Source: Pseudomonadota bacterium
Lineage (GTDB): Bacteria > Pseudomonadota > Alphaproteobacteria > Rhodospirillales > Magnetospirillaceae
Assembly: GCA_021847015.1 (NCBI GenBank)
Contig: JAJZVW010000010.1
Coordinates: 1 to 64,000 of the forward strand
Reading direction: 5' to 3'
DNA length: 64,000 bases
Below, piece by piece: positions 1-64,000 of this stretch (within the stretch, counting starts at the first letter, position 1; every line of letters starts with the position of its first letter). The translations under genes and the position numbers were made by a program. The notes below the pieces were generated by a model. That model was not told where the DNA came from. It saw only the letters and a program-made list of their open reading frames with translations, and did not search any database.

Positions 1-109
1 TCATCCCGAGGAAGCGGAGCGACTGAGGGATCTTTCAGGCACGTTCGCGTGAAAGATCCCTCGCCTTCGGCTCGGGATGACATCGAAAAACGCATAATGA
101 GAACCGCTG
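1..109. repeat. Nested palindromic element, right part, at window edge
   Basis: An outer inverted repeat (bases 1-10 against 71-80) encloses an inner one (25-37 against 50-62). The right end is an 18-base sequence at 92-109, GCATAATGAGAACCGCTG, identical to the right terminal repeat of the complete element at 18657-18800. The left terminal repeat should lie before base 1. This is therefore a second, truncated-by-window copy of the same transposon-like element, sitting just upstream of glmU. Confidence 0.75.
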
Positions 110-186
110 GGCGCAGAGTAAAGCCCTGGCCGCAGCCTTGTTTTTGTGGCACTTTCCGGCCGCTGATGCCCCGCTCAGGAGTGGAC

Positions 187-1542
187 ATGGTCACTGAACA
201 GCTCGCCGTCGTCATACTCGCTGCCGGCATGGGCACCCGAATGAAATCGGATCTGCCCAAGGTCATGCACGCCATTGCGGGCCGGCCGATGATCAGACAC
301 TTGAAAGAAACGGTGGACGGCCTCGGCCCCGCTCGGGTGGTGGTCGTGGTCGGGCCGGGGATGGAGTGCGTGGCCCAGGCGGTGGCGCCCGCGGTGACCG
401 TGGTTCAACACGACCGTCAGGGAACCGGCCATGCGGTGATGCAGGCGCGATCGGTTCTTGGCGATTTCCAGGGAACGGTGCTCGTGCTTTACGGGGATAC
501 CCCGCTCCTGACATGCCAGACCCTGGAACGTCTCTTGGCCGAGCGGCACGGACCCAAAGACCCGGCGGTGGTCGTGCTCGGCTTCAAACCCGACGATCCG
601 GGGCATTACGGCCGCCTGGTGGTTGGCGGCGAAGGGCTCAAGGCCATCATCGAATGGAAGGATTCCACGCCGGAGCAGAGGTCCATCCCGCTGTGCAATT
701 CCGGCGTCATGGCGCTGGACGGACGCCGGATGTGGGCCCTCATCGATAGGCTGAACAACGACAACGCCAAGGGCGAATACTACCTTACCGATCTGGTGGC
801 GCTTGCCCGCGCCGATGGCGCCTGCTGCTCCTTTGTCCTGGGCGAGGTGGAGGAACTGATCGGCGTCAATTCGCGCAGTGAACTGGCGTCGGCGGAGGAT
901 ATCGCGCAGCGCCGGCTTCGGGCCGCGGCTATGGCGGACGGGGCGACGCTGGTGGCGCCCGAGACGGTGTGGCTTTCCTGGGACACGCGCCTCGGCCGCG
1001 ACGTCGTCGTTCATCCCCATGTGGTGTTTGGTCCGGGCGTCAAAGTCGGCGACGGTGTGACCATCAAGGGATTTTGCCACCTGGAAGGCTGTGCCATCGC
1101 CGACGGCGCCGAGGTTGGCCCGTTCGCGCGGTTGCGCCCCGGGGCGGAGATCGGCCAAGCCGCCCATATCGGCAACTTCGTCGAGGTCAAGAAGGCGACG
1201 ATCGAGGCGGGAGCCAAAGTCAACCACCTCACCTATGTCGGCGATGCCCGGGTCGGCGCGAAAGCGAATATCGGCGCCGGCACCATCACCTGCAATTACG
1301 ACGGTTTCGACAAGGCGTTCACCGATATCGGCGAGGGGGCGTTCATCGGCTCCAACAGCTCTCTGGTCGCCCCGGTCAAGATCGGCGCCGGTGCCATCGT
1401 CGGCGCCGGGTCGGTCGTGACCAAGGAGGTGAGTGCCGGTGCGCTGGCCGTAGCCCGCGGCTCGCAGATGGAACTGGCCGGGTGGGCCGACCGTTTCCGG
1501 ACCCGCAAGACGGCGGAACGCGCCGGAAAGAAGAAGACCTGA
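187..1542 (+). CDS. glmU: Bifunctional GlmU: GlcN-1-P acetyltransferase / GlcNAc-1-P uridyltransferase
   Basis: Cytoplasmic enzyme making UDP-GlcNAc for peptidoglycan and LPS: acetyl-CoA acetylates glucosamine-1-phosphate, then UTP is used to form UDP-GlcNAc. The N-terminal nucleotidyltransferase signature LAAGMGTRMKSDLPK is at residues 11-25. The C-terminal half (from about residue 240) is a left-handed beta-helix of hexapeptide repeats with the NFVEVK, NHLTYVGD and GAGTITCNYDG motifs of GlmU. At 451 residues it matches the family length of about 455. The reading frame stays open upstream to base 49, but that stretch is the repeat element, so the ATG at 187 is preferred (a GTG at 181 is possible). 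Monocistronic as far as visible; the next gene is convergent. Confidence 0.96.
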   Translation: MVTEQLAVVILAAGMGTRMKSDLPKVMHAIAGRPMIRHLKETVDGLGPARVVVVVGPGMECVAQAVAPAVTVVQHDRQGTGHAVMQARSVLGDFQGTVLVLYGDTPLLTCQTLERLLAERHGPKDPAVVVLGFKPDDPGHYGRLVVGGEGLKAIIEWKDSTPEQRSIPLCNSGVMALDGRRMWALIDRLNNDNAKGEYYLTDLVALARADGACCSFVLGEVEELIGVNSRSELASAEDIAQRRLRAAAMADGATLVAPETVWLSWDTRLGRDVVVHPHVVFGPGVKVGDGVTIKGFCHLEGCAIADGAEVGPFARLRPGAEIGQAAHIGNFVEVKKATIEAGAKVNHLTYVGDARVGAKANIGAGTITCNYDGFDKAFTDIGEGAFIGSNSSLVAPVKIGAGAIVGAGSVVTKEVSAGALAVARGSQMELAGWADRFRTRKTAERAGKKKT

Positions 1543-1552
1543 TCCGGCCGTT

Positions 1553-2182
1553 TCAGGACAGGATCACGGCCAGCGCTTCGACCAGGGAGACCGGTCCGGG
1601 CGGAATGCCGGCACCGGCCAGGGCTTGGGCCAAGCCGGCCTGGGCGAGGCTATAAATCCGGCGGGGCAGGGCGATCAAGGGAATGCGGACATCGCCGCCT
1701 TCCAGCCAGCGACGGCAGGCGTCGGCATCCGCCGACAGCACCGCCCGGCAGGGCAAAGGCCGATGCGGGTGGAGGATGCAAAGGTTGTCCTCCAGCAACG
1801 GGCACGGAAGGCGGGCCGCCTGCCATTGCTCCACAGGCAGGCGTTCCAGGTGTGCCTGGGCGCCCTCTACCCGGCAGCGCAGGCCCCGGCGGCGGTCCGC
1901 CGGAAGTTGCTCGATGGCCTCGGTAAGCAACGCTTCCTCCGCCGCGGTGATCCCCACGACCTGATGGCAACACGAGCCGCAGCCCGCCGTGCAGGCGCCG
2001 CCGGCAAGGGCGGAGGCCAATTCGGGCTGTTGGGCGAAGGCGTCCGAAAGCCCATCGGCGACGGCGATGGCAGCGCGCGCGGCTTCGGCAAGACCGCCGC
2101 CGCCGGTCAGCACGGTCGTGGCGGCGGAACGCGCCCGATCTTCGATATCGGCGGCGCGCAAGGTTGCGGGTGAAATCGTCAC
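1553..2182 (-). CDS. YkgJ-family cysteine-cluster protein
   Basis: A predicted metal-binding protein of about 209 residues. The Cys pattern CTAGCGSCCHQ near the middle, followed by CPLLEDNLCILHPHRPLPCR, is the YkgJ/CxxCxxCC layout thought to bind a zinc ion or Fe-S cluster; the biochemical role is unknown. The GTG start at 2182 is chosen because GGAGAA sits at ribosome-binding distance and because an upstream ATG (2272) would overlap the HIG1 gene on the same strand. It follows that gene by 31 bases, so the two may be cotranscribed. A second, different YkgJ protein lies close by at 2486-3433. Confidence 0.75.
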   Translation of the reverse strand: MTISPATLRAADIEDRARSAATTVLTGGGGLAEAARAAIAVADGLSDAFAQQPELASALAGGACTAGCGSCCHQVVGITAAEEALLTEAIEQLPADRRRGLRCRVEGAQAHLERLPVEQWQAARLPCPLLEDNLCILHPHRPLPCRAVLSADADACRRWLEGGDVRIPLIALPRRIYSLAQAGLAQALAGAGIPPGPVSLVEALAVILS

Positions 2183-2213
2183 AGATGTTCTCCGATGCCG
2201 TGATGACGTCCGG

Positions 2214-2411
2214 TCAATGGATCGCCCAGACCAGGAGCGCAAGCAGCAGAATGGCGAGCGCCTGGGCGGCAATCCGCATCTGCATCAGCCGGTTGGCGTT
2301 GCGGTCGTACCAAGGGCTTCCCTTGGCGAAGCCGAAGATGCCGGCCGCGAGGATGGCTACCACCAGGGTGAGGATGAGGCCGAGCAGCGCTTGGACGAGA
2401 TGGCCGGCCAT
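2214..2411 (-). CDS. HIG1-domain twin-transmembrane protein
   Basis: A 65-residue inner-membrane protein with two hydrophobic helices (about 8-27 and 46-63) joined by a short polar loop containing NANRLMQMRIAAQ, which matches the HIG_1_N loop pattern. Members in alphaproteobacteria are small, often tied to respiratory complexes or low oxygen, but no specific function can be shown here. It lies between two YkgJ genes on the same strand. Confidence 0.75.
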   Translation of the reverse strand: MAGHLVQALLGLILTLVVAILAAGIFGFAKGSPWYDRNANRLMQMRIAAQALAILLLALLVWAIH

Positions 2412-2445
2412 GGTCGCGGCTCCCGGAAGATGACGGGAAAAACGC

Positions 2446-2476
2446 GCGCGAGGGGGGGGAATCCCCCCCCTCGCGC
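2446..2476 (-). terminator. Intrinsic terminator after the 2486-3433 gene
   Basis: A 14-bp perfect stem (2446-2459 with 2463-2476; six mixed GC/A positions then eight G:C pairs) with a 3-base loop. On the minus strand it is followed by GTTTTTCCC. It lies 10 bases past the stop of the YkgJ gene. Confidence 0.85.
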
Positions 2477-2485
2477 CATATCGTA

Positions 2486-3433
2486 TCAGGCGGCGCCCAT
2501 GGCTTCGCGGGCCTTGCCGATGGCCATCTGGAGAACCTGCTCCTTCAAAGCGATGGTCGGCTCATTGAACAGCACGTTCTTCATCCAGTCGTAGCCCAGC
2601 AGAAGCAGGGCCTCGTCGTCGGTCTTGATCATTTCCACCGCGGCGGGGTCGATTTCGTAGGTCTGGAGGAAGCGGCTTTCGAACACGAACCGCCGGAACG
2701 AGTCGACGTCGGTGGTGGCCATGAAGAACATCTTCCTGGTTCTCTGGTCGGGGGCCTTGCCCATGGGGCCGCCCAGTACCTTCCAGGACGCCATCTTCAT
2801 CAGGATGTCGATCCAGCCGCGGTTGACCCGCTCGAAATCCTCGACCTCCTGCTCCTGGCGGAACTGTCCGACGTTCTGCGCCTTGGCGTCGCAATGGCCC
2901 AGGCAGTGTTTCTCCTTCACCAGGAAGAAGAAATCGTCCTTGCCCTCCATGTCCTTCATCTTCATCGAGACCATGCCGAGCGGGTAGTAGCGGCAGGTGG
3001 AGGGGCGGTCCTCGTAGACCGTGCAGCCTTCGGGGGCGTTAAAGGGGCAGGCGCCGCGGCCGTCTTCCCCGCCAGTCTTCATCTTGGCCACCGGCAGGTC
3101 CGCCTTTTCATGCATGGCCGGCACCGTGTAGGCGAGCAGGAATTCCGCCGGACGGAGGTCCAGCCGCCGGCTGAGGCGCAGGATGTCGTACGGCGTCAGG
3201 GTGATGTCCGCGCCGTGGCAGCACTTGTTCCAGCACGCCAGATCCTTGTGGCAGCGGAAGGTGAACGTATCGTCTGGAGTGAGACGCACCGGCTGGACGG
3301 GGAAGGCGGACTGGTCGCGCACGGCGGAGAAAACCTCGACCTCGACGTTGACGTCGTCGAGACCGGGGCGTTGCGCCTCCATGTCGATTTCGTCGAGTTC
3401 TTCGTCCTCGGTGGTGCGGGGGCTGTCGGTCAT
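2486..3433 (-). CDS. YkgJ-family Fe/Zn cysteine-cluster protein next to aprA
   Basis: A 315-residue soluble protein with an acidic N-terminus. The cysteine cluster FRCHKDLACWNKCCHG (about residues 58-74) is followed by ACPFNAPEGC and RPSTCRYYPLG, the YkgJ arrangement, and then a long helical C-terminal region not seen in small YkgJ proteins. Function unknown. It is directly downstream of aprBA on the same strand but separated by a strong terminator (3468-3498), and has its own terminator at 2446-2476, so it is probably its own unit or expressed by read-through. Location suggests a possible accessory role for Fe-S enzymes of the sulfur module; this is inference only. Confidence 0.8.
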   Translation of the reverse strand: MTDSPRTTEDEELDEIDMEAQRPGLDDVNVEVEVFSAVRDQSAFPVQPVRLTPDDTFTFRCHKDLACWNKCCHGADITLTPYDILRLSRRLDLRPAEFLLAYTVPAMHEKADLPVAKMKTGGEDGRGACPFNAPEGCTVYEDRPSTCRYYPLGMVSMKMKDMEGKDDFFFLVKEKHCLGHCDAKAQNVGQFRQEQEVEDFERVNRGWIDILMKMASWKVLGGPMGKAPDQRTRKMFFMATTDVDSFRRFVFESRFLQTYEIDPAAVEMIKTDDEALLLLGYDWMKNVLFNEPTIALKEQVLQMAIGKAREAMGAA

Positions 3434-3467
3434 TGGTGTCGCATGCCTCTGGGCTGGACGTTTTAAG

Positions 3468-3498
3468 AAAAAGGGAGCGCCAGTCGCCCGGCGCCCCC
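3468..3498 (-). terminator. Intrinsic terminator of aprBA
   Basis: On the minus strand a 9-bp stem (3490-3498 with 3473-3481, one G:U pair) and 8-base loop are followed by TTTTT (complement of 3468-3472). A second hairpin (3528-3540 with 3555-3566) without a U-tract lies between it and the aprA stop and may protect the 3' end. Confidence 0.85.
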
Positions 3499-3586
3499 CC
3501 GATAATGCTGTCGCCGCAAGCCGAACGCGAGGGGCTTTTCCGCGGTTGGGCGAGAAAAACCCCTCGGAGACGACGACGGCTGGGCC

Positions 3587-5512
3587 TTAGTGGCCCTGAC
3601 CCTCGTAACGCTTGGTCACCATGTCGACGTGCTGGACTTTCCTCATGTGCCACTCGCCCGTCGCCGGGTCGATGCGGCTGTTCACGAAGACCTTCCACTC
3701 GGCGTCGTCGAGCTTCGGGAAGTCGGCACGGTAGAAGAAGCCCGGATAGCGGGTCTCTTCGCGGTACAGGATGTGACGCAGGTGCGCCTCGGCGGCAACG
3801 ATGCGGTGATAGTTCTCCCACGCGCGCATCAGCTCGTGGAGGTCCTTCGCGCGCATCTTGTGCGAGTCTTCCTTGAGCATGGTCAGCAGGTGCAGACCGG
3901 TCTCAAGCATGACCTTGTTGGTGGTGTAGTAGGTCGAGGTGCCGGCCACATACTCGTCCATCAGCTTCTGCAGACGCTGCTGCAGGTAACGCGGCAGGAT
4001 GTAGTGCGGGTTGACGTCCTCGGCGGTCGTCTTGTCCTTGTGCTCGATGTAGGTGCGGACCGGCTTGTAGATCTCTTCGGTGATGGCCTTGATGTCGCCC
4101 TTGAGCGCGGGCTTGAAGCCCTTGTGATCGCGGACGAACTTGACCATCGCCTTGCCGGCGATGCGGCCTTCGGCGTGCGAGCCGGAGGAGAACTTGTGAC
4201 CGGAGGCGCCCACGCCGTCGCCGGCGGTGAACAGGCCGTTGACGGTGGTCATGCGGTTGTAGCCCCACTTCCACTCGGCCGGGGAGTTCAGGTCCTCGGG
4301 ACCGGACACCCAGATGCCGCAGCAGCCGGAATGCGAGCCGAGCAGGTAGGGCTCGGTCGGCATCAGCTCGGACATGTTCTGCTCGGGGCGGATGTTCATG
4401 CCGGCCCACACGCCGGCCTGGCCGATGCACATGTCGAGGAAGTCTTCCCAGGCTTCGGCTTCGAGATGCTTGATCTCCTGGGGAGTCATCTTCTCCGCCA
4501 GCTTCTTCATGGCGGTCGGGGTGTCCATGAAGATCGGGCCGCGGCCTTCCTTCATTTCCTTCAGCATGGCGTGGTTGCGCAAGCAGGTCGGCACCACGGT
4601 GGCCTTATCGTACGGGGCGAAGTCGGCCAGCATGTTGGCGTTCTTGACCACGTAGTTCTCGCCGAAGGCGTTGACCGCCTGCGACTTGAACAGCAGGAAC
4701 CACGCGCCCACCGGGCCGTAGCCGTCCTTGAAGCGGGCCGGCACGAAGCGGTTTTCCATCATGGTCAGCTCGGCGCCGACCTCGGCCGCCATGGCGTAGG
4801 TCGAACCGGCGTTCCACACCGGGTACCAGGTGCGGCCGTTGCCCTCACCGGTGGAGCGGGGACGGAACAGGTTCACGGCGCCGCCGCAGCAATCGAGGAT
4901 CGCATTGGCGCGGAAGACATAGAGCTTGTGCTCGCGGACCGAGAAGCCGACCGCACCGGCGATCCGGTTCGGCTCGTTCTGGTCGAGCAGCAGCTTCACG
5001 ATGAAGCAGCGCTCGATGATGTTCTCGATGCCCAGGGCCTTCTTGGCGGCTTCGGCGACGATGGTCTTGTAACCTTCGCCGTTGATCATGATCTGCCACT
5101 TGCCCGAGCGGACCGGCTTGCCGCCGTCCTTGAGCGCGACGCCCTCGGAGCCCTTGTCCTTCCACACGGGAAGGCCCCATTCCTCGAACAGGTGCACGGA
5201 ATCGTCGACGTGACGGCCGACGTCGTAAACCAGGTCGTCGCGGGTGATGCCCATCAGGTCGGCCGACACCATGCGGCAGTAATCCTGGGGATCCCGATCC
5301 GGGCCGAGGTAGGTGTTGATGGCCGACAGGCCCATGGCCACCGCGCCGGAGCGGTCCAGAGCCGCCTTGTCGACCAGGGTGATCTTGACGTCGTTGCCGA
5401 CCCAGCGCTTCGCCTCGTAGGCGGCGCCGCAGGCGGCCATGCCGCCGCCGATCAGCAGGATGTCGGTATCGATCTCAATGATCTGCGGGTTGCCGAAAGT
5501 GTATTCGGACAT
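3587..5512 (-). CDS. aprA: Adenylylsulfate (APS) reductase, alpha subunit
   Basis: Flavoprotein subunit of cytoplasmic APS reductase, which interconverts APS and sulfite plus AMP. The FAD-binding GGGMAACGAA begins near residue 22. Other AprA hallmarks are DRSGAVAMGLSAINTYLG, the RENxx-type nucleotide region and a glycine-rich SGSHAEGR segment. The length of 641 residues is close to the 610-670 typical of the family. It is 39 bases downstream of aprB, forming an aprBA unit ending at the terminator 3468-3498. The start ATG follows GGAAGGATTACCAAT. The sequence alone does not tell the sulfite-oxidising from the sulfate-reducing lineage; a tree is needed. Confidence 0.97.
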   Translation of the reverse strand: MSEYTFGNPQIIEIDTDILLIGGGMAACGAAYEAKRWVGNDVKITLVDKAALDRSGAVAMGLSAINTYLGPDRDPQDYCRMVSADLMGITRDDLVYDVGRHVDDSVHLFEEWGLPVWKDKGSEGVALKDGGKPVRSGKWQIMINGEGYKTIVAEAAKKALGIENIIERCFIVKLLLDQNEPNRIAGAVGFSVREHKLYVFRANAILDCCGGAVNLFRPRSTGEGNGRTWYPVWNAGSTYAMAAEVGAELTMMENRFVPARFKDGYGPVGAWFLLFKSQAVNAFGENYVVKNANMLADFAPYDKATVVPTCLRNHAMLKEMKEGRGPIFMDTPTAMKKLAEKMTPQEIKHLEAEAWEDFLDMCIGQAGVWAGMNIRPEQNMSELMPTEPYLLGSHSGCCGIWVSGPEDLNSPAEWKWGYNRMTTVNGLFTAGDGVGASGHKFSSGSHAEGRIAGKAMVKFVRDHKGFKPALKGDIKAITEEIYKPVRTYIEHKDKTTAEDVNPHYILPRYLQQRLQKLMDEYVAGTSTYYTTNKVMLETGLHLLTMLKEDSHKMRAKDLHELMRAWENYHRIVAAEAHLRHILYREETRYPGFFYRADFPKLDDAEWKVFVNSRIDPATGEWHMRKVQHVDMVTKRYEGQGH

Positions 5513-5551
5513 ATTGGTAATCCTTCCTGAAATGCTCGTCTGGCGCCGATC

Positions 5552-5974
5552 TCAGATGGTCGGCAGGGTCTTGCCGGCCTCGGTGAAGAACAGCGGGCTG
5601 TCGAGGTCGCCCGCACCCGGCTTGCCGGTGTAGGGATCGATCGAGCCGACCGGGGTGGTACGCACCGGGAACTTGAAGCGCTTCACTTCGCCGTCACGGA
5701 ACTTGATCGTCCACATGATGGCGCTGTCGGTGCGCATCGGGATGACGGCGCCGCCCATCGGGACGAAGTCCTGGTAGGCGCGAACCTCGATGGCCTGCTG
5801 CGGGCAAGCCTTAACGCAGCACTGGCATTCCCAGCACTGGTCGGGTTCCTGGTTGAAGGCCTTCATCCGGGTGGTGTCGAGCTTCATCAGGTCATTCGGG
5901 CAAATGTACATGCAGGCGGTGACCTGGCCGCCCTTACAGCCGTCGCACTTGTCGGTATGCACAAACGTGGGCAT
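5552..5974 (-). CDS. aprB: Adenylylsulfate (APS) reductase, beta subunit
   Basis: Ferredoxin-like electron-transfer subunit of APS reductase. Eight cysteines for two [4Fe-4S] clusters are visible: C10, C13, C21, C25 and C47, C50, C53, C57, with the family-typical insertion KGGQVTA between the second and third. The C-terminal tail (SIDPYTGKPG...FFTEAG) is the part that wraps around AprA in known structures. The start at 5974 gives 140 residues and has GGGGAGG just upstream; an open frame extends 43 codons further but does not look like AprB. It is promoter-proximal to aprA. Confidence 0.97.
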   Translation of the reverse strand: MPTFVHTDKCDGCKGGQVTACMYICPNDLMKLDTTRMKAFNQEPDQCWECQCCVKACPQQAIEVRAYQDFVPMGGAVIPMRTDSAIMWTIKFRDGEVKRFKFPVRTTPVGSIDPYTGKPGAGDLDSPLFFTEAGKTLPTI

Positions 5975-6649
5975 CAAAACCTCCCCTGTTGCCTTTTCGG
6001 CGGGTCTCTCTCTCTTGTGCGGGTGTGGGGTCGCGTCCGACGACTGACATCGGCGCCCTGTGATAGTGACCGCACCGGGTCTTTCATATTCCGTGTTTGA
6101 CATATTTGCAATCGGTGACGTAGGGCCTGCGGAAAGACAAATCCATTTTATAACGACTCTATAATTGGGGCGGCGCCAAATGACTGAAACGGCGGGGAAT
6201 TCGACCGATGCCTAGGGCATGGGCGGCCCCAGCCGGCCAAGCCGGCCGGCCATCCGAAGGCGCATCCCCCCGGCGACACCGGTCGAAGGTCATAAGAAAG
6301 GCCTTGCGTCGCATGCCGGATGGCATGATAAGCGCGAGCGTTTCCTGAGCGGACGGCTGGGTGGCCAGTGGACCTCTGTGGGCGTCCCGATTCTGAGCGT
6401 CACTTAATATATAGAGACGTGCGGCAAGGTGGCTGGTCGAGCGGATGGCTACCTCTCCGTGAGGCCGGCGTAAAGGGTGGGGCGACCGCCACCGGGAGTG
6501 CCGGATCGCCCTGGCCGGAGGGCAGGGTGCTATCAAATAAGACCGATTCTAAAAACGGAGAATCTGCTGGAATTAAATCTGAAAATTAGTGATCTATAAT
6601 GCGCGACGAGGGGTGGGAAACGCCCCCGGCCAAAGAGAGGGAGAGAATA
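5975..6649. promoter_or_regulatory. Divergent regulatory region between aprBA and sat-qmo-hdr
   Basis: About 675 bases without a convincing gene separate two oppositely transcribed sulfur operons. It is AT-richer than the surroundings near both ends (6100-6170 and 6400-6600). An inverted repeat CATGCC-GGAT-GGCATG lies at 6312-6327. TATAAT-like hexamers occur at 6160-6165 (plus) and TATAAA at 6147-6152 (minus), neither with a good -35 box. Both operons must be controlled from here; no known regulator site was recognised. Confidence 0.6.
6595..6600 (+). promoter_or_regulatory. Putative -10 box for sat
   Basis: A perfect TATAAT in an AT-rich stretch, placing the transcript start near 6607 and giving a leader of about 43 bases to the sat ATG. 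No matching TTGACA-like -35 is present at 16-18 bases spacing, so an activator may be needed. Tentative. Confidence 0.4.
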
Positions 6650-7825
6650 ATGTCCAAGCTGGTGCAGCCTCACGGCGGCGGCGCGTTGCGTCCGCTGTTG
6701 CTACCGGAGATCGAGCGGAAAGAGGAACTCAAGCGGGCCGCCACCTTGAAGAAGGTGCCGATGACCAGCCGCGAGACCTCCGACGTGATCATGTTCGCCA
6801 TGGGCGCCTACACGCCTCTGGATGGCTTTATGGGCAAGGCGGACTGGGAGGGCGTGTGCGCCAACATGCGCATGGCCGACGGGCTGTTCTGGCCGATCCC
6901 GATCACCCTTTCTGCGTCGCGCGATCTCGCCGATTCCATCAAACTCGAAGAAGAGGTGGCGCTGGTCGACGCCGAGACCGGCGAGATCATGGCGGTCATG
7001 GAAGTCGCCCAGAAATACGAAATCGACCGGGCCTTCGAATGCCAGCACGTCTTCCGCACCACCGATCCGGCCCACCCCGGCGTGCAGAAGGTCAATGAAC
7101 AGGCCGCGGTGAATTTGGCCGGCCGTGTGCGTTGCCTGTCGGAGGGCGAATATCCGGCCAAGTACCAGGGCCTCTACCTCCGTCCGGCCGAGAGCCGCGC
7201 GCTCTTCGCCGAGAAGGGTTGGTCCAAGGTGGCCGCCTTCCAGACCCGCAATCCGATGCACCGCAGCCACGAGCATCTTGCCAAGATCGCCGTCGAGGTC
7301 TGCGACGGGGTGTTCATCCATCAGGTTCTGGGCAAGCTGAAGCCGGGCGACATTCCGGCCGAGGTGCGGACCAAGGCGATCGACGCCATGATCCAGAACT
7401 ATTTCGTTCCCGGCACCGTCATTCAGGCGGGCTATCCCATCGAGATGCGCTATGCCGGTCCCCGCGAAGCGCTGATCCATGCGTTGATCCGCCAGAATTT
7501 CGGATGCTCGCATCTGATCGTCGGCCGCGATCATGCCGGTGTGGGCGACTATTACGGCCCGTTCGATGCCCAGCACATCTTCGATACGCTGTGGCCGGGT
7601 GCGCTGGAGACCCAGGCCCTCAAGATCGACATCACCTTCTACTGCAAAAAATGCTACGGCATGGCTACCGCAAAGACTTGCCCGCACGGCAAGGAACATC
7701 AGGTCAATATTTCCGGTACCAAGCAGCGTGAGATGTTGTCCAAGGGCGAGCCGATCCCGCCCGAGTTCAGCCGGCCTGAAGTGGTCGCGATTCTTCAGGA
7801 ATACTACGCCAGCCTCAATAAGTAA
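6650..7825 (+). CDS. sat: ATP sulfurylase (sulfate adenylyltransferase), dissimilatory type
   Basis: Cytoplasmic enzyme interconverting ATP plus sulfate with APS plus pyrophosphate. In sulfide or sulfite oxidation it runs backward and makes ATP. Active-site motifs are [12 protein letters not shown] (residues 198-209) and GRDHAG (292-297). A zinc site is visible as C332, C335, C344 and H346 ([16 protein letters not shown]), as in homo-oligomeric Sat of sulfur bacteria and unlike assimilatory CysDN. The ATG at 6650 follows GAGAGGGAGAG and yields 391 residues; the longer frame from 6599 would start inside the leader. First gene of the sat-qmoA-qmoB-hdrC-hdrB operon. Confidence 0.96.
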
Positions 7826-7837
7826 TCTGTACGGGTT

Positions 7838-7867
7838 CCCGTCTCCCGCCGCGAGGCAGGAGACGGG
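7838..7867 (+). other. Intercistronic hairpin between sat and qmoA
   Basis: A 9-bp perfect stem (7838-7846 with 7859-7867) and 12-base loop with no U-tract, in the 78-base gap between sat and qmoA. It could be a processing or stability element that lets sat and qmo be expressed at different levels, rather than a terminator. Confidence 0.5.
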
Positions 7868-7903
7868 GGTTCGCCCGCGAGTTGGAGAAGCAGGAGCAGG
7901 AGC

Positions 7904-9166
7904 ATGACTGATTCGACCTCCCGCAGCCGTACCATAATGGTCGTCGGCGGCGGCATCAGCGGCATCACCGCCGCGGTGGAGGCGGCAGAAGCCGGCCACG
8001 ACGTAGTGCTGATCGAAAAAACGCCGACCCTCGGCGGGCGCGTCGCCCAAATGAATCGCTACTTCCCCAAGCTCTGCCATCCGACCTGCGGGCTGGAAAT
8101 CAACTACCAGCGCATCAAGAAGTCGAAGCGGATCAAGCTCTTCACCATGTCGACGGTGGAAGCCGTCAAGGGTGGGAGCCATGGGTACACGGTTACGGTC
8201 AAGACCGCGCCCCGGCACGTCAAGCCCAACTGCACCGCTTGCGGCGATTGCGGCCAAGCGGCCACCAGCGAAGTCGCCAACCCCTTCAACTACAACCTGG
8301 ACAAGGTCAAGGCGGCGTACCTGCCCCACACCATGGCCTTTCCCATGCGTTACGTGGTGGATCCCTCGGTGGTCGGAACCGATGAGGGCCGCGCGATCGC
8401 CGCGGCCTGCAAAGTGGGCGCGGTCGATCTCGACGAGCAGGAGAAGTCGTTCGACATCGAGGTGGGCGCCATCGTCTGGGCGACCGGCTGGCGGCCCTAC
8501 CCGGCGCAGAATCTCACTGCCTACCGGTGGGCGGACCTGCCCAACGTGGTCACCAACGTCGAAATGGAGCGCTTGGCGTCTCCCGACGGTCCGACCAAAG
8601 GCCGCATCGTGCGGCCGTCCGACGGGGCGGTGCCGAAGCGGGTCGCATTGATCCAGTGCGCGGGATCGCGCGATCTGAATCATCTGCCTTACTGTTCGCG
8701 AATTTGCTGCCTGGCGTCGATGAAGCATGCGGCCTATGTGCGCGAACAGATCGCCGACGCCACGGTCGACGTCTATTACATCGACCTGCGGGCGCATGAC
8801 AAACTCGAGTCGTTCATCCACCGCATTCAGCGCGATCCTCAAGTCCGGTTCATCAAATCCAAGCCGTCGCGGATCGAGCCGGGCGCGGGCGATAACCCCA
8901 TGGTGTGCGGTGAAAACACCCTGACCCGCGACATCTATGCCGAGCCCTACGACCTGGTCGTGCTCGCCACCGGCATGCAGCCATCGACCGCCGAAGGCAA
9001 GATGCCGTCGTTCGACGGGGACGTCGACGATTACGGCTTCATTTTTTCCGATGGCGAGGCGATTTCCGCCGGCGTGGCTTCGGGGCCGCTGGACGTTTCG
9101 ATGTCGGTGCAGTCCGCAACCGCTGCCGCGCTGAAGGCTATTCGCGCGGTGACGGTGGCCCGCTGA
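7904..9166 (+). CDS. qmoA: QmoA: HdrA-like flavoprotein of the APS-reductase electron-transfer complex
   Basis: FAD-binding HdrA homologue of 420 residues that exchanges electrons with AprAB. The dinucleotide fold GGGISGITAA starts near residue 15, followed by LIEKTPTLGGRVAQ and the HdrA-type cysteine region KLCHPTCGLE. A CTACGDCGQ motif lies near residue 107. The second conserved block VALIQCAGSRD...HLPYCSRICC is shared with HdrA and QmoB. The RBS GGAGCAGGAG precedes the ATG. The neighbours sat and qmoB support the name over generic HdrA. Confidence 0.93.
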   Translation: MTDSTSRSRTIMVVGGGISGITAAVEAAEAGHDVVLIEKTPTLGGRVAQMNRYFPKLCHPTCGLEINYQRIKKSKRIKLFTMSTVEAVKGGSHGYTVTVKTAPRHVKPNCTACGDCGQAATSEVANPFNYNLDKVKAAYLPHTMAFPMRYVVDPSVVGTDEGRAIAAACKVGAVDLDEQEKSFDIEVGAIVWATGWRPYPAQNLTAYRWADLPNVVTNVEMERLASPDGPTKGRIVRPSDGAVPKRVALIQCAGSRDLNHLPYCSRICCLASMKHAAYVREQIADATVDVYYIDLRAHDKLESFIHRIQRDPQVRFIKSKPSRIEPGAGDNPMVCGENTLTRDIYAEPYDLVVLATGMQPSTAEGKMPSFDGDVDDYGFIFSDGEAISAGVASGPLDVSMSVQSATAAALKAIRAVTVAR

Positions 9167-9187
9167 GCCGGTAAGGGAGAGAGACAG

Positions 9188-11443
9188 ATGAGCGAGAGGA
9201 AGACCGGCGTCTACCTGTGCAGCGGATGCGGCATCGGTGAGGCCGTCAATGTGGCCACCCTCGAAGGTGTGGCCAAGAGCGAATTCCGGATGGAGCCCAA
9301 GACCCACGCCTGCCTGTGCGGGGACGAGGGCGTCGGCATGATCAAGGCCGACATCGATGCGGGTGTGAACCAGGTGATCGTCGCCGCCTGTTCGGCGCGG
9401 GTCATGACCGACCGGTTCGCGTTCGAGCCGCACCTGACCATCCGCGCCGATCTGCGTGAGAAGGTGATCTGGAGCCATCCAGCCGGCGACGAGGACACTC
9501 AGATGCTGGCGGAGGATTATCTCCGCATGGCCCTGTCCCAAGCGCCCAAGGTGACGGCGCCGGAACCCTGGGTCGATGGCGACTATTCCCAGCGCATCTG
9601 CGTCCTGGGCGGCGGCGTTACCGGCCTGACAGCGGCCAAGGAGGCCGCAGCGCTCGGCCATGACGTGCTGCTGATCGAGCGTTCCGACCGTCTGGGCGGC
9701 CACGCTCTGGGCGCCTCCAAGCGCCTTCCCCACCGTCCGCCCTACGATTCGCCCGAGCCCAACGACGTGGATGCCCTCGTCGCGGCGGTCAAGGCGGAGA
9801 GCCGGATCGTGGTCAAGATGAGCGTCACCGTCACCAAGACCGCGGGCATGCCCGGCAAGTTCGCCGTGACGTTGTCCGACGGCTCGGTCGAGGACGTGGG
9901 CGCCATTGTCATCGCCACCGGCTGGCGCCCCTACGACGCCACCAAGCTCGGCCATCTCGGCTATGGCGCGTCGCCCGACGTGGTGACCAACGTCGAGTTC
10001 GAGGCGATGCTGAAAGCCGGCCGTCCTCAGCGGAAAAGCTCCGGTCAGCCGGTGAAGTCGGTGGCCTTCGTGCAGTGCGCCGGGTCCCGCGATCCCAACC
10101 ATCTGCCCTACTGTTCCAACGTGTGCTGCGCCACGTCGCTCAAGCAGGCGCTGGAACTCATCCAGGCGGATCCTCTGACCAATTGCTACGTCATCTACGA
10201 AGAGATGCGGACTCCCGGCGTGGCCGAGGAACTGTATCGCGCGGCGCAGAAGGCCGGCGTCATCTTCATCAAGGGGAAGGTGAAGGGGGTCGGCGCCGAC
10301 CTTACCGTCACGGTCGCCGACGAGCTGGTCCAGGCGGACATTCCCCTTCAGGGGCTCGACATGGTGGTGCTGGCGACCGGCATGGTGCCCAACTCCACCA
10401 ATCCCGATGCCGCGGCCGAGGAATACGGCGCCGACCTGCTCAAGGGCGACGTCGATCCCGAGGCCCCCATCAAGGTGGCGGGATATTGCGGCAGCGAGCC
10501 GGGTGCGCATGAGCGCCGGGAGCAGGCCATTCCTCCGGGCGGCCCGCTGCTGAACCTCCAGTACCGTCAGGGTCCTCATCTGCCGGTGCTGCACGACGGC
10601 TTCGCGGATTCGCACTACATCTGCTTCCCGTATGAAACCCGCCGCACGGGCATCTATACCTGCGGTCCGGTGCGTCGGCCGATGGACTGGGCCGAGGCGG
10701 CCGAGGACGCTCAGGGCGCCGTGCTCAAGGCCGTGCAGGCCGTGCGGTCGGCGGCGGCGGGTGCGGCGTTGCATCCGCGCGTGGGCGACCTGTCGTTCCC
10801 CAAGATCAACTACAACCAGTGCACCAAGTGCCGGCGTTGCACGGTGGAATGCCCCTTTGGGGCCATCGACGAGAACGCCGAGCAGTATCCGCAAGTCAAT
10901 GCCACCCGGTGCCGCCGCTGCGGCACCTGCATGGGCGCCTGCCCGGTGCGGACCATTTCGTTCGACAATTACTCGGTCGAGATGCTCACCACCCAGATCA
11001 AGTCGGTGAAGATCCCCGACGAGTTCTCGGGTAAGCCGCGCATCCTGGTGATCGCCTGCGAGAACGACGCGGTGCCGTCGCTGGACATGGCGGGCATCAA
11101 GCGCAACAGCTGGTCGGCCCATGTCCGGGTCTTGCCGGTGCGGTGTCTGGGCTCCGTCAGCCTGCTGTGCGTGTCCGACGCGCTGTCGGTGGGCTACGAC
11201 GGCGTGATGCTGATGGGCTGCAAGCCCGGCGACGACTATCAGTGCCATTTCGTCAAGGGTTCGGCCATGGCGGCCGAGCGTTTGTCGAAGATCGGCGAAA
11301 CGCTGAAGAGCATGATGCTTGAGCCTGAGCGTGTCGTTCAGGTTGAAGCGTCGATCGCCGACGCCGACCGTCTGCCCAAGGTCATCGACGAGTTCGTCGA
11401 CCGGATCATGGGCATCGGCTTCAATCCGTTCAAAGGGTTCTGA
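9188..11443 (+). CDS. qmoB: QmoB: HdrA/MvhD-like flavo-iron-sulfur protein
   Basis: A 751-residue partner of QmoA. Domains in order: an HdrA-type N-terminus (VYLCSGCGIGEAV ... HACLCGDEGVG ... AACSARV); an FAD domain (VLGGGVTGLTAAKEAA near residue 139); VAFVQCAGSRDPNHLPYCSNVCC; two ferredoxin-type clusters (CTKCRRCTVECP and CRRCGTCMGACP, about residues 545-585); and a C-terminal MvhD/FlpD-like domain beginning LVIACENDAVPSLDMAG with C-rich LPVRCLGSV and MGCKPGDDYQCHF. This domain order is diagnostic of QmoB. It is 21 bases after qmoA and 3 bases before hdrC, consistent with tight coupling. Confidence 0.93.
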   Translation: MSERKTGVYLCSGCGIGEAVNVATLEGVAKSEFRMEPKTHACLCGDEGVGMIKADIDAGVNQVIVAACSARVMTDRFAFEPHLTIRADLREKVIWSHPAGDEDTQMLAEDYLRMALSQAPKVTAPEPWVDGDYSQRICVLGGGVTGLTAAKEAAALGHDVLLIERSDRLGGHALGASKRLPHRPPYDSPEPNDVDALVAAVKAESRIVVKMSVTVTKTAGMPGKFAVTLSDGSVEDVGAIVIATGWRPYDATKLGHLGYGASPDVVTNVEFEAMLKAGRPQRKSSGQPVKSVAFVQCAGSRDPNHLPYCSNVCCATSLKQALELIQADPLTNCYVIYEEMRTPGVAEELYRAAQKAGVIFIKGKVKGVGADLTVTVADELVQADIPLQGLDMVVLATGMVPNSTNPDAAAEEYGADLLKGDVDPEAPIKVAGYCGSEPGAHERREQAIPPGGPLLNLQYRQGPHLPVLHDGFADSHYICFPYETRRTGIYTCGPVRRPMDWAEAAEDAQGAVLKAVQAVRSAAAGAALHPRVGDLSFPKINYNQCTKCRRCTVECPFGAIDENAEQYPQVNATRCRRCGTCMGACPVRTISFDNYSVEMLTTQIKSVKIPDEFSGKPRILVIACENDAVPSLDMAGIKRNSWSAHVRVLPVRCLGSVSLLCVSDALSVGYDGVMLMGCKPGDDYQCHFVKGSAMAAERLSKIGETLKSMMLEPERVVQVEASIADADRLPKVIDEFVDRIMGIGFNPFKGF

Positions 11444-11446
11444 GCC

Positions 11447-12106
11447 ATGACCCATGCGTCTCCCACACCGACGAAGAAGTACGACCTCAACTTCGCCCGC
11501 TGGGTCTACGAAAACGTGGACGGCGGCGACCGCATGGCGCTGTGCATGCAGTGCGGCACCTGCTCGGGGTCATGCCCGGTCGGTCAGCAGATGGATTACG
11601 GGCCGCGCAAGCTGTTCATGATGATCCGCGCCGGCCTCAAGGAAGAGGTGTTGAAATCCAATACCTTGTGGAACTGCGTGTCCTGCTACAACTGCGTCGT
11701 CCGTTGCCCTCGCAAGGTCCCGGTCACTTACATTCTCCACGATCTCGCCACCGTCGCGGTTCGGGAGGGCTATGCCGAGGCCAAGGAGAGCGATAACTCG
11801 CGTTTCGCCAAGGCGTTCTGGTGGTCGGCCGCCAAATATGGCCGGACCGACGAGCGTCTGGTTACCGCCCTCTACTATTTCAGCTTCGGCATGGGCGAGG
11901 GCTACAAGCGTGGTATGGCCAACATGCCGATCGCCATGGGCATGGTGAAGACGAAGCGCATGCATCTCGGCATGCCGCACAAGTGCAAGAACACCGGCGA
12001 GTTGAAGAAGATTTTGGCCAAGGCGGCCGAGATTGAAGCCCGCTCTCACGCGGGAGGTGCGGGAAATGCCAATCCGGCCGGCGGTACCGCCGGGCACGAC
12101 AAGTGA
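11447..12106 (+). CDS. hdrC: HdrC-like [4Fe-4S] subunit (takes the place of the QmoC N-terminal domain)
   Basis: A 219-residue soluble protein with two [4Fe-4S] motifs: C33, C36, C39, C43 (CMQCGTCSGSCP) and C77, C80, C83, C87 (CVSCYNCVVRCP). This is the HdrC pattern, also found in the N-terminal half of QmoC. No transmembrane helix is visible; the cytochrome-b-like membrane half that QmoC normally carries is absent. The gene starts 3 bases after qmoB and its stop overlaps or abuts hdrB. It probably relays electrons between QmoAB and HdrB. HdrC/HdrB in place of QmoC is known from Gram-positive sulfate reducers. Confidence 0.88.
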   Translation: MTHASPTPTKKYDLNFARWVYENVDGGDRMALCMQCGTCSGSCPVGQQMDYGPRKLFMMIRAGLKEEVLKSNTLWNCVSCYNCVVRCPRKVPVTYILHDLATVAVREGYAEAKESDNSRFAKAFWWSAAKYGRTDERLVTALYYFSFGMGEGYKRGMANMPIAMGMVKTKRMHLGMPHKCKNTGELKKILAKAAEIEARSHAGGAGNANPAGGTAGHDK

Positions 12107-12123
12107 CGGGGAGCGCAGGCGCG

Positions 12124-13026
12124 ATGACCAAGAAGATCGTTTCCTATTACCCGGGGTGCAGCTCGCAGGCTTCGGCCGTGCACCTCGACACCAGCTTGCG
12201 GGCGGTGATGCCGAAGCTCGGGGTTGAGTTCAAGGAGGTTCAGGACTGGAATTGCTGTGGCGCGTCGGTCGGCCACATCGCCGGCGGGCATGTCCCGATG
12301 GCGGCGCTGTCGGGTCGTAATCTCGCCAACGCCAAGACGGACGGCACGTCCGACTTCGTCACGCCGTGCGCCGCCTGCTACCTCAACAGCCACTACACCA
12401 ACGAGAAGATCCGCGACAACGCCAAGGTCAGGGACGAGGTCAACGAAGCCCTGGGCGTCGCCGGCAAATCCTATGACGGCAGCCTCAACGTCCGCCACAT
12501 CTGCGAGGTGATCGTCAACGATGTCGGCATGGATGCCGTCAAAGCTCAGGTGAAGAATCCTCTCACGGGCCTGAAGGTGGCCGGCTATATCGGCTGCCAG
12601 ACGGTGCGTCCCTTCGCCCGCACCGAGCGTGGCGGCATGTGGGACACCTACGACGATCCCACCTTCCTCAATGATTTCATCTCGGCTACAGGCGCCACTG
12701 CGGTGCCTTACACGAAGAAGACCAGTTGCTGTGGCGGGTCCGTCAGCGTGATGAGCCCCGAAAAGACGCTGCACCTGATCAAGGATATCGTCGGTGAGGC
12801 GCAGGAGCAGGGGGCCGACGTCATCGCTACCCCGTGCCCTCTGTGCCAGACGAACGTCGAGATGTATCAGACGGCGCTCAATCAGAAATACGGTACCAAC
12901 TTCAACATCCCGGTGGTGTTCTACAGCCAATTGTTCGCTGTTGCCTTCGGAATGGATCCGAAGAAGGACGCCGCACTTCACCAACACCTCATTTCGGCGG
13001 ATCCGGTCCTCGCTCGGGCGAAGTAA
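12124..13026 (+). CDS. hdrB: HdrB-like subunit with two CCG domains
   Basis: A 300-residue protein with two cysteine-rich CCG domains. The first is YYPGCSS...DWNCCGAS...TPCAAC and the second YIGCQTV...TSCCGGS...TPCPLC. These bind the noncubane [4Fe-4S] clusters where heterodisulfide reductases act on disulfides. All cysteines of both motifs are present, so an active thiol/disulfide site is plausible; the substrate is unknown. The ATG at 12124 has GGGGAG upstream; a GTG at 12103 overlapping the hdrC stop is the alternative. Last gene of the sulfur operon, ended by the terminator at 13055-13090. Confidence 0.9.
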   Translation: MTKKIVSYYPGCSSQASAVHLDTSLRAVMPKLGVEFKEVQDWNCCGASVGHIAGGHVPMAALSGRNLANAKTDGTSDFVTPCAACYLNSHYTNEKIRDNAKVRDEVNEALGVAGKSYDGSLNVRHICEVIVNDVGMDAVKAQVKNPLTGLKVAGYIGCQTVRPFARTERGGMWDTYDDPTFLNDFISATGATAVPYTKKTSCCGGSVSVMSPEKTLHLIKDIVGEAQEQGADVIATPCPLCQTNVEMYQTALNQKYGTNFNIPVVFYSQLFAVAFGMDPKKDAALHQHLISADPVLARAK

Positions 13027-13054
13027 TCCCAGGGGTCGGATCCCCGAGCTGGCT

Positions 13055-13090
13055 CGGGCCGCGTTTTCCCAAGCGCGGCCCGTTTTTTTT
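13055..13090 (+). terminator. Intrinsic terminator of the sat-qmo-hdr operon
   Basis: A 9-bp perfect GC stem (13055-13063 with 13074-13082), 10-base loop and a run of eight T (13083-13090), 29 bases after the hdrB stop. Confidence 0.95.
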
Positions 13091-13204
13091 GGCAAGAATA
13101 TCGGGCAGGCTGAAAAATACGGGACTTCGCCTGGAATAGCGGGCAAAAAATGCACTCTCTCGCCAGCGTGGGATAAATTGATGGCGCCGGATAAGGGGGT
13201 AGGG

Positions 13205-13846
13205 ATGAGAGTACTGCTTGCGGACGATCACGCGCTGTTTCGCGAGGGCATTCGCCTGGTGCTTGAAAGCCTCGTCGATGGCGGTGTCGAGGTGGTCGAA
13301 GCGGGCGATTACCACCAGGCATTGACGCTGGTGCGCACCGATCCGCGCATCGAAATCGGTTTTCTTGACCTCAACATGCCCGGAATGGACGGCTTCCTGG
13401 GCATCGAATCGCTCAAGCGTGCCGCTCCGGACGTGCACCTGGTGGTCATATCCGCATCGACCGAGCCCTACGATGTCCGCCACGCCCTGGACGCCGGGGC
13501 AAGCGGCTACATCGCCAAGAGTTCACCGAGCACGGCGATGATCGAAGCCATCCGTTCGGTTCTGGCGGGGGATACCTACCTGTCGCCGGAACTGGATCCG
13601 GTGCCGGCCGCCGGCCAGCTCAGGAGGGCCGACGGCATCGATTTGCACGATCTTCTGACGCCACGCCAGCGGGATGTTCTTGCCATGCTGCGCCAAGGCA
13701 AGAGCAACAAGGAAATTGCCCGAGAGATGCATTTGGCCGAGATCACCGTCAAGCTGCACGTGACGGCGATACTCCGGGCGCTGGGGGTGGAGAACCGCAC
13801 CCAGGCCGCGATCCTGGCGGCGAAACTGGGCGTCTGCACGCCGTAA
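13205..13846 (+). CDS. NarL/FixJ-type response regulator
   Basis: A 213-residue two-domain regulator. The receiver domain begins MRVLLADDHALFREG, with the phosphoacceptor Asp in FLDLNMPGMDG (near residue 57). The C-terminal LuxR-type helix-turn-helix is LLTPRQRDVLAMLRQGKSNKEIA...LAEITVKLH. The ATG at 13205 follows GGGGGTAGGG; an in-frame ATG at 13181 would add eight residues. No sensor kinase is adjacent. It sits right after the sulfur operon but behind a strong terminator, so a role in controlling that operon is only a possibility. Confidence 0.92.
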   Translation: MRVLLADDHALFREGIRLVLESLVDGGVEVVEAGDYHQALTLVRTDPRIEIGFLDLNMPGMDGFLGIESLKRAAPDVHLVVISASTEPYDVRHALDAGASGYIAKSSPSTAMIEAIRSVLAGDTYLSPELDPVPAAGQLRRADGIDLHDLLTPRQRDVLAMLRQGKSNKEIAREMHLAEITVKLHVTAILRALGVENRTQAAILAAKLGVCTP

Positions 13847-13850
13847 AGAA

Positions 13851-13877
13851 GAACTCCCCGGGAGCGCCGGGGAGTTC
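13851..13877. terminator. Hairpin between convergent response regulator and rne
   Basis: A 10-bp perfect stem GAACTCCCCG / CGGGGAGTTC (13851-13860 with 13868-13877). On the minus strand it is followed by TTCTTT, so it best serves as the rne terminator. On the plus strand no U-tract follows. Confidence 0.7.
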
Positions 13878-13885
13878 TATCGCAA

Positions 13886-16576
13886 TCAGGACGTCAGCTT
13901 GTTCCACCAGCCGCGGCGGGGTGGTTTGGCAATCTCGGCCGTGGCCGATTCTACGGGGCCGGTCGGCTGCTCCTCGACAGCGAGGGGAGGGTGCTCCGCT
14001 TCAACCGGCGCTTCTTCCACCGCCACCGTTTCCGGCACCTCTTCGGTCGTCGCCTTCTTGCGCGGGGCGCGCTTGCGCTTTGGCTTTTCTTCGGCTTCCG
14101 CAGCGGCCTTGGCGGTCGTCTTCTTAACTGCGGGGGCTTCGCTCTCGACCGTCTTCTTCCGTGGCGCGCGCTTGCGCTTGGGCTTTTCCTCGGCGGCCTC
14201 GATCACCGGCTGTTCGGGCGCTGCTCCGGCTTCCGGTTCGGTCTCCGCCGCTGGCATGGGCGGGGGTGCGGATTCCTGCACCGGCGCCGACGTCAAACCT
14301 GTAGCGGCGGCTTCCTCCGCGGCCTCGGCCGCCTCGAAGACATCGGCGATCGCATCTCGCGTCACCGTTTCGGGGCCACCGGTCTCGGCCACCGGCATCT
14401 CGCGTCCGCGCCGACGACGGCCGCCGCGGCGTCCGCGCCGACGCTTCTTGGGCCGCTCGGCGTCACCCTCGCCCTCACCCTCGCCCTCACCCTCACCCTC
14501 GCCGTCATCGGCGGCGGATTCCTGTTCCGCGAGGGCAGGCTCGCCTTCAGTCTCGTGGTCTTCCTGGTCTCCGGCGGCCTCTTCCTCCTCGGCGGCCTCG
14601 CCCTCGGCCGTCGCCGCGGCCAAGTCCACCTGCGAGGGGTGTTCGCGCCGCTTGCGGCGCCGGCGGCGCCGGCGTTTGCGCCCGTTGTCGCCCGCTTCGG
14701 CCCCCTCGGACTCGGCGCGCACGCCCGAGTCTTCGTCAGTGGCCTCGCCTTCCTCGGCCTCGTGCACTTCGTCTTCCGGCGCCAGAGGGGCAGGGGCCAT
14801 CGCGGCCATGGGGGGCCGGCCTTCCTCGCCGCGCTGTTCCGCTTTCACCCGATCCATGCGGTAAGCCGGCGGGATGAGCGCGTCGTCGCCGGTCAGAAGG
14901 ACCCGGAACTGATAGCGTTCCTCGATGGCCGCCAGCGCGTCGCGCTTCTGGTTCAAGATGTAGAGGGCGATCACCGTCGGCACGGTGACCGTGATCTCCG
15001 AGGAACGGCGGCGGATACCCTCCTCCTCGATGGCGCGCAGCACATGGACGGCCGCCGACTCGACGGAACGTATGAGGCCGGTGCCCGCACAATGAGGGCA
15101 GGGCGTGAAACTGGTCTCCTGAAGCGATGGCCTCAGCCGCTGGCGGGACAGCTCGAGCAGGCCGAAGGGGCTGATCCGGCCAACCTGGATGCGTGCGCGG
15201 TCGTGCTTCAACGCCTCCTTCAACCGTCGTTCGACGGCGTGGTTGTTCCGGTTCTCCTCCATGTCGATGAAGTCGATCACGATGAGTCCGGCAAGGTCGC
15301 GCAGGCGCAGTTGGCGAGCGACTTCCTCCGCCGCTTCCAGGTTGGTCTTGGCGGCGGTTTCCTCGATATGGCGCTCCTTGGTGGCGCGCCCCGAATTCAC
15401 GTCGATGGCGACCAGCGCTTCGGTCTGGCTGATGACGATGTAGCCACCCGAACGCAATTGCACGACCGGGCTGTGCATGGCGTCGAGCTGGTTTTCCACC
15501 TGATAGCGGTGGAACATCGGCATGGTCGGGTCCTTGTACGGCTGGACCTTCTTCGCATGGCTGGGAGTCAGCATGCGCATGTAGTCCTTCGCCAGCCGGT
15601 AACCCTCGTCGCCGTCCACCAGGACCTCGTCGATGTCGCGGGAATACAGGTCGCGGATCGAGCGCTTGATCAGGCTGGCTTCCTCATAGACCAGCGAGGG
15701 GGCCTTGGACTTCAAGGTCAGTTCGCGCACGTTGTCCCACATGCGCAACAGGTACTCGTAATCCCGGCGGATCTCCGCTTTCGATCGCTCGGATCCGGCG
15801 GTGCGGATGATCACCGCCATGCCCTCGGGAATGTCCATTTCCTGGGCGATGGCCTTGAGGCGCTTGCGGTCGGCCGGGTTGACGATCTTGCGGGAAACCC
15901 CGCCGCCGCGGGCGGTGTTGGGCATCAGCACGCAATAGCGGCCGGCCAGGGACAGGTAGGTGGTCAGCGCGGCCCCCTTGTTGCCACGCTCCTCCTTGAC
16001 GACCTGCACCAGCATGATCTGCCGGCGCTTGATCACCTCCTGGATCTTATAGTTCCGCAGCAGCCGGGCGCGTCGGCGTTCAAGCTCCTGTTCGGAGGCC
16101 TCATCGCCACCGACGGTCTCGACGTTGGAACGGGGCGGCGGCGCTTCGCCGGTGGGCGCAGCCTCTTCCCGTTCGTGTGCGCCCTCGGCTTCTCCACCGG
16201 AGTCGGGGACGGGACCACCGTTGCCGTTCGCGGCGCCGTTGTCGGGGGCTTCGGGCGCATCGACCGTATCGGCGGTTTCGCGGAAGTGCTCGGCGTTCTG
16301 GGCCGCGAGCAGCGCTTGGCGGTCGGCTACCGGTATCTGAAAGTAATCGGGGTGGATCTCGCTGAACGCCAGAAACCCGTGCCGGTTCCCGCCATAATCC
16401 ACAAAGGCGGCCTGCAGGGAGGGTTCTACGCGAACGACCTTGGCGAGGTAGATGTTGCCTTTGAGCTGCCTTTTGGTGCTGGTCTCGACATCAAGCTCTT
16501 CCAGGCGCGTCCCATTCACCACGACGACCCGGGTTTCCTCCGGGTGCGTGGAATCGATCAGCATACGCTTTACCAT
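13886..16576 (-). CDS. rne: Ribonuclease E/G
   Basis: Endoribonuclease of the RNA degradosome, 896 residues. The start MVKRMLIDSTHPEETR is the standard RNase E opening. An S1 domain (LKGNIYLAKVVRVEPSLQAAFVDYG) is split by an acidic insert of roughly 90 residues, typical of alphaproteobacterial RNase E. Catalytic motifs IDVNSG and DFIDM, and the Zn-link CPHC, are present. The C-terminal part from about residue 570 is disordered, with basic patches (two runs of consecutive Arg/Lys) and three copies of an EEKPKRKRAPRKK-like repeat for RNA or protein binding. ATG 16576 is chosen over an upstream in-frame start. Long leader with a candidate promoter at 16866-16894. Confidence 0.96.
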   Translation of the reverse strand: MVKRMLIDSTHPEETRVVVVNGTRLEELDVETSTKRQLKGNIYLAKVVRVEPSLQAAFVDYGGNRHGFLAFSEIHPDYFQIPVADRQALLAAQNAEHFRETADTVDAPEAPDNGAANGNGGPVPDSGGEAEGAHEREEAAPTGEAPPPRSNVETVGGDEASEQELERRRARLLRNYKIQEVIKRRQIMLVQVVKEERGNKGAALTTYLSLAGRYCVLMPNTARGGGVSRKIVNPADRKRLKAIAQEMDIPEGMAVIIRTAGSERSKAEIRRDYEYLLRMWDNVRELTLKSKAPSLVYEEASLIKRSIRDLYSRDIDEVLVDGDEGYRLAKDYMRMLTPSHAKKVQPYKDPTMPMFHRYQVENQLDAMHSPVVQLRSGGYIVISQTEALVAIDVNSGRATKERHIEETAAKTNLEAAEEVARQLRLRDLAGLIVIDFIDMEENRNNHAVERRLKEALKHDRARIQVGRISPFGLLELSRQRLRPSLQETSFTPCPHCAGTGLIRSVESAAVHVLRAIEEEGIRRRSSEITVTVPTVIALYILNQKRDALAAIEERYQFRVLLTGDDALIPPAYRMDRVKAEQRGEEGRPPMAAMAPAPLAPEDEVHEAEEGEATDEDSGVRAESEGAEAGDNGRKRRRRRRRKRREHPSQVDLAAATAEGEAAEEEEAAGDQEDHETEGEPALAEQESAADDGEGEGEGEGEGEGDAERPKKRRRGRRGGRRRRGREMPVAETGGPETVTRDAIADVFEAAEAAEEAAATGLTSAPVQESAPPPMPAAETEPEAGAAPEQPVIEAAEEKPKRKRAPRKKTVESEAPAVKKTTAKAAAEAEEKPKRKRAPRKKATTEEVPETVAVEEAPVEAEHPPLAVEEQPTGPVESATAEIAKPPRRGWWNKLTS
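14464..14505. repeat. 6-bp tandem repeat inside rne (Gly-Glu repeat)
   Basis: About seven units of CCCTCG/CCCTCA on the plus strand, which read as a run of Gly-Glu dipeptides in the acidic linker of RNase E. The unit length is a multiple of three, so slippage would change length without breaking the frame. Confidence 0.8.
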
Positions 16577-17049
16577 AAAATTGGTATCTCCGTGGCGCCG
16601 CCCGCGCCCCTGCAAGGGGCGCACAGCGGGAATGTGGCAAGGCGAAGCCGGCAGCGCCTGCGGGCGATGGGTCGGTCGATGCGATGGTGATCGGCACGAT
16701 CATTGCGACAACCTAGGGGCGGTTCAGCCGGTTTCGAAAAGGTCTGGGTAGCCGGCAGTACGGAGGCGCGGCGCTTGCTCGATCCCATCGCGCGCCCCAG
16801 GTGCGCGAGGAAGGACACCGCCGCCCGGGAAAGGACGCTCCGCTCTCCCGAACTCATGAACTGTCACCATAACGGTAGCCGAAAGTTTCGACAACGATCT
16901 TGTTGCGTCCCAAAGGGGTGATGCGCAACGGCAGGGAGGAGTGAAAGGGAGGGTGCCGGAAGAGTCTGCCGAATCAATGCCTTTCGGGTTGAGCCTCGAA
17001 TTGTCAGGCGCTATAGGTGTTAACACTCGCTCAAGGCTGGTGCGCGAGA
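16577..17049. promoter_or_regulatory. Divergent rne / amiC intergenic region
   Basis: A gap of 473 bases with no convincing gene. It holds the long rne leader (candidate promoter at 16866-16894) and the upstream region of amiC. No clear amiC promoter could be assigned. Confidence 0.5.
16866..16894 (-). promoter_or_regulatory. rne: Putative sigma-70 promoter for rne
   Basis: On the minus strand TTGTCG (16889-16894) and TATGGT (16866-16871) are separated by exactly 17 bases. This would give a 5' untranslated leader of about 280 bases before the rne ATG. A long leader used for autoregulation is known for enterobacterial rne; here it is inference. Confidence 0.4.
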
Positions 17050-18612
17050 ATGGGGGGCATGTTGCGGCGCCTTTCGATTCGTCTTCTGCTCGGCATTTTC
17101 GCCATCCTCGCCGTCCTCGCGCCTGGCGCGGGATGGGCGGACACGTCCGTGTCCGGCCTGCGCGTCGGCGAGCACCCCGATGGTGTCACCCGGTTCGTTC
17201 TCGATCTGTCGGAGGCCGCGGATTTCCGCATCCGGCTGTCGGACGATCCCTATCGGGTGATCATCGAGTCGGGGCATCTGGCCTGGATGACCGTCCCTGC
17301 GCTCAAGCGGCCGACCGGTGTGGTCGAGGGCGTCCGCTACAGCGAGGCGGGCGCCGCCGGGCGGATGGTGCTGGCCTTGCGACAGCCCGCCCGCGTCAAG
17401 CAGGCCTTCGTCCTCTCGCCTCGGGAGGGGGTGGGGTGGCGGTTTGTCCTGGACCTCAAGGAAGTGTCCCGGCAAGAGTTCCTGGCCGAGGCGGCCTCTC
17501 CTCCCCGGACGGTTACGGCCGTTGTGCCCGCGGATGCTGCGGGCCAGGCGTCGTTGCCGGCCGCCACGCCCGCGACCCCGCCCCCGCAACCGGCGAAGAT
17601 CGTGGTGACGTCACCCGCCGCAGCCCAGCCCCCCCCTCCGGAGGCGGCTCCTCTCTCCGTTCTGCAAGATAGAGTGTCGTCCGCCAGCGATTCTGCGCCG
17701 GCATCCACGCCTGAGATGGGCGTGCCGGCCGGTGAGCGGGGTGGCGAAGGGGGGGCGTTGCTGTCGGCGCCGATGCCTGCTCCCCAACCGCGGCCGGCGG
17801 CCACTCCGGCGGTCGCGGCAGGCGGGGCGTCGGTGGGGAGCCTGCCCTTGACAAAGGTGGCGGCTCCCGTGCCGGCACCGTCTCCCGAACCTAAGGCCAA
17901 GATGCCGAGGGGCGAGTATCGGCCGATGATCGTCATCGATCCCGGCCACGGCGGTGTTGATCCCGGTGCCATCGGAGTATCCGGAATCTACGAGAAGAAC
18001 ATCACCCTGGCCGTGGCGCGGGAATTGAGGCGGCGCCTCGAACGGACCGGGCGCTACCGCGTGCATCTCACGCGCGATGGCGATGTCTTCATCCCCTTGC
18101 ACGACCGTGTCGCCATCGCCCGGCAATACAAGGCGGACCTGTTCATCTCCCTGCATGCCGACGTGGTCAAGGACCCGCAGATTCGCGGACTCTCCGTATA
18201 CACCCTGTCGCAGACGGCTTCCGACACCGAGGCGCAGGCTCTCGCCGACAGTGAAAACAAGGTGGACCTGATCGCCGGAATTGACCTCAGCCATGAATCG
18301 GCGGATGTGGCCAACATCCTGATCGACCTGGCTCAGCGCGAAACCATGAACCGGTCCGCTGTCTTCGCCGGTGACCTGGTGGAGGAATTGGGGCGCGAAA
18401 TCTCGCTGCTGACCAACACCCATCGCTTCGCGGGGTTCGCCGTGTTGAAGGGGCCGGATGTGCCGGCGGTGCTGATCGAGACCGGCTACCTGTCCAACGA
18501 GAGCGAAGAGCGCAGTCTGCGCCAACCCGAATATCGCGGCAGGTTGGCTCGCGCCATAACGCGGGCGGTCGACCGGTTCTTCCAATCGGCCCAGAAGGGC
18601 AAACAGCCGTGA
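17050..18612 (+). CDS. amiC: N-acetylmuramoyl-L-alanine amidase with AMIN domain (AmiC type)
   Basis: Periplasmic zinc amidase that splits septal peptidoglycan during cell separation. A signal peptide of about 30 residues (basic LRRLSIR, hydrophobic core, cut near AGWA-DT) is followed by an AMIN domain (VSGLRVGEHPDGVTRFVLDL...) and a Pro/Ala-rich linker of about 110 residues. The amidase_3 domain (VIDPGHGGVDPGAIG...) has Zn ligands His in DPGHGG, Glu in GIYEKN and His in SLHAD, plus the catalytic Glu in LIETGYLSN. Starts at 17017 (GTG), 17050 or 17059 are possible; the signal peptide fits the last two. Upstream of mrcA in the same direction, but the palindromic element at 18657 intervenes. 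Confidence 0.93.
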   Translation: MGGMLRRLSIRLLLGIFAILAVLAPGAGWADTSVSGLRVGEHPDGVTRFVLDLSEAADFRIRLSDDPYRVIIESGHLAWMTVPALKRPTGVVEGVRYSEAGAAGRMVLALRQPARVKQAFVLSPREGVGWRFVLDLKEVSRQEFLAEAASPPRTVTAVVPADAAGQASLPAATPATPPPQPAKIVVTSPAAAQPPPPEAAPLSVLQDRVSSASDSAPASTPEMGVPAGERGGEGGALLSAPMPAPQPRPAATPAVAAGGASVGSLPLTKVAAPVPAPSPEPKAKMPRGEYRPMIVIDPGHGGVDPGAIGVSGIYEKNITLAVARELRRRLERTGRYRVHLTRDGDVFIPLHDRVAIARQYKADLFISLHADVVKDPQIRGLSVYTLSQTASDTEAQALADSENKVDLIAGIDLSHESADVANILIDLAQRETMNRSAVFAGDLVEELGREISLLTNTHRFAGFAVLKGPDVPAVLIETGYLSNESEERSLRQPEYRGRLARAITRAVDRFFQSAQKGKQP

Positions 18613-18647
18613 GGGCGCACGATGACCCGAAGTCTTCCGGCGCCAGC

Positions 18648-18809
18648 CTTTACCACCAGCGGTTCTCATTATGCATTTTTCGCTGTCATCCCGAGCCGAC
18701 GGCGAGGGATCTTTCCGGCACTTTCGCGTGAAAGATCCCTCAGTCGCTCCGCTCCCTCGGGATGACAACATGCCTTGATGCCGCATAATGAGAACCGCTG
18801 CTTTACCAC
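18648..18809. mobile_element. MITE-like element with 18-bp terminal repeats and 9-bp target duplication
   Basis: The element spans 18657-18800 (144 bp). Its ends are perfect 18-bp inverted repeats, CAGCGGTTCTCATTATGC at 18657-18674 and its complement at 18783-18800. Directly flanking them is the direct repeat CTTTACCAC at 18648-18656 and 18801-18809. Inside is a large palindrome with the same core as other repeats in the window. It encodes no protein, so it would need a transposase in trans. The 9-bp duplication shows genuine insertion between amiC and mrcA. Confidence 0.9.
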
Positions 18810-18899
18810 CGCAAAGCTTGACGCGTGCGGACGGGAGGGGTAGGACCGGCGGACGGTCCGCCAGCGTGTGCCGGCTGGGCTTGTTGATCCGGACGACGA

Positions 18900-21446
18900 A
18901 TGCTCCGTTTTCTCGCGACTTTTTTCAGTTTCGTGTTCCTGCTCGCCGTGGCCGCCGCCGCCGGAGCGGTCTACGTCTTCTGGCACTATGGCCGCGGGTT
19001 GCCGGACTATCATCAGCTCGCGCATTACGAGCCGCCGGTGACGACGCGCGTCTATGGCGGCGACGGACGGCTGGTCGCTGAATATGCGAAGGAGAAGCGC
19101 ATATTCGTGCCGCTGACGGCCATTCCACAGCGGGTGAAGGATGCTTTCCTGGCGGCGGAGGACAAGGATTTCTATACCCATCCGGGCGTCGACCCGATGG
19201 GTGTTCTCCGCGCCATGGTCATTAATCTACGGAACAAGGGATTGGGCAGTGACCGCCGCCCGGTCGGCGCCTCCACCATTACCCAGCAGGTCGCCAAGAA
19301 CTTCCTTCTGACAAACGAAGTATCTCTAGAGCGGAAAATCAAGGAAGCCATCCTGGCTTTCCGCATCGAGCGCGCTTTCACGAAAGACCATATCCTTGAG
19401 CTCTATCTCAACGAGATTTATCTCGGGATGGGCAGTTACGGTGTCGCTGCCGCCGCTCTTGAGTACTTCGATAAGAGTCTGGATGACCTGACGACGGCGG
19501 AGGCCGCTTTCCTTGCGGCCCTGCCCAAAGGCCCCAACAACTACAACCCCAAGCTCCATCACCAGGCGGCCAAGGATCGCCGGGACTGGGTTATCGGCCG
19601 TCTCCTCGAAGATGGCAAGATTACCAGGGAAGAGTACGACGCGGCCATTGCCCAGCCCTTGGTGCTGCGCAAGCGCGACGAGACCCAGATGATCGTCGGC
19701 GCGGATTATTTTGCCGAGGATATCCGCCGCGAGCTTGCCGCCAAATACGGGGAGAGCGCCCTTTATGAGGGTGGCCTCGTAGTGCGCTCCACGGTGGACG
19801 CCGACTATCAGGCGTTGGCCTCGCGGGTGCTGCGCGATGGGCTGATGGCTTACGACCGCCGGCATGGTTGGCGCGGGCCCGTCACTCATATCGCCCCAGG
19901 GGTGGGCTGGCAGTCCCGCTTGGCCGCCGTACCGCTGCCGGCGGGGGCCGAGCCTTGGGAGTTGGCGATGGTCCTGTCCGAAACCGATCAGGCCGTTTCG
20001 GTGGGCTTGGCCGGCGGGCGGGTGGGAACCATTCCCTGGACCGAACTCGCCTGGGCGCGGCAATGGCTGCCCCACCAGCATTTCGGCCCGCCGCCGCGAA
20101 AGGCCGCGGACGTGGTCAGGCCGGGCGATGTGGTGCTGGTCGAACCGGTGACCGTCAACGCCGACAACAACCGTCCATATCCGGCGGGGACCTACGCCCT
20201 GCGGCAGATTCCCAAGGTGGAGGGCGCCCTGGTCGCGCTCGATCCCCACACGGGCCGCGTTTTGGCGATGGTCGGCGGCTGGTCCTACGACAAAAGCCAG
20301 TTCAATCGGGCCTCTCAGGCTATGCGGCAGCCGGGTTCCGCCTTCAAGCCGATGGTCTATCTGACCGCGCTCGAACACGGATATACGCCGTCTTCGCTGG
20401 TGCTCGACGCGCCGATCGCCCTGCCCCAGGGGCCCGGATTGCCGCTGTGGCGCCCCAAGAACTACGAGAACGATTTTCTCGGTCCGGCGACGCTGCGGGT
20501 GGGTGTGGAAAAGTCTCGCAACCTGATGACCGTGCGTCTGGCCCAGGCCATAGGCATGCCGGCGATCGCCAAGACGGCGGCGGATTTCGGGGTCTACGAC
20601 AATCTGCCCAACCAGTTGGCGATGGCGTTGGGTGCGGGCGAAACCACGCTGCTCAAGCTGACCACGGCCTATGGCGAGTTGGTCAATGGCGGGAAAAAGA
20701 TCACCGCGACCCTTATCGACCGCATCCAGGATCGTCAGGGACGGACCATCTACACCCACGACAAGCGCTTCTGCGACGGGTGTTGGCCGATGCAGTATAC
20801 CGGCCAAGACATGCCGCGCCTGCCGGATATCCGCGAGCAATTGGCCGATCCCGTTTCGGCCTACCAGATGGTCCACATCATGGAAGGTGTGGTGCAACGG
20901 GGCACCGGGCGGGTGGTGGCGTCGGTCGGCAAGCCCCTGGCTGGCAAGACCGGTACCTCCAACGACAGCTTCGACACATGGTTCGTCGGTTTTTCGCCCG
21001 ATCTGGCGGTCGGCGTGTTCGTGGGTTTCGACGAGCCGCAGACCTTGGGACACCACGAAACCGGCGGCATCGTCGCCGCGCCCATCTTCCGCGATTTCAT
21101 GAAAGTCGCGCTGGCCGGCAAGCCGCCTACGCCCTTCCGCGTCCCATCGGGCGTGCGGATGGTGCGCGTCGATCTGCACTCCGGCAAGCCCACCTCCCCG
21201 AGCGATCCCAACGCGATCTGGGAGGCGTTCAAGTCCGAGGACCGTCTGCCGGCCGACGACGAGGATGTCCTGGATGGCCAAGGCGCGGATTCGGCATTCA
21301 CGTTTACTCCCCTGACCGAAGGTGCGCCCGCCGACGGTCAGAGCCCGGCCGGCCCGCCGGTGCCCGAATCCCAAGGGGGGGGCGGCGTGCCCGGGGCTGC
21401 CCCGGCGACCGGTAACGCCGCCCCAATGCCCGGCGGGCTGTATTGA
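18900..21446 (+). CDS. mrcA: Penicillin-binding protein 1A (class A PBP)
   Basis: Inner-membrane-anchored bifunctional peptidoglycan synthase of 848 residues. An N-terminal membrane helix (residues 3-30) is followed by the GT51 glycosyltransferase domain with the catalytic Glu in AAEDKDFYTHPG (about residue 87), and RPVGASTITQQVAKNF. An OB-like insert precedes the transpeptidase domain, whose motifs are SAFK (about 480), SRN (about 539) and KTGTS (about 683). The C-terminal tail is Pro/Gly-rich and disordered. Length and order are standard for proteobacterial PBP1A. prfB follows after about 80 bases. Confidence 0.96.
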   Translation: MLRFLATFFSFVFLLAVAAAAGAVYVFWHYGRGLPDYHQLAHYEPPVTTRVYGGDGRLVAEYAKEKRIFVPLTAIPQRVKDAFLAAEDKDFYTHPGVDPMGVLRAMVINLRNKGLGSDRRPVGASTITQQVAKNFLLTNEVSLERKIKEAILAFRIERAFTKDHILELYLNEIYLGMGSYGVAAAALEYFDKSLDDLTTAEAAFLAALPKGPNNYNPKLHHQAAKDRRDWVIGRLLEDGKITREEYDAAIAQPLVLRKRDETQMIVGADYFAEDIRRELAAKYGESALYEGGLVVRSTVDADYQALASRVLRDGLMAYDRRHGWRGPVTHIAPGVGWQSRLAAVPLPAGAEPWELAMVLSETDQAVSVGLAGGRVGTIPWTELAWARQWLPHQHFGPPPRKAADVVRPGDVVLVEPVTVNADNNRPYPAGTYALRQIPKVEGALVALDPHTGRVLAMVGGWSYDKSQFNRASQAMRQPGSAFKPMVYLTALEHGYTPSSLVLDAPIALPQGPGLPLWRPKNYENDFLGPATLRVGVEKSRNLMTVRLAQAIGMPAIAKTAADFGVYDNLPNQLAMALGAGETTLLKLTTAYGELVNGGKKITATLIDRIQDRQGRTIYTHDKRFCDGCWPMQYTGQDMPRLPDIREQLADPVSAYQMVHIMEGVVQRGTGRVVASVGKPLAGKTGTSNDSFDTWFVGFSPDLAVGVFVGFDEPQTLGHHETGGIVAAPIFRDFMKVALAGKPPTPFRVPSGVRMVRVDLHSGKPTSPSDPNAIWEAFKSEDRLPADDEDVLDGQGADSAFTFTPLTEGAPADGQSPAGPPVPESQGGGGVPGAAPATGNAAPMPGGLY

Positions 21447-21526
21447 CGGGGCTCCGGTCCCGGTGTTGATCCCGGGGCCGGCTTCGCCTAAAACAGCGCT
21501 CGCCATCGAGAACGAAAGGAGCCGCG

Positions 21527-22648
21527 ATGCGCGCGGAAATCGGAGCGCTGGCTCAGGACATCCGCAATTCCGTGGCGCTGCTCAAGCGCCACCTCGTGTG
21601 GGACGACGCCCTGCGCCGGCTCGACGAACTGAACGCGCAGGCGGAGAACCCCGACCTGTGGAACGATGCCGGTACCGCGCAGAGGCTGATGCGCGAACGC
21701 ACGCAGCTTGAGACGTCCGTTCAAGGCACCCGCGCGCTGGAGCGCGAGCTGGACGAACTCATCGAATTTATCGCGCTGGCCGAGGCGGAAGGAGATGAGT
21801 CGGTCGCCGCCGATGCCGAGGCCCAGCTTCAGGCGTTGCGGGACCATGCCGCCACGCTGGAGCTGGAGACGCTCCTCTCGGGGGAAGCCGACGGCAACGA
21901 CTGCTTCCTCGAAGTCCATGCCGGTGCCGGCGGCACCGAATCCCAGGATTGGGCGGAAATGCTGCTGCGCATGTATACCCGCTGGGCCGAAAAGCATGGA
22001 CACAAGGTGGAATGGCTCGAAGAAAGCGCCGGTGAGGAGGCGGGCATCAAGTCGGCGACCGTCCGCATCCTGGGGCGGAACGCTTACGGCTGGCTCAAAA
22101 CCGAGAGCGGGGTCCACCGCCTGGTCCGCATTTCGCCGTTCGACAGCCAGGCGCGCCGCCACACCAGCTTTTCATCGGTGTGGGTGTACCCGGTGATCGA
22201 CGAATCCATCGATATCCAGATCAACGAAGGCGATTGCCGGGTCGATACCTACCGCGCATCGGGCGCCGGTGGGCAGCACATCAATAAGACGGATTCGGCG
22301 GTCCGCATCACCCATGCGCCGTCGGGGATCGTGGTGCAGTGCCAGAGCGAGCGCAGCCAGCACCAGAACCGGGCGCGCGCATGGGAAATGCTTCGCGCCC
22401 GCCTTTACGAAGCGGAATTGCAGAAGCGCGAGGCGGCGGCCCAGGCTGTTGAGGCGTTGAAGAGCGACATCGGATGGGGGCACCAGATCCGCTCCTACGT
22501 TCTTCAGCCCTACCAGATGGTCAAAGATTTGCGGACCAATGTCGAAACGTCGGACACCCAAGGGGTTCTCGACGGCGATCTCGACCGGTTCATGGCGGCG
22601 GCCCTGGCCGCTCGCATCAAGGGGCAGGACGGTTCGGACGCGCAATAA
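21527..22648 (+). CDS. prfB: Peptide chain release factor 2
   Basis: Recognises UGA and UAA stop codons and triggers peptidyl-tRNA hydrolysis. The GGQ catalytic motif is in [17 protein letters not shown] and the stop-codon tripeptide SPF is in [15 protein letters not shown]. At 373 residues it is full length. The N-terminal region reads straight through without an in-frame UGA, so the programmed +1 frameshift known from E. coli prfB is absent here. The ATG at 21527 follows GAAAGGAGCCGCG, a good ribosome-binding site. Confidence 0.96.
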
Positions 22649-22657
22649 TGTGTGGTT

Positions 22658-22942
22658 TCAGAACAATGAGCCCCCGCCGTACCCGCAGCGGAATCCGGCG
22701 ACGGTGGGGGTGAGAAGACCGCAGCGCAACGGCGTGAACTCCTGCCCGATCAGCCCGACCACCGCCAACCCGCTGAAGCCGCATTGGCGGTCGGCAAGCG
22801 ACCGGACCTCTTGCGGCGTGGATGTGAACGGCGAATAGCAGATGTAGGAGGCGGGCCGTCCGCCCATGTCCGGAACCAGCGGATGGGCCGCCGTCGAACA
22901 TCCCGATAAGGCCGCCGCCGCGGCCAACCTCAGGACGCGCAA
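22658..22942 (-). CDS. Small putative lipoprotein
   Basis: About 94 residues, convergent with prfB. Near the N-terminus LRLAAAAALSGC is a hydrophobic stretch ending in a lipobox, and the mature part has conserved-looking SYICYSP...ADRQCGF and a Gly-rich end. The family is not recognised. The start is uncertain: TTG at 22942 gives a normal lipoprotein signal, while a GTG at 23020 would overlap the next gene's promoter and start. Likely outer- or inner-membrane anchored. Confidence 0.5.
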   Translation of the reverse strand: MRVLRLAAAAALSGCSTAAHPLVPDMGGRPASYICYSPFTSTPQEVRSLADRQCGFSGLAVVGLIGQEFTPLRCGLLTPTVAGFRCGYGGGSLF

Positions 22943-23004
22943 GGGCTTGGGCCGCCGCCGAGTTTCGGCGGGACTGCCGTTTTTGGGAAAGGAAGGCAGG
23001 ACAA

Positions 23005-23904
23005 GTGAACGGTTCGGCACTGGCTCTCCTGATCGCCCTCGTGCTCGTCTGGGGCGCCAACTGGCCCATCATGAAGCTCGGCATCGAGCACATTCAGCCG
23101 TTGTGGTTCGCGTGTCTGCGGCTGGCCCTGGGCGCGGCCTCCCTGTTCTTGCTTCTGGTTCCCTTGGGTCGAATCCGTTTGCCATCCCGGGCGGATTTGC
23201 CGGTGGTCGCCAGCGTGGGGCTCTTGCAGATGGCTCTGTTCATGGCCCTCGTCAATCTGGCGCTTCAGTGGGTGCCGCCTGGGCGATCCGCCATACTGGC
23301 CTATACCACGCCCCTGTGGGTGGCTCCCGGTGCCGCGCTCGTGCTCGGCGAGAGGTTGAGCCGTGGCCGCTTGGCAGGGATGGCTCTGGGGCTTGGCGGC
23401 GTCGCCGTGTTATTCGGGCCGCAGGACTTCGACTGGAGCAAGCCACAGGCGTTGGCCGGCAACGGCATGCTGTTGCTGGCTGCGCTGGTATGGGCGGTGA
23501 CCATCGTGCATATCCGGGGGCACCGTTGGCGGGCGGCGCCGCTGGACCTTGCGCCGTGGCAAATGATTCTGGGGCTGGCGCCTCTGGCTGCGGTGGCCTG
23601 GGTGGTTGAAGGGCCTCCGCGCGCAGACACCTCCACCGAATTCCTGGCGGTAGCCGCTTACAACGGCCCGTTTGCCACGGCCTTCGCCTTTTGGGCCGTG
23701 GTGACTGTGAACCGTCGTCTCCCGGCGTTGAGCGTGTCGCTGGCATTGCTGTGTGTGCCTGCCGCGGGCCTGCTGTTCTCGGCCGCGATCACCGGCGAAG
23801 CCGTCAGCATGGGAGAGCTTCTCGGCTTGGGCTTGATCGCCGCGGGCGTGGGGGTGGTGGCGGTCGATAGTCTGCGCTGTCCCCGATCGGGGGAAGTCCC
23901 GTAA
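23005..23904 (+). CDS. EamA/DMT-family transporter
   Basis: Inner-membrane protein of 299 residues with about ten hydrophobic helices in two EamA repeats. The first starts at LIALVLVWGANWPIMKLG and the second at GMLLLAALVWAVTIVHIRG. Drug/metabolite-type exporters of this family export amino acids, metabolites or drugs; substrate cannot be predicted. The start is GTG with AGGAAGGCAGGAC upstream. No coupled gene is evident. Confidence 0.9.
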   Translation: MNGSALALLIALVLVWGANWPIMKLGIEHIQPLWFACLRLALGAASLFLLLVPLGRIRLPSRADLPVVASVGLLQMALFMALVNLALQWVPPGRSAILAYTTPLWVAPGAALVLGERLSRGRLAGMALGLGGVAVLFGPQDFDWSKPQALAGNGMLLLAALVWAVTIVHIRGHRWRAAPLDLAPWQMILGLAPLAAVAWVVEGPPRADTSTEFLAVAAYNGPFATAFAFWAVVTVNRRLPALSVSLALLCVPAAGLLFSAAITGEAVSMGELLGLGLIAAGVGVVAVDSLRCPRSGEVP

Positions 23905-24245
23905 ACAGGTCCGGTATCCTTCGTCCAGATTGGTTGGACGGGCGAACCGAACCCATCTCACCCCTCGGGTATAGAGGGCAACCGGGTCCTGCCCATGGCA
24001 TTTCGATTCGCTGAACCGTCAGATATAAGAATCGCGACATTTGCGGTTATGTGTGAAGGTAAGCTGTTGCTTTTGTGGTGTAATGTAAAGATATGATCGC
24101 GACACTATGCTTTAATGTCATAACATAAGGTGGATTTTATCGGGAGGGATGTGTTGCGATATATTTGATGAACGCTCTTATTAATCATGACAATCATGGC
24201 GAAATTCGTTAATCGTATTCATGATCGTCTTCGGGAAGAGTGGCC
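23905..24245. other. AT-rich intergenic stretch without a gene
   Basis: A gap of 341 bases, clearly AT-richer from about 24000 to 24230. ATCGCGACA occurs twice (near 24031 and 24096). No ORF, hairpin with U-tract or known RNA fold was recognised. It probably contains the promoter of the SDR gene at 24246. Confidence 0.5.
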
Positions 24246-25211
24246 ATGAGCACGGTGCCTCTCGTCGCGGTGACCGGTGGTGCGGGCTTGCTGGGCCGCG
24301 CGGTAATCAGCCGCCTGCTGGCCGATGGATGGCGGGTCCGCCAATTGGTGCGCAAACCGTCTTCGGGGCGGTCGCCCAAAGTGGAAGCGGTGATCGGCGG
24401 ACTGGAGGACGGGGGGGCGCTCCGTCGGCTGGTGGCCGGGGCCGATGCGGTGGTTCATGCCGCGTGCCTGACTCGCGCCTGGAGGGCATCCGACTATTAC
24501 GAGGCCAACGTCGAAGGCAATCATCGCCTGGGGAAGGCCATACGCGCCGCCGCGTCCGAGGCCAGGTTGGTGGTCGCGTCGTCGCTGGCGGCGCGTTTTC
24601 CGTGGCTGTCGGCCTACGCCGCCAGCCGGGCCGACGGCGAGGACGCGGTTGTCGAGGCGGCTGGCGTCCCGTCGTGGGCGGTACTGCGCTTGGGGCCGCT
24701 GTACGGTCCCGGCGACCGCAAGACGCTGGCCCTGATGGAGGCGGCGACCTGGCCGCTGATGCCGATTCCCGACCGGCCGGATGCGCGCATTTCCCTTCTC
24801 CACGTCGACGATGCCGCTGCGGCTGTCGCCGGAGCCTGCGGTACGTCCTTGCGGGGCGCGATCTGGGAAGTGGGGGACACGGCGCGGCCATGGTCGGACA
24901 TCGCCCGCGCGGTGATGCGCGCGGTCGCGGGCACGCCGAGGCTGGTCCGGGTTTCGCCCCGTCTTTTGGCGATCGGCGTGACCTTGACCCACCCGCTGGG
25001 CAGCCGGACGTCACCGTTGCTGAGCCCGATCCGCCTCGCCGAACTTCTTCACGACGACTGGGTGGCGCGGCCGATATGCCAGCCTCCCGCGACCGTGTGG
25101 CGCGTGCGCACCGCCTTGGACGACGGATTGTCCCAGTCCGTCGGCTGGTTCCGTTCCAACGGCTGGCTAGCCCCACCCGTCACGCTCACCGCCACCCAGC
25201 TCCGGGGATAG
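24246..25211 (+). CDS. Atypical extended SDR / NAD-dependent epimerase-like protein
   Basis: A 321-residue Rossmann protein. The cofactor motif GGAGLLG is at residues 11-17 and the strand VASS (about 110-113) precedes the active-site region. In the usual YxxxK catalytic pair the Tyr is Y124 but the Lys is Arg (YAASR, R128). The remaining fold motifs (LRLGPLYGPGD, HVDDAAAA) fit NDP-sugar epimerases or NADH-ubiquinone-complex NDUFA9-like members. The substitution may abolish or change activity. The start ATG at 24246 has GGGAAGAG upstream. Function unknown. Confidence 0.8.
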   Translation: MSTVPLVAVTGGAGLLGRAVISRLLADGWRVRQLVRKPSSGRSPKVEAVIGGLEDGGALRRLVAGADAVVHAACLTRAWRASDYYEANVEGNHRLGKAIRAAASEARLVVASSLAARFPWLSAYAASRADGEDAVVEAAGVPSWAVLRLGPLYGPGDRKTLALMEAATWPLMPIPDRPDARISLLHVDDAAAAVAGACGTSLRGAIWEVGDTARPWSDIARAVMRAVAGTPRLVRVSPRLLAIGVTLTHPLGSRTSPLLSPIRLAELLHDDWVARPICQPPATVWRVRTALDDGLSQSVGWFRSNGWLAPPVTLTATQLRG

Positions 25212-25222
25212 AGGCCTGGGCA

Positions 25223-25525
25223 TCACGGGTTGCAGGGGTTGGGGCCTTGGGGGACCGGTCCCCCGGTTCCCGTGGGCGGCGACAAGGGGAGACGGCGCCA
25301 ATCCACCGGCGGGGGCGCTTGCTGTTGCTGAGCCGCGGGTCCCGCAGCGGCGCATTTCTGCAACGCCCGTACCTGGGCGCGGCGCAACGCCAAATCGAGC
25401 ACCACCCGCTGGGAGAAGGTGTTGACCCCGAGGCTGGCGGCGTCCACCGGCGTCAGGGGGGCCATGGCGATCGCTGCGGCGGTAATCGCCAATGCCAAAG
25501 TCGGACCGTCGAGCCGTCTGGCCAT
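25223..25525 (-). CDS. Small secreted hypothetical protein
   Basis: A 100-residue protein with a Sec signal (ARRLDGPTLALAITAAAIAMAP, cut near VDA-AS). A helical segment VVLDLALRRAQVRALQKC follows, and then a Gln/Pro-rich tail ending in PNPCNP with two cysteines in the mature part. Not recognised. The start is supported by AAAGGAGGATCAGCG directly before the ATG. It is convergent with the SDR gene and divergent from the PfkB gene. Confidence 0.7.
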   Translation of the reverse strand: MARRLDGPTLALAITAAAIAMAPLTPVDAASLGVNTFSQRVVLDLALRRAQVRALQKCAAAGPAAQQQQAPPPVDWRRLPLSPPTGTGGPVPQGPNPCNP

Positions 25526-25717
25526 CGCTGATCCTCCTTTCGTTCCTGAAAGAGAGGACACGGTCAAGGCCTGGAAGGTTCCGCATTGCGGCCGATGCGT
25601 GCGGCACCTCTCCGGCTGCGTGCTTCCAGCCGTGGCTTCAGCGTATTTCCGTTCGGTGTCTTCCGTCCTGGCGTTCGCTCGATTAAGGTCGCGGCAAGGG
25701 AAACGGAGCGAGGGCGC

Positions 25718-26575
25718 ATGGCACGGATTGCGATCGTCGGCAGCGTCGCCTCGGACGAGGTTGTGCGGCTGGAAGAACGCATGCGCGAAGGCGCGCACCT
25801 CAACGGACGCCTTGAGGGCGTGCGTCTGGGCGGCGGCGGCGCCAATACCGCCGTGGCGCTGGCGTCGGCGGGGCATTCCGTTCACCTCGTCAGCGCGGTA
25901 GGCGATGACGAGGCCGGCGCCTGGCAGTTGGCGCGGCTGGTGGCCGCGGGGGTGGATGCCGGGCCGGTCGTGCGTGTGCCGGGTCCCAGTACCCGCTCCA
26001 TCCTCCACATCGATCCGGCCGGCGAGCGCACCATCGTCAACCTGGGGCGGGCCAAGGAAACGGCCCCGCCCGCGCGTCTGCTGGGGCTGAATGCGGACAT
26101 CGTTTACGTGCGCACCCGCGCCGTCGGCTTGGCCCCGCTGCTGACGGAAAAAGCGCGCGAGGCGACCGTGATCGCCCATGTGCCGCCCGTCGTCGCCGGT
26201 GCCTTTCCCGCCCATGTCGTCCTGGGCTCGGCATCGGATTTGGACGGGGGATTTCTTGCGGACCCGGTCGCCGCCGCGCGCGCCGTTGCCGGCGACCTGC
26301 TGCGTTGGGTGGTCATCACCCGCGGCGCCGACGGCGTGGAAGCGTGGACGGTCACGGGTGAGCGGCTGTTCGTTCCGGCGCCCAAGGTTCGTGCCACCGA
26401 CAGCACCGGCGCGGGTGACGCCTTCGCCGCCGGCCTGTGCCACGCTCTGGCGGCCGGTGCTCCGATGGCACGGGCATTGCCCGTGGCCGTCCTGTGGGGC
26501 GCCGAAAAGGTCCGCAATGAAGGGTCGGCTCTGGCGCCGGACGTCGTCGCCCGATTGCTCGGGGCCGAACGCTAG
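25718..26575 (+). CDS. PfkB-family sugar/nucleoside kinase
   Basis: A 285-residue cytoplasmic kinase of the ribokinase superfamily. The N-terminal substrate-binding signature GGGGANTAVALASAG is near residues 39-53. The C-terminal signature DSTGAGDAFAAGLCHAL holds the catalytic Asp in GAGD and the anion hole. The family phosphorylates sugars, adenosine or similar compounds; the substrate cannot be decided. ATG 25718 follows GGAGCGAGGG. Single gene between divergent and convergent neighbours. Confidence 0.88.
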   Translation: MARIAIVGSVASDEVVRLEERMREGAHLNGRLEGVRLGGGGANTAVALASAGHSVHLVSAVGDDEAGAWQLARLVAAGVDAGPVVRVPGPSTRSILHIDPAGERTIVNLGRAKETAPPARLLGLNADIVYVRTRAVGLAPLLTEKAREATVIAHVPPVVAGAFPAHVVLGSASDLDGGFLADPVAAARAVAGDLLRWVVITRGADGVEAWTVTGERLFVPAPKVRATDSTGAGDAFAAGLCHALAAGAPMARALPVAVLWGAEKVRNEGSALAPDVVARLLGAER

Positions 26576-26606
26576 GCTCAAAAACCAATCGGATTGGGTC
26601 TTGCGC

Positions 26607-26879
26607 CTAGTCGGCCACGCGCTTGAGGACTTCGGAGACGGTCACAGCCAAGTGGTCTTCGACGACCACGACGTCGGCCTTGGCGATGCGCCTTTGGTTG
26701 ACGAACAGATCGACAGGGTCATTGACCTTGCGGTCCAATTCGACGACGGCGCCGCGGCCCAGCTTCAGCAGCTGGGCAATCGGCAGGGTCGCGGTGCCAA
26801 GCACGGCGTAGACTTCGACGGAGACGTCGTAAACCGCGTCATGTGGCTTGTCGCCGATCTGGGTTTCATCCTCGTTCAT
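26607..26879 (-). CDS. fliN: FliN-like flagellar motor switch protein
   Basis: A 90-residue SpoA-domain protein. VYDVSVEVYAVLGTATLPIAQLLKLGRGAVVELDRKVNDPVDLFVN matches the FliN C-ring domain in full (quoted here as landmarks VSVEVYAVLG, LGRGAVVELD, VDLFVN). FliN forms the flagellar C-ring base with FliM and FliG and binds export components. It is isolated from any other flagellar gene in the window. RBS-like GAGGCGGG lies upstream of the ATG. It could be the only fliN or a second copy. Confidence 0.85.
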   Translation of the reverse strand: MNEDETQIGDKPHDAVYDVSVEVYAVLGTATLPIAQLLKLGRGAVVELDRKVNDPVDLFVNQRRIAKADVVVVEDHLAVTVSEVLKRVAD

Positions 26880-26981
26880 CTCGGGCCCGCCTCGATAATC
26901 GAGCCGCCATTATCCTTGGCGAAAGGTTAACACCCCCTTTCAGGCAAGGATTCCACTTTGTCGTAAGAGGCGCGCGGGAGT

Positions 26982-26999
26982 ACTATTCCCATGAATAGT
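26982..26999. promoter_or_regulatory. Palindrome upstream of the 27016 gene
   Basis: ACTATTC-CCAT-GAATAGT is a perfect 7-bp inverted repeat 17 bases before the ATG at 27016. It could be an operator or a leader hairpin. No U-tract follows. Confidence 0.35.
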
Positions 27000-27015
27000 G
27001 TAGGTTGCCCGTATC

Positions 27016-27423
27016 ATGGCTCTGAGCGCGAATAAAGTGTCCGCCGTCGCGGCGCCAGGGATGGCGGCTGCCGCGACGGCGCGACCGCTCTCGGGCGGAA
27101 GGGGCGTGGCGGCCGAGAACCAGTCTCCGGTGGAAGCTCCGGGGTTCGCGCAGCAAATCAGCGCCAACGACAACGCCATCCTCCGCTACGACGACCAGAA
27201 CGGCACCGGGTCAGGGGGCGGCCAGTACCGAAACCCCAATCCCGATCCATTCCTTAACCGTGCCGGCGTCGGATTCACCATCGAAGATACGAATTCGTCG
27301 GCGGCTGTCGGTAATTTTTCCCTGAGCGATCTGAGGCGGGTTGTCGGCATTTACGAATACAACGTGCGGATCACTTCGCCGGATACCGTCCGACCCGGCA
27401 GCGTACTCAATCGTCTGTACTGA
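27016..27423 (+). CDS. Hypothetical protein, 135 residues
   Basis: Not recognised. The N-terminal third is Ala/Gly-rich, the middle Gly/Asn/Pro-rich (GTGSGGGQYRNPNPDPF) and the C-terminus is more ordered (SLSDLRRVVGIYEYNVRI). There is no signal peptide or membrane helix. It is divergent from fliN, which could hint at a flagellar or surface link, but nothing in the sequence proves it. Codon bias is like the neighbours, supporting a real gene. Confidence 0.6.
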   Translation: MALSANKVSAVAAPGMAAAATARPLSGGRGVAAENQSPVEAPGFAQQISANDNAILRYDDQNGTGSGGGQYRNPNPDPFLNRAGVGFTIEDTNSSAAVGNFSLSDLRRVVGIYEYNVRITSPDTVRPGSVLNRLY

Positions 27424-27500
27424 GCGAAAGCGAAGGATCTTTCAGGCTCTTCGCGTGAAAGATGGCCTCCGCCCGCTTGCACGTGATCGGGATGGCGTCA
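27423..27500. repeat. Degenerate copy of the palindromic repeat core
   Basis: GGATCTTTCAGGCTCTTCGCGTGAAAGAT repeats the inner hairpin of the elements at 1-109 and 18657-18800 (landmarks GGATCTTTCAGG and GCGTGAAAGAT), then diverges. It has lost the outer arms. It begins at the stop codon of the 27016 gene. Confidence 0.6.
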
Positions 27501-27542
27501 CGCGTGGGCCGGGCTCATGGTGGGAACCTGGCCCGCGTGGCA

Positions 27543-28106
27543 TTACCGGACCAAGTCCTCCGTGGGGTATCCCGGAGGCAAACCCGGGATGCGTCCCGTC
27601 CGGCTGACCGTGACTTTCTGTGGCACCCCCAGGATTTCCACCTCGTTCGGCTGGTCCTGGATTTGCGGCGAACTGCTGGTGCGCCCTTCATTCAAGAGCG
27701 GAAAATTGTAGGCGGGGGCATTCTTGAAGTGCGCCTCGGCCTGTTGCTCATAGGAGTCGGGCAGCATGGCGCTCTGCTCGCCGGGGGCCGGGTAGAGCAT
27801 CGCCGCCTGAGTGCCGGTGGTGACCGGCACGCCTAGGGCCGCAAGGGTCGACAGATCGATCTGCCCGGTCGGACGCAGACCGTGTTCGGACTGGAACAGT
27901 TCGGCCGCGTTGCGGGTCGACGCATCGAACCGGCCGGTGGGTGTCGTCTGGTATCCCAATTGTTGGAGCCGCTGCTGCGCCGCGGCAAGGACCTCGTGGG
28001 ACGGCGCGGCCGGGATCGGTGCCTGGGCTGTATTGGCTTGCTGGGCCAGGGTTGGGCCGGCGGCAAGAAAGCACATCGCGGCGAGGGATATAGCCGAACG
28101 CCTCAT
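27543..28106 (-). CDS. Secreted protein with peptidoglycan-binding domain (1)
   Basis: A 187-residue exported protein. Signal peptide MRRSAISLAAMCFLAAGPTL-AQ, then a PG_binding_1 domain (AAQQRLQQLGYQTTPTGRFDASTRNAAELFQ..., residues about 40-92) and a polar C-terminal tail. The start has AGAGGAGGTGACGG upstream. A paralogue with the same plan lies just upstream on the same strand. Likely periplasmic; whether it carries enzymatic activity is unknown (no catalytic domain seen). Confidence 0.8.
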   Translation of the reverse strand: MRRSAISLAAMCFLAAGPTLAQQANTAQAPIPAAPSHEVLAAAQQRLQQLGYQTTPTGRFDASTRNAAELFQSEHGLRPTGQIDLSTLAALGVPVTTGTQAAMLYPAPGEQSAMLPDSYEQQAEAHFKNAPAYNFPLLNEGRTSSSPQIQDQPNEVEILGVPQKVTVSRTGRIPGLPPGYPTEDLVR

Positions 28107-28307
28107 CCGTCACCTCCTCTTGGCAGGCTGGCAGGCCGGCGGGAGTGCCGTCTGCACGAACGTCAACCCATGAGGAGCACGCTTGTTCCTGACCCCCTGT
28201 CATTTGGAACCCAGGATGGTCCTGACCGCTCGAAAGGCGTTGGCCGAAAAGATGGCGGGCGGCCCTTCGAATCGCCCGCCACGGGAGGGGCTTCAGCGGT
28301 AACCCCT

Positions 28308-28772
28308 TTATTGGGGAGGCTGGCCTTGAGGTCCCTGGGGAGGCTGCTGTTTCTGCATCCCGCCCTTTTCGGGCGTTTCCGCCTGCTGGGCGCTCGGTTC
28401 CACGCCGAGCGCCGCCATCGTCTTCCGATCCAGGCGGCCGTTCGCGTGCAAGCCCTGATCGCGCTGGAACCGTTCCAGGGCATGACGGGTCTCCGGCCCC
28501 ATCCGGCCGTCGATCTTGCCGACCTTGTACCCCTTCTGGTGGAGAGCCTCCTGGGCGCTGCGCACGGTCTCCCTGTGCGTGGCCTGGCGTTGGCTCAGGG
28601 TTTCGGGGTGCTGGATTGCGCCTTGCTTTTCCGCCGAAGTGCCCGGCTGCTCGGAGGATGGTCCGGCTTGCGGGCCCGCCATGCCGCCCTGTTCGCCCTG
28701 TTGCATTTCCTGCGCAAGAGCCGGAGTGGATGCCAAGGCGCCGAGCACGGCAAGGGTGAAAGCCGTCTTCAT
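28308..28772 (-). CDS. Secreted protein with peptidoglycan-binding domain (2)
   Basis: A 154-residue exported protein. Signal peptide MKTAFTLAVLGALASTPALA, a Gln/Gly-rich spacer, then a PG_binding_1 domain (AQEALHQKGYKVGKIDGRMGPETRHALERFQ...) and a Gln/Pro-rich tail. ATG 28772 has a strong AGGAGGTCACAG ribosome-binding site. Same-strand paralogue of the 27543 gene about 200 bases downstream. The pair probably arose by duplication. Confidence 0.8.
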   Translation of the reverse strand: MKTAFTLAVLGALASTPALAQEMQQGEQGGMAGPQAGPSSEQPGTSAEKQGAIQHPETLSQRQATHRETVRSAQEALHQKGYKVGKIDGRMGPETRHALERFQRDQGLHANGRLDRKTMAALGVEPSAQQAETPEKGGMQKQQPPQGPQGQPPQ

Positions 28773-28958
28773 CTGTGACCTCCTGTAGGGATATGACTGG
28801 GAAGGGGCCGGCGCCGCCGGCCGCGATCGGTCCCACGCTGTCAATGCGTGCGCCCCATCGCCGGTTCCCCGCCGTCACGGAAGTGCCGCCACACTCACCG
28901 GGCGGTGGAAGCCGTCCCCCGGTGTCATCCGGTCGTAGGGGGCTGGGCGGGACGGCGT

Positions 28959-30269
28959 TCAGAGACCGTCGAGGACGTCGACGATCACATCCCAGGCGCG
29001 GTGAAGCTCGGCGTCTTCCACGCAATAGGGCGGCAACAGGTAAAGGGCGTTGCTCAGCGGCCGAAGCAAGAGGCCGCGATCCAGAAAGGTTCGTTTCAGG
29101 CGGGCGGATGCCGAAGCGCCGTATCCTTCGTCGCCTTCGGCGAAGTCAATGGCGGCGATCGTGCCGCATAGCCGCGGGCGCGCAATGTCGGCGCGTCCCG
29201 AAAACTGGGCGAGACGGCTGCGATGGACCGCTTCGATGGCGGCAATCCGGCTTTGGCATTCGGGGGCGAGCAGGAGATCGAGGGAGGCCAGGCCGGCCGC
29301 GCAGCCCAGCGGGTTGGCGGTGTAGGAGTGTCCGTGCAGAAAAGCCCGCCCGATGTCGTGGCCAAGGAAGGCCTGCCAGATCGGCTCGCGCGCGACGGTG
29401 ATGGACATCGGCAGGAACCCGCCGGTAAGTCCCTTGGACAAACACACCAGGTCCGGTTGGATGCCCGCCTTGAGACAGGCGAACAAGGCTCCGGTCCGTC
29501 CGAATCCGGTCATCACCTCGTCGAGGATGAGGAGAGTGCCGGCCGCGCGCACCCGCGTTTCCAGGGCGCGCAGGAATTCGGGGCGGCACATGCGCATGCC
29601 GGATGCCCCCTGGACCAGGGGTTCGATCAGCACCGCCGCAACTTGGCCCCGGCGTTCGGCGAGAAGGGCGTCGAAGGCGGCCAGGGCTCGGGCCTCCTTG
29701 GCCTCGACCTCCTCGTCCCCGTCCCAGGTGGCCGGAAAGGGGGCGATCTCGACCGGGAACAGCAGGTCGTGCCAGGCGCGGAAGAACCCCGATGACCGTC
29801 CGGCCGACATGGCGCCCACCGTGTCGCCGTGATAGCCACCCTCGAAGGCGACGTAGACCGTCCGCTCCTCGCCCAGATTGCGCCAGTACTGGTGGGCCAT
29901 CTTCAGCGCCACCTCCACGGCCGTCGAGCCGTTGTCCGAATAGAACACGCGGCCGAGGTCCCCCGGCAACAGGTCCGCGATTCGCTTGGCTAGGCGGATG
30001 GCCGGCTCGTGGGTGAAGTCGGCGAAGATCACCTGTTCCAGTTCGCCGGCCTGTTCGGCGACCGCGCGGGCGATGGCCGGATGGGCGTGGCCGTGCAGAT
30101 TGACCCACCAGGACGAAACCAGATCGAGATAATCCTTGCCGTCGGCATCCCAAATCGTCGCGCCGCGCGCGGCGACCGCCACGATGGGCGGCGGGGCGGT
30201 CGCCGCTTGCGTGAACGGGTGCCAGACATGGCGCAAATCGTCGGCGCGCAAATCGTCGAAAGCGGTCAT
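28959..30269 (-). CDS. bioA: Adenosylmethionine-8-amino-7-oxononanoate aminotransferase
   Basis: PLP enzyme making 7,8-diaminopelargonic acid from KAPA with S-adenosylmethionine as amino donor. At 436 residues it is normal length. The N-terminal HVWHPFTQ and SSWWVNLHGHAHP, the LDEVMTGFGRTG cofactor Asp region and the Schiff-base Lys in LSKGLTGG are all BioA-type. Last gene of bioF-bioH-bioC-bioD-bioA; its ATG overlaps the bioD stop by four bases (ATGA). Confidence 0.96.
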   Translation of the reverse strand: MTAFDDLRADDLRHVWHPFTQAATAPPPIVAVAARGATIWDADGKDYLDLVSSWWVNLHGHAHPAIARAVAEQAGELEQVIFADFTHEPAIRLAKRIADLLPGDLGRVFYSDNGSTAVEVALKMAHQYWRNLGEERTVYVAFEGGYHGDTVGAMSAGRSSGFFRAWHDLLFPVEIAPFPATWDGDEEVEAKEARALAAFDALLAERRGQVAAVLIEPLVQGASGMRMCRPEFLRALETRVRAAGTLLILDEVMTGFGRTGALFACLKAGIQPDLVCLSKGLTGGFLPMSITVAREPIWQAFLGHDIGRAFLHGHSYTANPLGCAAGLASLDLLLAPECQSRIAAIEAVHRSRLAQFSGRADIARPRLCGTIAAIDFAEGDEGYGASASARLKRTFLDRGLLLRPLSNALYLLPPYCVEDAELHRAWDVIVDVLDGL

Positions 30270-30895
30270 CGGAACGTCTCCGAGCTGGCGTCCAAGGCAA
30301 GGGCGGGCGCCGGCCACCCGGCCAAGGCCGAAGCGGTGACGGTGGCCAACCTCGGCAATTCGGCGAGGATTGCGACCGCGCCGTATCGCTCGATGGCCCG
30401 GCGGTTGGCCGGATTGGGATCGCCGTTGAGCACCACGCCCAGAACGGGGATATGGCGCCGCCGCAGGGCTTCCAGCGTCAGAAGGGTATGGTTGATGGTC
30501 CCCAGCCCGCTGCGGGCGACGACGATTGCGGGCAGGCCCAGGCGCACCATGAGATCAACCATCAGGGCGGCATCGTTGAGCGGCACCATCACACCTCCCG
30601 CGCCCTCGACCACCAGCGGCCGAGCCGTCGCCGGCAGGGTGAAGTCGGTCAAATCCATCCGGACGCCGTCGCGAGCCGCAGCCTCGTGCGGAGACAAGGG
30701 CTGCATCAGGACGTGGCGGGACGGATGGATGACGCAAGCGGGGACCAAGGCGGAGACGGTTTCGGCGTCGGTGCCCTCGATCGCCCCGCTTTGCACCGGC
30801 TTCCAGTAATCGGCGCCCCAGCGCGCGGCCAGCCACGCCGAGACCAGCGTCTTGCCCACACCCGTGTCGGTGCCGGTAACGAACATCCCTGTCAT
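30266..30895 (-). CDS. bioD: Dethiobiotin synthetase
   Basis: ATP-dependent carboxylase closing the ureido ring of dethiobiotin. The P-loop GTDTGVGKT is at residues 8-16, followed by YWKPVQSG and the EGAGGVMVPL motif. It has 209 residues. It overlaps bioC upstream and bioA downstream by ATGA junctions, implying translational coupling. Confidence 0.96.
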   Translation of the reverse strand: MTGMFVTGTDTGVGKTLVSAWLAARWGADYWKPVQSGAIEGTDAETVSALVPACVIHPSRHVLMQPLSPHEAAARDGVRMDLTDFTLPATARPLVVEGAGGVMVPLNDAALMVDLMVRLGLPAIVVARSGLGTINHTLLTLEALRRRHIPVLGVVLNGDPNPANRRAIERYGAVAILAELPRLATVTASALAGWPAPALALDASSETFR

Positions 30896-31638
30896 CGCCT
30901 GTGCTCCACGGTCAAGACCTCGTAGGTGACGGCGCACGGCCGTCCTAGGGCCGCGACCACGCGCCGCAGCGCCCCCGCCGACAGCGGAGTATAGCCTTCG
31001 GCCGGCGTGTCGGCGCCGATGGCGCGAAGGGCGCGCAGGAAGGCGAAGCCGTCGGCGTAAGGGATGCGAAGTTTTCGGGAATTCACCCGCGTGCCGCCGG
31101 GGAGCATGGCGGCCAGCGCGGCGGCAGTGGGATAGGGCGGGATGCCGCAGGGTAAGCTCAAGTGGTCGTGCGCCTGCCGCCATTCCGCGAAGCTGCCCGC
31201 GCCCAGGGTCGTCAATATCAGCGCGCCGCCCGGCGCCAGGCAACGGATCAGCGCGGCGAGCGCGGCCGGCAGGTCCGAAAACCACTGGGCGGCGAGGTTG
31301 GAGACGATCAGATCGACGCCGCCCGGGACAATATCGGGGTTTTCGCCGTCCATGACCCGAAAGTCCGCTTCGGCTTCGGGGATCGCGCGGCGGGCGGCGG
31401 CGACCATCGCCGGCGCGAGATCGGTGACCGTCCACCGCCCACCAACGGCCGGCAACAGCCGGCGCGTCAGCAGGCCGGTTCCGCAGCCCACTTCCAGCAC
31501 GCACGGCGATGGCGGCAACGGCAGTTCCAGAATCCGTCCGGCCAGGATTTCAGCGGAGTGGGCTTGCGCCTGGGCGGCGCCGTCGTAGGTGGGAGCGGCC
31601 GCCGAAAAGGCGGAGGAGATTCTGTGCGTGCGGTTCAT
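30892..31638 (-). CDS. bioC: Malonyl-ACP O-methyltransferase
   Basis: SAM-dependent methyltransferase that caps malonyl-ACP so that fatty-acid synthesis can make pimeloyl-ACP methyl ester. Motif I is VLEVGCGTGLLTRRL, followed by TDLAPAMVAAAR and VSNLAAQWFSDL, the last being characteristic of BioC. The length is 248 residues from ATG 31638. It lies between bioH and bioD. Confidence 0.93.
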   Translation of the reverse strand: MNRTHRISSAFSAAAPTYDGAAQAQAHSAEILAGRILELPLPPSPCVLEVGCGTGLLTRRLLPAVGGRWTVTDLAPAMVAAARRAIPEAEADFRVMDGENPDIVPGGVDLIVSNLAAQWFSDLPAALAALIRCLAPGGALILTTLGAGSFAEWRQAHDHLSLPCGIPPYPTAAALAAMLPGGTRVNSRKLRIPYADGFAFLRALRAIGADTPAEGYTPLSAGALRRVVAALGRPCAVTYEVLTVEHRR

Positions 31639-32267
31639 GGCAGGGTGGCGGCCAGGGCCGCGATGGAACGGGCGACCCATTCCGGATGGGAAAGAGGAAG
31701 CAGATGGCCGCCGTCGGGATGGATCTCAAGGGGCCGGCCGGCGAACCCGGTGCGGCTCATGGCGTCGGGGACGATGGCATCGCGGCCGCCCGCCAGGGCC
31801 AGCAGCGGGCAGTCCAGCGAGGCCAGCGCCGTCCGTTCGTCGCAGGCCCCCAGCCACGCCAGGGCCTGTCCCAGCCGTTCGCGGTCGAGGCCGGCGAGGT
31901 CCGGCTCCCCGATTCCGCAGCGGCTCAGGAAATCGGCGATGACGGTTTCCGGTTCGGTCGCGAATTTGGCGACCATCCGCTCCACCATCCGGGACGGCAC
32001 GCCCGCCGGGAAATCGTCGCTCCGGGTGAAACGCGGAAACCCGTTGACGGCCACCGCTCCGGCCCAAGGGCGCGGCACACGGGCCAGCGCCCAGGCGAAC
32101 CCCAGGGAATGGCCGATCACCAGGGGGCGTTCCACGTGTGGCAAGGCCGGCCTTCCGCGGAAACCAAGATCGGCCGCGAGGTACCGCGCGGGGTTTAACC
32201 TGCTCAGCACCCCGTCCCAGATGTCGGGTCCGAATCCCCACCCATGAAGGAACAGCAAGGTGGTCAT
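31635..32267 (-). CDS. bioH: Pimeloyl-ACP methyl ester carboxylesterase (BioH type)
   Basis: An alpha/beta hydrolase of 210 residues, releasing methanol from pimeloyl-ACP methyl ester. The nucleophile elbow is GHSLG (S54), the acid Asp is in GGRDAIVP and the catalytic His in PDGGHLLPLSHP. Its short length compared with E. coli BioH (256) reflects a reduced cap. Its place between bioF and bioC, with four-base overlaps at both ends, gives the assignment; the esterase family alone is broad. Confidence 0.87.
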   Translation of the reverse strand: MTTLLFLHGWGFGPDIWDGVLSRLNPARYLAADLGFRGRPALPHVERPLVIGHSLGFAWALARVPRPWAGAVAVNGFPRFTRSDDFPAGVPSRMVERMVAKFATEPETVIADFLSRCGIGEPDLAGLDRERLGQALAWLGACDERTALASLDCPLLALAGGRDAIVPDAMSRTGFAGRPLEIHPDGGHLLPLSHPEWVARSIAALAATLP

Positions 32268-33427
32268 CGGGTCACCGCGATCGCCTCCGCCACCAGACGT
32301 TCGATGTCGGCATCGGTGTGGATGGCGGAAAGCGCGAACCGGATGCGGCTGGTGCCGGGCGGCACGGTCGGCGGGCGGATGGCGATGCCAAGGATGCCGC
32401 GCTCCTCCAGCGCACGCTGGACCCGCAGGGTTCGTTGTTCGTCCCCAAGGATGACGGGGACGATCTGGGTGGCCGACGCTCCGGTATCGAGGCCCGCGTC
32501 GCGGAGCGCCGTCCGCACGAACGCCGCCATTTCGGCAAGCCGGCGGCGTTCCCGGTCCAGGCCGGGCACCAGTTCGACCGCGGCGTCTATGGCCCCCAAC
32601 ACGGCGGGTGGCAGGGCGGTGGCGTAAATCAGGCCCGAGGCGCGGTTGACGAGATAGTCGCGGACCGCCCGGCTGCACGCCACATAGGCACCGAAGCTGC
32701 CCATGGCTTTCGAGAAGGTGCCCATGGTGACGTCGATGTCGCGACCGGCCGACAATCCGAACCCGTTGTCGCCCAGCACGCCGGTGGCATGCGCCTCGTC
32801 CAGATAGAGAAGAGCGTCGTGATCGGCCGCCAATTGCACCAGCCGGTCGATATCGGGCAGGTCGCCGTCCATGCTGAAGACCGACTCGGTGACGACGACC
32901 GCCGGCCCGCCCCCACGCTTCTCCAGCATCTCGGCGAGGTGGTCGAGGTCGTTGTGGCGGAACCGGCGCTGGCGGGCCGATGCGGCTCGGCACCCCGCAT
33001 GCAGGCTGGCATGGTTGAGGCGGTCGGCCAGCACGATGGGCTCGGCGCCCCATAAGTCACGGTCCAGAAGCGCCGGAAGCACTGAGGCGTTGCACTGCCA
33101 GCCGCTGGCGAAGACCAGCGCCGCGTCGCTGCCCTTGGCGGCGGCGATGCGCGCTTCGAGCGTCTCCAGGGCCGCGAGATGGCCGGTGACCAGACGCGAG
33201 GCGCCGCTGCCGGCGCCGTATCGGGCCGCCCATTCGCGCGCGCGCTCGATCAGCAAGGGGTGGCGGGACAGGCCGAGATAGTCGTTGGCGGAAAAGTTGA
33301 TCAGTTCGCGCCCGTCCACGCGGACCCGGCCGCTTGGCAAGGGCTCGACGGCACGCAAGGAGCGCCGCCGGCCGCCGGCCGCCAGCTCGTCGAGGAAACC
33401 CAGGATCCTGCCGTCGAGGTCGCGCAT
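32264..33427 (-). CDS. bioF: 8-amino-7-oxononanoate synthase
   Basis: PLP enzyme joining L-alanine and pimeloyl-ACP to KAPA. It has 387 residues. Signature parts are [25 protein letters not shown], the [11 protein letters not shown] cofactor region and the Schiff-base Lys in [10 protein letters not shown]. It is the first gene of the bio operon, divergent from bioB with about 100 bases between the two starts. Confidence 0.96.
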
Positions 33428-33529
33428 GAAGGTGGTGTTCTAGTGCTTTTCGCATCTGTTGCAAAGCTGACATGCACGGGCCTAATCTCCGCCCCCGCGT
33501 GGGTGCGATGCTCGACGAGGAGGCAAAGG

Positions 33530-34501
33530 GTGACGGCAGCGGACGGGACGGCGAGGGACGGCGGTGTGCGGCACGACTGGGCGGCCGAAGAGGTGGAGGA
33601 GTTGTTCGCTCTGCCCTTCATGGACTTGCTGTTCCAGGCCCATACGGTCCACCGCGCCCATTTCGATCCCAGCCGCATTCAGATCAGCCGGCTGCTGTCG
33701 ATCAAGACCGGCGCGTGCCCCGAGGACTGCAAATACTGTCCGCAATCGGCCCATTACGCGACCGGGCTGGAGAAGGAAAAGCTCCTCCAGGTCGAACAGG
33801 TCGTCCAGGCCGCCGCGCAGGCCAAGGCCGACGGCGCCAGCCGGTTCTGCATGGGCGCCGCCTGGCGTGGGCCCAAGGGTGAGGATTTCGATGTCGCCCT
33901 GGCCATGGTCGAGGGCGTGAAGGCCCTGGGGCTGGAGACCTGCGCCAGTTTCGGCCTGCTGTCGAAGGAACAGGCCCATCGGCTCAAGGATGCCGGCCTC
34001 GACTACTACAACCACAATCTCGACACCGGCGCCGGCCATTACGGCGAGATCATTTCCACCCGCACCTACCAGGACCGCCTGGACACGCTGGAGAACGTCC
34101 GCGACGCCGGCCTGCATGTGTGTTCGGGGGGTATCGTCGGCCTCGGCGAGGACACGGGCGACCGTGCCGAGATGCTGACGACGCTGGCCAACATGCCCAA
34201 GCATCCCGACAGCGTGCCGATCAATCTTCTCATCCCCACTCCCGGCACGCCGCTGGCGGACAGCGAGGCTCCCGATCCGTTCGATTTCGTCCGCACCATC
34301 GCGGTGGCGCGCATCATGATGCCCAGGTCCTTCGTCCGCCTGTCGGCGGGGCGCGAGGGCATGAGCGAGGAGATGCAGGCGCTGTGCTTCTTCGCCGGCG
34401 CCAATTCGGTGTTCTGCGGCGAAAGGCTGCTCACGGCGCGCAACGCCTCGCCGACGAGTGACCGCTCCCTGTTCGAGAAACTGGGGTTGGCGCCGCTTTA
34501 G
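33530..34501 (+). CDS. bioB: Biotin synthase
   Basis: Radical SAM enzyme inserting sulfur into dethiobiotin. The CxxxCxxC cluster is C63, C67, C70 ([12 protein letters not shown]), followed by [18 protein letters not shown] and GGIVGLGE, and the [2Fe-2S] region. The GTG start at 33530 has CGAGGAGGC upstream and gives 323 residues; the open frame upstream belongs to the shared promoter region. Divergent from bioF, so one control region serves both halves of the pathway. No BioR- or BirA-like site was recognised there. Confidence 0.95.
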
Positions 34502-34599
34502 GCCATCGGCCTGCCCATAAGTGGCGGGAGGGGTTGAAGAGGGGGATGGCCAAGGACCAGATGGACTCCTCCATTGGCATCCATCCCGGCCTTCCGCTA

Positions 34600-34662
34600 G
34601 TGGGCCGATTCGTCAGACGAAAGACTCAGGGTCTTAATCTCCCGTCTGGCGAATCGGCCCAC
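34600..34662. repeat. 20-bp inverted repeat with nested hairpin
   Basis: Arms 34600-34619 and 34643-34662 match at 19 of 20 positions (GTGGGCCGATTCGTCAGACG and its near-complement). The loop holds a smaller hairpin AAGAC/GTCTT. No U-tract follows. It lies about 100 bases after bioB, and a second long hairpin follows at once. Confidence 0.85.
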
Positions 34663-34677
34663 AAGATCAATGGATTG

Positions 34678-34727
34678 CATGGCGGTTTCGAAATTCACCC
34701 AACTTGGCGAATTTCGAAACCGCCATG
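34678..34727. repeat. 19-bp perfect inverted repeat
   Basis: Arms 34678-34696 and 34709-34727 (CATGGCGGTTTCGAAATTC and its exact complement) with a 12-base loop. It directly follows the hairpin at 34600-34662. Both strands can be read as a near-identical short peptide because of the symmetry, so those ORFs are artefacts. Confidence 0.9.
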
Positions 34728-34761
34728 CTCGGGAACGCCGGGGCCTTGACGACGAGGTCCC

Positions 34762-35370
34762 ATGCCGCCGCAGGACGCCGTCCACCTCGAACGACGGATC
34801 GGAGAGGACATCGCACCGCTGGTGCCCGAGATCGCCGCCTTGCGCGCCGCGATCCTTCGGGAATGGCCCTATCTGTATGCGGAGGACCGCGCGTTCCAGC
34901 GCGATGCGATGAGCGCCAGCATCGGCAGCCCGCGGGCTCTGGCGCTGCTGGCCCTGTTCGGCTCGCGCCTGGTGGGGGTGTCCACCGGGGTGCCGATGGC
35001 CGACGAGGTCGAGGAACTGCGCCTCCCCCTGGCCGAAGCCGGCATGGACCCACGGGAAGCCTTCTATTTCGGCGAGTCTGCCCTGCTGCCCGAGTTCCGC
35101 AATCGGGGCATAGGCGCCGCCTTCTTTCGTGAACGCGAAGAGCACGCGGCATCGCTGGGGTACCGCTGGGCGGTCTTCTGTGCCGTGGAGCGTTCTCCCG
35201 CCGACCCGCGCTGTCCCGGGGGCTGGATACCGCTCGACGGCTTCTGGCGCCGGATGGGTTTCGCGCCGTCGGACATCACGACCTCCCTGTCGTGGAAGGA
35301 GGTTGGCGAGGGCGTGGAAACCCCCAAGCCTGTGCGTTTCTGGCTGAAGACGATGGGGGTGCGGCCATGA
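34762..35370 (+). CDS. GNAT-family N-acetyltransferase
   Basis: A 202-residue acyltransferase. The acetyl-CoA-binding motif A is FYFGESALLPEFRNRGIGAAFFRERE, with the RNRGIG P-loop at about residues 116-121. The gene overlaps the nitrilase-like gene by ATGA. This GNAT/carbon-nitrogen hydrolase partnership also occurs as fused proteins in other bacteria. The substrate is unknown. Confidence 0.85.
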   Translation: MPPQDAVHLERRIGEDIAPLVPEIAALRAAILREWPYLYAEDRAFQRDAMSASIGSPRALALLALFGSRLVGVSTGVPMADEVEELRLPLAEAGMDPREAFYFGESALLPEFRNRGIGAAFFREREEHAASLGYRWAVFCAVERSPADPRCPGGWIPLDGFWRRMGFAPSDITTSLSWKEVGEGVETPKPVRFWLKTMGVRP

Positions 35371-36251
35371 CCGTAGTTATCGCCTGCGTCCAGTATCAGC
35401 CGGAGGTCCTCCCGGACTGGGCCGCCTATGGGGCCAAGCTGGAGCGGCTGGTCCGCCATGCCGCAAGCGCCGGCGCCCGCCTGGTGGTCTTTCCCGAATA
35501 CGCCGGCATGGAGATCGCCAACTTGCTGTCGGCGGCCGATCGCCAGGATGTCGCGCGGTCGGTCGAAGCGGCGCAAGGCATGCTGCGGGACGTTTTGGCC
35601 CTCCACGCCGATATGGCCCGGCGTCATGGGGTCACCATCGTCGCCGGGTCGCTTCCGGTAAGAGTGGATGGGGATTTGCGCAACCGTGCCCACGTGTTCT
35701 CGCCCTCGGGGACGGTGATGAGTCAGGACAAACTGACGATCACCCGCGGCGAACGGGAGCGCTTGGGCCTGTCCGGGGGGGACGCGGTGACCGTCTTTCG
35801 CGCTGCCTGGGGCACCTTCGCCGTGGCCCTGGGCTACGACATCGAGTTCCCGCCCGTCGCGCGGGTCATGGTCGAGGCCGGCGCGGAAATTATCCTGGTG
35901 CCCTCGTACTCGACGACCGTCGCCGATTTCCAGCGCGTTCGCGCCTGCGCCCGTGCCCGTGCCGTGGAAAACCAATCCTACGTCGCTCACGCCCCCCTGG
36001 TCGGCGCGCTCCCGTGGTCTTCGCTGCCCGGAACCGGCACGGCTGCCGTGTTCTCGCCCTGCGACACCGGCTTCCCGTCCGATGGCATCCTGGCCCGCGC
36101 CACATCCGAGCAACTACAGCTAGTAGTGGCGCGGCTGGATTTCGCGCTGATCGAGCGGGTCCGCGCCGAGGGCGAGGTGCGCAATCTCTTGCGCCAGCGC
36201 GAAATCGAGGCCAAGCCGGCGCCCCGGGTGGAGACCGTCGGCCTGGGATGA
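35367..36251 (+). CDS. Carbon-nitrogen hydrolase homologue lacking the catalytic Cys
   Basis: A 294-residue nitrilase-fold protein. The catalytic Glu (E44 in FPEYAG) and Lys (K122 in QDKLTITRGE) are present. The nucleophile position, usually Cys in a CYDxxFP motif, is Gly (ALGYDIEFP, G156, codon 35832-35834). Without the Cys, normal amidase or nitrilase chemistry is not expected, so this may be a pseudoenzyme, a binding protein or an enzyme with other chemistry. It is translationally coupled to the GNAT gene. The rest of the fold appears intact and the frame unbroken, so selection seems to be maintained. Confidence 0.85.
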   Translation: MTVVIACVQYQPEVLPDWAAYGAKLERLVRHAASAGARLVVFPEYAGMEIANLLSAADRQDVARSVEAAQGMLRDVLALHADMARRHGVTIVAGSLPVRVDGDLRNRAHVFSPSGTVMSQDKLTITRGERERLGLSGGDAVTVFRAAWGTFAVALGYDIEFPPVARVMVEAGAEIILVPSYSTTVADFQRVRACARARAVENQSYVAHAPLVGALPWSSLPGTGTAAVFSPCDTGFPSDGILARATSEQLQLVVARLDFALIERVRAEGEVRNLLRQREIEAKPAPRVETVGLG

Positions 36252-36264
36252 TACCCTGGCGCCC

Positions 36265-37140
36265 ATGCTCGATTACGATTTTCCATTGTGGCGTCCGCCC
36301 TCGGAAGGGGAGAACCTGATCATCCAGGCCAGCCTGGGCTGCGGGTTCAACCAGTGCAGCTTCTGCTCCATGTACAAGATGAAGACGTACCGGGAGCGGT
36401 CCCTGGAGGAGGTCTTCGCCGACATCGACCGGGCGGCCCGCCAGTGGCCGGATGCTCGCCGCGTGTTCCTGGCGGACGGCGACGCCTATGGCTTGCCCAC
36501 GGACCGTCTGGCGGTCCTCTGCGACCGCCTGCGCCAGGCGTTTCCCGACCTCCAGCGGGTATCGGCCTATGCCACCCCCTTCAACCTGCTGCGCAAGCCG
36601 GCGCGGGACATCCGGCTGCTGAAAGACAAGAAGCTGTCCCTGGTCTATGTGGGTATCGAGACCGGGTGGGACTGGCTGCTGAAGCGCATCGCCAAGGGCT
36701 CGGCCCGGCAGATGGAGGCGGGATTGGCGCGGGCGGCGGATGCCGGGCTCAAGGTGTCCGCCACGATCATCACCGGCCTGGGCGGCAGCGCCCATTGGCG
36801 GGAGCACATCGACGCCACCGCCGATCTGGTCAACCGGGTGCCGCCGGCCTACCTGTCCACCCTGCAATTGGGCCTTGAGGGCGAGGTCGCTCCCCGGTTC
36901 TTCGAGCGCTTCGGCGAGCCCTTCGTGTGGCAGGACGACCGGGGCGTGCTGATGGAATTGCGGCGGCTGATCGAGCGGCTGCACCCCCCGAGCCCGGTGA
37001 TCTTCCGCACCAACCATTCCAGCAATGCCCTGCCCCTGGCCGGCACGCTGCCCAAGGACAAGGACAAGCTCCTGGCCCAGATCGACGCCGCGCTGGCCGG
37101 CGCGGCCAGCCTCCGGTCCGCGTGGCAGCGGGGGTTGTGA
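36265..37140 (+). CDS. Radical SAM protein
   Basis: A 291-residue radical SAM enzyme. The cluster motif is CGFNQCSFC near residue 26, with C-x4-C-x2-C spacing rather than the classic CxxxCxxC; this variant occurs in a known subgroup of radical SAM proteins. LADGDAYGLPTDRL and VYVGIETGWDWLL are other SAM-binding landmarks. Substrate unknown. It starts 13 bases after the nitrilase-like gene and could be cotranscribed with it. Confidence 0.87.
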   Translation: MLDYDFPLWRPPSEGENLIIQASLGCGFNQCSFCSMYKMKTYRERSLEEVFADIDRAARQWPDARRVFLADGDAYGLPTDRLAVLCDRLRQAFPDLQRVSAYATPFNLLRKPARDIRLLKDKKLSLVYVGIETGWDWLLKRIAKGSARQMEAGLARAADAGLKVSATIITGLGGSAHWREHIDATADLVNRVPPAYLSTLQLGLEGEVAPRFFERFGEPFVWQDDRGVLMELRRLIERLHPPSPVIFRTNHSSNALPLAGTLPKDKDKLLAQIDAALAGAASLRSAWQRGL

Positions 37141-37191
37141 CGGAGCGCCCTCTCCCGTGCTAAGGTCATACGCCGAACGAGGGAGGCGCGC

Positions 37192-37812
37192 ATGTTCTCG
37201 GTGCTGGTGGGCAATATCAAGGGCGGATGCGGCAAGACCACGATCGCCACCCATCTCGCGGCGGGTTTCGCCCGAGCCGGTCTCAAAACCGTCATCGGCG
37301 ATTGCGACCGGCAGCGGTCCAGCCTCAACTGGCTGCGGCGCCGCGATCCCCAGGCCGCGCCCATCGCGGGGCTCGACTGGGTCAAGACCATCGACGAATT
37401 GCCCAAGGACACCGAGCGTCTGGTCATCGACGCGCCGGCCGCCATGAGCCACAAGGCCGTCAAGGAATTGATCGACATCGCCGACGTGGTGGTGGTGCCG
37501 GTCCTGCCGTCGGCCTTCGACGAGGACGCCACCGCCCACTTCCTGGGCAAGCTGTCCGAGGTCAAGGTCGTGCGCCGCAACAAGCGGGTTGTGGCGGTGG
37601 TGGGAAACCGGCTGCGGCCGGGCACCAAGGCGTCCGCCCATCTCGATTCCGTTTTCGGCGATCTGGGTTTCCCGGTGGTGGCGCGACTGCGGGACAGCCA
37701 GATCTATCCGGCCCTGGCGGCCGAGGGCGCCACGATCCTGGATTCCCGCTCCCGCCGCGCCCGCGGTTACGCCGGGGAATGGGGGCCGCTGTTGCGGCTG
37801 GTGGGGCTTTAG
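37192..37812 (+). CDS. Orphan ParA/MinD-type ATPase
   Basis: A 206-residue P-loop ATPase with the deviant Walker A KGGCGKTT (about residues 10-17) and Walker B-like LVIDAPAAMS. ParA family proteins position DNA or protein cargo. No parB or chemoreceptor gene is adjacent, so cargo cannot be deduced. It follows the radical SAM gene after 51 bases. Confidence 0.88.
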   Translation: MFSVLVGNIKGGCGKTTIATHLAAGFARAGLKTVIGDCDRQRSSLNWLRRRDPQAAPIAGLDWVKTIDELPKDTERLVIDAPAAMSHKAVKELIDIADVVVVPVLPSAFDEDATAHFLGKLSEVKVVRRNKRVVAVVGNRLRPGTKASAHLDSVFGDLGFPVVARLRDSQIYPALAAEGATILDSRSRRARGYAGEWGPLLRLVGL

Positions 37813-37902
37813 TTCCCGGAAAGCGGATGGCACCCCCCCCTTGAACCGTGGGGTGCGGGGCCAATGTGCCAGAGGTGGCGGGCTTTGCGCGGGGGTATCT
37901 CG

Positions 37903-39057
37903 ATGTTCGGCAGCCGGCTCACCCTGTTCGATCTGTTCGGCTTCAAGGTGCGCATCGACGCAAGCTGGCTGCTGCTGGCCGCCCTGATCGTCTGGAGCTT
38001 GGCGGTCGGCTACTTCCCCTTCGTCGCGCCGGGTTTCGCGGAGCCCACATATTGGGCGATGGGGTTGGCCGGTCTGGGCGGCCTGGCCCTGTCCATCGTC
38101 GTCCACGAACTCGCCCATTCCCTGGTCGCGCGCCGCTTCAACCTGCCGATCACCGGCATCACCCTGTTCATTTTCGGCGGCGTGGCGGAGATGTCCCGGG
38201 AGCCCTCCTCGCCGAAGGGTGAGTTCTTCATGGCCATCGCCGGCCCGCTGACGAGCGTGGCGATCGCCGTCGGCGCTTACGGAATCGCCGAGGGGGCGGT
38301 GGCGATGGGGACCGCCGTCCACAACCCGGCAGTGATCGTCTTCCGCTACCTTGCCATGCTCAACGGCATCCTCGCCGCCTTCAACATGATCCCGGCCTTT
38401 CCCCTCGACGGCGGGCGGGTGCTGCGCTCGGTGCTCTGGGCCTGGCGCAAGGACGTGCTATGGGCGACCCGGATGGCCGCCGGGGCGGGCAGCCTGTGCG
38501 GCTTCGCCCTGATGGCGCTGGGGGTGTGGAGCGCCCTGACGGGTGCGCTGATCGCCGGGATATGGTGGTTCTTCGTCGGCCTGTTCGTGCGGACGGCGGC
38601 GGTCCAGGCGGTGCAGCAGCAGATGGCGCGGCGTCTCCTGACGGGCCGTGCGGTGTCGCGGCTGATGCGCAGCCAGCCGGTGACCGTTCCCCCCGATGCC
38701 AGCCTTTCCGAACTGGTCGAGAACTACGTCTACCGCCACACCTACAAAAGCTTTCCGGTGGTCGCCGGCGACCGTCTGGTGGGCTGCGTCACCCTCGATG
38801 GCGTGAGGGCGGTGCCGCGCGAGGAATGGCCGGTGCGCCGCGTGGCGGACGTGATGGAATCGTGCGCCGGGCGCACCATCCCGGAAACCGCCGACGCCGC
38901 CGACGCTTTGGCGCGGATGCAGGGGACGGGCCTGTCGCGCCTGATGGTGACGCGGGGAGGTGCGTTGGTGGGTGTGCTGTCCCTCAGGGACCTCATGCAC
39001 TTCCTGGCCGTCAAAGGCGACCTCGAGGGGCAGGGTACGCCGCACCCCGGTCTTTAG
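37903..39057 (+). CDS. Site-2 protease family zinc metalloprotease with CBS pair
   Basis: An inner-membrane protease of 384 residues. Zn motif HELAH (about residue 67) lies in a transmembrane helix, and the second motif NMIPAFPLDGGR holds the third ligand Asp. About six hydrophobic segments are followed by two CBS domains (SRLMRSQPVTVPPDASL... and VADVMESCAGRTIPE...), which often bind adenylates. ATG 37903 is chosen over an upstream ATG (37864) because it matches the family start. Function unknown; could process a membrane regulator. Confidence 0.9.
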   Translation: MFGSRLTLFDLFGFKVRIDASWLLLAALIVWSLAVGYFPFVAPGFAEPTYWAMGLAGLGGLALSIVVHELAHSLVARRFNLPITGITLFIFGGVAEMSREPSSPKGEFFMAIAGPLTSVAIAVGAYGIAEGAVAMGTAVHNPAVIVFRYLAMLNGILAAFNMIPAFPLDGGRVLRSVLWAWRKDVLWATRMAAGAGSLCGFALMALGVWSALTGALIAGIWWFFVGLFVRTAAVQAVQQQMARRLLTGRAVSRLMRSQPVTVPPDASLSELVENYVYRHTYKSFPVVAGDRLVGCVTLDGVRAVPREEWPVRRVADVMESCAGRTIPETADAADALARMQGTGLSRLMVTRGGALVGVLSLRDLMHFLAVKGDLEGQGTPHPGL

Positions 39058-39122
39058 CCTGGATTTCTAGGGCGCAATGAAAATTTCACCTAATACGGAT
39101 GGGTATTTGGGGCGCTCATCGG

Positions 39123-39138
39123 TGGCGCCTTCTTGGCC
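39123..39138 (+). promoter_or_regulatory. Possible sigma-54 promoter of the hydrogenase operon
   Basis: TGGCGCCTTCTTGGCC has the invariant GG and GC dinucleotides ten bases apart and matches 9 of 12 informative positions of the -24/-12 consensus. It lies about 50 bases before the ATG at 39188. Needs transcript-start data. Confidence 0.35.
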
Positions 39139-39187
39139 AATATGTCTAAATGGTCTCTGCCTTGCGACTGGGAGGGAGGCGGAGCCC

Positions 39188-40324
39188 ATGCCTGGGGTCG
39201 ATGATCCCAAGACCGTCACGGCCGCGCTCGACATGGCGGGTCTTGACGCACTGATCGCGGCCCTGGCGGAGCGGGGATACCGTGTCATCGGCCCCATGGT
39301 CGCCGACGATGCCGTCGTGTACGACGAGATCGCGTCCTCGGCCGATCTTCCGGCAGGGGTGGGGGACGAGCAGGACGGTGGCCGTTACCGGCTCCGCGCC
39401 CGCGGCGACGGGGCCCTGTTCGGTTACACGGTCGCTCCCCAGGGATGGAAGAGGTTGCTCCATCCTCCGCGCCAGAAGATGTTCGCCGCCCGGCGCCAGG
39501 ACGGCGGCTTCGCGATCCTGCCGCCCGAGCCCGCGGCCGCGCCCATGGCGTTCCTGGGCGTGCGCGCCTGCGAACTGGCCGCCATCGGTATCCAGTCCAG
39601 GGTGTTCGGCGACGAGGCCGCCGGCGATCCCGGCTACCGGGGCCGTCTGGCCCGCTCCTTCGTCGTCGCGGTGGAATGCGCCGAGGCCGGGGGCACCTGT
39701 TTCTGCGCCTCGATGGGAACCGGGCCGCAGGTCGAGGCGGGCTTCGACATCCGGCTGGTCGAACTGGCCGGCCATGATCGCCACGTCTTTCTTGCCGACG
39801 CGGGATCGGCCAAGGGTGCCGAGATGCTCTCCGGACTGAACGCGCCGCCGGCGCCCGAAGCCGACCGGGCCGAGGCCCGCCGGCGCGTGAGCGCCGCTGC
39901 CGGGGCTATGGGCCGGACCATGCCCGCCGCGACGGCGCGGCGGCTGGGCGAGCACGCCGAGCACCGGCGCTGGGCCGACATCGGCAAACGGTGCCTCTCG
40001 TGCGGCAATTGCACGATGGTATGTCCGACCTGCTTCTGCACCACCGTCGAGGACGTCACCGATCTGAAGGGAGAGCACGCCGAGCGCTGGCGGACGTGGG
40101 ATTCCTGCTTCAGCATCGACTTCAGCTACATCCACGGCGGCGCCATCCGCAACGAGGTGCGCTCGCGCTACCGGCAGTGGATCACCCACAAGCTCTCGGC
40201 CTGGCACGAGCAGTTCGGGACGTCGGGATGCGTCGGTTGCGGCCGGTGCATCACCTGGTGCCCGGTGGGCATCGACATCACCGAGGAAGTCCAGGCCATT
40301 CACGCGGACGGGAAGGGGAGGTAG
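39188..40324 (+). CDS. hydB: Group 3b [NiFe] hydrogenase, iron-sulfur beta subunit
   Basis: A 378-residue electron-transfer subunit similar to the beta (HydB/HyhB) subunit of sulfhydrogenases. It has two ferredoxin clusters near the C-terminus: [18 protein letters not shown] and [14 protein letters not shown]. The N-terminal part has [12 protein letters not shown] and [18 protein letters not shown], a pattern shared with F420/sulfhydrogenase beta subunits. It transfers electrons between the catalytic subunits and the NAD(P)-binding subunit. ATG 39188 follows GGAGGCGGAG. First gene of the operon. Confidence 0.87.
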
Positions 40325-40328
40325 GGAC

Positions 40329-40835
40329 ATGGGCCAGCCCCACGATCTCGGGCAGATCATCGACGCGCATCCTTTCTTCAAGGGCATCGACTCGACGCTG
40401 CGTTCGCTGCTGGTCGGCTGCGCAGCCAACGAGCGGTTCGAGCCGGGCGACTTCCTGGTGCGCGAGGGACGGCCGGCGGACAAGTTCTATCTGCTCCGCG
40501 CCGGCCAGGTGGCGGTCGAGGTGGACGTGCCGGGCAAGGCGCCCATCGTCCTTGAGACCATCGGCGAGGGCGAGGTCCTGGGCTGGTCCTGGGTCATCGA
40601 GCCCTACGTTTCCACCTTCGACGCCCGCGCGATGACGCTGGTGCGCGCCGTCTCGTTCGACGGCGCCTGCCTCAGGCGGAAAATGGCCGGCGATCCGGCC
40701 CTGGGGTACGAGGTGTTGCGGCGTTTCCTTCCCGTGATCGGCCACCGGCTGGCCACGGCGCGCCTGCAACTGCTCGACCTCTACGGCCCGGGCGTGGCCA
40801 AGGCGGCCCGGGCCAAGCGGAAGAACGGCCAATGA
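40329..40835 (+). CDS. Cyclic-nucleotide-binding-domain protein of the hydrogenase operon
   Basis: A 168-residue protein consisting of a cNMP-binding-like beta-roll ([27 protein letters not shown]...) and a short helical tail. Unlike Crp/Fnr regulators it has no C-terminal helix-turn-helix, so it is probably not a transcription factor. Its place inside the operon (4 bases after hydB, ATGA overlap with hydG) suggests a structural or allosteric role. The same gene position occurs in other group 3b operons of proteobacteria. Confidence 0.8.
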
Positions 40836-41668
40836 CCGCCGCGATGCGCGACCCCATGCTGCCCAGGCCCTTTCGCATCGAAAAGGTCCGGCGCGAGCTG
40901 TCCGACACCTTCACCATGGAACTCGTCCCCGCCGAAGGCGGCGGGTTCGCGTTCGCCGCCGGCCAGTTCAACATGCTTTACGTGTTCGGAATCGGCGAGG
41001 TGCCCATCTCCATTTCCGGCGATCCCGGCGACGGTGGCAAGCTGATCCACACCACCCGCGCGGTGGGCGCGGTGACCCGGGCCATGGATTCCATGCGGGC
41101 CGGCGACGTCGTCGGCGTCCGCGGTCCCTTCGGCACGCCCTGGCCGGTGGAAGAGGCGTTCGGCCACGATCTGGTGTTCGTGGCCGGCGGCGTCGGCCTC
41201 GCGCCCTTGCGTCCCGCCATCTACCAGGCCATGGCCAACCGGCAGCGTTTCGGCAAGGTGGTCGTGCTGTACGGCGCCCGCACCCCCGACGACATCCTGT
41301 TCCGGCGGGAGCTGGAACGCTGGCGCGGGCGCTTCGACATGGAGGTCCACGTCACGGTGGACCGCGGCAACCCGAAATGGTCGGGCAACGTCGGCGTGGT
41401 CCCCAACCTGATCGCCCATGCCGGCTTCGATCCCCTGTCCACCACCGCCTTCGTCTGCGGGCCGGAAGTGATGATGCGCTACACGGCTTTGGCTCTGGAA
41501 AAAAACGGTGTCGGCCGCGAGGGCATCTTCCTGTCCATGGAAAGAAACATGAAATGCGGCTGCGGCCTGTGCGGCCATTGCCAGTGGGGGCCCCATTTCG
41601 TCTGCAAGGACGGACCGGTCTACCGTTACGACCGCATCGCCGACCTGCTTGCCATCCGGGAGCTTTGA
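40832..41668 (+). CDS. hydG: Group 3b [NiFe] hydrogenase, FAD/NAD(P)-binding subunit
   Basis: A 278-residue ferredoxin-reductase-type subunit. FAD-binding residues are in the N-terminal barrel ([13 protein letters not shown]), the NAD(P)-binding strand is [13 protein letters not shown] (about residue 112) and the C-terminal [2Fe-2S] motif is [19 protein letters not shown]. It exchanges hydride with NAD(P)H for the hydrogenase. The start overlaps the cNMP-domain gene by four bases. Confidence 0.9.
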
Positions 41669-41672
41669 GATC

Positions 41673-42449
41673 ATGGCCGCGCGCGCGAAACCCAAGCTGG
41701 CCGTCTGGAAGTTCTCGTCCTGCGACGGGTGCCAGCTCACGCTCCTCGATTGCGAGGACGAGCTTTTGGCGATCACCGAGGAGGTGCGGATTTCCTACTT
41801 CCTCGAAGCCACCCGCAAGGCGGAAAAAGGGCCTTACGACGTCTCGCTGGTGGAAGGGTCCATCACCACCCCCCACGACATCAAGGCCATCCGCGATGTG
41901 CGCAAGAATTCCAAGGTGCTGGTGAGCATCGGCGCCTGCTCCACCGCCGGGGGCATCCAGGCGCTCCGCAACTTCGCCAGCGTCAAGGATTACAGCCGCG
42001 CCGTCTACGCCCATCCCGAATATTTGGACACGCTGACCACCTCGACGGCCATCTCGGATCACGTGAGGGTGGATTTCGAACTGCGGGGCTGCCCCATCAA
42101 CAAGCACCAACTGCTCGAGGTGCTGGGGGCCTTCCTCAACGGCCGCAAGCCCAATATCCCCCAGTATTCCGAATGCGTCGAATGCAAGCGCAACGGCATC
42201 GTCTGCCGCATGGTGGCCAAGGGCACGCCCTGCCTGGGGCCGGCGACCCAGGCCGGGTGCGGCACCCTGTGCCCGGGAACGGATCGCGGCTGCTATGGCT
42301 GCTTCGGTCCGGCGGAAGGCGCCAACACGGCGGCGCTGGCGGCCCGCCTCGCGCATCTGGGCAAGGACGACGGCGAAATCGGGCGGCTGTTCCGCACCTT
42401 CAACGCCAATGCCGAGGCGTTCCGCAAGGAGAGCCAATCCCATGGCTGA
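41673..42449 (+). CDS. hydD: Group 3b [NiFe] hydrogenase, small (delta) subunit
   Basis: A 258-residue Fe-S subunit. Proximal-cluster cysteines are CDGC (residues 17-20), [10 protein letters not shown] and RGCPINKH. The C-terminal part has further cysteines ([34 protein letters not shown]) for two more clusters. No Tat signal or membrane anchor is present, so the enzyme is cytoplasmic. It overlaps the large-subunit start by eight bases. Confidence 0.92.
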
Positions 42450-43734
42450 GATGCGCACCATCAAGGTCGAGGCCCTGGCCCGCGTGGAGGGCGAGGGCTC
42501 GCTGACGGTCAAGGTCCGCGACGGCGAGGTCAAGGAGCTTCACTTCGGCATCTTCGAGCCGCCCCGGTTCTTCGAGGCCTTCCTGAGGGGCCGCGACTAC
42601 CGCGAGGTCCCCGACATCACCGCCCGCATCTGCGGCATCTGCCCGGTGGCCTATCTGCTGGGCGCGTCCCAGGCCATGGAGGACGCGCTGGGCATCCGGG
42701 TGGGCAAGCCCATCCGCGATCTGCGCCGCCTGCTGTATTGCGGCGAATGGATCGAGAGCCACGCGCTGCACGTCTACATGCTGCACGCGCCCGATTTCCT
42801 GGGGCTGGCCGATGCGCTCGAACTGGCGCGGCACGACCGCACGCTGGTCGAGAAGGCGCTGCGCCTCAAAAAGATCGGCAACGAAATCCTTGAGGTTATC
42901 GGCGGCCGCCCCATCCACCCGGTCAATCTCCGGGTCGGCGGCTTCTACAAGGCCCCCAGCCGGGCCAAAATCCGCGCGCTCAAGCCGGACCTGGAATGGG
43001 CGCTGGAAACGTCGCTGGCGACGGTGACGGTGGTGGGCGGATTCGACTTCCCCGCCATCGAACAGGATTACACCTTCATGGCGCTGCGCCACCCCGACGA
43101 ATACGCCATCCACGAAGGCCGGCTGGTGACGTCGAAGGGGCTCGACATCCCCGTGTCCCAATTCCTGGACCATGTGGACGAGGAGCACGTCCCCTGGTCG
43201 AACGCGCTGCACGGCTTCGCCAAGGACGGCAGCCACCACCATGTCGGCCCGCTGGCGCGTTACAGCCTCAACTTCGACAGGCTGTCGCCGCTGGCCCAGC
43301 GCGCCGCCAAGGAGGCCGGGCTGGGGCCGGTGGTGCGCAACCCGTTCCAGTCCATCGTCGTGCGGGCGGTCGAACTGGTGCAGGTGTGCGCCGACGCCCT
43401 GGCGCTGATCGAGGGCTACGAGATGCCCGACCGCCCCTTCGTCGAGGCGGACATCCGCGCGGGCGAGGGCCACGGCTGCACCGAGGCGCCGCGCGGCATC
43501 TGCTATCACCGCTACCGCATCGACGAAAAGGGCATGGTCCTGGACGCCCGCATCGTCCCGCCGACGGCCCAGAACCAGAAGGTGATGGAGCTGGATCTGC
43601 ACAAGGTGGTGCAGTCCAACCTGGACAGCCCCGACGAGACCATCAAATGGCGCTGCGAGCAGGCGATCCGCAATTACGATCCCTGCATCTCCTGCGCCAC
43701 CCACTTCCTGAAGCTGGATTTGGATCGGGGCTGA
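42442..43734 (+). CDS. hydA: Group 3b [NiFe] hydrogenase, large (alpha) subunit
   Basis: A 430-residue catalytic subunit carrying the Ni-Fe(CN)2CO centre. The L1 motif is [10 protein letters not shown] (C64, C67) and the L2 motif DPCISCATH (C415, C418, H421). Nine residues follow the His and would be cut off by a maturation protease. Its short length and the soluble partner subunits place it in the bidirectional, NAD(P)-linked group 3b. Homologues in archaea are also sulfhydrogenases. Last gene of the operon; REP-like repeats follow. Confidence 0.95.
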
Positions 43735-43743
43735 TCGATTCTG

Positions 43744-43917
43744 TCGTCCCGAGCGCAGCCGAGGGACTTTTCACGCACGGTGCCTGAAAGGTTCCTCCGT
43801 CGCTTGCGCTCTCTCGGAACGACAAAAAATGGATTGTCGTCCCGAGCGCAGCCGAGGGACCTTTCACGCACGGTGCCTGAAAGGTTCCTCCGTCCTTGCG
43901 CTGTCTCGGAACGACAA
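43744..43917. repeat. Two tandem REP-like palindromes
   Basis: Two copies of about 84 bases, near 43744-43828 and 43834-43917, nearly identical (TGTCGTCCCGAGCGCAGCCG start, CTCGGAACGACAA end). Outer and inner inverted repeats resemble those of the elements at 1-109 and 18657-18800, but TGTCGTCCC/GGAACGACA replaces TCATCCCGAG and the 18-bp terminal repeats are absent. They may act as a terminator or mRNA stabiliser for the hydrogenase operon. Confidence 0.85.
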
Positions 43918-43925
43918 GATCATCC

Positions 43926-45086
43926 TCACCCTGCCACCACCTTGCCCCCGTGCCAGCGGCGCGTCAGCGCCCACGCCATGCCGGCCGCACCCAGGCTGGA
44001 GGCGGCCATGGCGAGGAACGCCCCGCCGGCCACATGCTGGTACAGCCAGCCGGCCAGCGGGGTGGCCAGTCCGGGCACGGCGCCCGCCGCGATGCCGGCA
44101 TAAAGGCCCTGGGCGCGGACGCCGAGGCGCGCGGGCACGGCGCGCTGGATGAAATGCATGGCCCCCAGATGGGCGCAGCCGAAGGTGGCCGCGTGCAATA
44201 CTTGAGCGGCGGCCAGGACCGGAACCCAGGTGGTGGCGGCCAGGATTGTCCAGCGCAGCACTCCGCCCAGGCCCGCCGCCAGCAGCAACCCGCCCGGCCC
44301 CAGCCGCCGCACCACCGGGCCGGAGATGGCGAACAGGACGATTTCCGCCAGCACGCCCTCGGACCACAACAGGCCGATGGTGTCGCCGGGAATGCCGGCG
44401 GCCCGCCAATGCAAGGTGGCGAAGGCGTAATAGACGGTGTGGGATGCCTGGTTGAGGCCGGCGAAGGCCAGGAACAGCAGGAACGGCGCACCGGAAAGCA
44501 GCGGGCGCAGGGTGGGCGCCGGGTCCGTGTCGGCGGGGGCGCGCAGATCGGGCAGGGCGAGGCAGACGAGCGCCGTTGCGCCGAGCAGCCCCGCGATCAA
44601 CCACACCAGGACCGACGGCGGCGCGTGCATGAGCAGTTTTCCGCCGAACACGGCGGTGGCGATGAAGGCCGCCGAGCCCCACAGCCGCACGCGCCCGTAA
44701 TCAAGGCGCCATTCCTGGGCGCTCATCATGGCGAGGCTGTCGCCCACCGGCATGATCCCGCCCCACAACCCTACCGCCAGCGCGGTGACGGCCAGGATCG
44801 CCCAGAAGCCGCCGGTGGCGGCGAACAGCGTCCATGCCGCCGCCGCGCCCGCCGCCAGCACCAGCATCGGCAGGCGGCGGTCGCCGCGCCGGTCCACGAC
44901 GGCGCCGACCACCGGGTTGACCGCCAGCCGGATCAGGTAGGTGAGCGAGACGACCACGCCGATCTGGGCGGCGCCGAGACCACGGTCGGCCAGCCACACG
45001 GGCCAGAACGGCAATTGGACGCCGACGGCGGCGAACAGGGCCGCGTAATAGGCCGCCAGCCGGATGGCCGCGCCCTGGCGGCTCAT
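43926..45086 (-). CDS. MFS transporter
   Basis: A 386-residue inner-membrane protein with about twelve hydrophobic helices and an MFS loop motif (GAVVDRRGDRRLP, after the second helix). It resembles the MFS_1-like / nucleoside-symporter-type branch. The substrate is unknown. The start overlaps the ChbG/HpnK gene by four bases (ATGA), suggesting coupled expression. Confidence 0.87.
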   Translation of the reverse strand: MSRQGAAIRLAAYYAALFAAVGVQLPFWPVWLADRGLGAAQIGVVVSLTYLIRLAVNPVVGAVVDRRGDRRLPMLVLAAGAAAAWTLFAATGGFWAILAVTALAVGLWGGIMPVGDSLAMMSAQEWRLDYGRVRLWGSAAFIATAVFGGKLLMHAPPSVLVWLIAGLLGATALVCLALPDLRAPADTDPAPTLRPLLSGAPFLLFLAFAGLNQASHTVYYAFATLHWRAAGIPGDTIGLLWSEGVLAEIVLFAISGPVVRRLGPGGLLLAAGLGGVLRWTILAATTWVPVLAAAQVLHAATFGCAHLGAMHFIQRAVPARLGVRAQGLYAGIAAGAVPGLATPLAGWLYQHVAGGAFLAMAASSLGAAGMAWALTRRWHGGKVVAG

Positions 45087-45934
45087 GCGGACAGGCGTGC
45101 CAGCCGGATGCCCCTGTCCGCCAGGGATTTCCCGCATTCCTCCGAGGCGAGGAAGCGGAATTCCACCTCGCGCTGGCCGGTCAGACGGTCGGCGGCCTTG
45201 AGCGCATCGTCCACGAAGCCAGGATGGCACATGACCAGGGTGCGGGGCGCGGGGGAATCGGTGAAGGCGCGGAACAGATCGCCATAGGGCACCCGGTCCG
45301 ACAAATCGTAGACGCCCCGGAACGAGCCGTTGTGGGGCACGCCCGCGCGCACCAGCATGCGGCGGAATCCGCGCCCCAGCTCCGAGATGATCAGCGCGCG
45401 CACGGCATCGACCCGGCGGGACAGGATGGCGAGCGGCGGCTCCCAGCAGCTGCGCACCCAGCCGCGCCCGCCCATGCGGTCGCGCCACACATCCAGAACC
45501 ACGTCGCGCACTGTGGGAAGCTGGTGGACGTGATGGTGGCCGTCCAGAAAATCGGGCGCGCGGCCCATTTCCGCCTCGAACGCATCGAACTGGCGGTTCA
45601 CTTCCGCCGCGATCTCGGCCCGGTCCAGCCGGCCGGTCACCGCCCGCTTGATGACGCTCTCCACCGTCGGCAGCGTCCCCCCGGGCGCCAGGGACGGCAT
45701 GGGTCCCAGCGGGCGCTGCTCGGTCAGCGTGATGTGCAGCCCGATATCCGCCCGATCCGCCAGCGGGGCGATGTCCTTCGCCGCCTCGGGCCAATACGCG
45801 GAGCCTGTCATGCAGCCGGTGGCGTTGAGCCGGCCCAGGACGATCAGGTCGCGGATGGCGCGGCTCACCCCCGGCGCCAGACCGTAATCGTCGGCGCACA
45901 GGGTGACGGTGGGGGTGGGCGAAGGCTGGGTCAT
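45083..45934 (-). CDS. hpnK: ChbG/HpnK-family deacetylase
   Basis: A 283-residue YdjC-type carbohydrate deacetylase. Metal and catalytic residues are in CADDYGLAPG (Asp pair near residue 14), DIGLHITLTE and FLDGHHHVHQLP. Members deacetylate amino sugars; some lie in hopanoid operons (named HpnK) but no other hopanoid gene is near. The MFS gene follows directly and may export or import the sugar. Symbol is by family resemblance only. Confidence 0.85.
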   Translation of the reverse strand: MTQPSPTPTVTLCADDYGLAPGVSRAIRDLIVLGRLNATGCMTGSAYWPEAAKDIAPLADRADIGLHITLTEQRPLGPMPSLAPGGTLPTVESVIKRAVTGRLDRAEIAAEVNRQFDAFEAEMGRAPDFLDGHHHVHQLPTVRDVVLDVWRDRMGGRGWVRSCWEPPLAILSRRVDAVRALIISELGRGFRRMLVRAGVPHNGSFRGVYDLSDRVPYGDLFRAFTDSPAPRTLVMCHPGFVDDALKAADRLTGQREVEFRFLASEECGKSLADRGIRLARLSA

Positions 45935-46170
45935 GGCCGGGGAACATAAAGCGGCGACCGGCGGGACGCAACGGGGTGGGGCGGTGGGGATAGGGGGTGG
46001 CGTTTGGCTCTCTATCCGTCATGCGCGGGCGTGAGCCGCGCATCTCCGTGCCGATCCCAACCGCACGGCGATGACGTCCAGACGGCCTCATTCATCGCCT
46101 GAACCCGTTTCCTTGCTGGGGGGTGGAAAAACCGCTGTCGGAGACAATGTTCTCAAGTTCTCTATCGCAG

Positions 46171-47250
46171 TCAGTCAAGGCTTTCCCGATTGTGTTCTTC
46201 CTGGGTTGAAAATTTCCGCCTAATGTGTGGTTTCTGAATATCGGTCATTCTGGCAAGTGTGCGATGAAGCATTCTTGGAAATTCTCTGAATAATATATGG
46301 TTTTCGACGTCTCCGCCAGTAAGCTCTTCGATGAACGGGCTGCGAAATAGAGTCTCCGAAAGTCTCTCGATACGAGATATCTCTTTCTTTATGTTTGATG
46401 GCTCGCCCGATTTAATGGCTCGGTACACTTCCATCGCGAGTTCATAAAGCCAGGGTGCATCATCCCTCACCACACTGGCAGCTAATAATATTGCAACTGG
46501 ATCACCAATTTTGCTACTCATGTGGAATATTTCATCGAACATCATCGGGTGAAGCCGGCGCGCTCTCCGGCGTGATAAAATTCGTTCATCAGATTCTAGT
46601 AAACGTTCTGTCACGCGCGAAGGGAGGGCTTTCATTTCCTCGACTATTTTTGCTATTGAGTTTTCTCCTGGTATATCTAATTTTTCCTTGGCGCCTGCCG
46701 ATGTGCCGATTTTTTTAAGAATTTCGGCTTCTGTATTCTTGAACATTGTGACTTGAGTCTTGACAACGTCGGCATCAAGTTCAAGTCCAGGCACGCGTTT
46801 CGACAATTGGTTTATGAGCTTTGTGAGATCTGCTTCACTGTCGTCCATGTTCTGGAACTGATAAAATGGTCCAGCACTTACTCTGTCGAGCGGAATTCCT
46901 AGAGCAACACCAATGACTGGTGTGCTAAGTTTACCTTTTGCAACCCCAGCTTCAAACAAAATCCAGGGGCGATCGACACTGCGCTCCGTGAATAAGCAAA
47001 TAACATCCGAGGTGGACTGCAAAGCTGACATAATTCGCTTGTACCATTCCTCTCCGAAATCGATGCCGTCCCCTCCTTTCTTGTCGGATGATCGAAATGT
47101 TTTTATCATTCCAGCGCTAACGCTTTTCAGTAACTTGCTGAAAGCTTCCGCAAAATCTGCATCGCGAGAGTCGTGGCTAATAAATACAAGAGGTGTCGAC
47201 GACAATACCTCGCTTTTTTCTTGATTTTTGGATTTGTCCGCGTCGGTCAT
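46171..47250 (-). CDS. TIR-domain protein, candidate defence NADase
   Basis: A 359-residue protein. The N-terminal TIR domain (about residues 20-165) has the first strand LVFISHDSRDADFAEAF and the conserved RPWILFEAGVAKGK, in which E100 matches the catalytic Glu of NAD-cleaving TIR proteins. The rest is mainly helical, rich in Arg/Glu/Leu, and not recognised. Codon use and base content are visibly AT-richer than every neighbour, indicating recent transfer. No partner gene (sensor, effector, Thoeris-like SIR2) is adjacent. Flanked by a segment of short degenerate repeats at 47532-47650. Confidence 0.88.
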   Translation of the reverse strand: MTDADKSKNQEKSEVLSSTPLVFISHDSRDADFAEAFSKLLKSVSAGMIKTFRSSDKKGGDGIDFGEEWYKRIMSALQSTSDVICLFTERSVDRPWILFEAGVAKGKLSTPVIGVALGIPLDRVSAGPFYQFQNMDDSEADLTKLINQLSKRVPGLELDADVVKTQVTMFKNTEAEILKKIGTSAGAKEKLDIPGENSIAKIVEEMKALPSRVTERLLESDERILSRRRARRLHPMMFDEIFHMSSKIGDPVAILLAASVVRDDAPWLYELAMEVYRAIKSGEPSNIKKEISRIERLSETLFRSPFIEELTGGDVENHILFREFPRMLHRTLARMTDIQKPHIRRKFSTQEEHNRESLD

Positions 47251-47813
47251 TGAAATTCCTCAACTGAAAATCTGGCACAGGGATCAATGTCGATTGGGGG
47301 GCAGTTTCGTGACGACCACAAAGCGAGTCAATAGGATTTCAGCTACAGTTATGGTAATGCTAACAGTGCGTTGGTTACGTGATGAGGTTGGCGGCCTTTG
47401 CTCACGCGCCAAAGTGGTCGTTTGGAAACCGACCATGGAGGGGACCGTCCACTCCATCATTGTAACCTATGATGGCGAAAAGTTGTTGGGTGCGGCGTTC
47501 CAAGGCGCACGCTCAACCACTTGTTAACTCCATTACGGTGACACTCCACTCCATTACGGTGACACTTCATTACGCATTACGGTGCATTACGGTCGCATTA
47601 CGGTGACACTCCACTTACATTCACTTACATTACGGTGACACTCCACTTAATTGCCCGTCCATGCCAACGTCCCCTCCCTTCGCATCGCGGACATTCGGTA
47701 AACTCGATATCTGCCGGCATTTTCAACCTGACACACGCCGTCCCCGTCGCTGGCCTTGACGTGCCCCCACCGTTCGCGGCATGCCTTGGGCCGCTTTGTC
47801 CCGGGCCGGTGCC
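47251..47813. other. Non-coding stretch between TIR gene and pabB
   Basis: A gap of 563 bases. It holds the TIR promoter region, a short ORF-like frame without recognisable content, the ATTACGGTGACACTCCACT repeats (47532-47650) and the pabB upstream region. No RNA gene was recognised. Confidence 0.5.
47532..47650. repeat. Clustered degenerate repeats of ATTACGGTGACACTCCACT
   Basis: At least four full or partial copies, near 47532, 47553, 47599 and 47630, separated by irregular short spacers, with extra fragments of CATTACGGT between. The unit resembles sequences found beside transposase genes of several families in Gram-negative bacteria. No transposase remains. Confidence 0.7.
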
Positions 47814-49178
47814 ATGACCACCCTCCACCCCATCCCCTTCGCCGATCCCGTGGCGGCCTTCGCCCGCTGGGCGGAGGCGCCGTGGGCGATGCTGTTCGAC
47901 AGTGCGGGCGAGGATGCCGAGCGGGGGCGCTATGCGTTCATCGCCGTGGACCCGTACCGCACCGTGGCCTCGGTGGACGGGCGCACCGAGATCGACGGGC
48001 GGCCGGCGGATATCGATCCCTTCGACGCCCTGGCGCGGGAACTGGCCTTGGTGCCGGTGCAAGCGGCCGGTCGGCCGGTGCCGTTCGTGGGCGGCGCGGC
48101 GGGGATGCTGGGCTACGAGACGGGCCGGCATCTGGAACGCGCGCCCGCCCGGCACAGGGTTCCCTCCGGCCAGCCGGACATGGCCATGGGCTTTTACGAT
48201 GCCGTCGCCGCCTTCGACCGGCGCGAACGCCGCGCCTGGGTGATCGCCGCCCGGCCGCAAGCGGGGGCCAAGGCGCGGGCGTTGGCCGCCGCCCTGGCCG
48301 ACTCGCCGCCGCTGCCGCGATTGCCGCCGCCGTCCCGCGTGCGCTGGCGGGCCGAGCTTGACCGGGCGGAATATTTGCGCCGGGTCGAGCGGGCCATCGC
48401 CTATATCCGGGCCGGCGACGTCTTCCAGGTCAATTTCACCGCCCGCTTCCTGGCGGCGCGGCCCCAAGGGCCGGCGGATTTCGACTTGTACCGCCGGCTG
48501 CGCGCGGCCAACCCGGCGCCGTTCGCGGCGTTCCTGCGCTGCGGCGAAACCTTGACCGTGGCCAGCGCCTCGCCGGAACGGTTCCTGTCGCTCGCCGCCG
48601 ATGGCCTCATCCAGGCGCGGCCCATCAAGGGCACGCGGGTTCGGGGCGGGTGCGCGCCCAGCGACGCCGCCGCCGCCGCAGAACTGGCGGCCAGCGTCAA
48701 GGACCGGGCCGAGAACCTGATGATCACCGATCTGCTGCGCAACGATATCGGCCGGGTGGCCGAGATCGGCAGCGTGCGGGTGCCGGTGCTGTGCGGGGTG
48801 GAGAGTTTCGCCACAATCCATCATCTGGTCTCGGTGGTCGAAGGCCGGCTGCGCGCCGGCCTGGGGCCGGTCGATCTGCTGCGCGCCGCCTTTCCCGGCG
48901 GGTCCGTCACCGGCGCCCCCAAGGTCCGCGCCATGGAGATCATCGACGAGCTGGAGCCGGCGGCGCGCGGCCCCTATTGCGGGGCCGTCGGCTGGATCGG
49001 TTTCGACGGCGCCATGGATACCTCCATTCTGATCCGCTCGCTGGTCCTTACCCCCGACACCATCGTTGCCCAGGCGGGCGGCGGCATCGTCGCCGATTCG
49101 GTGCCCGAGGCCGAATATGCCGAACTGATGGCCAAGCTCGCCCCGGCGCTGGCCGCCTTGCCCCAGGAGGACGAATGA
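47814..49178 (+). CDS. pabB: Aminodeoxychorismate synthase component I
   Basis: A 454-residue chorismate-utilising enzyme making 4-amino-4-deoxychorismate for folate. Motifs: GDVFQVNFTARF, ASASPERFLS, the PabB-specific PIKGTR (TrpE has PIAGT), DLLRNDIGRVAE, and FPGGSVTGAPKVRAME. The next gene pabC overlaps by ATGA and completes p-aminobenzoate synthesis. ATG 47814 is the family start; a longer frame from 47781 is less likely. Confidence 0.94.
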   Translation: MTTLHPIPFADPVAAFARWAEAPWAMLFDSAGEDAERGRYAFIAVDPYRTVASVDGRTEIDGRPADIDPFDALARELALVPVQAAGRPVPFVGGAAGMLGYETGRHLERAPARHRVPSGQPDMAMGFYDAVAAFDRRERRAWVIAARPQAGAKARALAAALADSPPLPRLPPPSRVRWRAELDRAEYLRRVERAIAYIRAGDVFQVNFTARFLAARPQGPADFDLYRRLRAANPAPFAAFLRCGETLTVASASPERFLSLAADGLIQARPIKGTRVRGGCAPSDAAAAAELAASVKDRAENLMITDLLRNDIGRVAEIGSVRVPVLCGVESFATIHHLVSVVEGRLRAGLGPVDLLRAAFPGGSVTGAPKVRAMEIIDELEPAARGPYCGAVGWIGFDGAMDTSILIRSLVLTPDTIVAQAGGGIVADSVPEAEYAELMAKLAPALAALPQEDE

Positions 49179-49978
49179 CGGTTTGGCTGAACGGTGCGCT
49201 TGCCGGCGCCGAGGCGCGGATCGACCCCGCCGACCGCGGCTTCACCCTGGGCGATGGGGTGTTCGAGACCATCCGCGTGCAAGGCGGCGTGCCCCGCCAT
49301 CTCGGCCGCCATCTGGAGCGCCTGCGCGCGGGTACGGAGCGGCTCGGCTTCAGGGTGGGCTACGACGATGCCGCGCTGGCGGACGGCATGCTGGCGCTGC
49401 TGGCGGCCGAGGGGCTGACGGATGCGGCGTTGCGTCTGACGGTGACCCGCGGCCCCGCCCCGCGCGGCCTGTTGCCCCCGGCCCATCCCACACCCACCGT
49501 GCTGATGGGCGCGGCGCCGCTGCCGGCGCTTCCGGCCGAATTGCGCGCCGTCATCGCCGCCGTCACGCGGCGCAACGAACACTCGCCGCTCGCGCGGATC
49601 AAGGCTTTGGGTTACCTCGACAACATCCTGGCGCGGCAGGAGGCGGCGGAGCGTGGCGCCGATGACGCCATCCTCTTGAACACCGCCGGGCGGGTGGCCG
49701 AGACCACCATCGCCAACCTGTTCGTGCGCCTCGGCGATACGGTGGCGACCCCGCCGGTCGAGGAGGGCGCGCTGCCCGGCATCGCGCGGGGGCGGGTTCT
49801 GGCGGCATTGGGCGTTGCCGAGCGGCCGCTGGCGGCGGCGGATCTGGCGGCGGCGGACGAGATCGTGCTGACCAACAGTCTTGGACTCCGCGCCGTCGTC
49901 GTCCTCGATGGGGAAACGGTGGGCGCGGGCGCGGCCGGGCCGCTGTATGGGGCATTGACGAAAGTGTTCGAGGAGTAA
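49175..49978 (+). CDS. pabC: Aminodeoxychorismate lyase / class IV aminotransferase
   Basis: A PLP enzyme of 267 residues, likely releasing pyruvate to give p-aminobenzoate. The Schiff-base Lys is in ARIKALGYLDNILA, followed by GRVAETTIANLF and a C-terminal EIVLTNSLGL (cofactor-phosphate binding). Branched-chain and D-amino-acid aminotransferases share the fold; the ATGA overlap with pabB decides the name. Confidence 0.9.
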   Translation: MTVWLNGALAGAEARIDPADRGFTLGDGVFETIRVQGGVPRHLGRHLERLRAGTERLGFRVGYDDAALADGMLALLAAEGLTDAALRLTVTRGPAPRGLLPPAHPTPTVLMGAAPLPALPAELRAVIAAVTRRNEHSPLARIKALGYLDNILARQEAAERGADDAILLNTAGRVAETTIANLFVRLGDTVATPPVEEGALPGIARGRVLAALGVAERPLAAADLAAADEIVLTNSLGLRAVVVLDGETVGAGAAGPLYGALTKVFEE

Positions 49979-49982
49979 AAAA

Positions 49983-50070
49983 GCTTTGTCGTTCCGAGGG
50001 AGCTTTAGCGACGAGGAACCTTTCACGCACGGTGGGTGAAAGGTCCCTCGGCTTCGCTCGGGACGACAGA
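49983..50070. repeat. REP-like palindrome
   Basis: TTGTCGTTCCGAG on the left pairs with CTCGGGACGACAG on the right, enclosing CCTTTCACGCACGGTGGGTGAAAGG. Same subfamily as the two copies at 43744-43917. It directly follows pabC and may end its transcript. Confidence 0.8.
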
Positions 50071-50194
50071 CATTCCACCCGAAAGTCCAGCCACACGGGT
50101 AGCCCATCCTTGCCTTCCTTTGGTCACACCGATCAGGCCCATCGGTTGGGTAGATTGGGTCCGAGAGCAGAGAGACAGGGAAAGGAGGTCGGAT

Positions 50195-50359
50195 ATGGTT
50201 GGACTGATCTTCGAAGACGTGCGCCGGATCGTGCTGGGTCTGTTGTTCGTGGTCGCTTTCGGGTGGGTCGCCGCCCTTGTCCTGCCCGGGGAGCACCAGG
50301 GCGAGGCGCGGTGGCAACAAATGGCTTCGGCCGGCGACGTGATCGCACCGCAGCCTTGA
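50195..50359 (+). CDS. Small single-pass membrane protein, 54 residues
   Basis: One hydrophobic helix (IVLGLLFVVAFGWVAALVLP, about residues 12-31) with a short acidic/polar C-terminal tail. AAAGGAGGTCGGAT directly before the ATG is a near-perfect ribosome-binding site, which is the main evidence that it is real. Family not recognised. It is convergent with hypE. Confidence 0.6.
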   Translation: MVGLIFEDVRRIVLGLLFVVAFGWVAALVLPGEHQGEARWQQMASAGDVIAPQP

Positions 50360-50408
50360 CGGGGGGGTCCTGGGGGTGCCGGTTTGGCGCTCCCAGGGCT
50401 CGTTGGCA

Positions 50409-51458
50409 TCAGCAAATCCGCGGCAATTGCTCGCCCGCCAGCCAATCCACCACCCGCGTGCCCCCCATCGTGGTTTCCATCTGGACGAAATGGTGGTCAT
50501 CGGCCCGGCAATGGCCGATCAGGGCGGTGTTGCGCCCCAGCGGATGGCTCCGCATCGCGTCCAGCAGCGGCCCGGCATCCTCGGGCGCACAGATACAAAT
50601 CAGCTTGCCCTCGTTGGCGACGTAGAGCGGGTCCAAACCCAACAGTTCACACGCTCCTCGGACCTGGGGTGATACCGGTATGGCTGCCTCGGTCAGCGCC
50701 ATGCCCACCCCCGATTGGGCGGCGATCTCGTTCAGCGTCGCCGCCAGTCCGCCCCGTGTGGGGTCCCGCAGGGTGCGGATGCCCGGAACGGCCGCGACCA
50801 TGTCCGCCACCAGGGTATGCAGCGCCGCCGAATCGGAGACCAGATCGGTCTCGAACGCCAATCCCTCGCGCCGGCTCATCACCGCCATGCCGTGGTCGCC
50901 GATGGTGCCTGAGACCAGGACGGCATCGCCCGGCCGCGCCCTGTCCCCCGAAATGTCCACCCCGGGCGGCACCATGCCGATGCCGGCGGTGGTGATGAAG
51001 ACGCCGTCGCCCTTGCCCTTTTCCACCACCTTGGTGTCGCCGGTGACCACCGGCACGCCGGCCTCCTTCGAGGCGCGGGCCATGGATTCGACGATGCGGC
51101 TGAGATCGGCGAGCGGGAAGCCTTCCTCAAGGATGAAGCCGGCCGAAAGCGACAACGGGCGGGCGCCGGCCATGGCGACGTCGTTGATGGTGCCGTGCAC
51201 GGCCAGGCTGCCGATGTCCCCGCCGGGAAAGAACAGGGGGCTGATGACATAGCCGTCGGTGGTCATCACCATGCGGCCGCCCGGCACGTCGAAGGCCGCC
51301 TGGTCGTTGCCCCGGCGCAAGGGTTCGTTGTCGAGGGCGGCGACGAACATCTCCGAGATCAACTGGGCCATGACCCGTCCGCCGCCGCCGTGGCTGAGGT
51401 CGATGCGGCCGTGGGCGATGTCCAGCGGGCGGGGGTGGGCGCGGCGCGGCAAGGTCAT
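50409..51458 (-). CDS. hypE: Hydrogenase maturation factor HypE
   Basis: A 349-residue protein that dehydrates a carbamoyl group on its own C-terminal Cys to a cyanide ligand for the NiFe centre. The PurM-like ATP-binding part has GDTKVVEKGKGDGVF, and the C-terminus is PRIC, the modified cysteine. Start ATG 51458 overlaps the hypD stop. Last gene of the hyp operon. Confidence 0.95.
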   Translation of the reverse strand: MTLPRRAHPRPLDIAHGRIDLSHGGGGRVMAQLISEMFVAALDNEPLRRGNDQAAFDVPGGRMVMTTDGYVISPLFFPGGDIGSLAVHGTINDVAMAGARPLSLSAGFILEEGFPLADLSRIVESMARASKEAGVPVVTGDTKVVEKGKGDGVFITTAGIGMVPPGVDISGDRARPGDAVLVSGTIGDHGMAVMSRREGLAFETDLVSDSAALHTLVADMVAAVPGIRTLRDPTRGGLAATLNEIAAQSGVGMALTEAAIPVSPQVRGACELLGLDPLYVANEGKLICICAPEDAGPLLDAMRSHPLGRNTALIGHCRADDHHFVQMETTMGGTRVVDWLAGEQLPRIC

Positions 51459-52597
51459 GGGCGGCGCTCCTTTCCGGCGGTGCGGAACCGCCCATAGGTC
51501 CAATGGGCGGCGCAGGCGCCTTCGGCCGAGACCATGCACGAGCCCATGGGGTTGTCGGGGGTGCAGGCCGTGCCGAACAGCTTGCACTCGGCGGGGCGTT
51601 TGACGCCCCGCAGGATGGCCCCGCATTCGCACGCCTTGTTGTCGGCCACCGGCTGGTCGGGGACGTCCCAGCGGCGCTCGGCGTCCCAGGGGGCGAAAGC
51701 GTCGCGGATGGCAAGGGCCGAGCGGGGCAGCAGCCCCAGGCCGCGCCACTCGAAGGTGTCGCGCAGGCGGAACACCTCCGCCATCAGCGCCTGGGCTTTG
51801 GCATTGCCCTCGCGGGTGACGGCGCGGATGAACTCGTTTTCGACCGCGTGGCGGCCGTCGTTGATCTGGCGCATCAGCATCAAGATGGCCTGCATCACGT
51901 CCAGGGGCTCGAAGCCGGCGATCGCCACCGGCTTGCGGTAGCCATCGGCGAAGGGTTCGTAGGGCCGCGAGCCGATGACCGTGGACACGTGCGCGGGACC
52001 GATGAAGCCGTCGAGCCTGACGCCGTTTTCGCTCCCGGCCTCGGGGCTGTCGAGGATGGCGGCGATGGCCGGGGGCGTCAGCACGTGGTTGCAGAACACC
52101 GAAAAATTGCCGAGACCCTGCGCCTGCGCCTGTTTCAGCGCGACGGCGGTGGGGGGCGTGGTGGTCTCGAAACCGATGGCGAAGAAGACGATTTGCCGCT
52201 CGGGATGCCGCCGGGCCAGCGCGAGGGCGTCCATGGTGGACTGGACCATGCGCACGTCGCAGCCTTCGGCCTTGGCCTTCAGCAGCGATATCCGCCCCGA
52301 TGCGGGGATGCGCATCATGTCGCCATAGGTGCACAGCGTCACGCCGTCCTGGCGGGCCAGCCAGATGGCGGCGTCGATGCGGGCGATGGGCAGCACGCAG
52401 ACGGGGCATCCCGGCCCGTGGATCATGCGCACGTTGGGCGGCAGCAGGTCTTCCAGGCCGTAGCGGCTGATGGCGTGGGTGTGGCCGCCGCAGAATTCCA
52501 TCAGGCGGTAGGAGCGCGCCGGGTCGGCCTCGGCGGCGATGGCCCGGGCCAGCCCCTTGGCAAGGGCGCCGTCGCGGAATTCGTCGATGTATTTCAT
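51455..52597 (-). CDS. hypD: Hydrogenase maturation factor HypD
   Basis: A 380-residue Fe-S scaffold on which CN and CO are added to iron with HypC. Motifs CGGHTHA (about residue 36) and GPGCPVCV are intact, and the C-terminal cysteines CECGAILRGVKRPAEC and FGTACTP...CMVSAEGACAAHW bind the cluster. Overlaps hypE and hypC by four bases at its ends. Confidence 0.95.
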   Translation of the reverse strand: MKYIDEFRDGALAKGLARAIAAEADPARSYRLMEFCGGHTHAISRYGLEDLLPPNVRMIHGPGCPVCVLPIARIDAAIWLARQDGVTLCTYGDMMRIPASGRISLLKAKAEGCDVRMVQSTMDALALARRHPERQIVFFAIGFETTTPPTAVALKQAQAQGLGNFSVFCNHVLTPPAIAAILDSPEAGSENGVRLDGFIGPAHVSTVIGSRPYEPFADGYRKPVAIAGFEPLDVMQAILMLMRQINDGRHAVENEFIRAVTREGNAKAQALMAEVFRLRDTFEWRGLGLLPRSALAIRDAFAPWDAERRWDVPDQPVADNKACECGAILRGVKRPAECKLFGTACTPDNPMGSCMVSAEGACAAHWTYGRFRTAGKERRP

Positions 52598-52827
52598 GCC
52601 GGCCCCGCCGCCGTGACGCCCAGTTCGGCGAACAGCGCCAGGGTCTTTTCCGCCTCGGCGGGGTCGAGCCTGGTGAGCGCGTAGCCGACATGGACGATGA
52701 CGTAATCTCCCGGCGCGACGTCGGACACGAGGGCGAGCGAAATCGTCTGGCGCACGCCGCCGATCTCCACCTTGGCCATGTCGTCCGGCAACACCTCGGT
52801 CACAAGGGCAGGCAGCGCGAGACACAT
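52594..52827 (-). CDS. hypC: Hydrogenase maturation chaperone HypC
   Basis: A 77-residue protein beginning MCLALPALV, with the essential Cys2 after Met removal, and the VAPGDYVIVHVGYAL motif. It carries the Fe(CN)2CO unit from HypD to the large-subunit precursor. It lies 18 bases after the short hypF. Confidence 0.95.
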   Translation of the reverse strand: MCLALPALVTEVLPDDMAKVEIGGVRQTISLALVSDVAPGDYVIVHVGYALTRLDPAEAEKTLALFAELGVTAAGPA

Positions 52828-52845
52828 CCCGGTTTTTCCCTTCCG

Positions 52846-53913
52846 TCAGCTCCGGGCGGCGATCCATGCCTGGCCCAAGGACAATCCGGCATCGCCGGGC
52901 GACAGGCGGCGGGCCGTCAGCGGCGTCAGGCCCAGCGCCCGCAAGCGCTCTGCCAGATCGGCGGTCAGCACCCGGTTGAGGAAGCAACCGCCACCAAGCG
53001 CCACCACCCGGATGCCCGTTTCCTCGGCCGCCCGTGACGTCCATTCGGCAAGGGCGGCCGCCAATGTCCCATGGAAAAGGTTCGCACCCCGCACGGCATC
53101 GCCGCAAGCCCCCAAGCGTTCCAACAGGGGCAGGAAATCGAGCACGCCGTCATCCAAGTGCCAACCGTCTTCCATGACCTCCGGCGCCGAGACCAAGGCT
53201 TCGAGCGCCATCGGCGCCTGACCCTCGAACTCGGCCACGGGATGAATGCCCAGCAGGCCGCAGGCGGCGTCGAACAGCCGCCCGGCCGAGGAGGTGGGCG
53301 GACAATTGACGTCCCGGTCGAGCACCTGGGCCAAACGGGCGGCGGCGGGAATGGCGGCGAAGCGGGTGGCGATCTCCCGGCCGCGCCCCAGGCGGTGGAG
53401 GGCGGCCGCGCCCATGCGCCACGGTTCGCGCGCGGCCACGTCGCCGCCGGGCTGGGCGAGCAGGGCGAAGTGCCCCAGCCGCCGCCACGAGGTGCCGTCC
53501 ACGGCCAGAAGCTCGCCCCCCCAGGATTGGCGGCCCGGCCCCAGGCCGAAGCCGTCCAGCGCGACGGCCAGCACAGGCGCGTCGTGGCCGTGCTCGGCGG
53601 CGATGGCGGCGGCGTGGGCGACGTGGTGCTGCACCGGCACGGCCGGCACGTCAAGCCCCTGGGCGAACCGGGTGGAGTGGAAATCGGGGTGGAGGTCGTG
53701 GGCGGCGCGGCTCGGCCGGACGCCCGCCTCCCTCACCAGGGCATCGACCGACGCCTCGAAGGCGGCGATGGCCTCCGGGGTGGACAGGTCGCCGTGGACG
53801 ACCGAGATCAACGCCTCGTCTCCGCGGGTGACGCAGACCGTGTTCTTGAGGAACGCCCCGAGTGCCAGCACCGGCGGCACCGCGCAAGGCAGGCGCAGGG
53901 TGTGGGCGATCAT
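52846..53913 (-). CDS. hypF: Short HypF: carbamoyltransferase (Kae1-like) domain only
   Basis: Transfers a carbamoyl group to HypE. At 355 residues it is about half the usual HypF. The N-terminal acylphosphatase, zinc-finger and YrdC-like domains are missing, but the Kae1-like part is complete: [18 protein letters not shown] metal site, [19 protein letters not shown] and [13 protein letters not shown]. The ATGATC start overlaps the hypB stop, so the short form is the real gene, not a decayed one. A truncated, functional HypF1 is known in Ralstonia eutropha. Carbamoyl-phosphate activation may be done by a second HypF or by YrdC/AcyP-type proteins elsewhere. Confidence 0.9.
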
Positions 53914-54725
53914 CCCGAGGAGTCCATGGTGGCGCGGACCGCCGCCAGCTTGGCCTCCAGTGATTCGGCGCGGTGCGCCAGGGTGTGGCGGCGGCGCTCG
54001 GCGATCCACTCCAGCCACGGGTCCAGACCGTCCCCGGTGCGGGCCGACAGCATCAGCACGGTGATGGAGGGATTGACCCTTCGGGCATGGGCGACGCAGG
54101 CGTCCACGTCGAAATCCAGATGCGGCAGCAGGTCGGTCTTGTTGAGGACCATCAGGCTGGCCGCCTGGAACATGTGGGGGTATTTGAGCGGCTTGTCCTC
54201 GCCCTCGGTCACCGACAGGATCGCCACCTTGGCCGCCTCGCCCAGGTCGAAGGCGGCGGGGCAGACCAGATTGCCGACGTTCTCGATGAACAGGACCGAA
54301 TCCTCTTCCGGCCGCAGACGGGCCAGGGCGGACTCGATCATGTGGGCGTCGAGGTGGCAGCCCTTGCCGGTATTGATCTGGAACGCCGGCGCCCCGGTGG
54401 CGCGGATGCGCTCGGCGTCGAAGCTGGTCTGCTGGTCGCCCTCGATCACCGCCACCGGCATCCGCGCCTTCAGCGCCTCGACGGTGCGGCAGAGCAGGGT
54501 GGTCTTTCCCGAGCCGGGGCTGGAGACAAGGTTGAGCGCCAGGATGCCCCGCTCGGCGAAAACGGCCCGGTTGCGCGCGGCGTGGCCGTCGTTGTGGGCG
54601 AGGATGTCCCGCTCGACCTGGATCATGCGGGACGAGCCATGATCGTGGTGGTCATCATGATGGTCGTGACCGTGGTCGTGACCGGGATGGTGATGGGGCG
54701 TGTCGCAGCCGCAGACCGTGCACAT
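53910..54725 (-). CDS. hypB: Hydrogenase nickel-insertion GTPase HypB
   Basis: A 271-residue GTPase delivering Ni to the large subunit with HypA. The N-terminus MCTVCGCD is followed by a His/Asp-rich stretch of about 20 residues for nickel storage. P-loop GSGKTT and switch region ENVGNLVCP are present, with NKTDLL. It is between hypA and hypF with overlapping junctions. Confidence 0.95.
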
Positions 54726-55069
54726 CACTCCACCTCCATTTCCTTGACGCGCATCTCCTCGCCGCCGGTGATGACCAGCCTGGCGCCGCCGCAGCGGGGG
54801 CAGGGGGCCAATCGGTCGGCCAGCGGCACGGTGTCGCCGCAATCCAGGCAATGGGCTTGTCCCGGCGCCCGCACGATTTTCATCTCGGCCCCGGACGTGA
54901 GCGGGCTGCGCCCGGCCACCGCACCGAAGCAGAACAGGATCGATTCGGGATCGACGTGGGACAGCTCGCCGATCTCCAGGCGGACCAGCTTGACTCTGGA
55001 AAAGCCGTGGCGCGCAGCCTCGCCTTCGAGGATGCGGACGACGCTTTCGGTCAGGGACATCTCGTGCAT
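54725..55069 (-). CDS. hypA: Hydrogenase/urease nickel chaperone HypA
   Basis: A 114-residue metallochaperone. The Ni ligand His2 is in the start MHEMSLTES, and the zinc site is CLDCGDT...CPRCGG (about residues 73-93). The first gene of hypABFCDE; an upstream ATG (55090) would bury the required N-terminal His and is rejected. Ends at the start of hypB. Confidence 0.95.
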
Positions 55070-55157
55070 GGACCGGCCAGTCTCCGCCACCCAGGGGGAT
55101 ACTACACCACCGGCGGCGGTCTCCGCACGCGATCTTCCCGCGATGCGACGGTGTCCG

Positions 55158-57824
55158 TCAGGCGGCGGCCTTCGCCTGCGTCTTTCCGTCGAGGGTCGGC
55201 TTGGCCGGGCGCTTCGGCGGCAGGGTCGAGATCATCGACGTGACCAGGGCGGCGAGGAAGGGCATGGATTGAACCACCAGCACCGTCGACCACAGGCGCA
55301 CGTCGGGGTCGTAGTAGTTGCGGTAATCGCCCTTCAGCAGGATCGGCACGAACAGCACCGCCGCCGCCGCGATCCAGTGCAGCAGCATCAGCGTCGCTTC
55401 TTCCGAGGCCATCAGGATGCCCTGGGTGAAGGCGGCCTTGTCGGCCATCTTGGGCGTGCGCATGAAGGGCGTGGACTTGGTGAAGATGCCCTGCCACATG
55501 GCCCAGGCGATGGCGTAGGTCAGGCCCATGCCGGCCACCGCCGACAGCATGCGCTGGCGGAAATTGCACCGCACGCGCGTGGTGTAGAGGAAGACGTGGT
55601 GGACGATCTTGGCGACGAACACGCCCACCGTCGGCAGGGTGAAGAAGGCCAGCGGCGTGGCGAAGAACCGGGGCGCGAGCACCATGCCGGCCGACCAGAA
55701 CAGGCTGGTGACGCAGAACAGCAGGTAGAAGGCGTCGGCGAACCACGGCAGCCAGCCGGAAACGAAATGGTATTTCTGGCCGGCGGTCAGGCCCGTGTCC
55801 CTGAAGGGCACCAGCGAGCGCCAGTGGGCTTTGAGGATTTGCACCGCCCCGTAGGCCCAGCGGAAGCGCTGCTTCTTGTAGGCCATGAAGCTGTCCGGGA
55901 CGAGGCCGTGGCCCATGCGCTCCTGGATATAGACGGATTCATAGCCCTCTTTCAGCAGGCGCAGGCCCAGTTCCGCGTCCTCGACGATGCACCATTCCGC
56001 CCAGTGGCCGCTCCGCTCCAGCGCCTCCTTGCGGATCAGCGTCATGGTGCCGTGCTGGATGATGGCGTTGGCCTCGTTGCGGAAGACCATGCCGATGTCG
56101 AAGAACCCGGCGTATTCCCAGTTGATCATCTCCTTGAACAGGTCGTTTTCCCACTCGCGGTGGTCCTGGGGCGCCTGGACGTGGCCGACCTTGGGGTCTT
56201 CGAAATAGGGGACCAGGGACCGCAGCCAGTTGCGATTGACCTGGTAATCGGAATCGACGACGCCGACGATCTCGGCGTCGGCGGCCGTCCGGGTGAGGGC
56301 GAAATTAAGCGCGCCGGCCTTGGCGCCGGGCCATTTGCCGAGGCTGAAGAACTTCACCTTGTCGCCCAGCGTGTCGCAATACTCCTTCACCGGCTCCCAC
56401 ACCTTCGGGTTCTTGGTGTTGTTATCGATCACCAGGATCTCGAAATTGGGGTAGTCGAGCGCCATCAGGCTGTCGATGGTAAGCTTTACCATCTCCGGCG
56501 GCTCGTTGTAGCAGGGCAGGTGCAGCGACACCTTGGGGAAGCGGCCGATGGCTTCGGGCGGCATCGGCTTGAACGCCCGCTTTAGCCGGCCCGACCAGGT
56601 CAGCTCGGTCAGTTCGATGCCGGAAATCAGCACCACGAACAGCAGCAGCAATTGCGCGGGCAGCAGCACGCCCACCATCAGCTCGGTGGTCGGCGCCAAG
56701 TCGCGGATCACCGGCGTGGACATGGTCCAGATCACCAGGGTGGCGGCGAACTGCACCAGCACTGCGAAAAAGATCTTGCCGGGCAGGCGCAGATCCTTCC
56801 ATCGGGCGAGGAACCACGCCACCGGCAGGAGCGCGATGATGGTGGCGGCGGCGGCCTGGAACGGCCATTCCTCGAACTCGATCACGGGGCCGATCCAGTT
56901 GAACTTGGGCTGGCGGTCGGCGGTCCAGATGCCCCAGTGCTTTTCCACCGGGTCGTTGTCGAGCTTGATCTTCCAGGGCTGGTCAAAGGCTTCGACGATG
57001 TTGTAGTCGATGTTGTGCTCGGCCGCGTAGTTCACGAACCGGCGCAGGAACAGCGCCTGGTTGACCAGCGACGGCTCGGCTTCACCGAAGCTCTTGCCCG
57101 CCGACGGCCAACCCACTTCGCCGACGAAGATGTGCTTGTCGGGGAAGGCCCGCTGCACGGCGTCGTACTTCTCGACGAAGAAGTCCATCGCCCGGCCCAC
57201 CGGCAGCCGTTCCCAATAGGGCAGGATGTGGACGGTGATAAAATCGACCTCCGACGCCAACTCGGGATAGGACAGCCAGACGTGCCAGGGTTCGGCGGTG
57301 GTCACCTGCACCCGCGCCGGCACCGCCGCCTTGACGCGGCGGATGTAGCGGATGAGTTCAGGCACGGTGACGCGCCCCGTCAGGACGGATTCGTTGCCGA
57401 CGATGACCCGCCTGACCCCGGGGTTGTCGCGGGCGACCCGGATCAGCCTTTCGATCTCGACTTCGTTCTTGGCCAGGCGCTGGTCCACCCAGGCGCCCGG
57501 TATGGCCTCGATCCCGTATTTGGCCGCCAGTTCCGGAACCTGGTCCAGGCCCTCCATCTCGGAATAGGTGCGCACCGCGTTCACCTTGCCGGCCAGCAGG
57601 GCGAGGTCGGAATCCAGGGATTCGCGGGTGGGCAGCTTCTCGTCGGCCAGCAGCGGATTGTCACGGACGGCGATGGGATCGTCGGTGGCCCGGTAGGGGC
57701 TGAACGACACGCTCTCGATGGTACCCGTCCAGGGCAGGCCCGAGCGCGGGCGGTTGACCGTGGCCCAGAATCCGAGGTTGCCGAGGACGATCAGGACCAG
57801 AACCACGAAGCCGGAAAGACGCAT
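55158..57824 (-). CDS. GH17-GT2 fusion beta-glucan synthase (NdvB-like)
   Basis: An 888-residue membrane enzyme. An N-terminal membrane anchor is followed by a GH17 domain (about residues 40-340; Glu residues in VGNESVL and FVGEVGWPSAG match acid/base and nucleophile). A central pair of helices leads to the GT2 processive glycosyltransferase domain (LPCYNEPPEM, GVVDSDYQV, DAELGLRL, QRFRWAYG) and more helices. This order matches glucan synthases of the NdvB type that make cyclic or branched beta-glucans in the periplasm. No adjacent modification gene is seen. ATG 57824 precedes the anchor. Confidence 0.92.
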   Translation of the reverse strand: MRLSGFVVLVLIVLGNLGFWATVNRPRSGLPWTGTIESVSFSPYRATDDPIAVRDNPLLADEKLPTRESLDSDLALLAGKVNAVRTYSEMEGLDQVPELAAKYGIEAIPGAWVDQRLAKNEVEIERLIRVARDNPGVRRVIVGNESVLTGRVTVPELIRYIRRVKAAVPARVQVTTAEPWHVWLSYPELASEVDFITVHILPYWERLPVGRAMDFFVEKYDAVQRAFPDKHIFVGEVGWPSAGKSFGEAEPSLVNQALFLRRFVNYAAEHNIDYNIVEAFDQPWKIKLDNDPVEKHWGIWTADRQPKFNWIGPVIEFEEWPFQAAAATIIALLPVAWFLARWKDLRLPGKIFFAVLVQFAATLVIWTMSTPVIRDLAPTTELMVGVLLPAQLLLLFVVLISGIELTELTWSGRLKRAFKPMPPEAIGRFPKVSLHLPCYNEPPEMVKLTIDSLMALDYPNFEILVIDNNTKNPKVWEPVKEYCDTLGDKVKFFSLGKWPGAKAGALNFALTRTAADAEIVGVVDSDYQVNRNWLRSLVPYFEDPKVGHVQAPQDHREWENDLFKEMINWEYAGFFDIGMVFRNEANAIIQHGTMTLIRKEALERSGHWAEWCIVEDAELGLRLLKEGYESVYIQERMGHGLVPDSFMAYKKQRFRWAYGAVQILKAHWRSLVPFRDTGLTAGQKYHFVSGWLPWFADAFYLLFCVTSLFWSAGMVLAPRFFATPLAFFTLPTVGVFVAKIVHHVFLYTTRVRCNFRQRMLSAVAGMGLTYAIAWAMWQGIFTKSTPFMRTPKMADKAAFTQGILMASEEATLMLLHWIAAAAVLFVPILLKGDYRNYYDPDVRLWSTVLVVQSMPFLAALVTSMISTLPPKRPAKPTLDGKTQAKAAA

Positions 57825-58161
57825 GGACGATGGAAGCCCGTTGTCAGTTGGTGGAGGGGACGGGAGAGAGAGCCCCGGCCCCGCGTTCCGTCGGCACCCC
57901 GCTGGCGGTTCGCCCTTTGAACCGGCCGTCGATGAGGGATCTGCCGGCGGCATTCCCAAGGCGCATGTGCTCGCCTGGCCGTGCCGCGGCGGACGGCCCG
58001 GACATTAGCCAAAAAGGCCGGGGCTGTCCAGGATGGCAAGGGGAAGCGGGGGCGGAAGGTCATCCCGTTGCCCCTTTCGCCATCGTTCCGGCTGGCGGCG
58101 GGTTGCCTTGGCAGAACGCGGACTCCTCGGCGGGGAGTCCGCATTGCCTTCCCTGGGGAGG
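57825..58161. other. Intergenic stretch with one hairpin
   Basis: A gap of 337 bases. A 9-bp perfect stem (58118-58126 with 58134-58142) lies 20 bases past the AhpD-like stop but lacks a clear U-tract, so it is a weak terminator. No promoter for the glucan synthase could be assigned. Confidence 0.5.
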
Positions 58162-58695
58162 TCAGAAATCGCGTTCTATCTTGAACGTGTTGAACAGTAT
58201 GTCGAGAGCGACCGCCTGGGCGCCGTGATTCACCGCGTCGAAAATGTCGCCATCGGTCCAGCCCTGGGCGCGCACCGCGTCGACGTCTCCAGCCGTTACC
58301 GACAGCGAGTCCCGAACCGCCTTGATCGACAGGGCAACCAGCGCCTGTTCCCTGGGCGCGAGCGGGGAGTTGCCAATATCCTCGCGCGTCGCCGTGACCT
58401 GATCCGCGGTCCATTCGCACACATCGATGAGGACACTGGCGTTGCGGTCGATGCAGTAGGCACAGCGCGCCTGGATGGAAGCCAACATGCGGATGACGGC
58501 CAAGACCGCCATGCCGATGTTCGGATGGTTCCAGTAATAGCTCATCGCCTCCTGGCGGTTCTTCAGAAGGAAAGGGCTGGCGCTGAGAAGTTGAATCGGG
58601 GTAGGCACGATGCCCAGCCGCTTTTTGACCTGGCCATAGACTTCGGCCACGTCACCTGTGGCGGCTTCCGGCGATTGGGTCGCGATCAAGGGCAT
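58162..58695 (-). CDS. AhpD-like carboxymuconolactone decarboxylase family protein
   Basis: A 177-residue protein with the AhpD-type active site CAYCIDRN (CxxC and following His/Arg region) and a helical fold. Family members act as alkylhydroperoxidases or peroxidase-like reductases. It overlaps the upstream TetR gene by 10 bases and starts behind GAAGGGAGGAACGTC, so TetR probably controls it as a two-gene operon. Confidence 0.88.
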   Translation of the reverse strand: MPLIATQSPEAATGDVAEVYGQVKKRLGIVPTPIQLLSASPFLLKNRQEAMSYYWNHPNIGMAVLAVIRMLASIQARCAYCIDRNASVLIDVCEWTADQVTATREDIGNSPLAPREQALVALSIKAVRDSLSVTAGDVDAVRAQGWTDGDIFDAVNHGAQAVALDILFNTFKIERDF

Positions 58696-59297
58696 GACGT
58701 TCCTCCCTTCAGGGTGTCGAGATAGTTCACCAACTGGGTCAGGCAGGCCCGGTAGGTTTCCAGCGATTGCAGACTCTTGGCGACGCCAATGCAGCCCCAG
58801 ATGCTGGACACGATGAACAGCGCCGCCTGGGCGGGATCGACGCCATCGCGCAGTTCGCCCGTCGTCTGGGCGTACCTCAGGCCGGCAACCAGGGTTTCCT
58901 GCCACTCGTTTACCAATGCGGTCAGCGCCGCCCGGAAACCCTCATCCAAGGGGCTCATTTCCTGCATCAGATTGTTGATGGGGCACCCCAGGGCAATATA
59001 GGCGGCATCCACTTCGTCCCGGCGCGACACGATGACCGCCCGTAGGGCCGCCAGGGGAAACGGCGACGTCCGGATCGGATCCAGGTGCCAAGCGGTAAAG
59101 CGCGGGCGAATGACATCGTCGATGACCGCCAAGCCCAGGGCCTTTTTGTCGGGAAAGTGATGGTAAAGGGCGCCCTTCGTCAGTCCGGTGTCGGACAGGA
59201 TTTGGCCGATGGAAGCTGCCTGGAACCCATGGCGATGGATTTCTCCGAAGGCAGCTTCGAGCAGGCTTTGGCGTGTTTGGTCGGGGTTTCTTTTCAT
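58686..59297 (-). CDS. TetR-family repressor
   Basis: A 203-residue regulator. The N-terminal helix-turn-helix is FQAASIGQILSDTGLTKGALYHHFPDK (residues about 25-51) with a larger ligand domain. It overlaps the AhpD-like gene, and the palindromic operator at 59308-59321 is right in front of its start, indicating autorepression. The inducer is unknown; electrophiles or quinones are common for this operator type. Confidence 0.93.
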   Translation of the reverse strand: MKRNPDQTRQSLLEAAFGEIHRHGFQAASIGQILSDTGLTKGALYHHFPDKKALGLAVIDDVIRPRFTAWHLDPIRTSPFPLAALRAVIVSRRDEVDAAYIALGCPINNLMQEMSPLDEGFRAALTALVNEWQETLVAGLRYAQTTGELRDGVDPAQAALFIVSSIWGCIGVAKSLQSLETYRACLTQLVNYLDTLKGGTSCP

Positions 59298-59307
59298 GAT
59301 GAGGATA

Positions 59308-59321
59308 ATACCGACCGGTAT
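59308..59321. promoter_or_regulatory. TetR operator
   Basis: ATACCGACCGGTAT is a 14-base inverted repeat (ATACCG-AC-CGGTAT), a form typical of TetR-family operators. It lies 10 bases before the TetR start codon and can also affect the divergent tex side. Confidence 0.7.
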
Positions 59322-59491
59322 GGATGTGTCAACCCGAGATCGTGACGGCTCGGGCCTGACGTTCGCCTGCCTGGCGCATGCCCTGGTTGGGATGGCTCAG
59401 CCTGTCGCCCGGCTCCCCCCATGGGGGCTTCCGTATTCCCCCTGGATTGGGCTACATCCTCGGTCTTCCGAGCAACCGTGTTCAGGACCTG

Positions 59492-61831
59492 ATGACCGCC
59501 ACTACATCCATTCCCAACCGCATCGCCGAAGAGCTGGGTGTCCGGGACGCCCAGGTGGTGGCGGCGATCCAATTGCTGGACGAGGGCAACACCGTCCCCT
59601 TCGTCGCCCGCTACCGCAAGGAGGCCACGGGCGGCCTGGACGATACCCAGTTGCGCACTCTGGAAGAGCGGCTGGCGTATTTGCGCGAACTTGAGGAGCG
59701 GCGTGCGGCCATCCTCGCCTCCGTCGCCGAGCAGGGCAAGCTTTCGCCCGAGCTTGAAAGCCAGATCGCCGCAGCCGACACCAAGGCGCGTCTGGAGGAC
59801 CTTTATCTGCCGTACAAGCCCAAGCGGCGCACCAAGGCGCAGATCGCCCGGGAGCAGGGGCTGGGGCCGCTGGCCGACGCGCTGCTGGGCGATCCTTTGC
59901 TGGTGCCCGAGCAGGCGGCCGCCCCCTATGTGGACGCCGACAAAGGGGTGGCGGATGCCAAGGCGGCCCTCGACGGCGCCCGCCAGATCCTGATGGAGCG
60001 CTTCGCCGAGGATGCCGAGTTGGTAGGCGCGCTCCGCGAGCATCTGTGGGACTCGGGCGTGCTGTTCTCCTCCCTGGCCGAGGGGATGGCGGAAAAAGGC
60101 GCCAAATTTTCCGATTATTTCGCCTACCGCGAATCGATCCGGACGATTCCGTCCCACCGCGCGTTGGCCCTGTTCCGGGGGCGGAACGAAAACGTGCTGT
60201 CGCTGAAGCTGCTGCCCGGGGACGAGGCCGCCCAGCCAGACGGGGTGCCGTTTACCGGCCCGGGAGAGTGCGAACGCAAGATCGCTCACCGCTTCCGCAT
60301 CGGCGCCTTGGGCCGGCCGGGCGATTCCTGGCTGATGGAGACGGTGCGCTGGGCCTGGCGGGTGAAGCTGCATCTTCATCTGGAGTTGGAGCTGCTGGGC
60401 CGCCTGCGCGAGACGGCCGAGGAGGAGGCGATCCAGGTCTTCGCCCGCAATTTGCGGGCGCTTCTACTTCAGGCGCCGGCCGGCATGCGGGCGACCCTGG
60501 GTCTCGATCCCGGCATCCGCACCGGCGTCAAGGTCGCGGTGGTGGACGGGACCGGCAAGCTGGTGGACACCGCGACGGTCTATCCGTTCCAGCCCCGCAA
60601 CGACGTCATGGGCGCGCTGGCGACGCTGTCGTCCCTGGCGCGGCGGCACAAGGTCGGGCTGATCGCCATCGGCAACGGCACCGCCAGCCGGGAAACCGAC
60701 CGCCTGGCCACCGAACTGATCAAACGCAATGCCGATCTGGGGCTGGAAAAGCTGGTGGTGAGCGAGGCGGGCGCCTCGGTCTATTCGGCGTCCGAACTGG
60801 CGGCCAAGGAATTTCCCGACGTGGACGTGTCCCTGCGCGGCGCCGTGTCCATCGGCCGGCGGCTTCAGGACCCGCTGGCGGAACTGGTGAAGATCGACCC
60901 CAAGTCCATTGGCGTCGGCCAGTACCAGCACGATGTCAACCAAGCCCGGCTGGGCCGTGCCCTCGACGCCGTGGTCGAAGACTGCGTCAACGCCGTGGGT
61001 GTCGAGGTCAACACGGCATCGGCGCCTCTCCTGGCGCGGGTGGCGGGGTTGAGTGCGACCGTGGCGAAAAACATCGTCGAATTCCGCGACACGAACGGCC
61101 CGTTTGCCTCGCGCGAGGCGTTGAAGCGGGTGGACCGGCTTGGGGCGAAGGCGTTCGAGCAGGCGGCAGGGTTCCTGCGCATCCGGGGCGGCGCCAATCC
61201 CCTGGACACCTCGGCCGTGCATCCCGAAGCCTATCCGGTCGTCGAGCGAATCGTCGCCGCCACCGGGCGCGAGGTGCGCTCGCTGGTCGGCGACGTGGCG
61301 TTCCTGCGGTCTCTGAGCGCGTCCCGGTTCACCGACGAGCGCTTCGGCGAGCCGACCGTCCGGGACATCCTCAAGGAATTGGAGAAACCCGGCCGCGATC
61401 CCCGTCCCGAGTTCAAGACCGCCGCCTTCAAGGAGGGGGTCGAAACCATGGAGGACCTTAGGCCGGGCATGGTGTTGGAAGGCGTGGTCACCAACGTCAC
61501 CAATTTCGGCGCCTTCGTCGATGTCGGCGTCCACCAGGATGGTCTCGTCCACGTGTCCGTCCTGGCCGACCGCTTCGTCAAGGACCCGCACGAGGTGGTC
61601 AAGCCGGGGGACGTCGTGTCGGTAAAGGTGGTCGAGATCGATCTCAAGCGCCGGCGCATCGCGCTCTCGATGCGGATGGGGCAGCCGGCGGCCAAAACGG
61701 TGGCGGAACGTGCCGCTCCGTCCCGGCCCCAGGCCAAGAGCCCTCCTCCCAAGGACGCGGCGCGCGGCGGGCGCGAGCCATCGGGCGGCGCCCTGGCCGA
61801 GGCGTTCGCCCGTGCCAAAAGGAAGGGCTGA
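59492..61831 (+). CDS. tex: Tex-family S1 RNA-binding transcription accessory protein
   Basis: A 779-residue protein. N-terminal Tex region ([19 protein letters not shown], then [18 protein letters not shown]), YqgF-like fold ([16 protein letters not shown]), HhH motif region, and C-terminal S1 domain ([31 protein letters not shown]). Thought to bind RNA and aid transcription or RNA turnover. ATG 59492 matches family length of about 770. The tail is Pro/Ala/Lys-rich. Confidence 0.96.
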
Positions 61832-61834
61832 TCC

Positions 61835-63079
61835 ATGATGCGCCGCCGCTGGTCCGCCGTCATCGCCGTGCTGGCCGGGCTGGCCTGCGCCGAGGGTGAG
61901 GCCGCGCCGCCCGCCAGCCGTGCCGAGCCGGCCATCGTGGTCGGGGTGGTCGCCACCCTCAGCGGGCCTGAGGGCGTGGGCGGCCGGGACGCGCTCGATG
62001 GTTTCCGCCTGGCGCTCAAGGATCTCGGCCAACGCTTCGGCAATCAGGAAGTCCGGGTCGTCGAGATCGACGACAAGGGGGCCGCGGACGTCGCCCTTGC
62101 CGAAACTCGCAGGCTGATCGAGCGCGACCACCCCCAGTTCGTGGTCACGGCCATCGGTCCCGCGTCGCTGTCCGCCGTGCTGCCGATCCTGTCGGCGTCG
62201 CGGACTTTCGCCGTCAACCTGGGCGGGACGACGGCGGCCATGGCCGGTGCGGGGTGCAGCATGTGGCTGTTCGACATCGCCGGCCTTGCCGATGGCGACC
62301 ACGAAGCCGCCGGTGCCCAGATGGCGGCCGACCGCGTCGGGCGTCTGGTGGTGGTCGGCCCCGATTCGGCTCCCACCCAGGACGCCGTCGCCGCTCTCAG
62401 GCGCACGTTCCCCGGGGAGGTCGCCGCCGTCGTGACCCCGCCGCACGGGGCCACGGTCTACACGCGCGAACTGGCGCAAATCCGGACCATCAAGCCGGAC
62501 GCGGTCTACGATCTGCTGACCGGCGGCATGGGGGTCGAGTTCGTGCGCGCCTGGGGGCAGTCGGCGCTGAACGGGAAGGTGCCGCTCTACGCTCCCTGGT
62601 GGGGGTTCGAGCGGACCAGCCTGGCGGCCATTGGGGATGCTGCGGCGGGTGTGACCACCTTCGGCTCGTGGTCACCCGATCTCGACAATCCCGCCAGCCA
62701 TCGGCTGGTCGCCGAGTACGAGGCCGAATACGGCCGTCCGGCCACCACCTGGGCGGCGCAGGGGTACGACGCCGGCACCCTGCTCGACGCGGCGCTGAAA
62801 TCCACCAAGGGCGCCACCAGCAACACCGATGCCGTGAGGCTGGCGCTGCTCCGCGCCGACTTTCCCTCGGTCCGCGGTCCGATCCGGTTCGGCGCCAACC
62901 ATTTTCCTGTGCTGACCTATTACAGCCGCAAAGTGGTTCACGACGCCAAAGGCCGCCTGGTCAGCGAAAGCCGGGCCATCGCGCTGAAGGATTGGCATGA
63001 CCGCTACGCTCCCGCCTGCCCCATGCGGTTGGAGGAAGCCCCGAAGCCGAAGGCCGCTGCCGACAGGAAAAAGGGATAG
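61835..63079 (+). CDS. Periplasmic binding protein (Leu/Ile/Val-type, Peripla_BP_6)
   Basis: A 414-residue exported protein. Signal peptide MMRRRWSAVIAVLAGLACAEGEA, then a type I periplasmic-binding fold (VVGVVATLSGPEGVGGRDALDGFRLALKDL). It resembles substrate-binding subunits of branched-chain amino acid ABC transporters, but no permease or ATPase gene is adjacent, so it may serve a remote transporter or a sensor. It starts three bases after tex. Confidence 0.88.
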   Translation: MMRRRWSAVIAVLAGLACAEGEAAPPASRAEPAIVVGVVATLSGPEGVGGRDALDGFRLALKDLGQRFGNQEVRVVEIDDKGAADVALAETRRLIERDHPQFVVTAIGPASLSAVLPILSASRTFAVNLGGTTAAMAGAGCSMWLFDIAGLADGDHEAAGAQMAADRVGRLVVVGPDSAPTQDAVAALRRTFPGEVAAVVTPPHGATVYTRELAQIRTIKPDAVYDLLTGGMGVEFVRAWGQSALNGKVPLYAPWWGFERTSLAAIGDAAAGVTTFGSWSPDLDNPASHRLVAEYEAEYGRPATTWAAQGYDAGTLLDAALKSTKGATSNTDAVRLALLRADFPSVRGPIRFGANHFPVLTYYSRKVVHDAKGRLVSESRAIALKDWHDRYAPACPMRLEEAPKPKAAADRKKG

Positions 63080-63151
63080 ACATCCGGCCACCTTCTGGCA
63101 TCGGGCCACCCCACCTAAACTGCCCCCGTCCAGAAACGGGCGAGGGCGCGG

Positions 63152-64000
63152 ATGCGGCTTCTTGCGGGCTTCGTTCTGGCGCTGTCGCTGAGCGTCGCGG
63201 CCGGCGCCCGCTGCGAGGAGGCCGTACCCTACCGGGCCGAACTGTCGGGGGTCGAGGGCACGGATCTGGCCGAGAGCATCGAAGCGGCGTCACAGCTGAT
63301 ATCGTTGCAGGACCGGCCGCCGGCGAGCGTGGTCGCGCTGAAGCGGCGGGCGGACGACGATCATGCGCGCATCGTCGAAGCGCTGCGCTCGGAAGGCTAT
63401 TACGAGGGCGACGCTTCCATCACCATGGACGACACGCGGCGTCCGGTGCCGGTGCATATCCACGTGGACCCAGGGCCCGAATTCCGCCTTGCCCGGTACG
63501 ACGTGGCGTTCCATGCCCCTAAGGGGCAACCGGCCCCCGAACCGGTTCCTCTCGACATGCTTGGGGTGGAATTGGGCGAGCCGGCCCGCGCCGGGACGGT
63601 GTTGCAGGCGCAAGACAAGCTGCTCCAGGCGTTGGCGCAGCAGGGCTATCCGCTGGCGAAGGTCGCCGACCGCCAGGCCGTCGTGGACCATGCCGACAAG
63701 GAGATGAGGGTCACGGTCACCGTGGACAGCGGCCCGCTCGCGCATTTCGGGACGGTGACCATCGAGGGGCTCCACCAGGTCAGCGAATCCTGGGTGCGCA
63801 ACCGCATCCCCTGGCGCACCGGCGACCGCTTCAGCCTCGCCGCCATGGACCGCTTGCGCAAGCGATTGGTGGACAGCCGGCTGTTCTCTTCGGTCCGCCT
63901 TTCGACCGGCACCCAAGTGAACGCCAATGGCGAATTGCCGATCACCGTGGCCCTCACCGAGGGCAAGAAGCGGTCGGTGGGCGGGGGGGGCAACTGGTCC
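63152..64000 (+). CDS. tamA: TamA/BamA-family outer-membrane protein, N-terminal part
   Basis: At least 283 residues, running off the window in frame. Signal peptide MRLLAGFVLALSLSVAAGARC, then POTRA-like repeats (ARIVEALRSEGYYEGDASITMD..., KLLQALAQQGYPLAKVADRQAV..., FGTVTIEGLHQVSESWVRNRI...) typical of TamA, which with TamB inserts proteins or moves lipids in the outer membrane. The beta-barrel begins near the edge (GGGGNW). ATG 63152 follows GGGCGAGGGCGCG. Whether tamB follows cannot be seen. Confidence 0.85.
   Translation, partial: MRLLAGFVLALSLSVAAGARCEEAVPYRAELSGVEGTDLAESIEAASQLISLQDRPPASVVALKRRADDDHARIVEALRSEGYYEGDASITMDDTRRPVPVHIHVDPGPEFRLARYDVAFHAPKGQPAPEPVPLDMLGVELGEPARAGTVLQAQDKLLQALAQQGYPLAKVADRQAVVDHADKEMRVTVTVDSGPLAHFGTVTIEGLHQVSESWVRNRIPWRTGDRFSLAAMDRLRKRLVDSRLFSSVRLSTGTQVNANGELPITVALTEGKKRSVGGGGNWS

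Follow-up and report, generated by a model that had tools for sequence, protein, structure and literature searches.

The 144-bp element and its locus

The window, i.e. the whole 64,000-nucleotide stretch that was analysed, is contig C31 of the surveyed 3.59-Mb draft genome (G000, 77 contigs). A short palindromic element is located there between an amidase gene, the stop codon of which lies ~45 bp upstream of the element, and a gene for a penicillin-binding protein, which starts 99 bp downstream. Both genes are transcribed in the same direction.

1-109, - strand: second copy of the element, truncated by the contig start; its end, at 92-109, is 88% identical
17017-18612, + strand: N-acetylmuramoyl-L-alanine amidase (Amidase_3) gene
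18648-18656, + strand: left copy of the 9-bp target duplication, CTTTACCAC (repeat finding)
18657-18800, no strand assigned: whole non-autonomous element, MITE family 1, 144 bp
18657-18674, + strand: left terminal inverted repeat, CAGCGGTTCTCATTATGC, 18 bp
18683-18767 (element positions 27-111): REP-like palindromic core, two inverted TGTCATCCCGAG...GGGATC units, head-to-head
18684-18695 / 18756-18767: interior palindrome arms, pair 1
18704-18715 / 18730-18741: interior palindrome arms, pair 2
18783-18800, - strand: right terminal inverted repeat, 18 bp
18801-18809, + strand: right copy of the 9-bp target duplication, CTTTACCAC (repeat finding)
18900-21446, + strand: PBP1A-family penicillin-binding protein gene

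The initial annotation had placed 18-bp ends and a 9-bp duplication at 18648-18809, which is correct to the base for duplication, element and duplication together. The inverted ends are perfect over 18 bp, and the additional C with which a direct-repeat finder makes the CTTTACCAC duplication one base longer is due to chance. The element is small (144 bp, bacterial MITEs being ~50-600 bp long), has no ORF of its own, and folds at -82.6 kcal/mol compared to -41.4 +/- 3.6 for shuffled sequences (z = -11.3). An Rfam search returned a sub-threshold match to a microRNA family over the hairpin, which we regard as a chance hit.

Copy number, target duplications and a nested empty site

Within the window, the 18-bp end occurs three times with up to three mismatches, against 0.06 occurrences expected. 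The genome-wide count that the initial annotation had called for gave 103 + 103 = 206 matches at the same threshold and 0 + 0 for a reversed control pattern, so the occurrence of this 18-mer cannot be attributed to chance. Approximately 40 near-full-length copies are present in the genome, the majority of them 96-100% identical. The loci retrieved contained 56 end pairs, of which a few are cross-pairings of adjacent copies (lengths 214, 218, and 293), leaving ~53 real ones; the length is exactly 144 bp in 39 of the 56. The proposal of a transposon had been made on the understanding that other copies, too, would be flanked by duplications, and exact ones were indeed found at 36 of the 56 paired copies (9 bp in 34 and 10 bp in two), with a single mismatch at seven more. 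The family thus combines terminal inverted repeats, a duplication of constant length at most copies, and multiple dispersed copies (at least 50 paired), as is characteristic of MITEs.

Two subfamilies can be distinguished. The copies of the young subfamily (n = 35) have a mean pairwise difference of 1.6%, and 11 of them are identical to the consensus; the window copy deviates from it at a single one of the 144 positions, in agreement with the fairly recent insertion suggested earlier. The second subfamily is older and diverged (~82-85% identical), with ends in ...TATGG. The element at 18657-18800 is part of a recent MITE burst that affected ~100 places in this genome.

An internal empty site is provided by a young copy nested in an older one (C75:44122). 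When one 9-mer is removed, its flanks align continuously, and gapless across the join, with older copies that are intact, e.g. in L014; the two 9-mer copies of the target duplication, AAGATCCAT and AAAATCCAT, are one base apart. The empty-site comparison proposed for the window locus was made at this locus instead, with gapless rejoining and one mismatch between the duplication copies. Together with the copy number and the 9-bp duplications elsewhere, it bears out the earlier view of a non-autonomous transposon. Another copy (C40:46148) was rejected as an empty site, as it sits in a remnant of a second MITE family but the left arm is missing.

The interior of the element, ~100-130 bp in, is also the end point of many contigs of this assembly (e.g. 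C17, C18, C23, C24, C31, C36, C37, C40, C56, and C59). The fragmentation of the draft is in large part due to this MITE, and short-read assemblies are fragmented by the element. A 186-bp version with a larger hairpin loop (GCGCGTTCCGCGCC...GGCGGCGGAGCCGCC) and one mismatch in the target duplication is found at C48:70023-70208 (L103).

Candidate mobilising transposase and alternative origins

A full-length IS of 1.43 kb with matching ends is present in a genome of the same family (G021, L073:86-1518, target duplication CTACGGCAT). Its right end is CAGCGGTTCTCACTATGG and its left end, CAGCAATTCTAAATTTGG, is weaker; the 429-aa ORF between them encodes a DDE-type transposase with a weak match to DDE_Tnp_1. 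Transposases ~43% identical to this enzyme are found in ISs on cyanobacterial plasmids, where the three complete copies (Calothrix, Anabaena, and Nostoc) are bounded by near-perfect CAGCAATTCTCATTTTG ends and flanked by exact 9-bp duplications, and a copy from Gloeothece verrucosa (WP_013335080.1) with CAGCAATTCTCATTTTG ends is annotated as ISNCY. In these transposases, a conserved R-W-K-I-E-N-E stretch and DG and GD motifs look like the DDE triad. The IS group could be identified because the end sequence and the duplication length are common to it across phyla. The element has the CAGC(A/G)(A/G)TTCTCA end and the 9-bp duplication of this group; the conserved DDE transposase gene is lacking in the non-coding element, and searches of the assembly yielded no homologue. 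The ISNCY-annotated ISs are autonomous, 1.4-1.9 kb long, and encode transposases of ~430-465 aa, whereas the MITE shares their ends alone, which makes it a derivative and not a member of the group.

The search for a full-length IS with the same ends, also suggested by the initial annotation, was successful in the G021 relative and in the more distant plasmids, but not in this draft assembly. Neither a single sequence nor PF01609 nor profile A1 retrieved a transposase of the ISNCY-annotated group from the assembly, although positive controls were detected, and an end pattern with GG likewise gave no full-length IS; PF01609 is a weak probe that the Anabaena homologue escapes. All inspected CAGCGGTTCTCATTATGG ends in this genome run into a MITE, and none of those inspected runs into a full-length IS at a contig end, where such a case would remain visible. 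The ends are thus shared with autonomous ISs of relatives and cyanobacterial plasmids, with none found in this genome. The element is likely an orphan here, i.e. without its transposase, but the absence of the enzyme from the assembly is not proof, since the body of at least one further IS is missing from the 77-contig draft. A search of plasmid DNA with the element as query gave no match, the exact 18-mer had four single, unpaired matches in unrelated phyla in a wider collection of genome contigs, and literature searches on the end sequence, ISMae2, and ISNCY MITEs returned nothing relevant.

We consider the element to be a MITE moved by the ISNCY-annotated IS group, with a probability of roughly 0.9. 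The sequence at 18657-18800 would be a short, non-coding DDE-type transposon that contributes its ends alone. A transposase of the group (ends CAGC(A/G)(A/G)TTCTCANT.TG, 9-bp duplications) would recognise the 18-bp ends, excise or copy the element, and join its ends to target DNA cut with a 9-bp stagger in the interval from the amidase to the PBP1A gene, where host repair would give rise to the CTTTACCAC duplication. The interior inverted pair of REP-like palindromes would be carried as a passenger. As the ends and the duplication length agree with those of full-length ISs, we infer the identity of the enzyme and its action in trans.

A comparable case is MITEAba12 of Acinetobacter, which the available text of PMC6382973 describes as a 113-bp non-coding element with near-perfect ends and 9-bp duplications that is moved in trans by a co-resident IS. 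The element studied here is similarly short and non-coding and has 9-bp duplications; according to the same text, MITEAba12 differs in its ends of the GGCTTTGTTGC class and its AT-richness, and that text reports no REP-like core.

Two other origins appear far less probable. The element might be kept mainly as a functional hairpin that terminates transcription or stabilises mRNA in the interval from the amidase to the PBP1A gene, as its hairpin is very stable and 53 of 54 core-model matches are intergenic in an 841-kb sample of the genome (home-made gene caller, 83% coding). However, neither strand has a T-run after the hairpin, which argues against an intrinsic terminator, the gaps between convergent genes in the same sample show no enrichment, and the presence of near-identical copies next to genes unrelated to one another indicates a recent burst of transposition, making such a role quite improbable as the main reason for its presence. 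Slightly less probable still is an origin of the palindromes as ordinary REPs mobilised by a RAYT (a Y1 tyrosine transposase) of this genome, with the inverted ends being incidental. The genome does encode one RAYT (C48:82530-82853; L202:2701-3393, minus strand), which matches NCBIfam REP_Tyr_transpos with an E-value of 2.6e-20, just under the cut-off. A repeat mobilised as a RAYT-dependent REP or REPIN would adjoin this gene, but no copy of the palindrome lies within 6.5 kb around it, the only Y1_Tnp gene found. Moreover, 9-bp duplications flank most copies of the element, and Y1 transposases are not known to generate target duplications. The RAYT-like gene at L202:2701-3393 is itself flanked by repeated GTAACTTCC and TTAAGTATTGTGTCCCC motifs, which do not belong to the palindrome family.

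The REP-like core inside and outside the shell

The interior palindromes share several features with the CGTC REPs (Di Nocera et al. 2013, PMC3733652), which are defined by a CGTC, TGTC, or CCTC tag, an 8-9-bp stem starting with A-T, and a tail that is mostly CCA, and which occur as head-to-head dimers. In the predicted fold of one unit, the core has an unpaired TGTC tag and a stem starting with A-T; its two inverted TGTC units form a head-to-head pair, and it is intergenic in an alphaproteobacterial-type host. In contrast to the 8-9-bp stem of CGTC REPs, the stem here is interrupted (5 bp, an internal loop, and 3 bp), the tail is CTTTC instead of CCA, and the core lies inside transposon ends. 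A count of CGTC/TGTC hairpins, made to look for enrichment of the tag, yielded only 9 and 5 matches. As the core fits the CGTC-REP definition only in part, we refer to it as REP-like and not as a member of that class.

Matches to the core model without family 1 ends fall into two groups, a second MITE family and cores without ends.

C36:269967-270157; C70:83194-83384; C73:67861-68052; others: MITE family 2 copies
27422-27502, + strand (window): weaker REP-like core match, end-less
43741-43827, + strand (window): end-less REP-like core, tandem unit 1
43834-43920, + strand (window): end-less REP-like core, tandem unit 2, 82/86 identical to unit 1
49984-50069, - strand (window): end-less REP-like core

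MITE family 2 is ~190-198 bp long and has C(A/G)GGGCTCCGAACTCAG ends and duplications of ~10 bp (e.g. TTAGTGGCCG at C36:269967 and TTGCCAAAGC at C70:83194), and its core is ~85% identical to that of the window element over the aligned positions. A chimera at C70:136586, with a left half from family 1 and a right half from family 2, provides direct evidence that recombination has taken place through the core; with the support of this one chimera, we infer that recombination led to the capture or exchange of cores. The earlier suggestion that REP-type repeats in this genome are linked to a mobile element thus holds, and cores of the same type occur both end-less and in the second MITE family.

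The end-less cores could be old MITE copies with decayed CAGCGGTTCTCA ends, so that no separate REP population would exist. Copies with partly decayed ends are found (C73:66689 and C73:907, 15/18 at one end), but the core at C73:104093 retains 92% core identity although its flanks match the end at only 9/18 on both sides, equal to the null median of 9 for random intergenic DNA. Approximately 14 end-less cores are alike in that the similarity of their flanks to either end does not exceed that of random intergenic DNA. Some of the end-less cores are tandem units, as at 43741 and 43834, which are 82/86 identical to each other and separated by a spacer of 6 bases, and the core is also found within the second MITE shell. 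We therefore regard decay alone as unlikely and a separate population of end-less cores as probable.

Complete elements of the same end class with 9-bp duplications are also present in other genera, where their interiors differ. Those in G009 and G036 contain CCCTCTCCCGC palindromes, and those in G211 and G214 contain CCTCCCC...GGGGAGG palindromes. Three G214 copies (L238, L241, and L244), which are larger MITEs with CAGC(A/G)GTTCTCA ends, enclose a nested element that is bounded by GGCTATCYGATTCAC ends and has a core of the type CGTCATTGCGAG...GCAATCCA. The interiors in these relatives and the distribution of the core in the present genome indicate that one shell class can hold different palindromes and that one palindrome can occur in different shells. 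It is conceivable, though we advance this tentatively, that REP-like palindrome pairs of these bacteria are interchangeable cassettes without a transposase of their own that are spread by any DDE-transposase MITE shell into which they happen to fall and swapped between shells by recombination. CGTC REPs "apparently lack a dedicated transposase", and their mode of spread has been stated as open (PMC3733652); cassette exchange, if true, would account for this lack of a dedicated enzyme. A similar core is caught in two shells, alone, and in a shell chimera, all in one genome, and with an IS group named as the expected mover of one shell, a direct transposition test becomes possible.

A MITE carrying a REP is already known, and the closest precedent is QMITE2 of Coxiella burnetii (PMC5896051), a 150-190-bp MITE with 7-11-nt direct repeats and a GTAG-type REP inside, the short end-less versions of which look like plain REPs and the REP of which is an IS insertion target. 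The element described here is likewise a MITE with a REP-like core, end-less versions, and an IS inserting in the core. It differs from QMITE2 in that its palindrome is TGTC-tagged, the IS group that shares its ends has been identified, and the core occurs in two MITE shells.

One and the same IS splits two MITE copies at the same core position (GGCGAG^) at C4:1-133 (L002/L192) and C11:1-133 (L013/L191), and the body of this IS is missing from the draft assembly. These interruptions resemble the targeting of REPs by IS1111 in Coxiella. A further MITE copy, at C26:48768 (L091:1001-2018), is split after ~59 bp; the element inserted there has a transposase-like ORF of 300 aa on the minus strand (L091:1058-1960).
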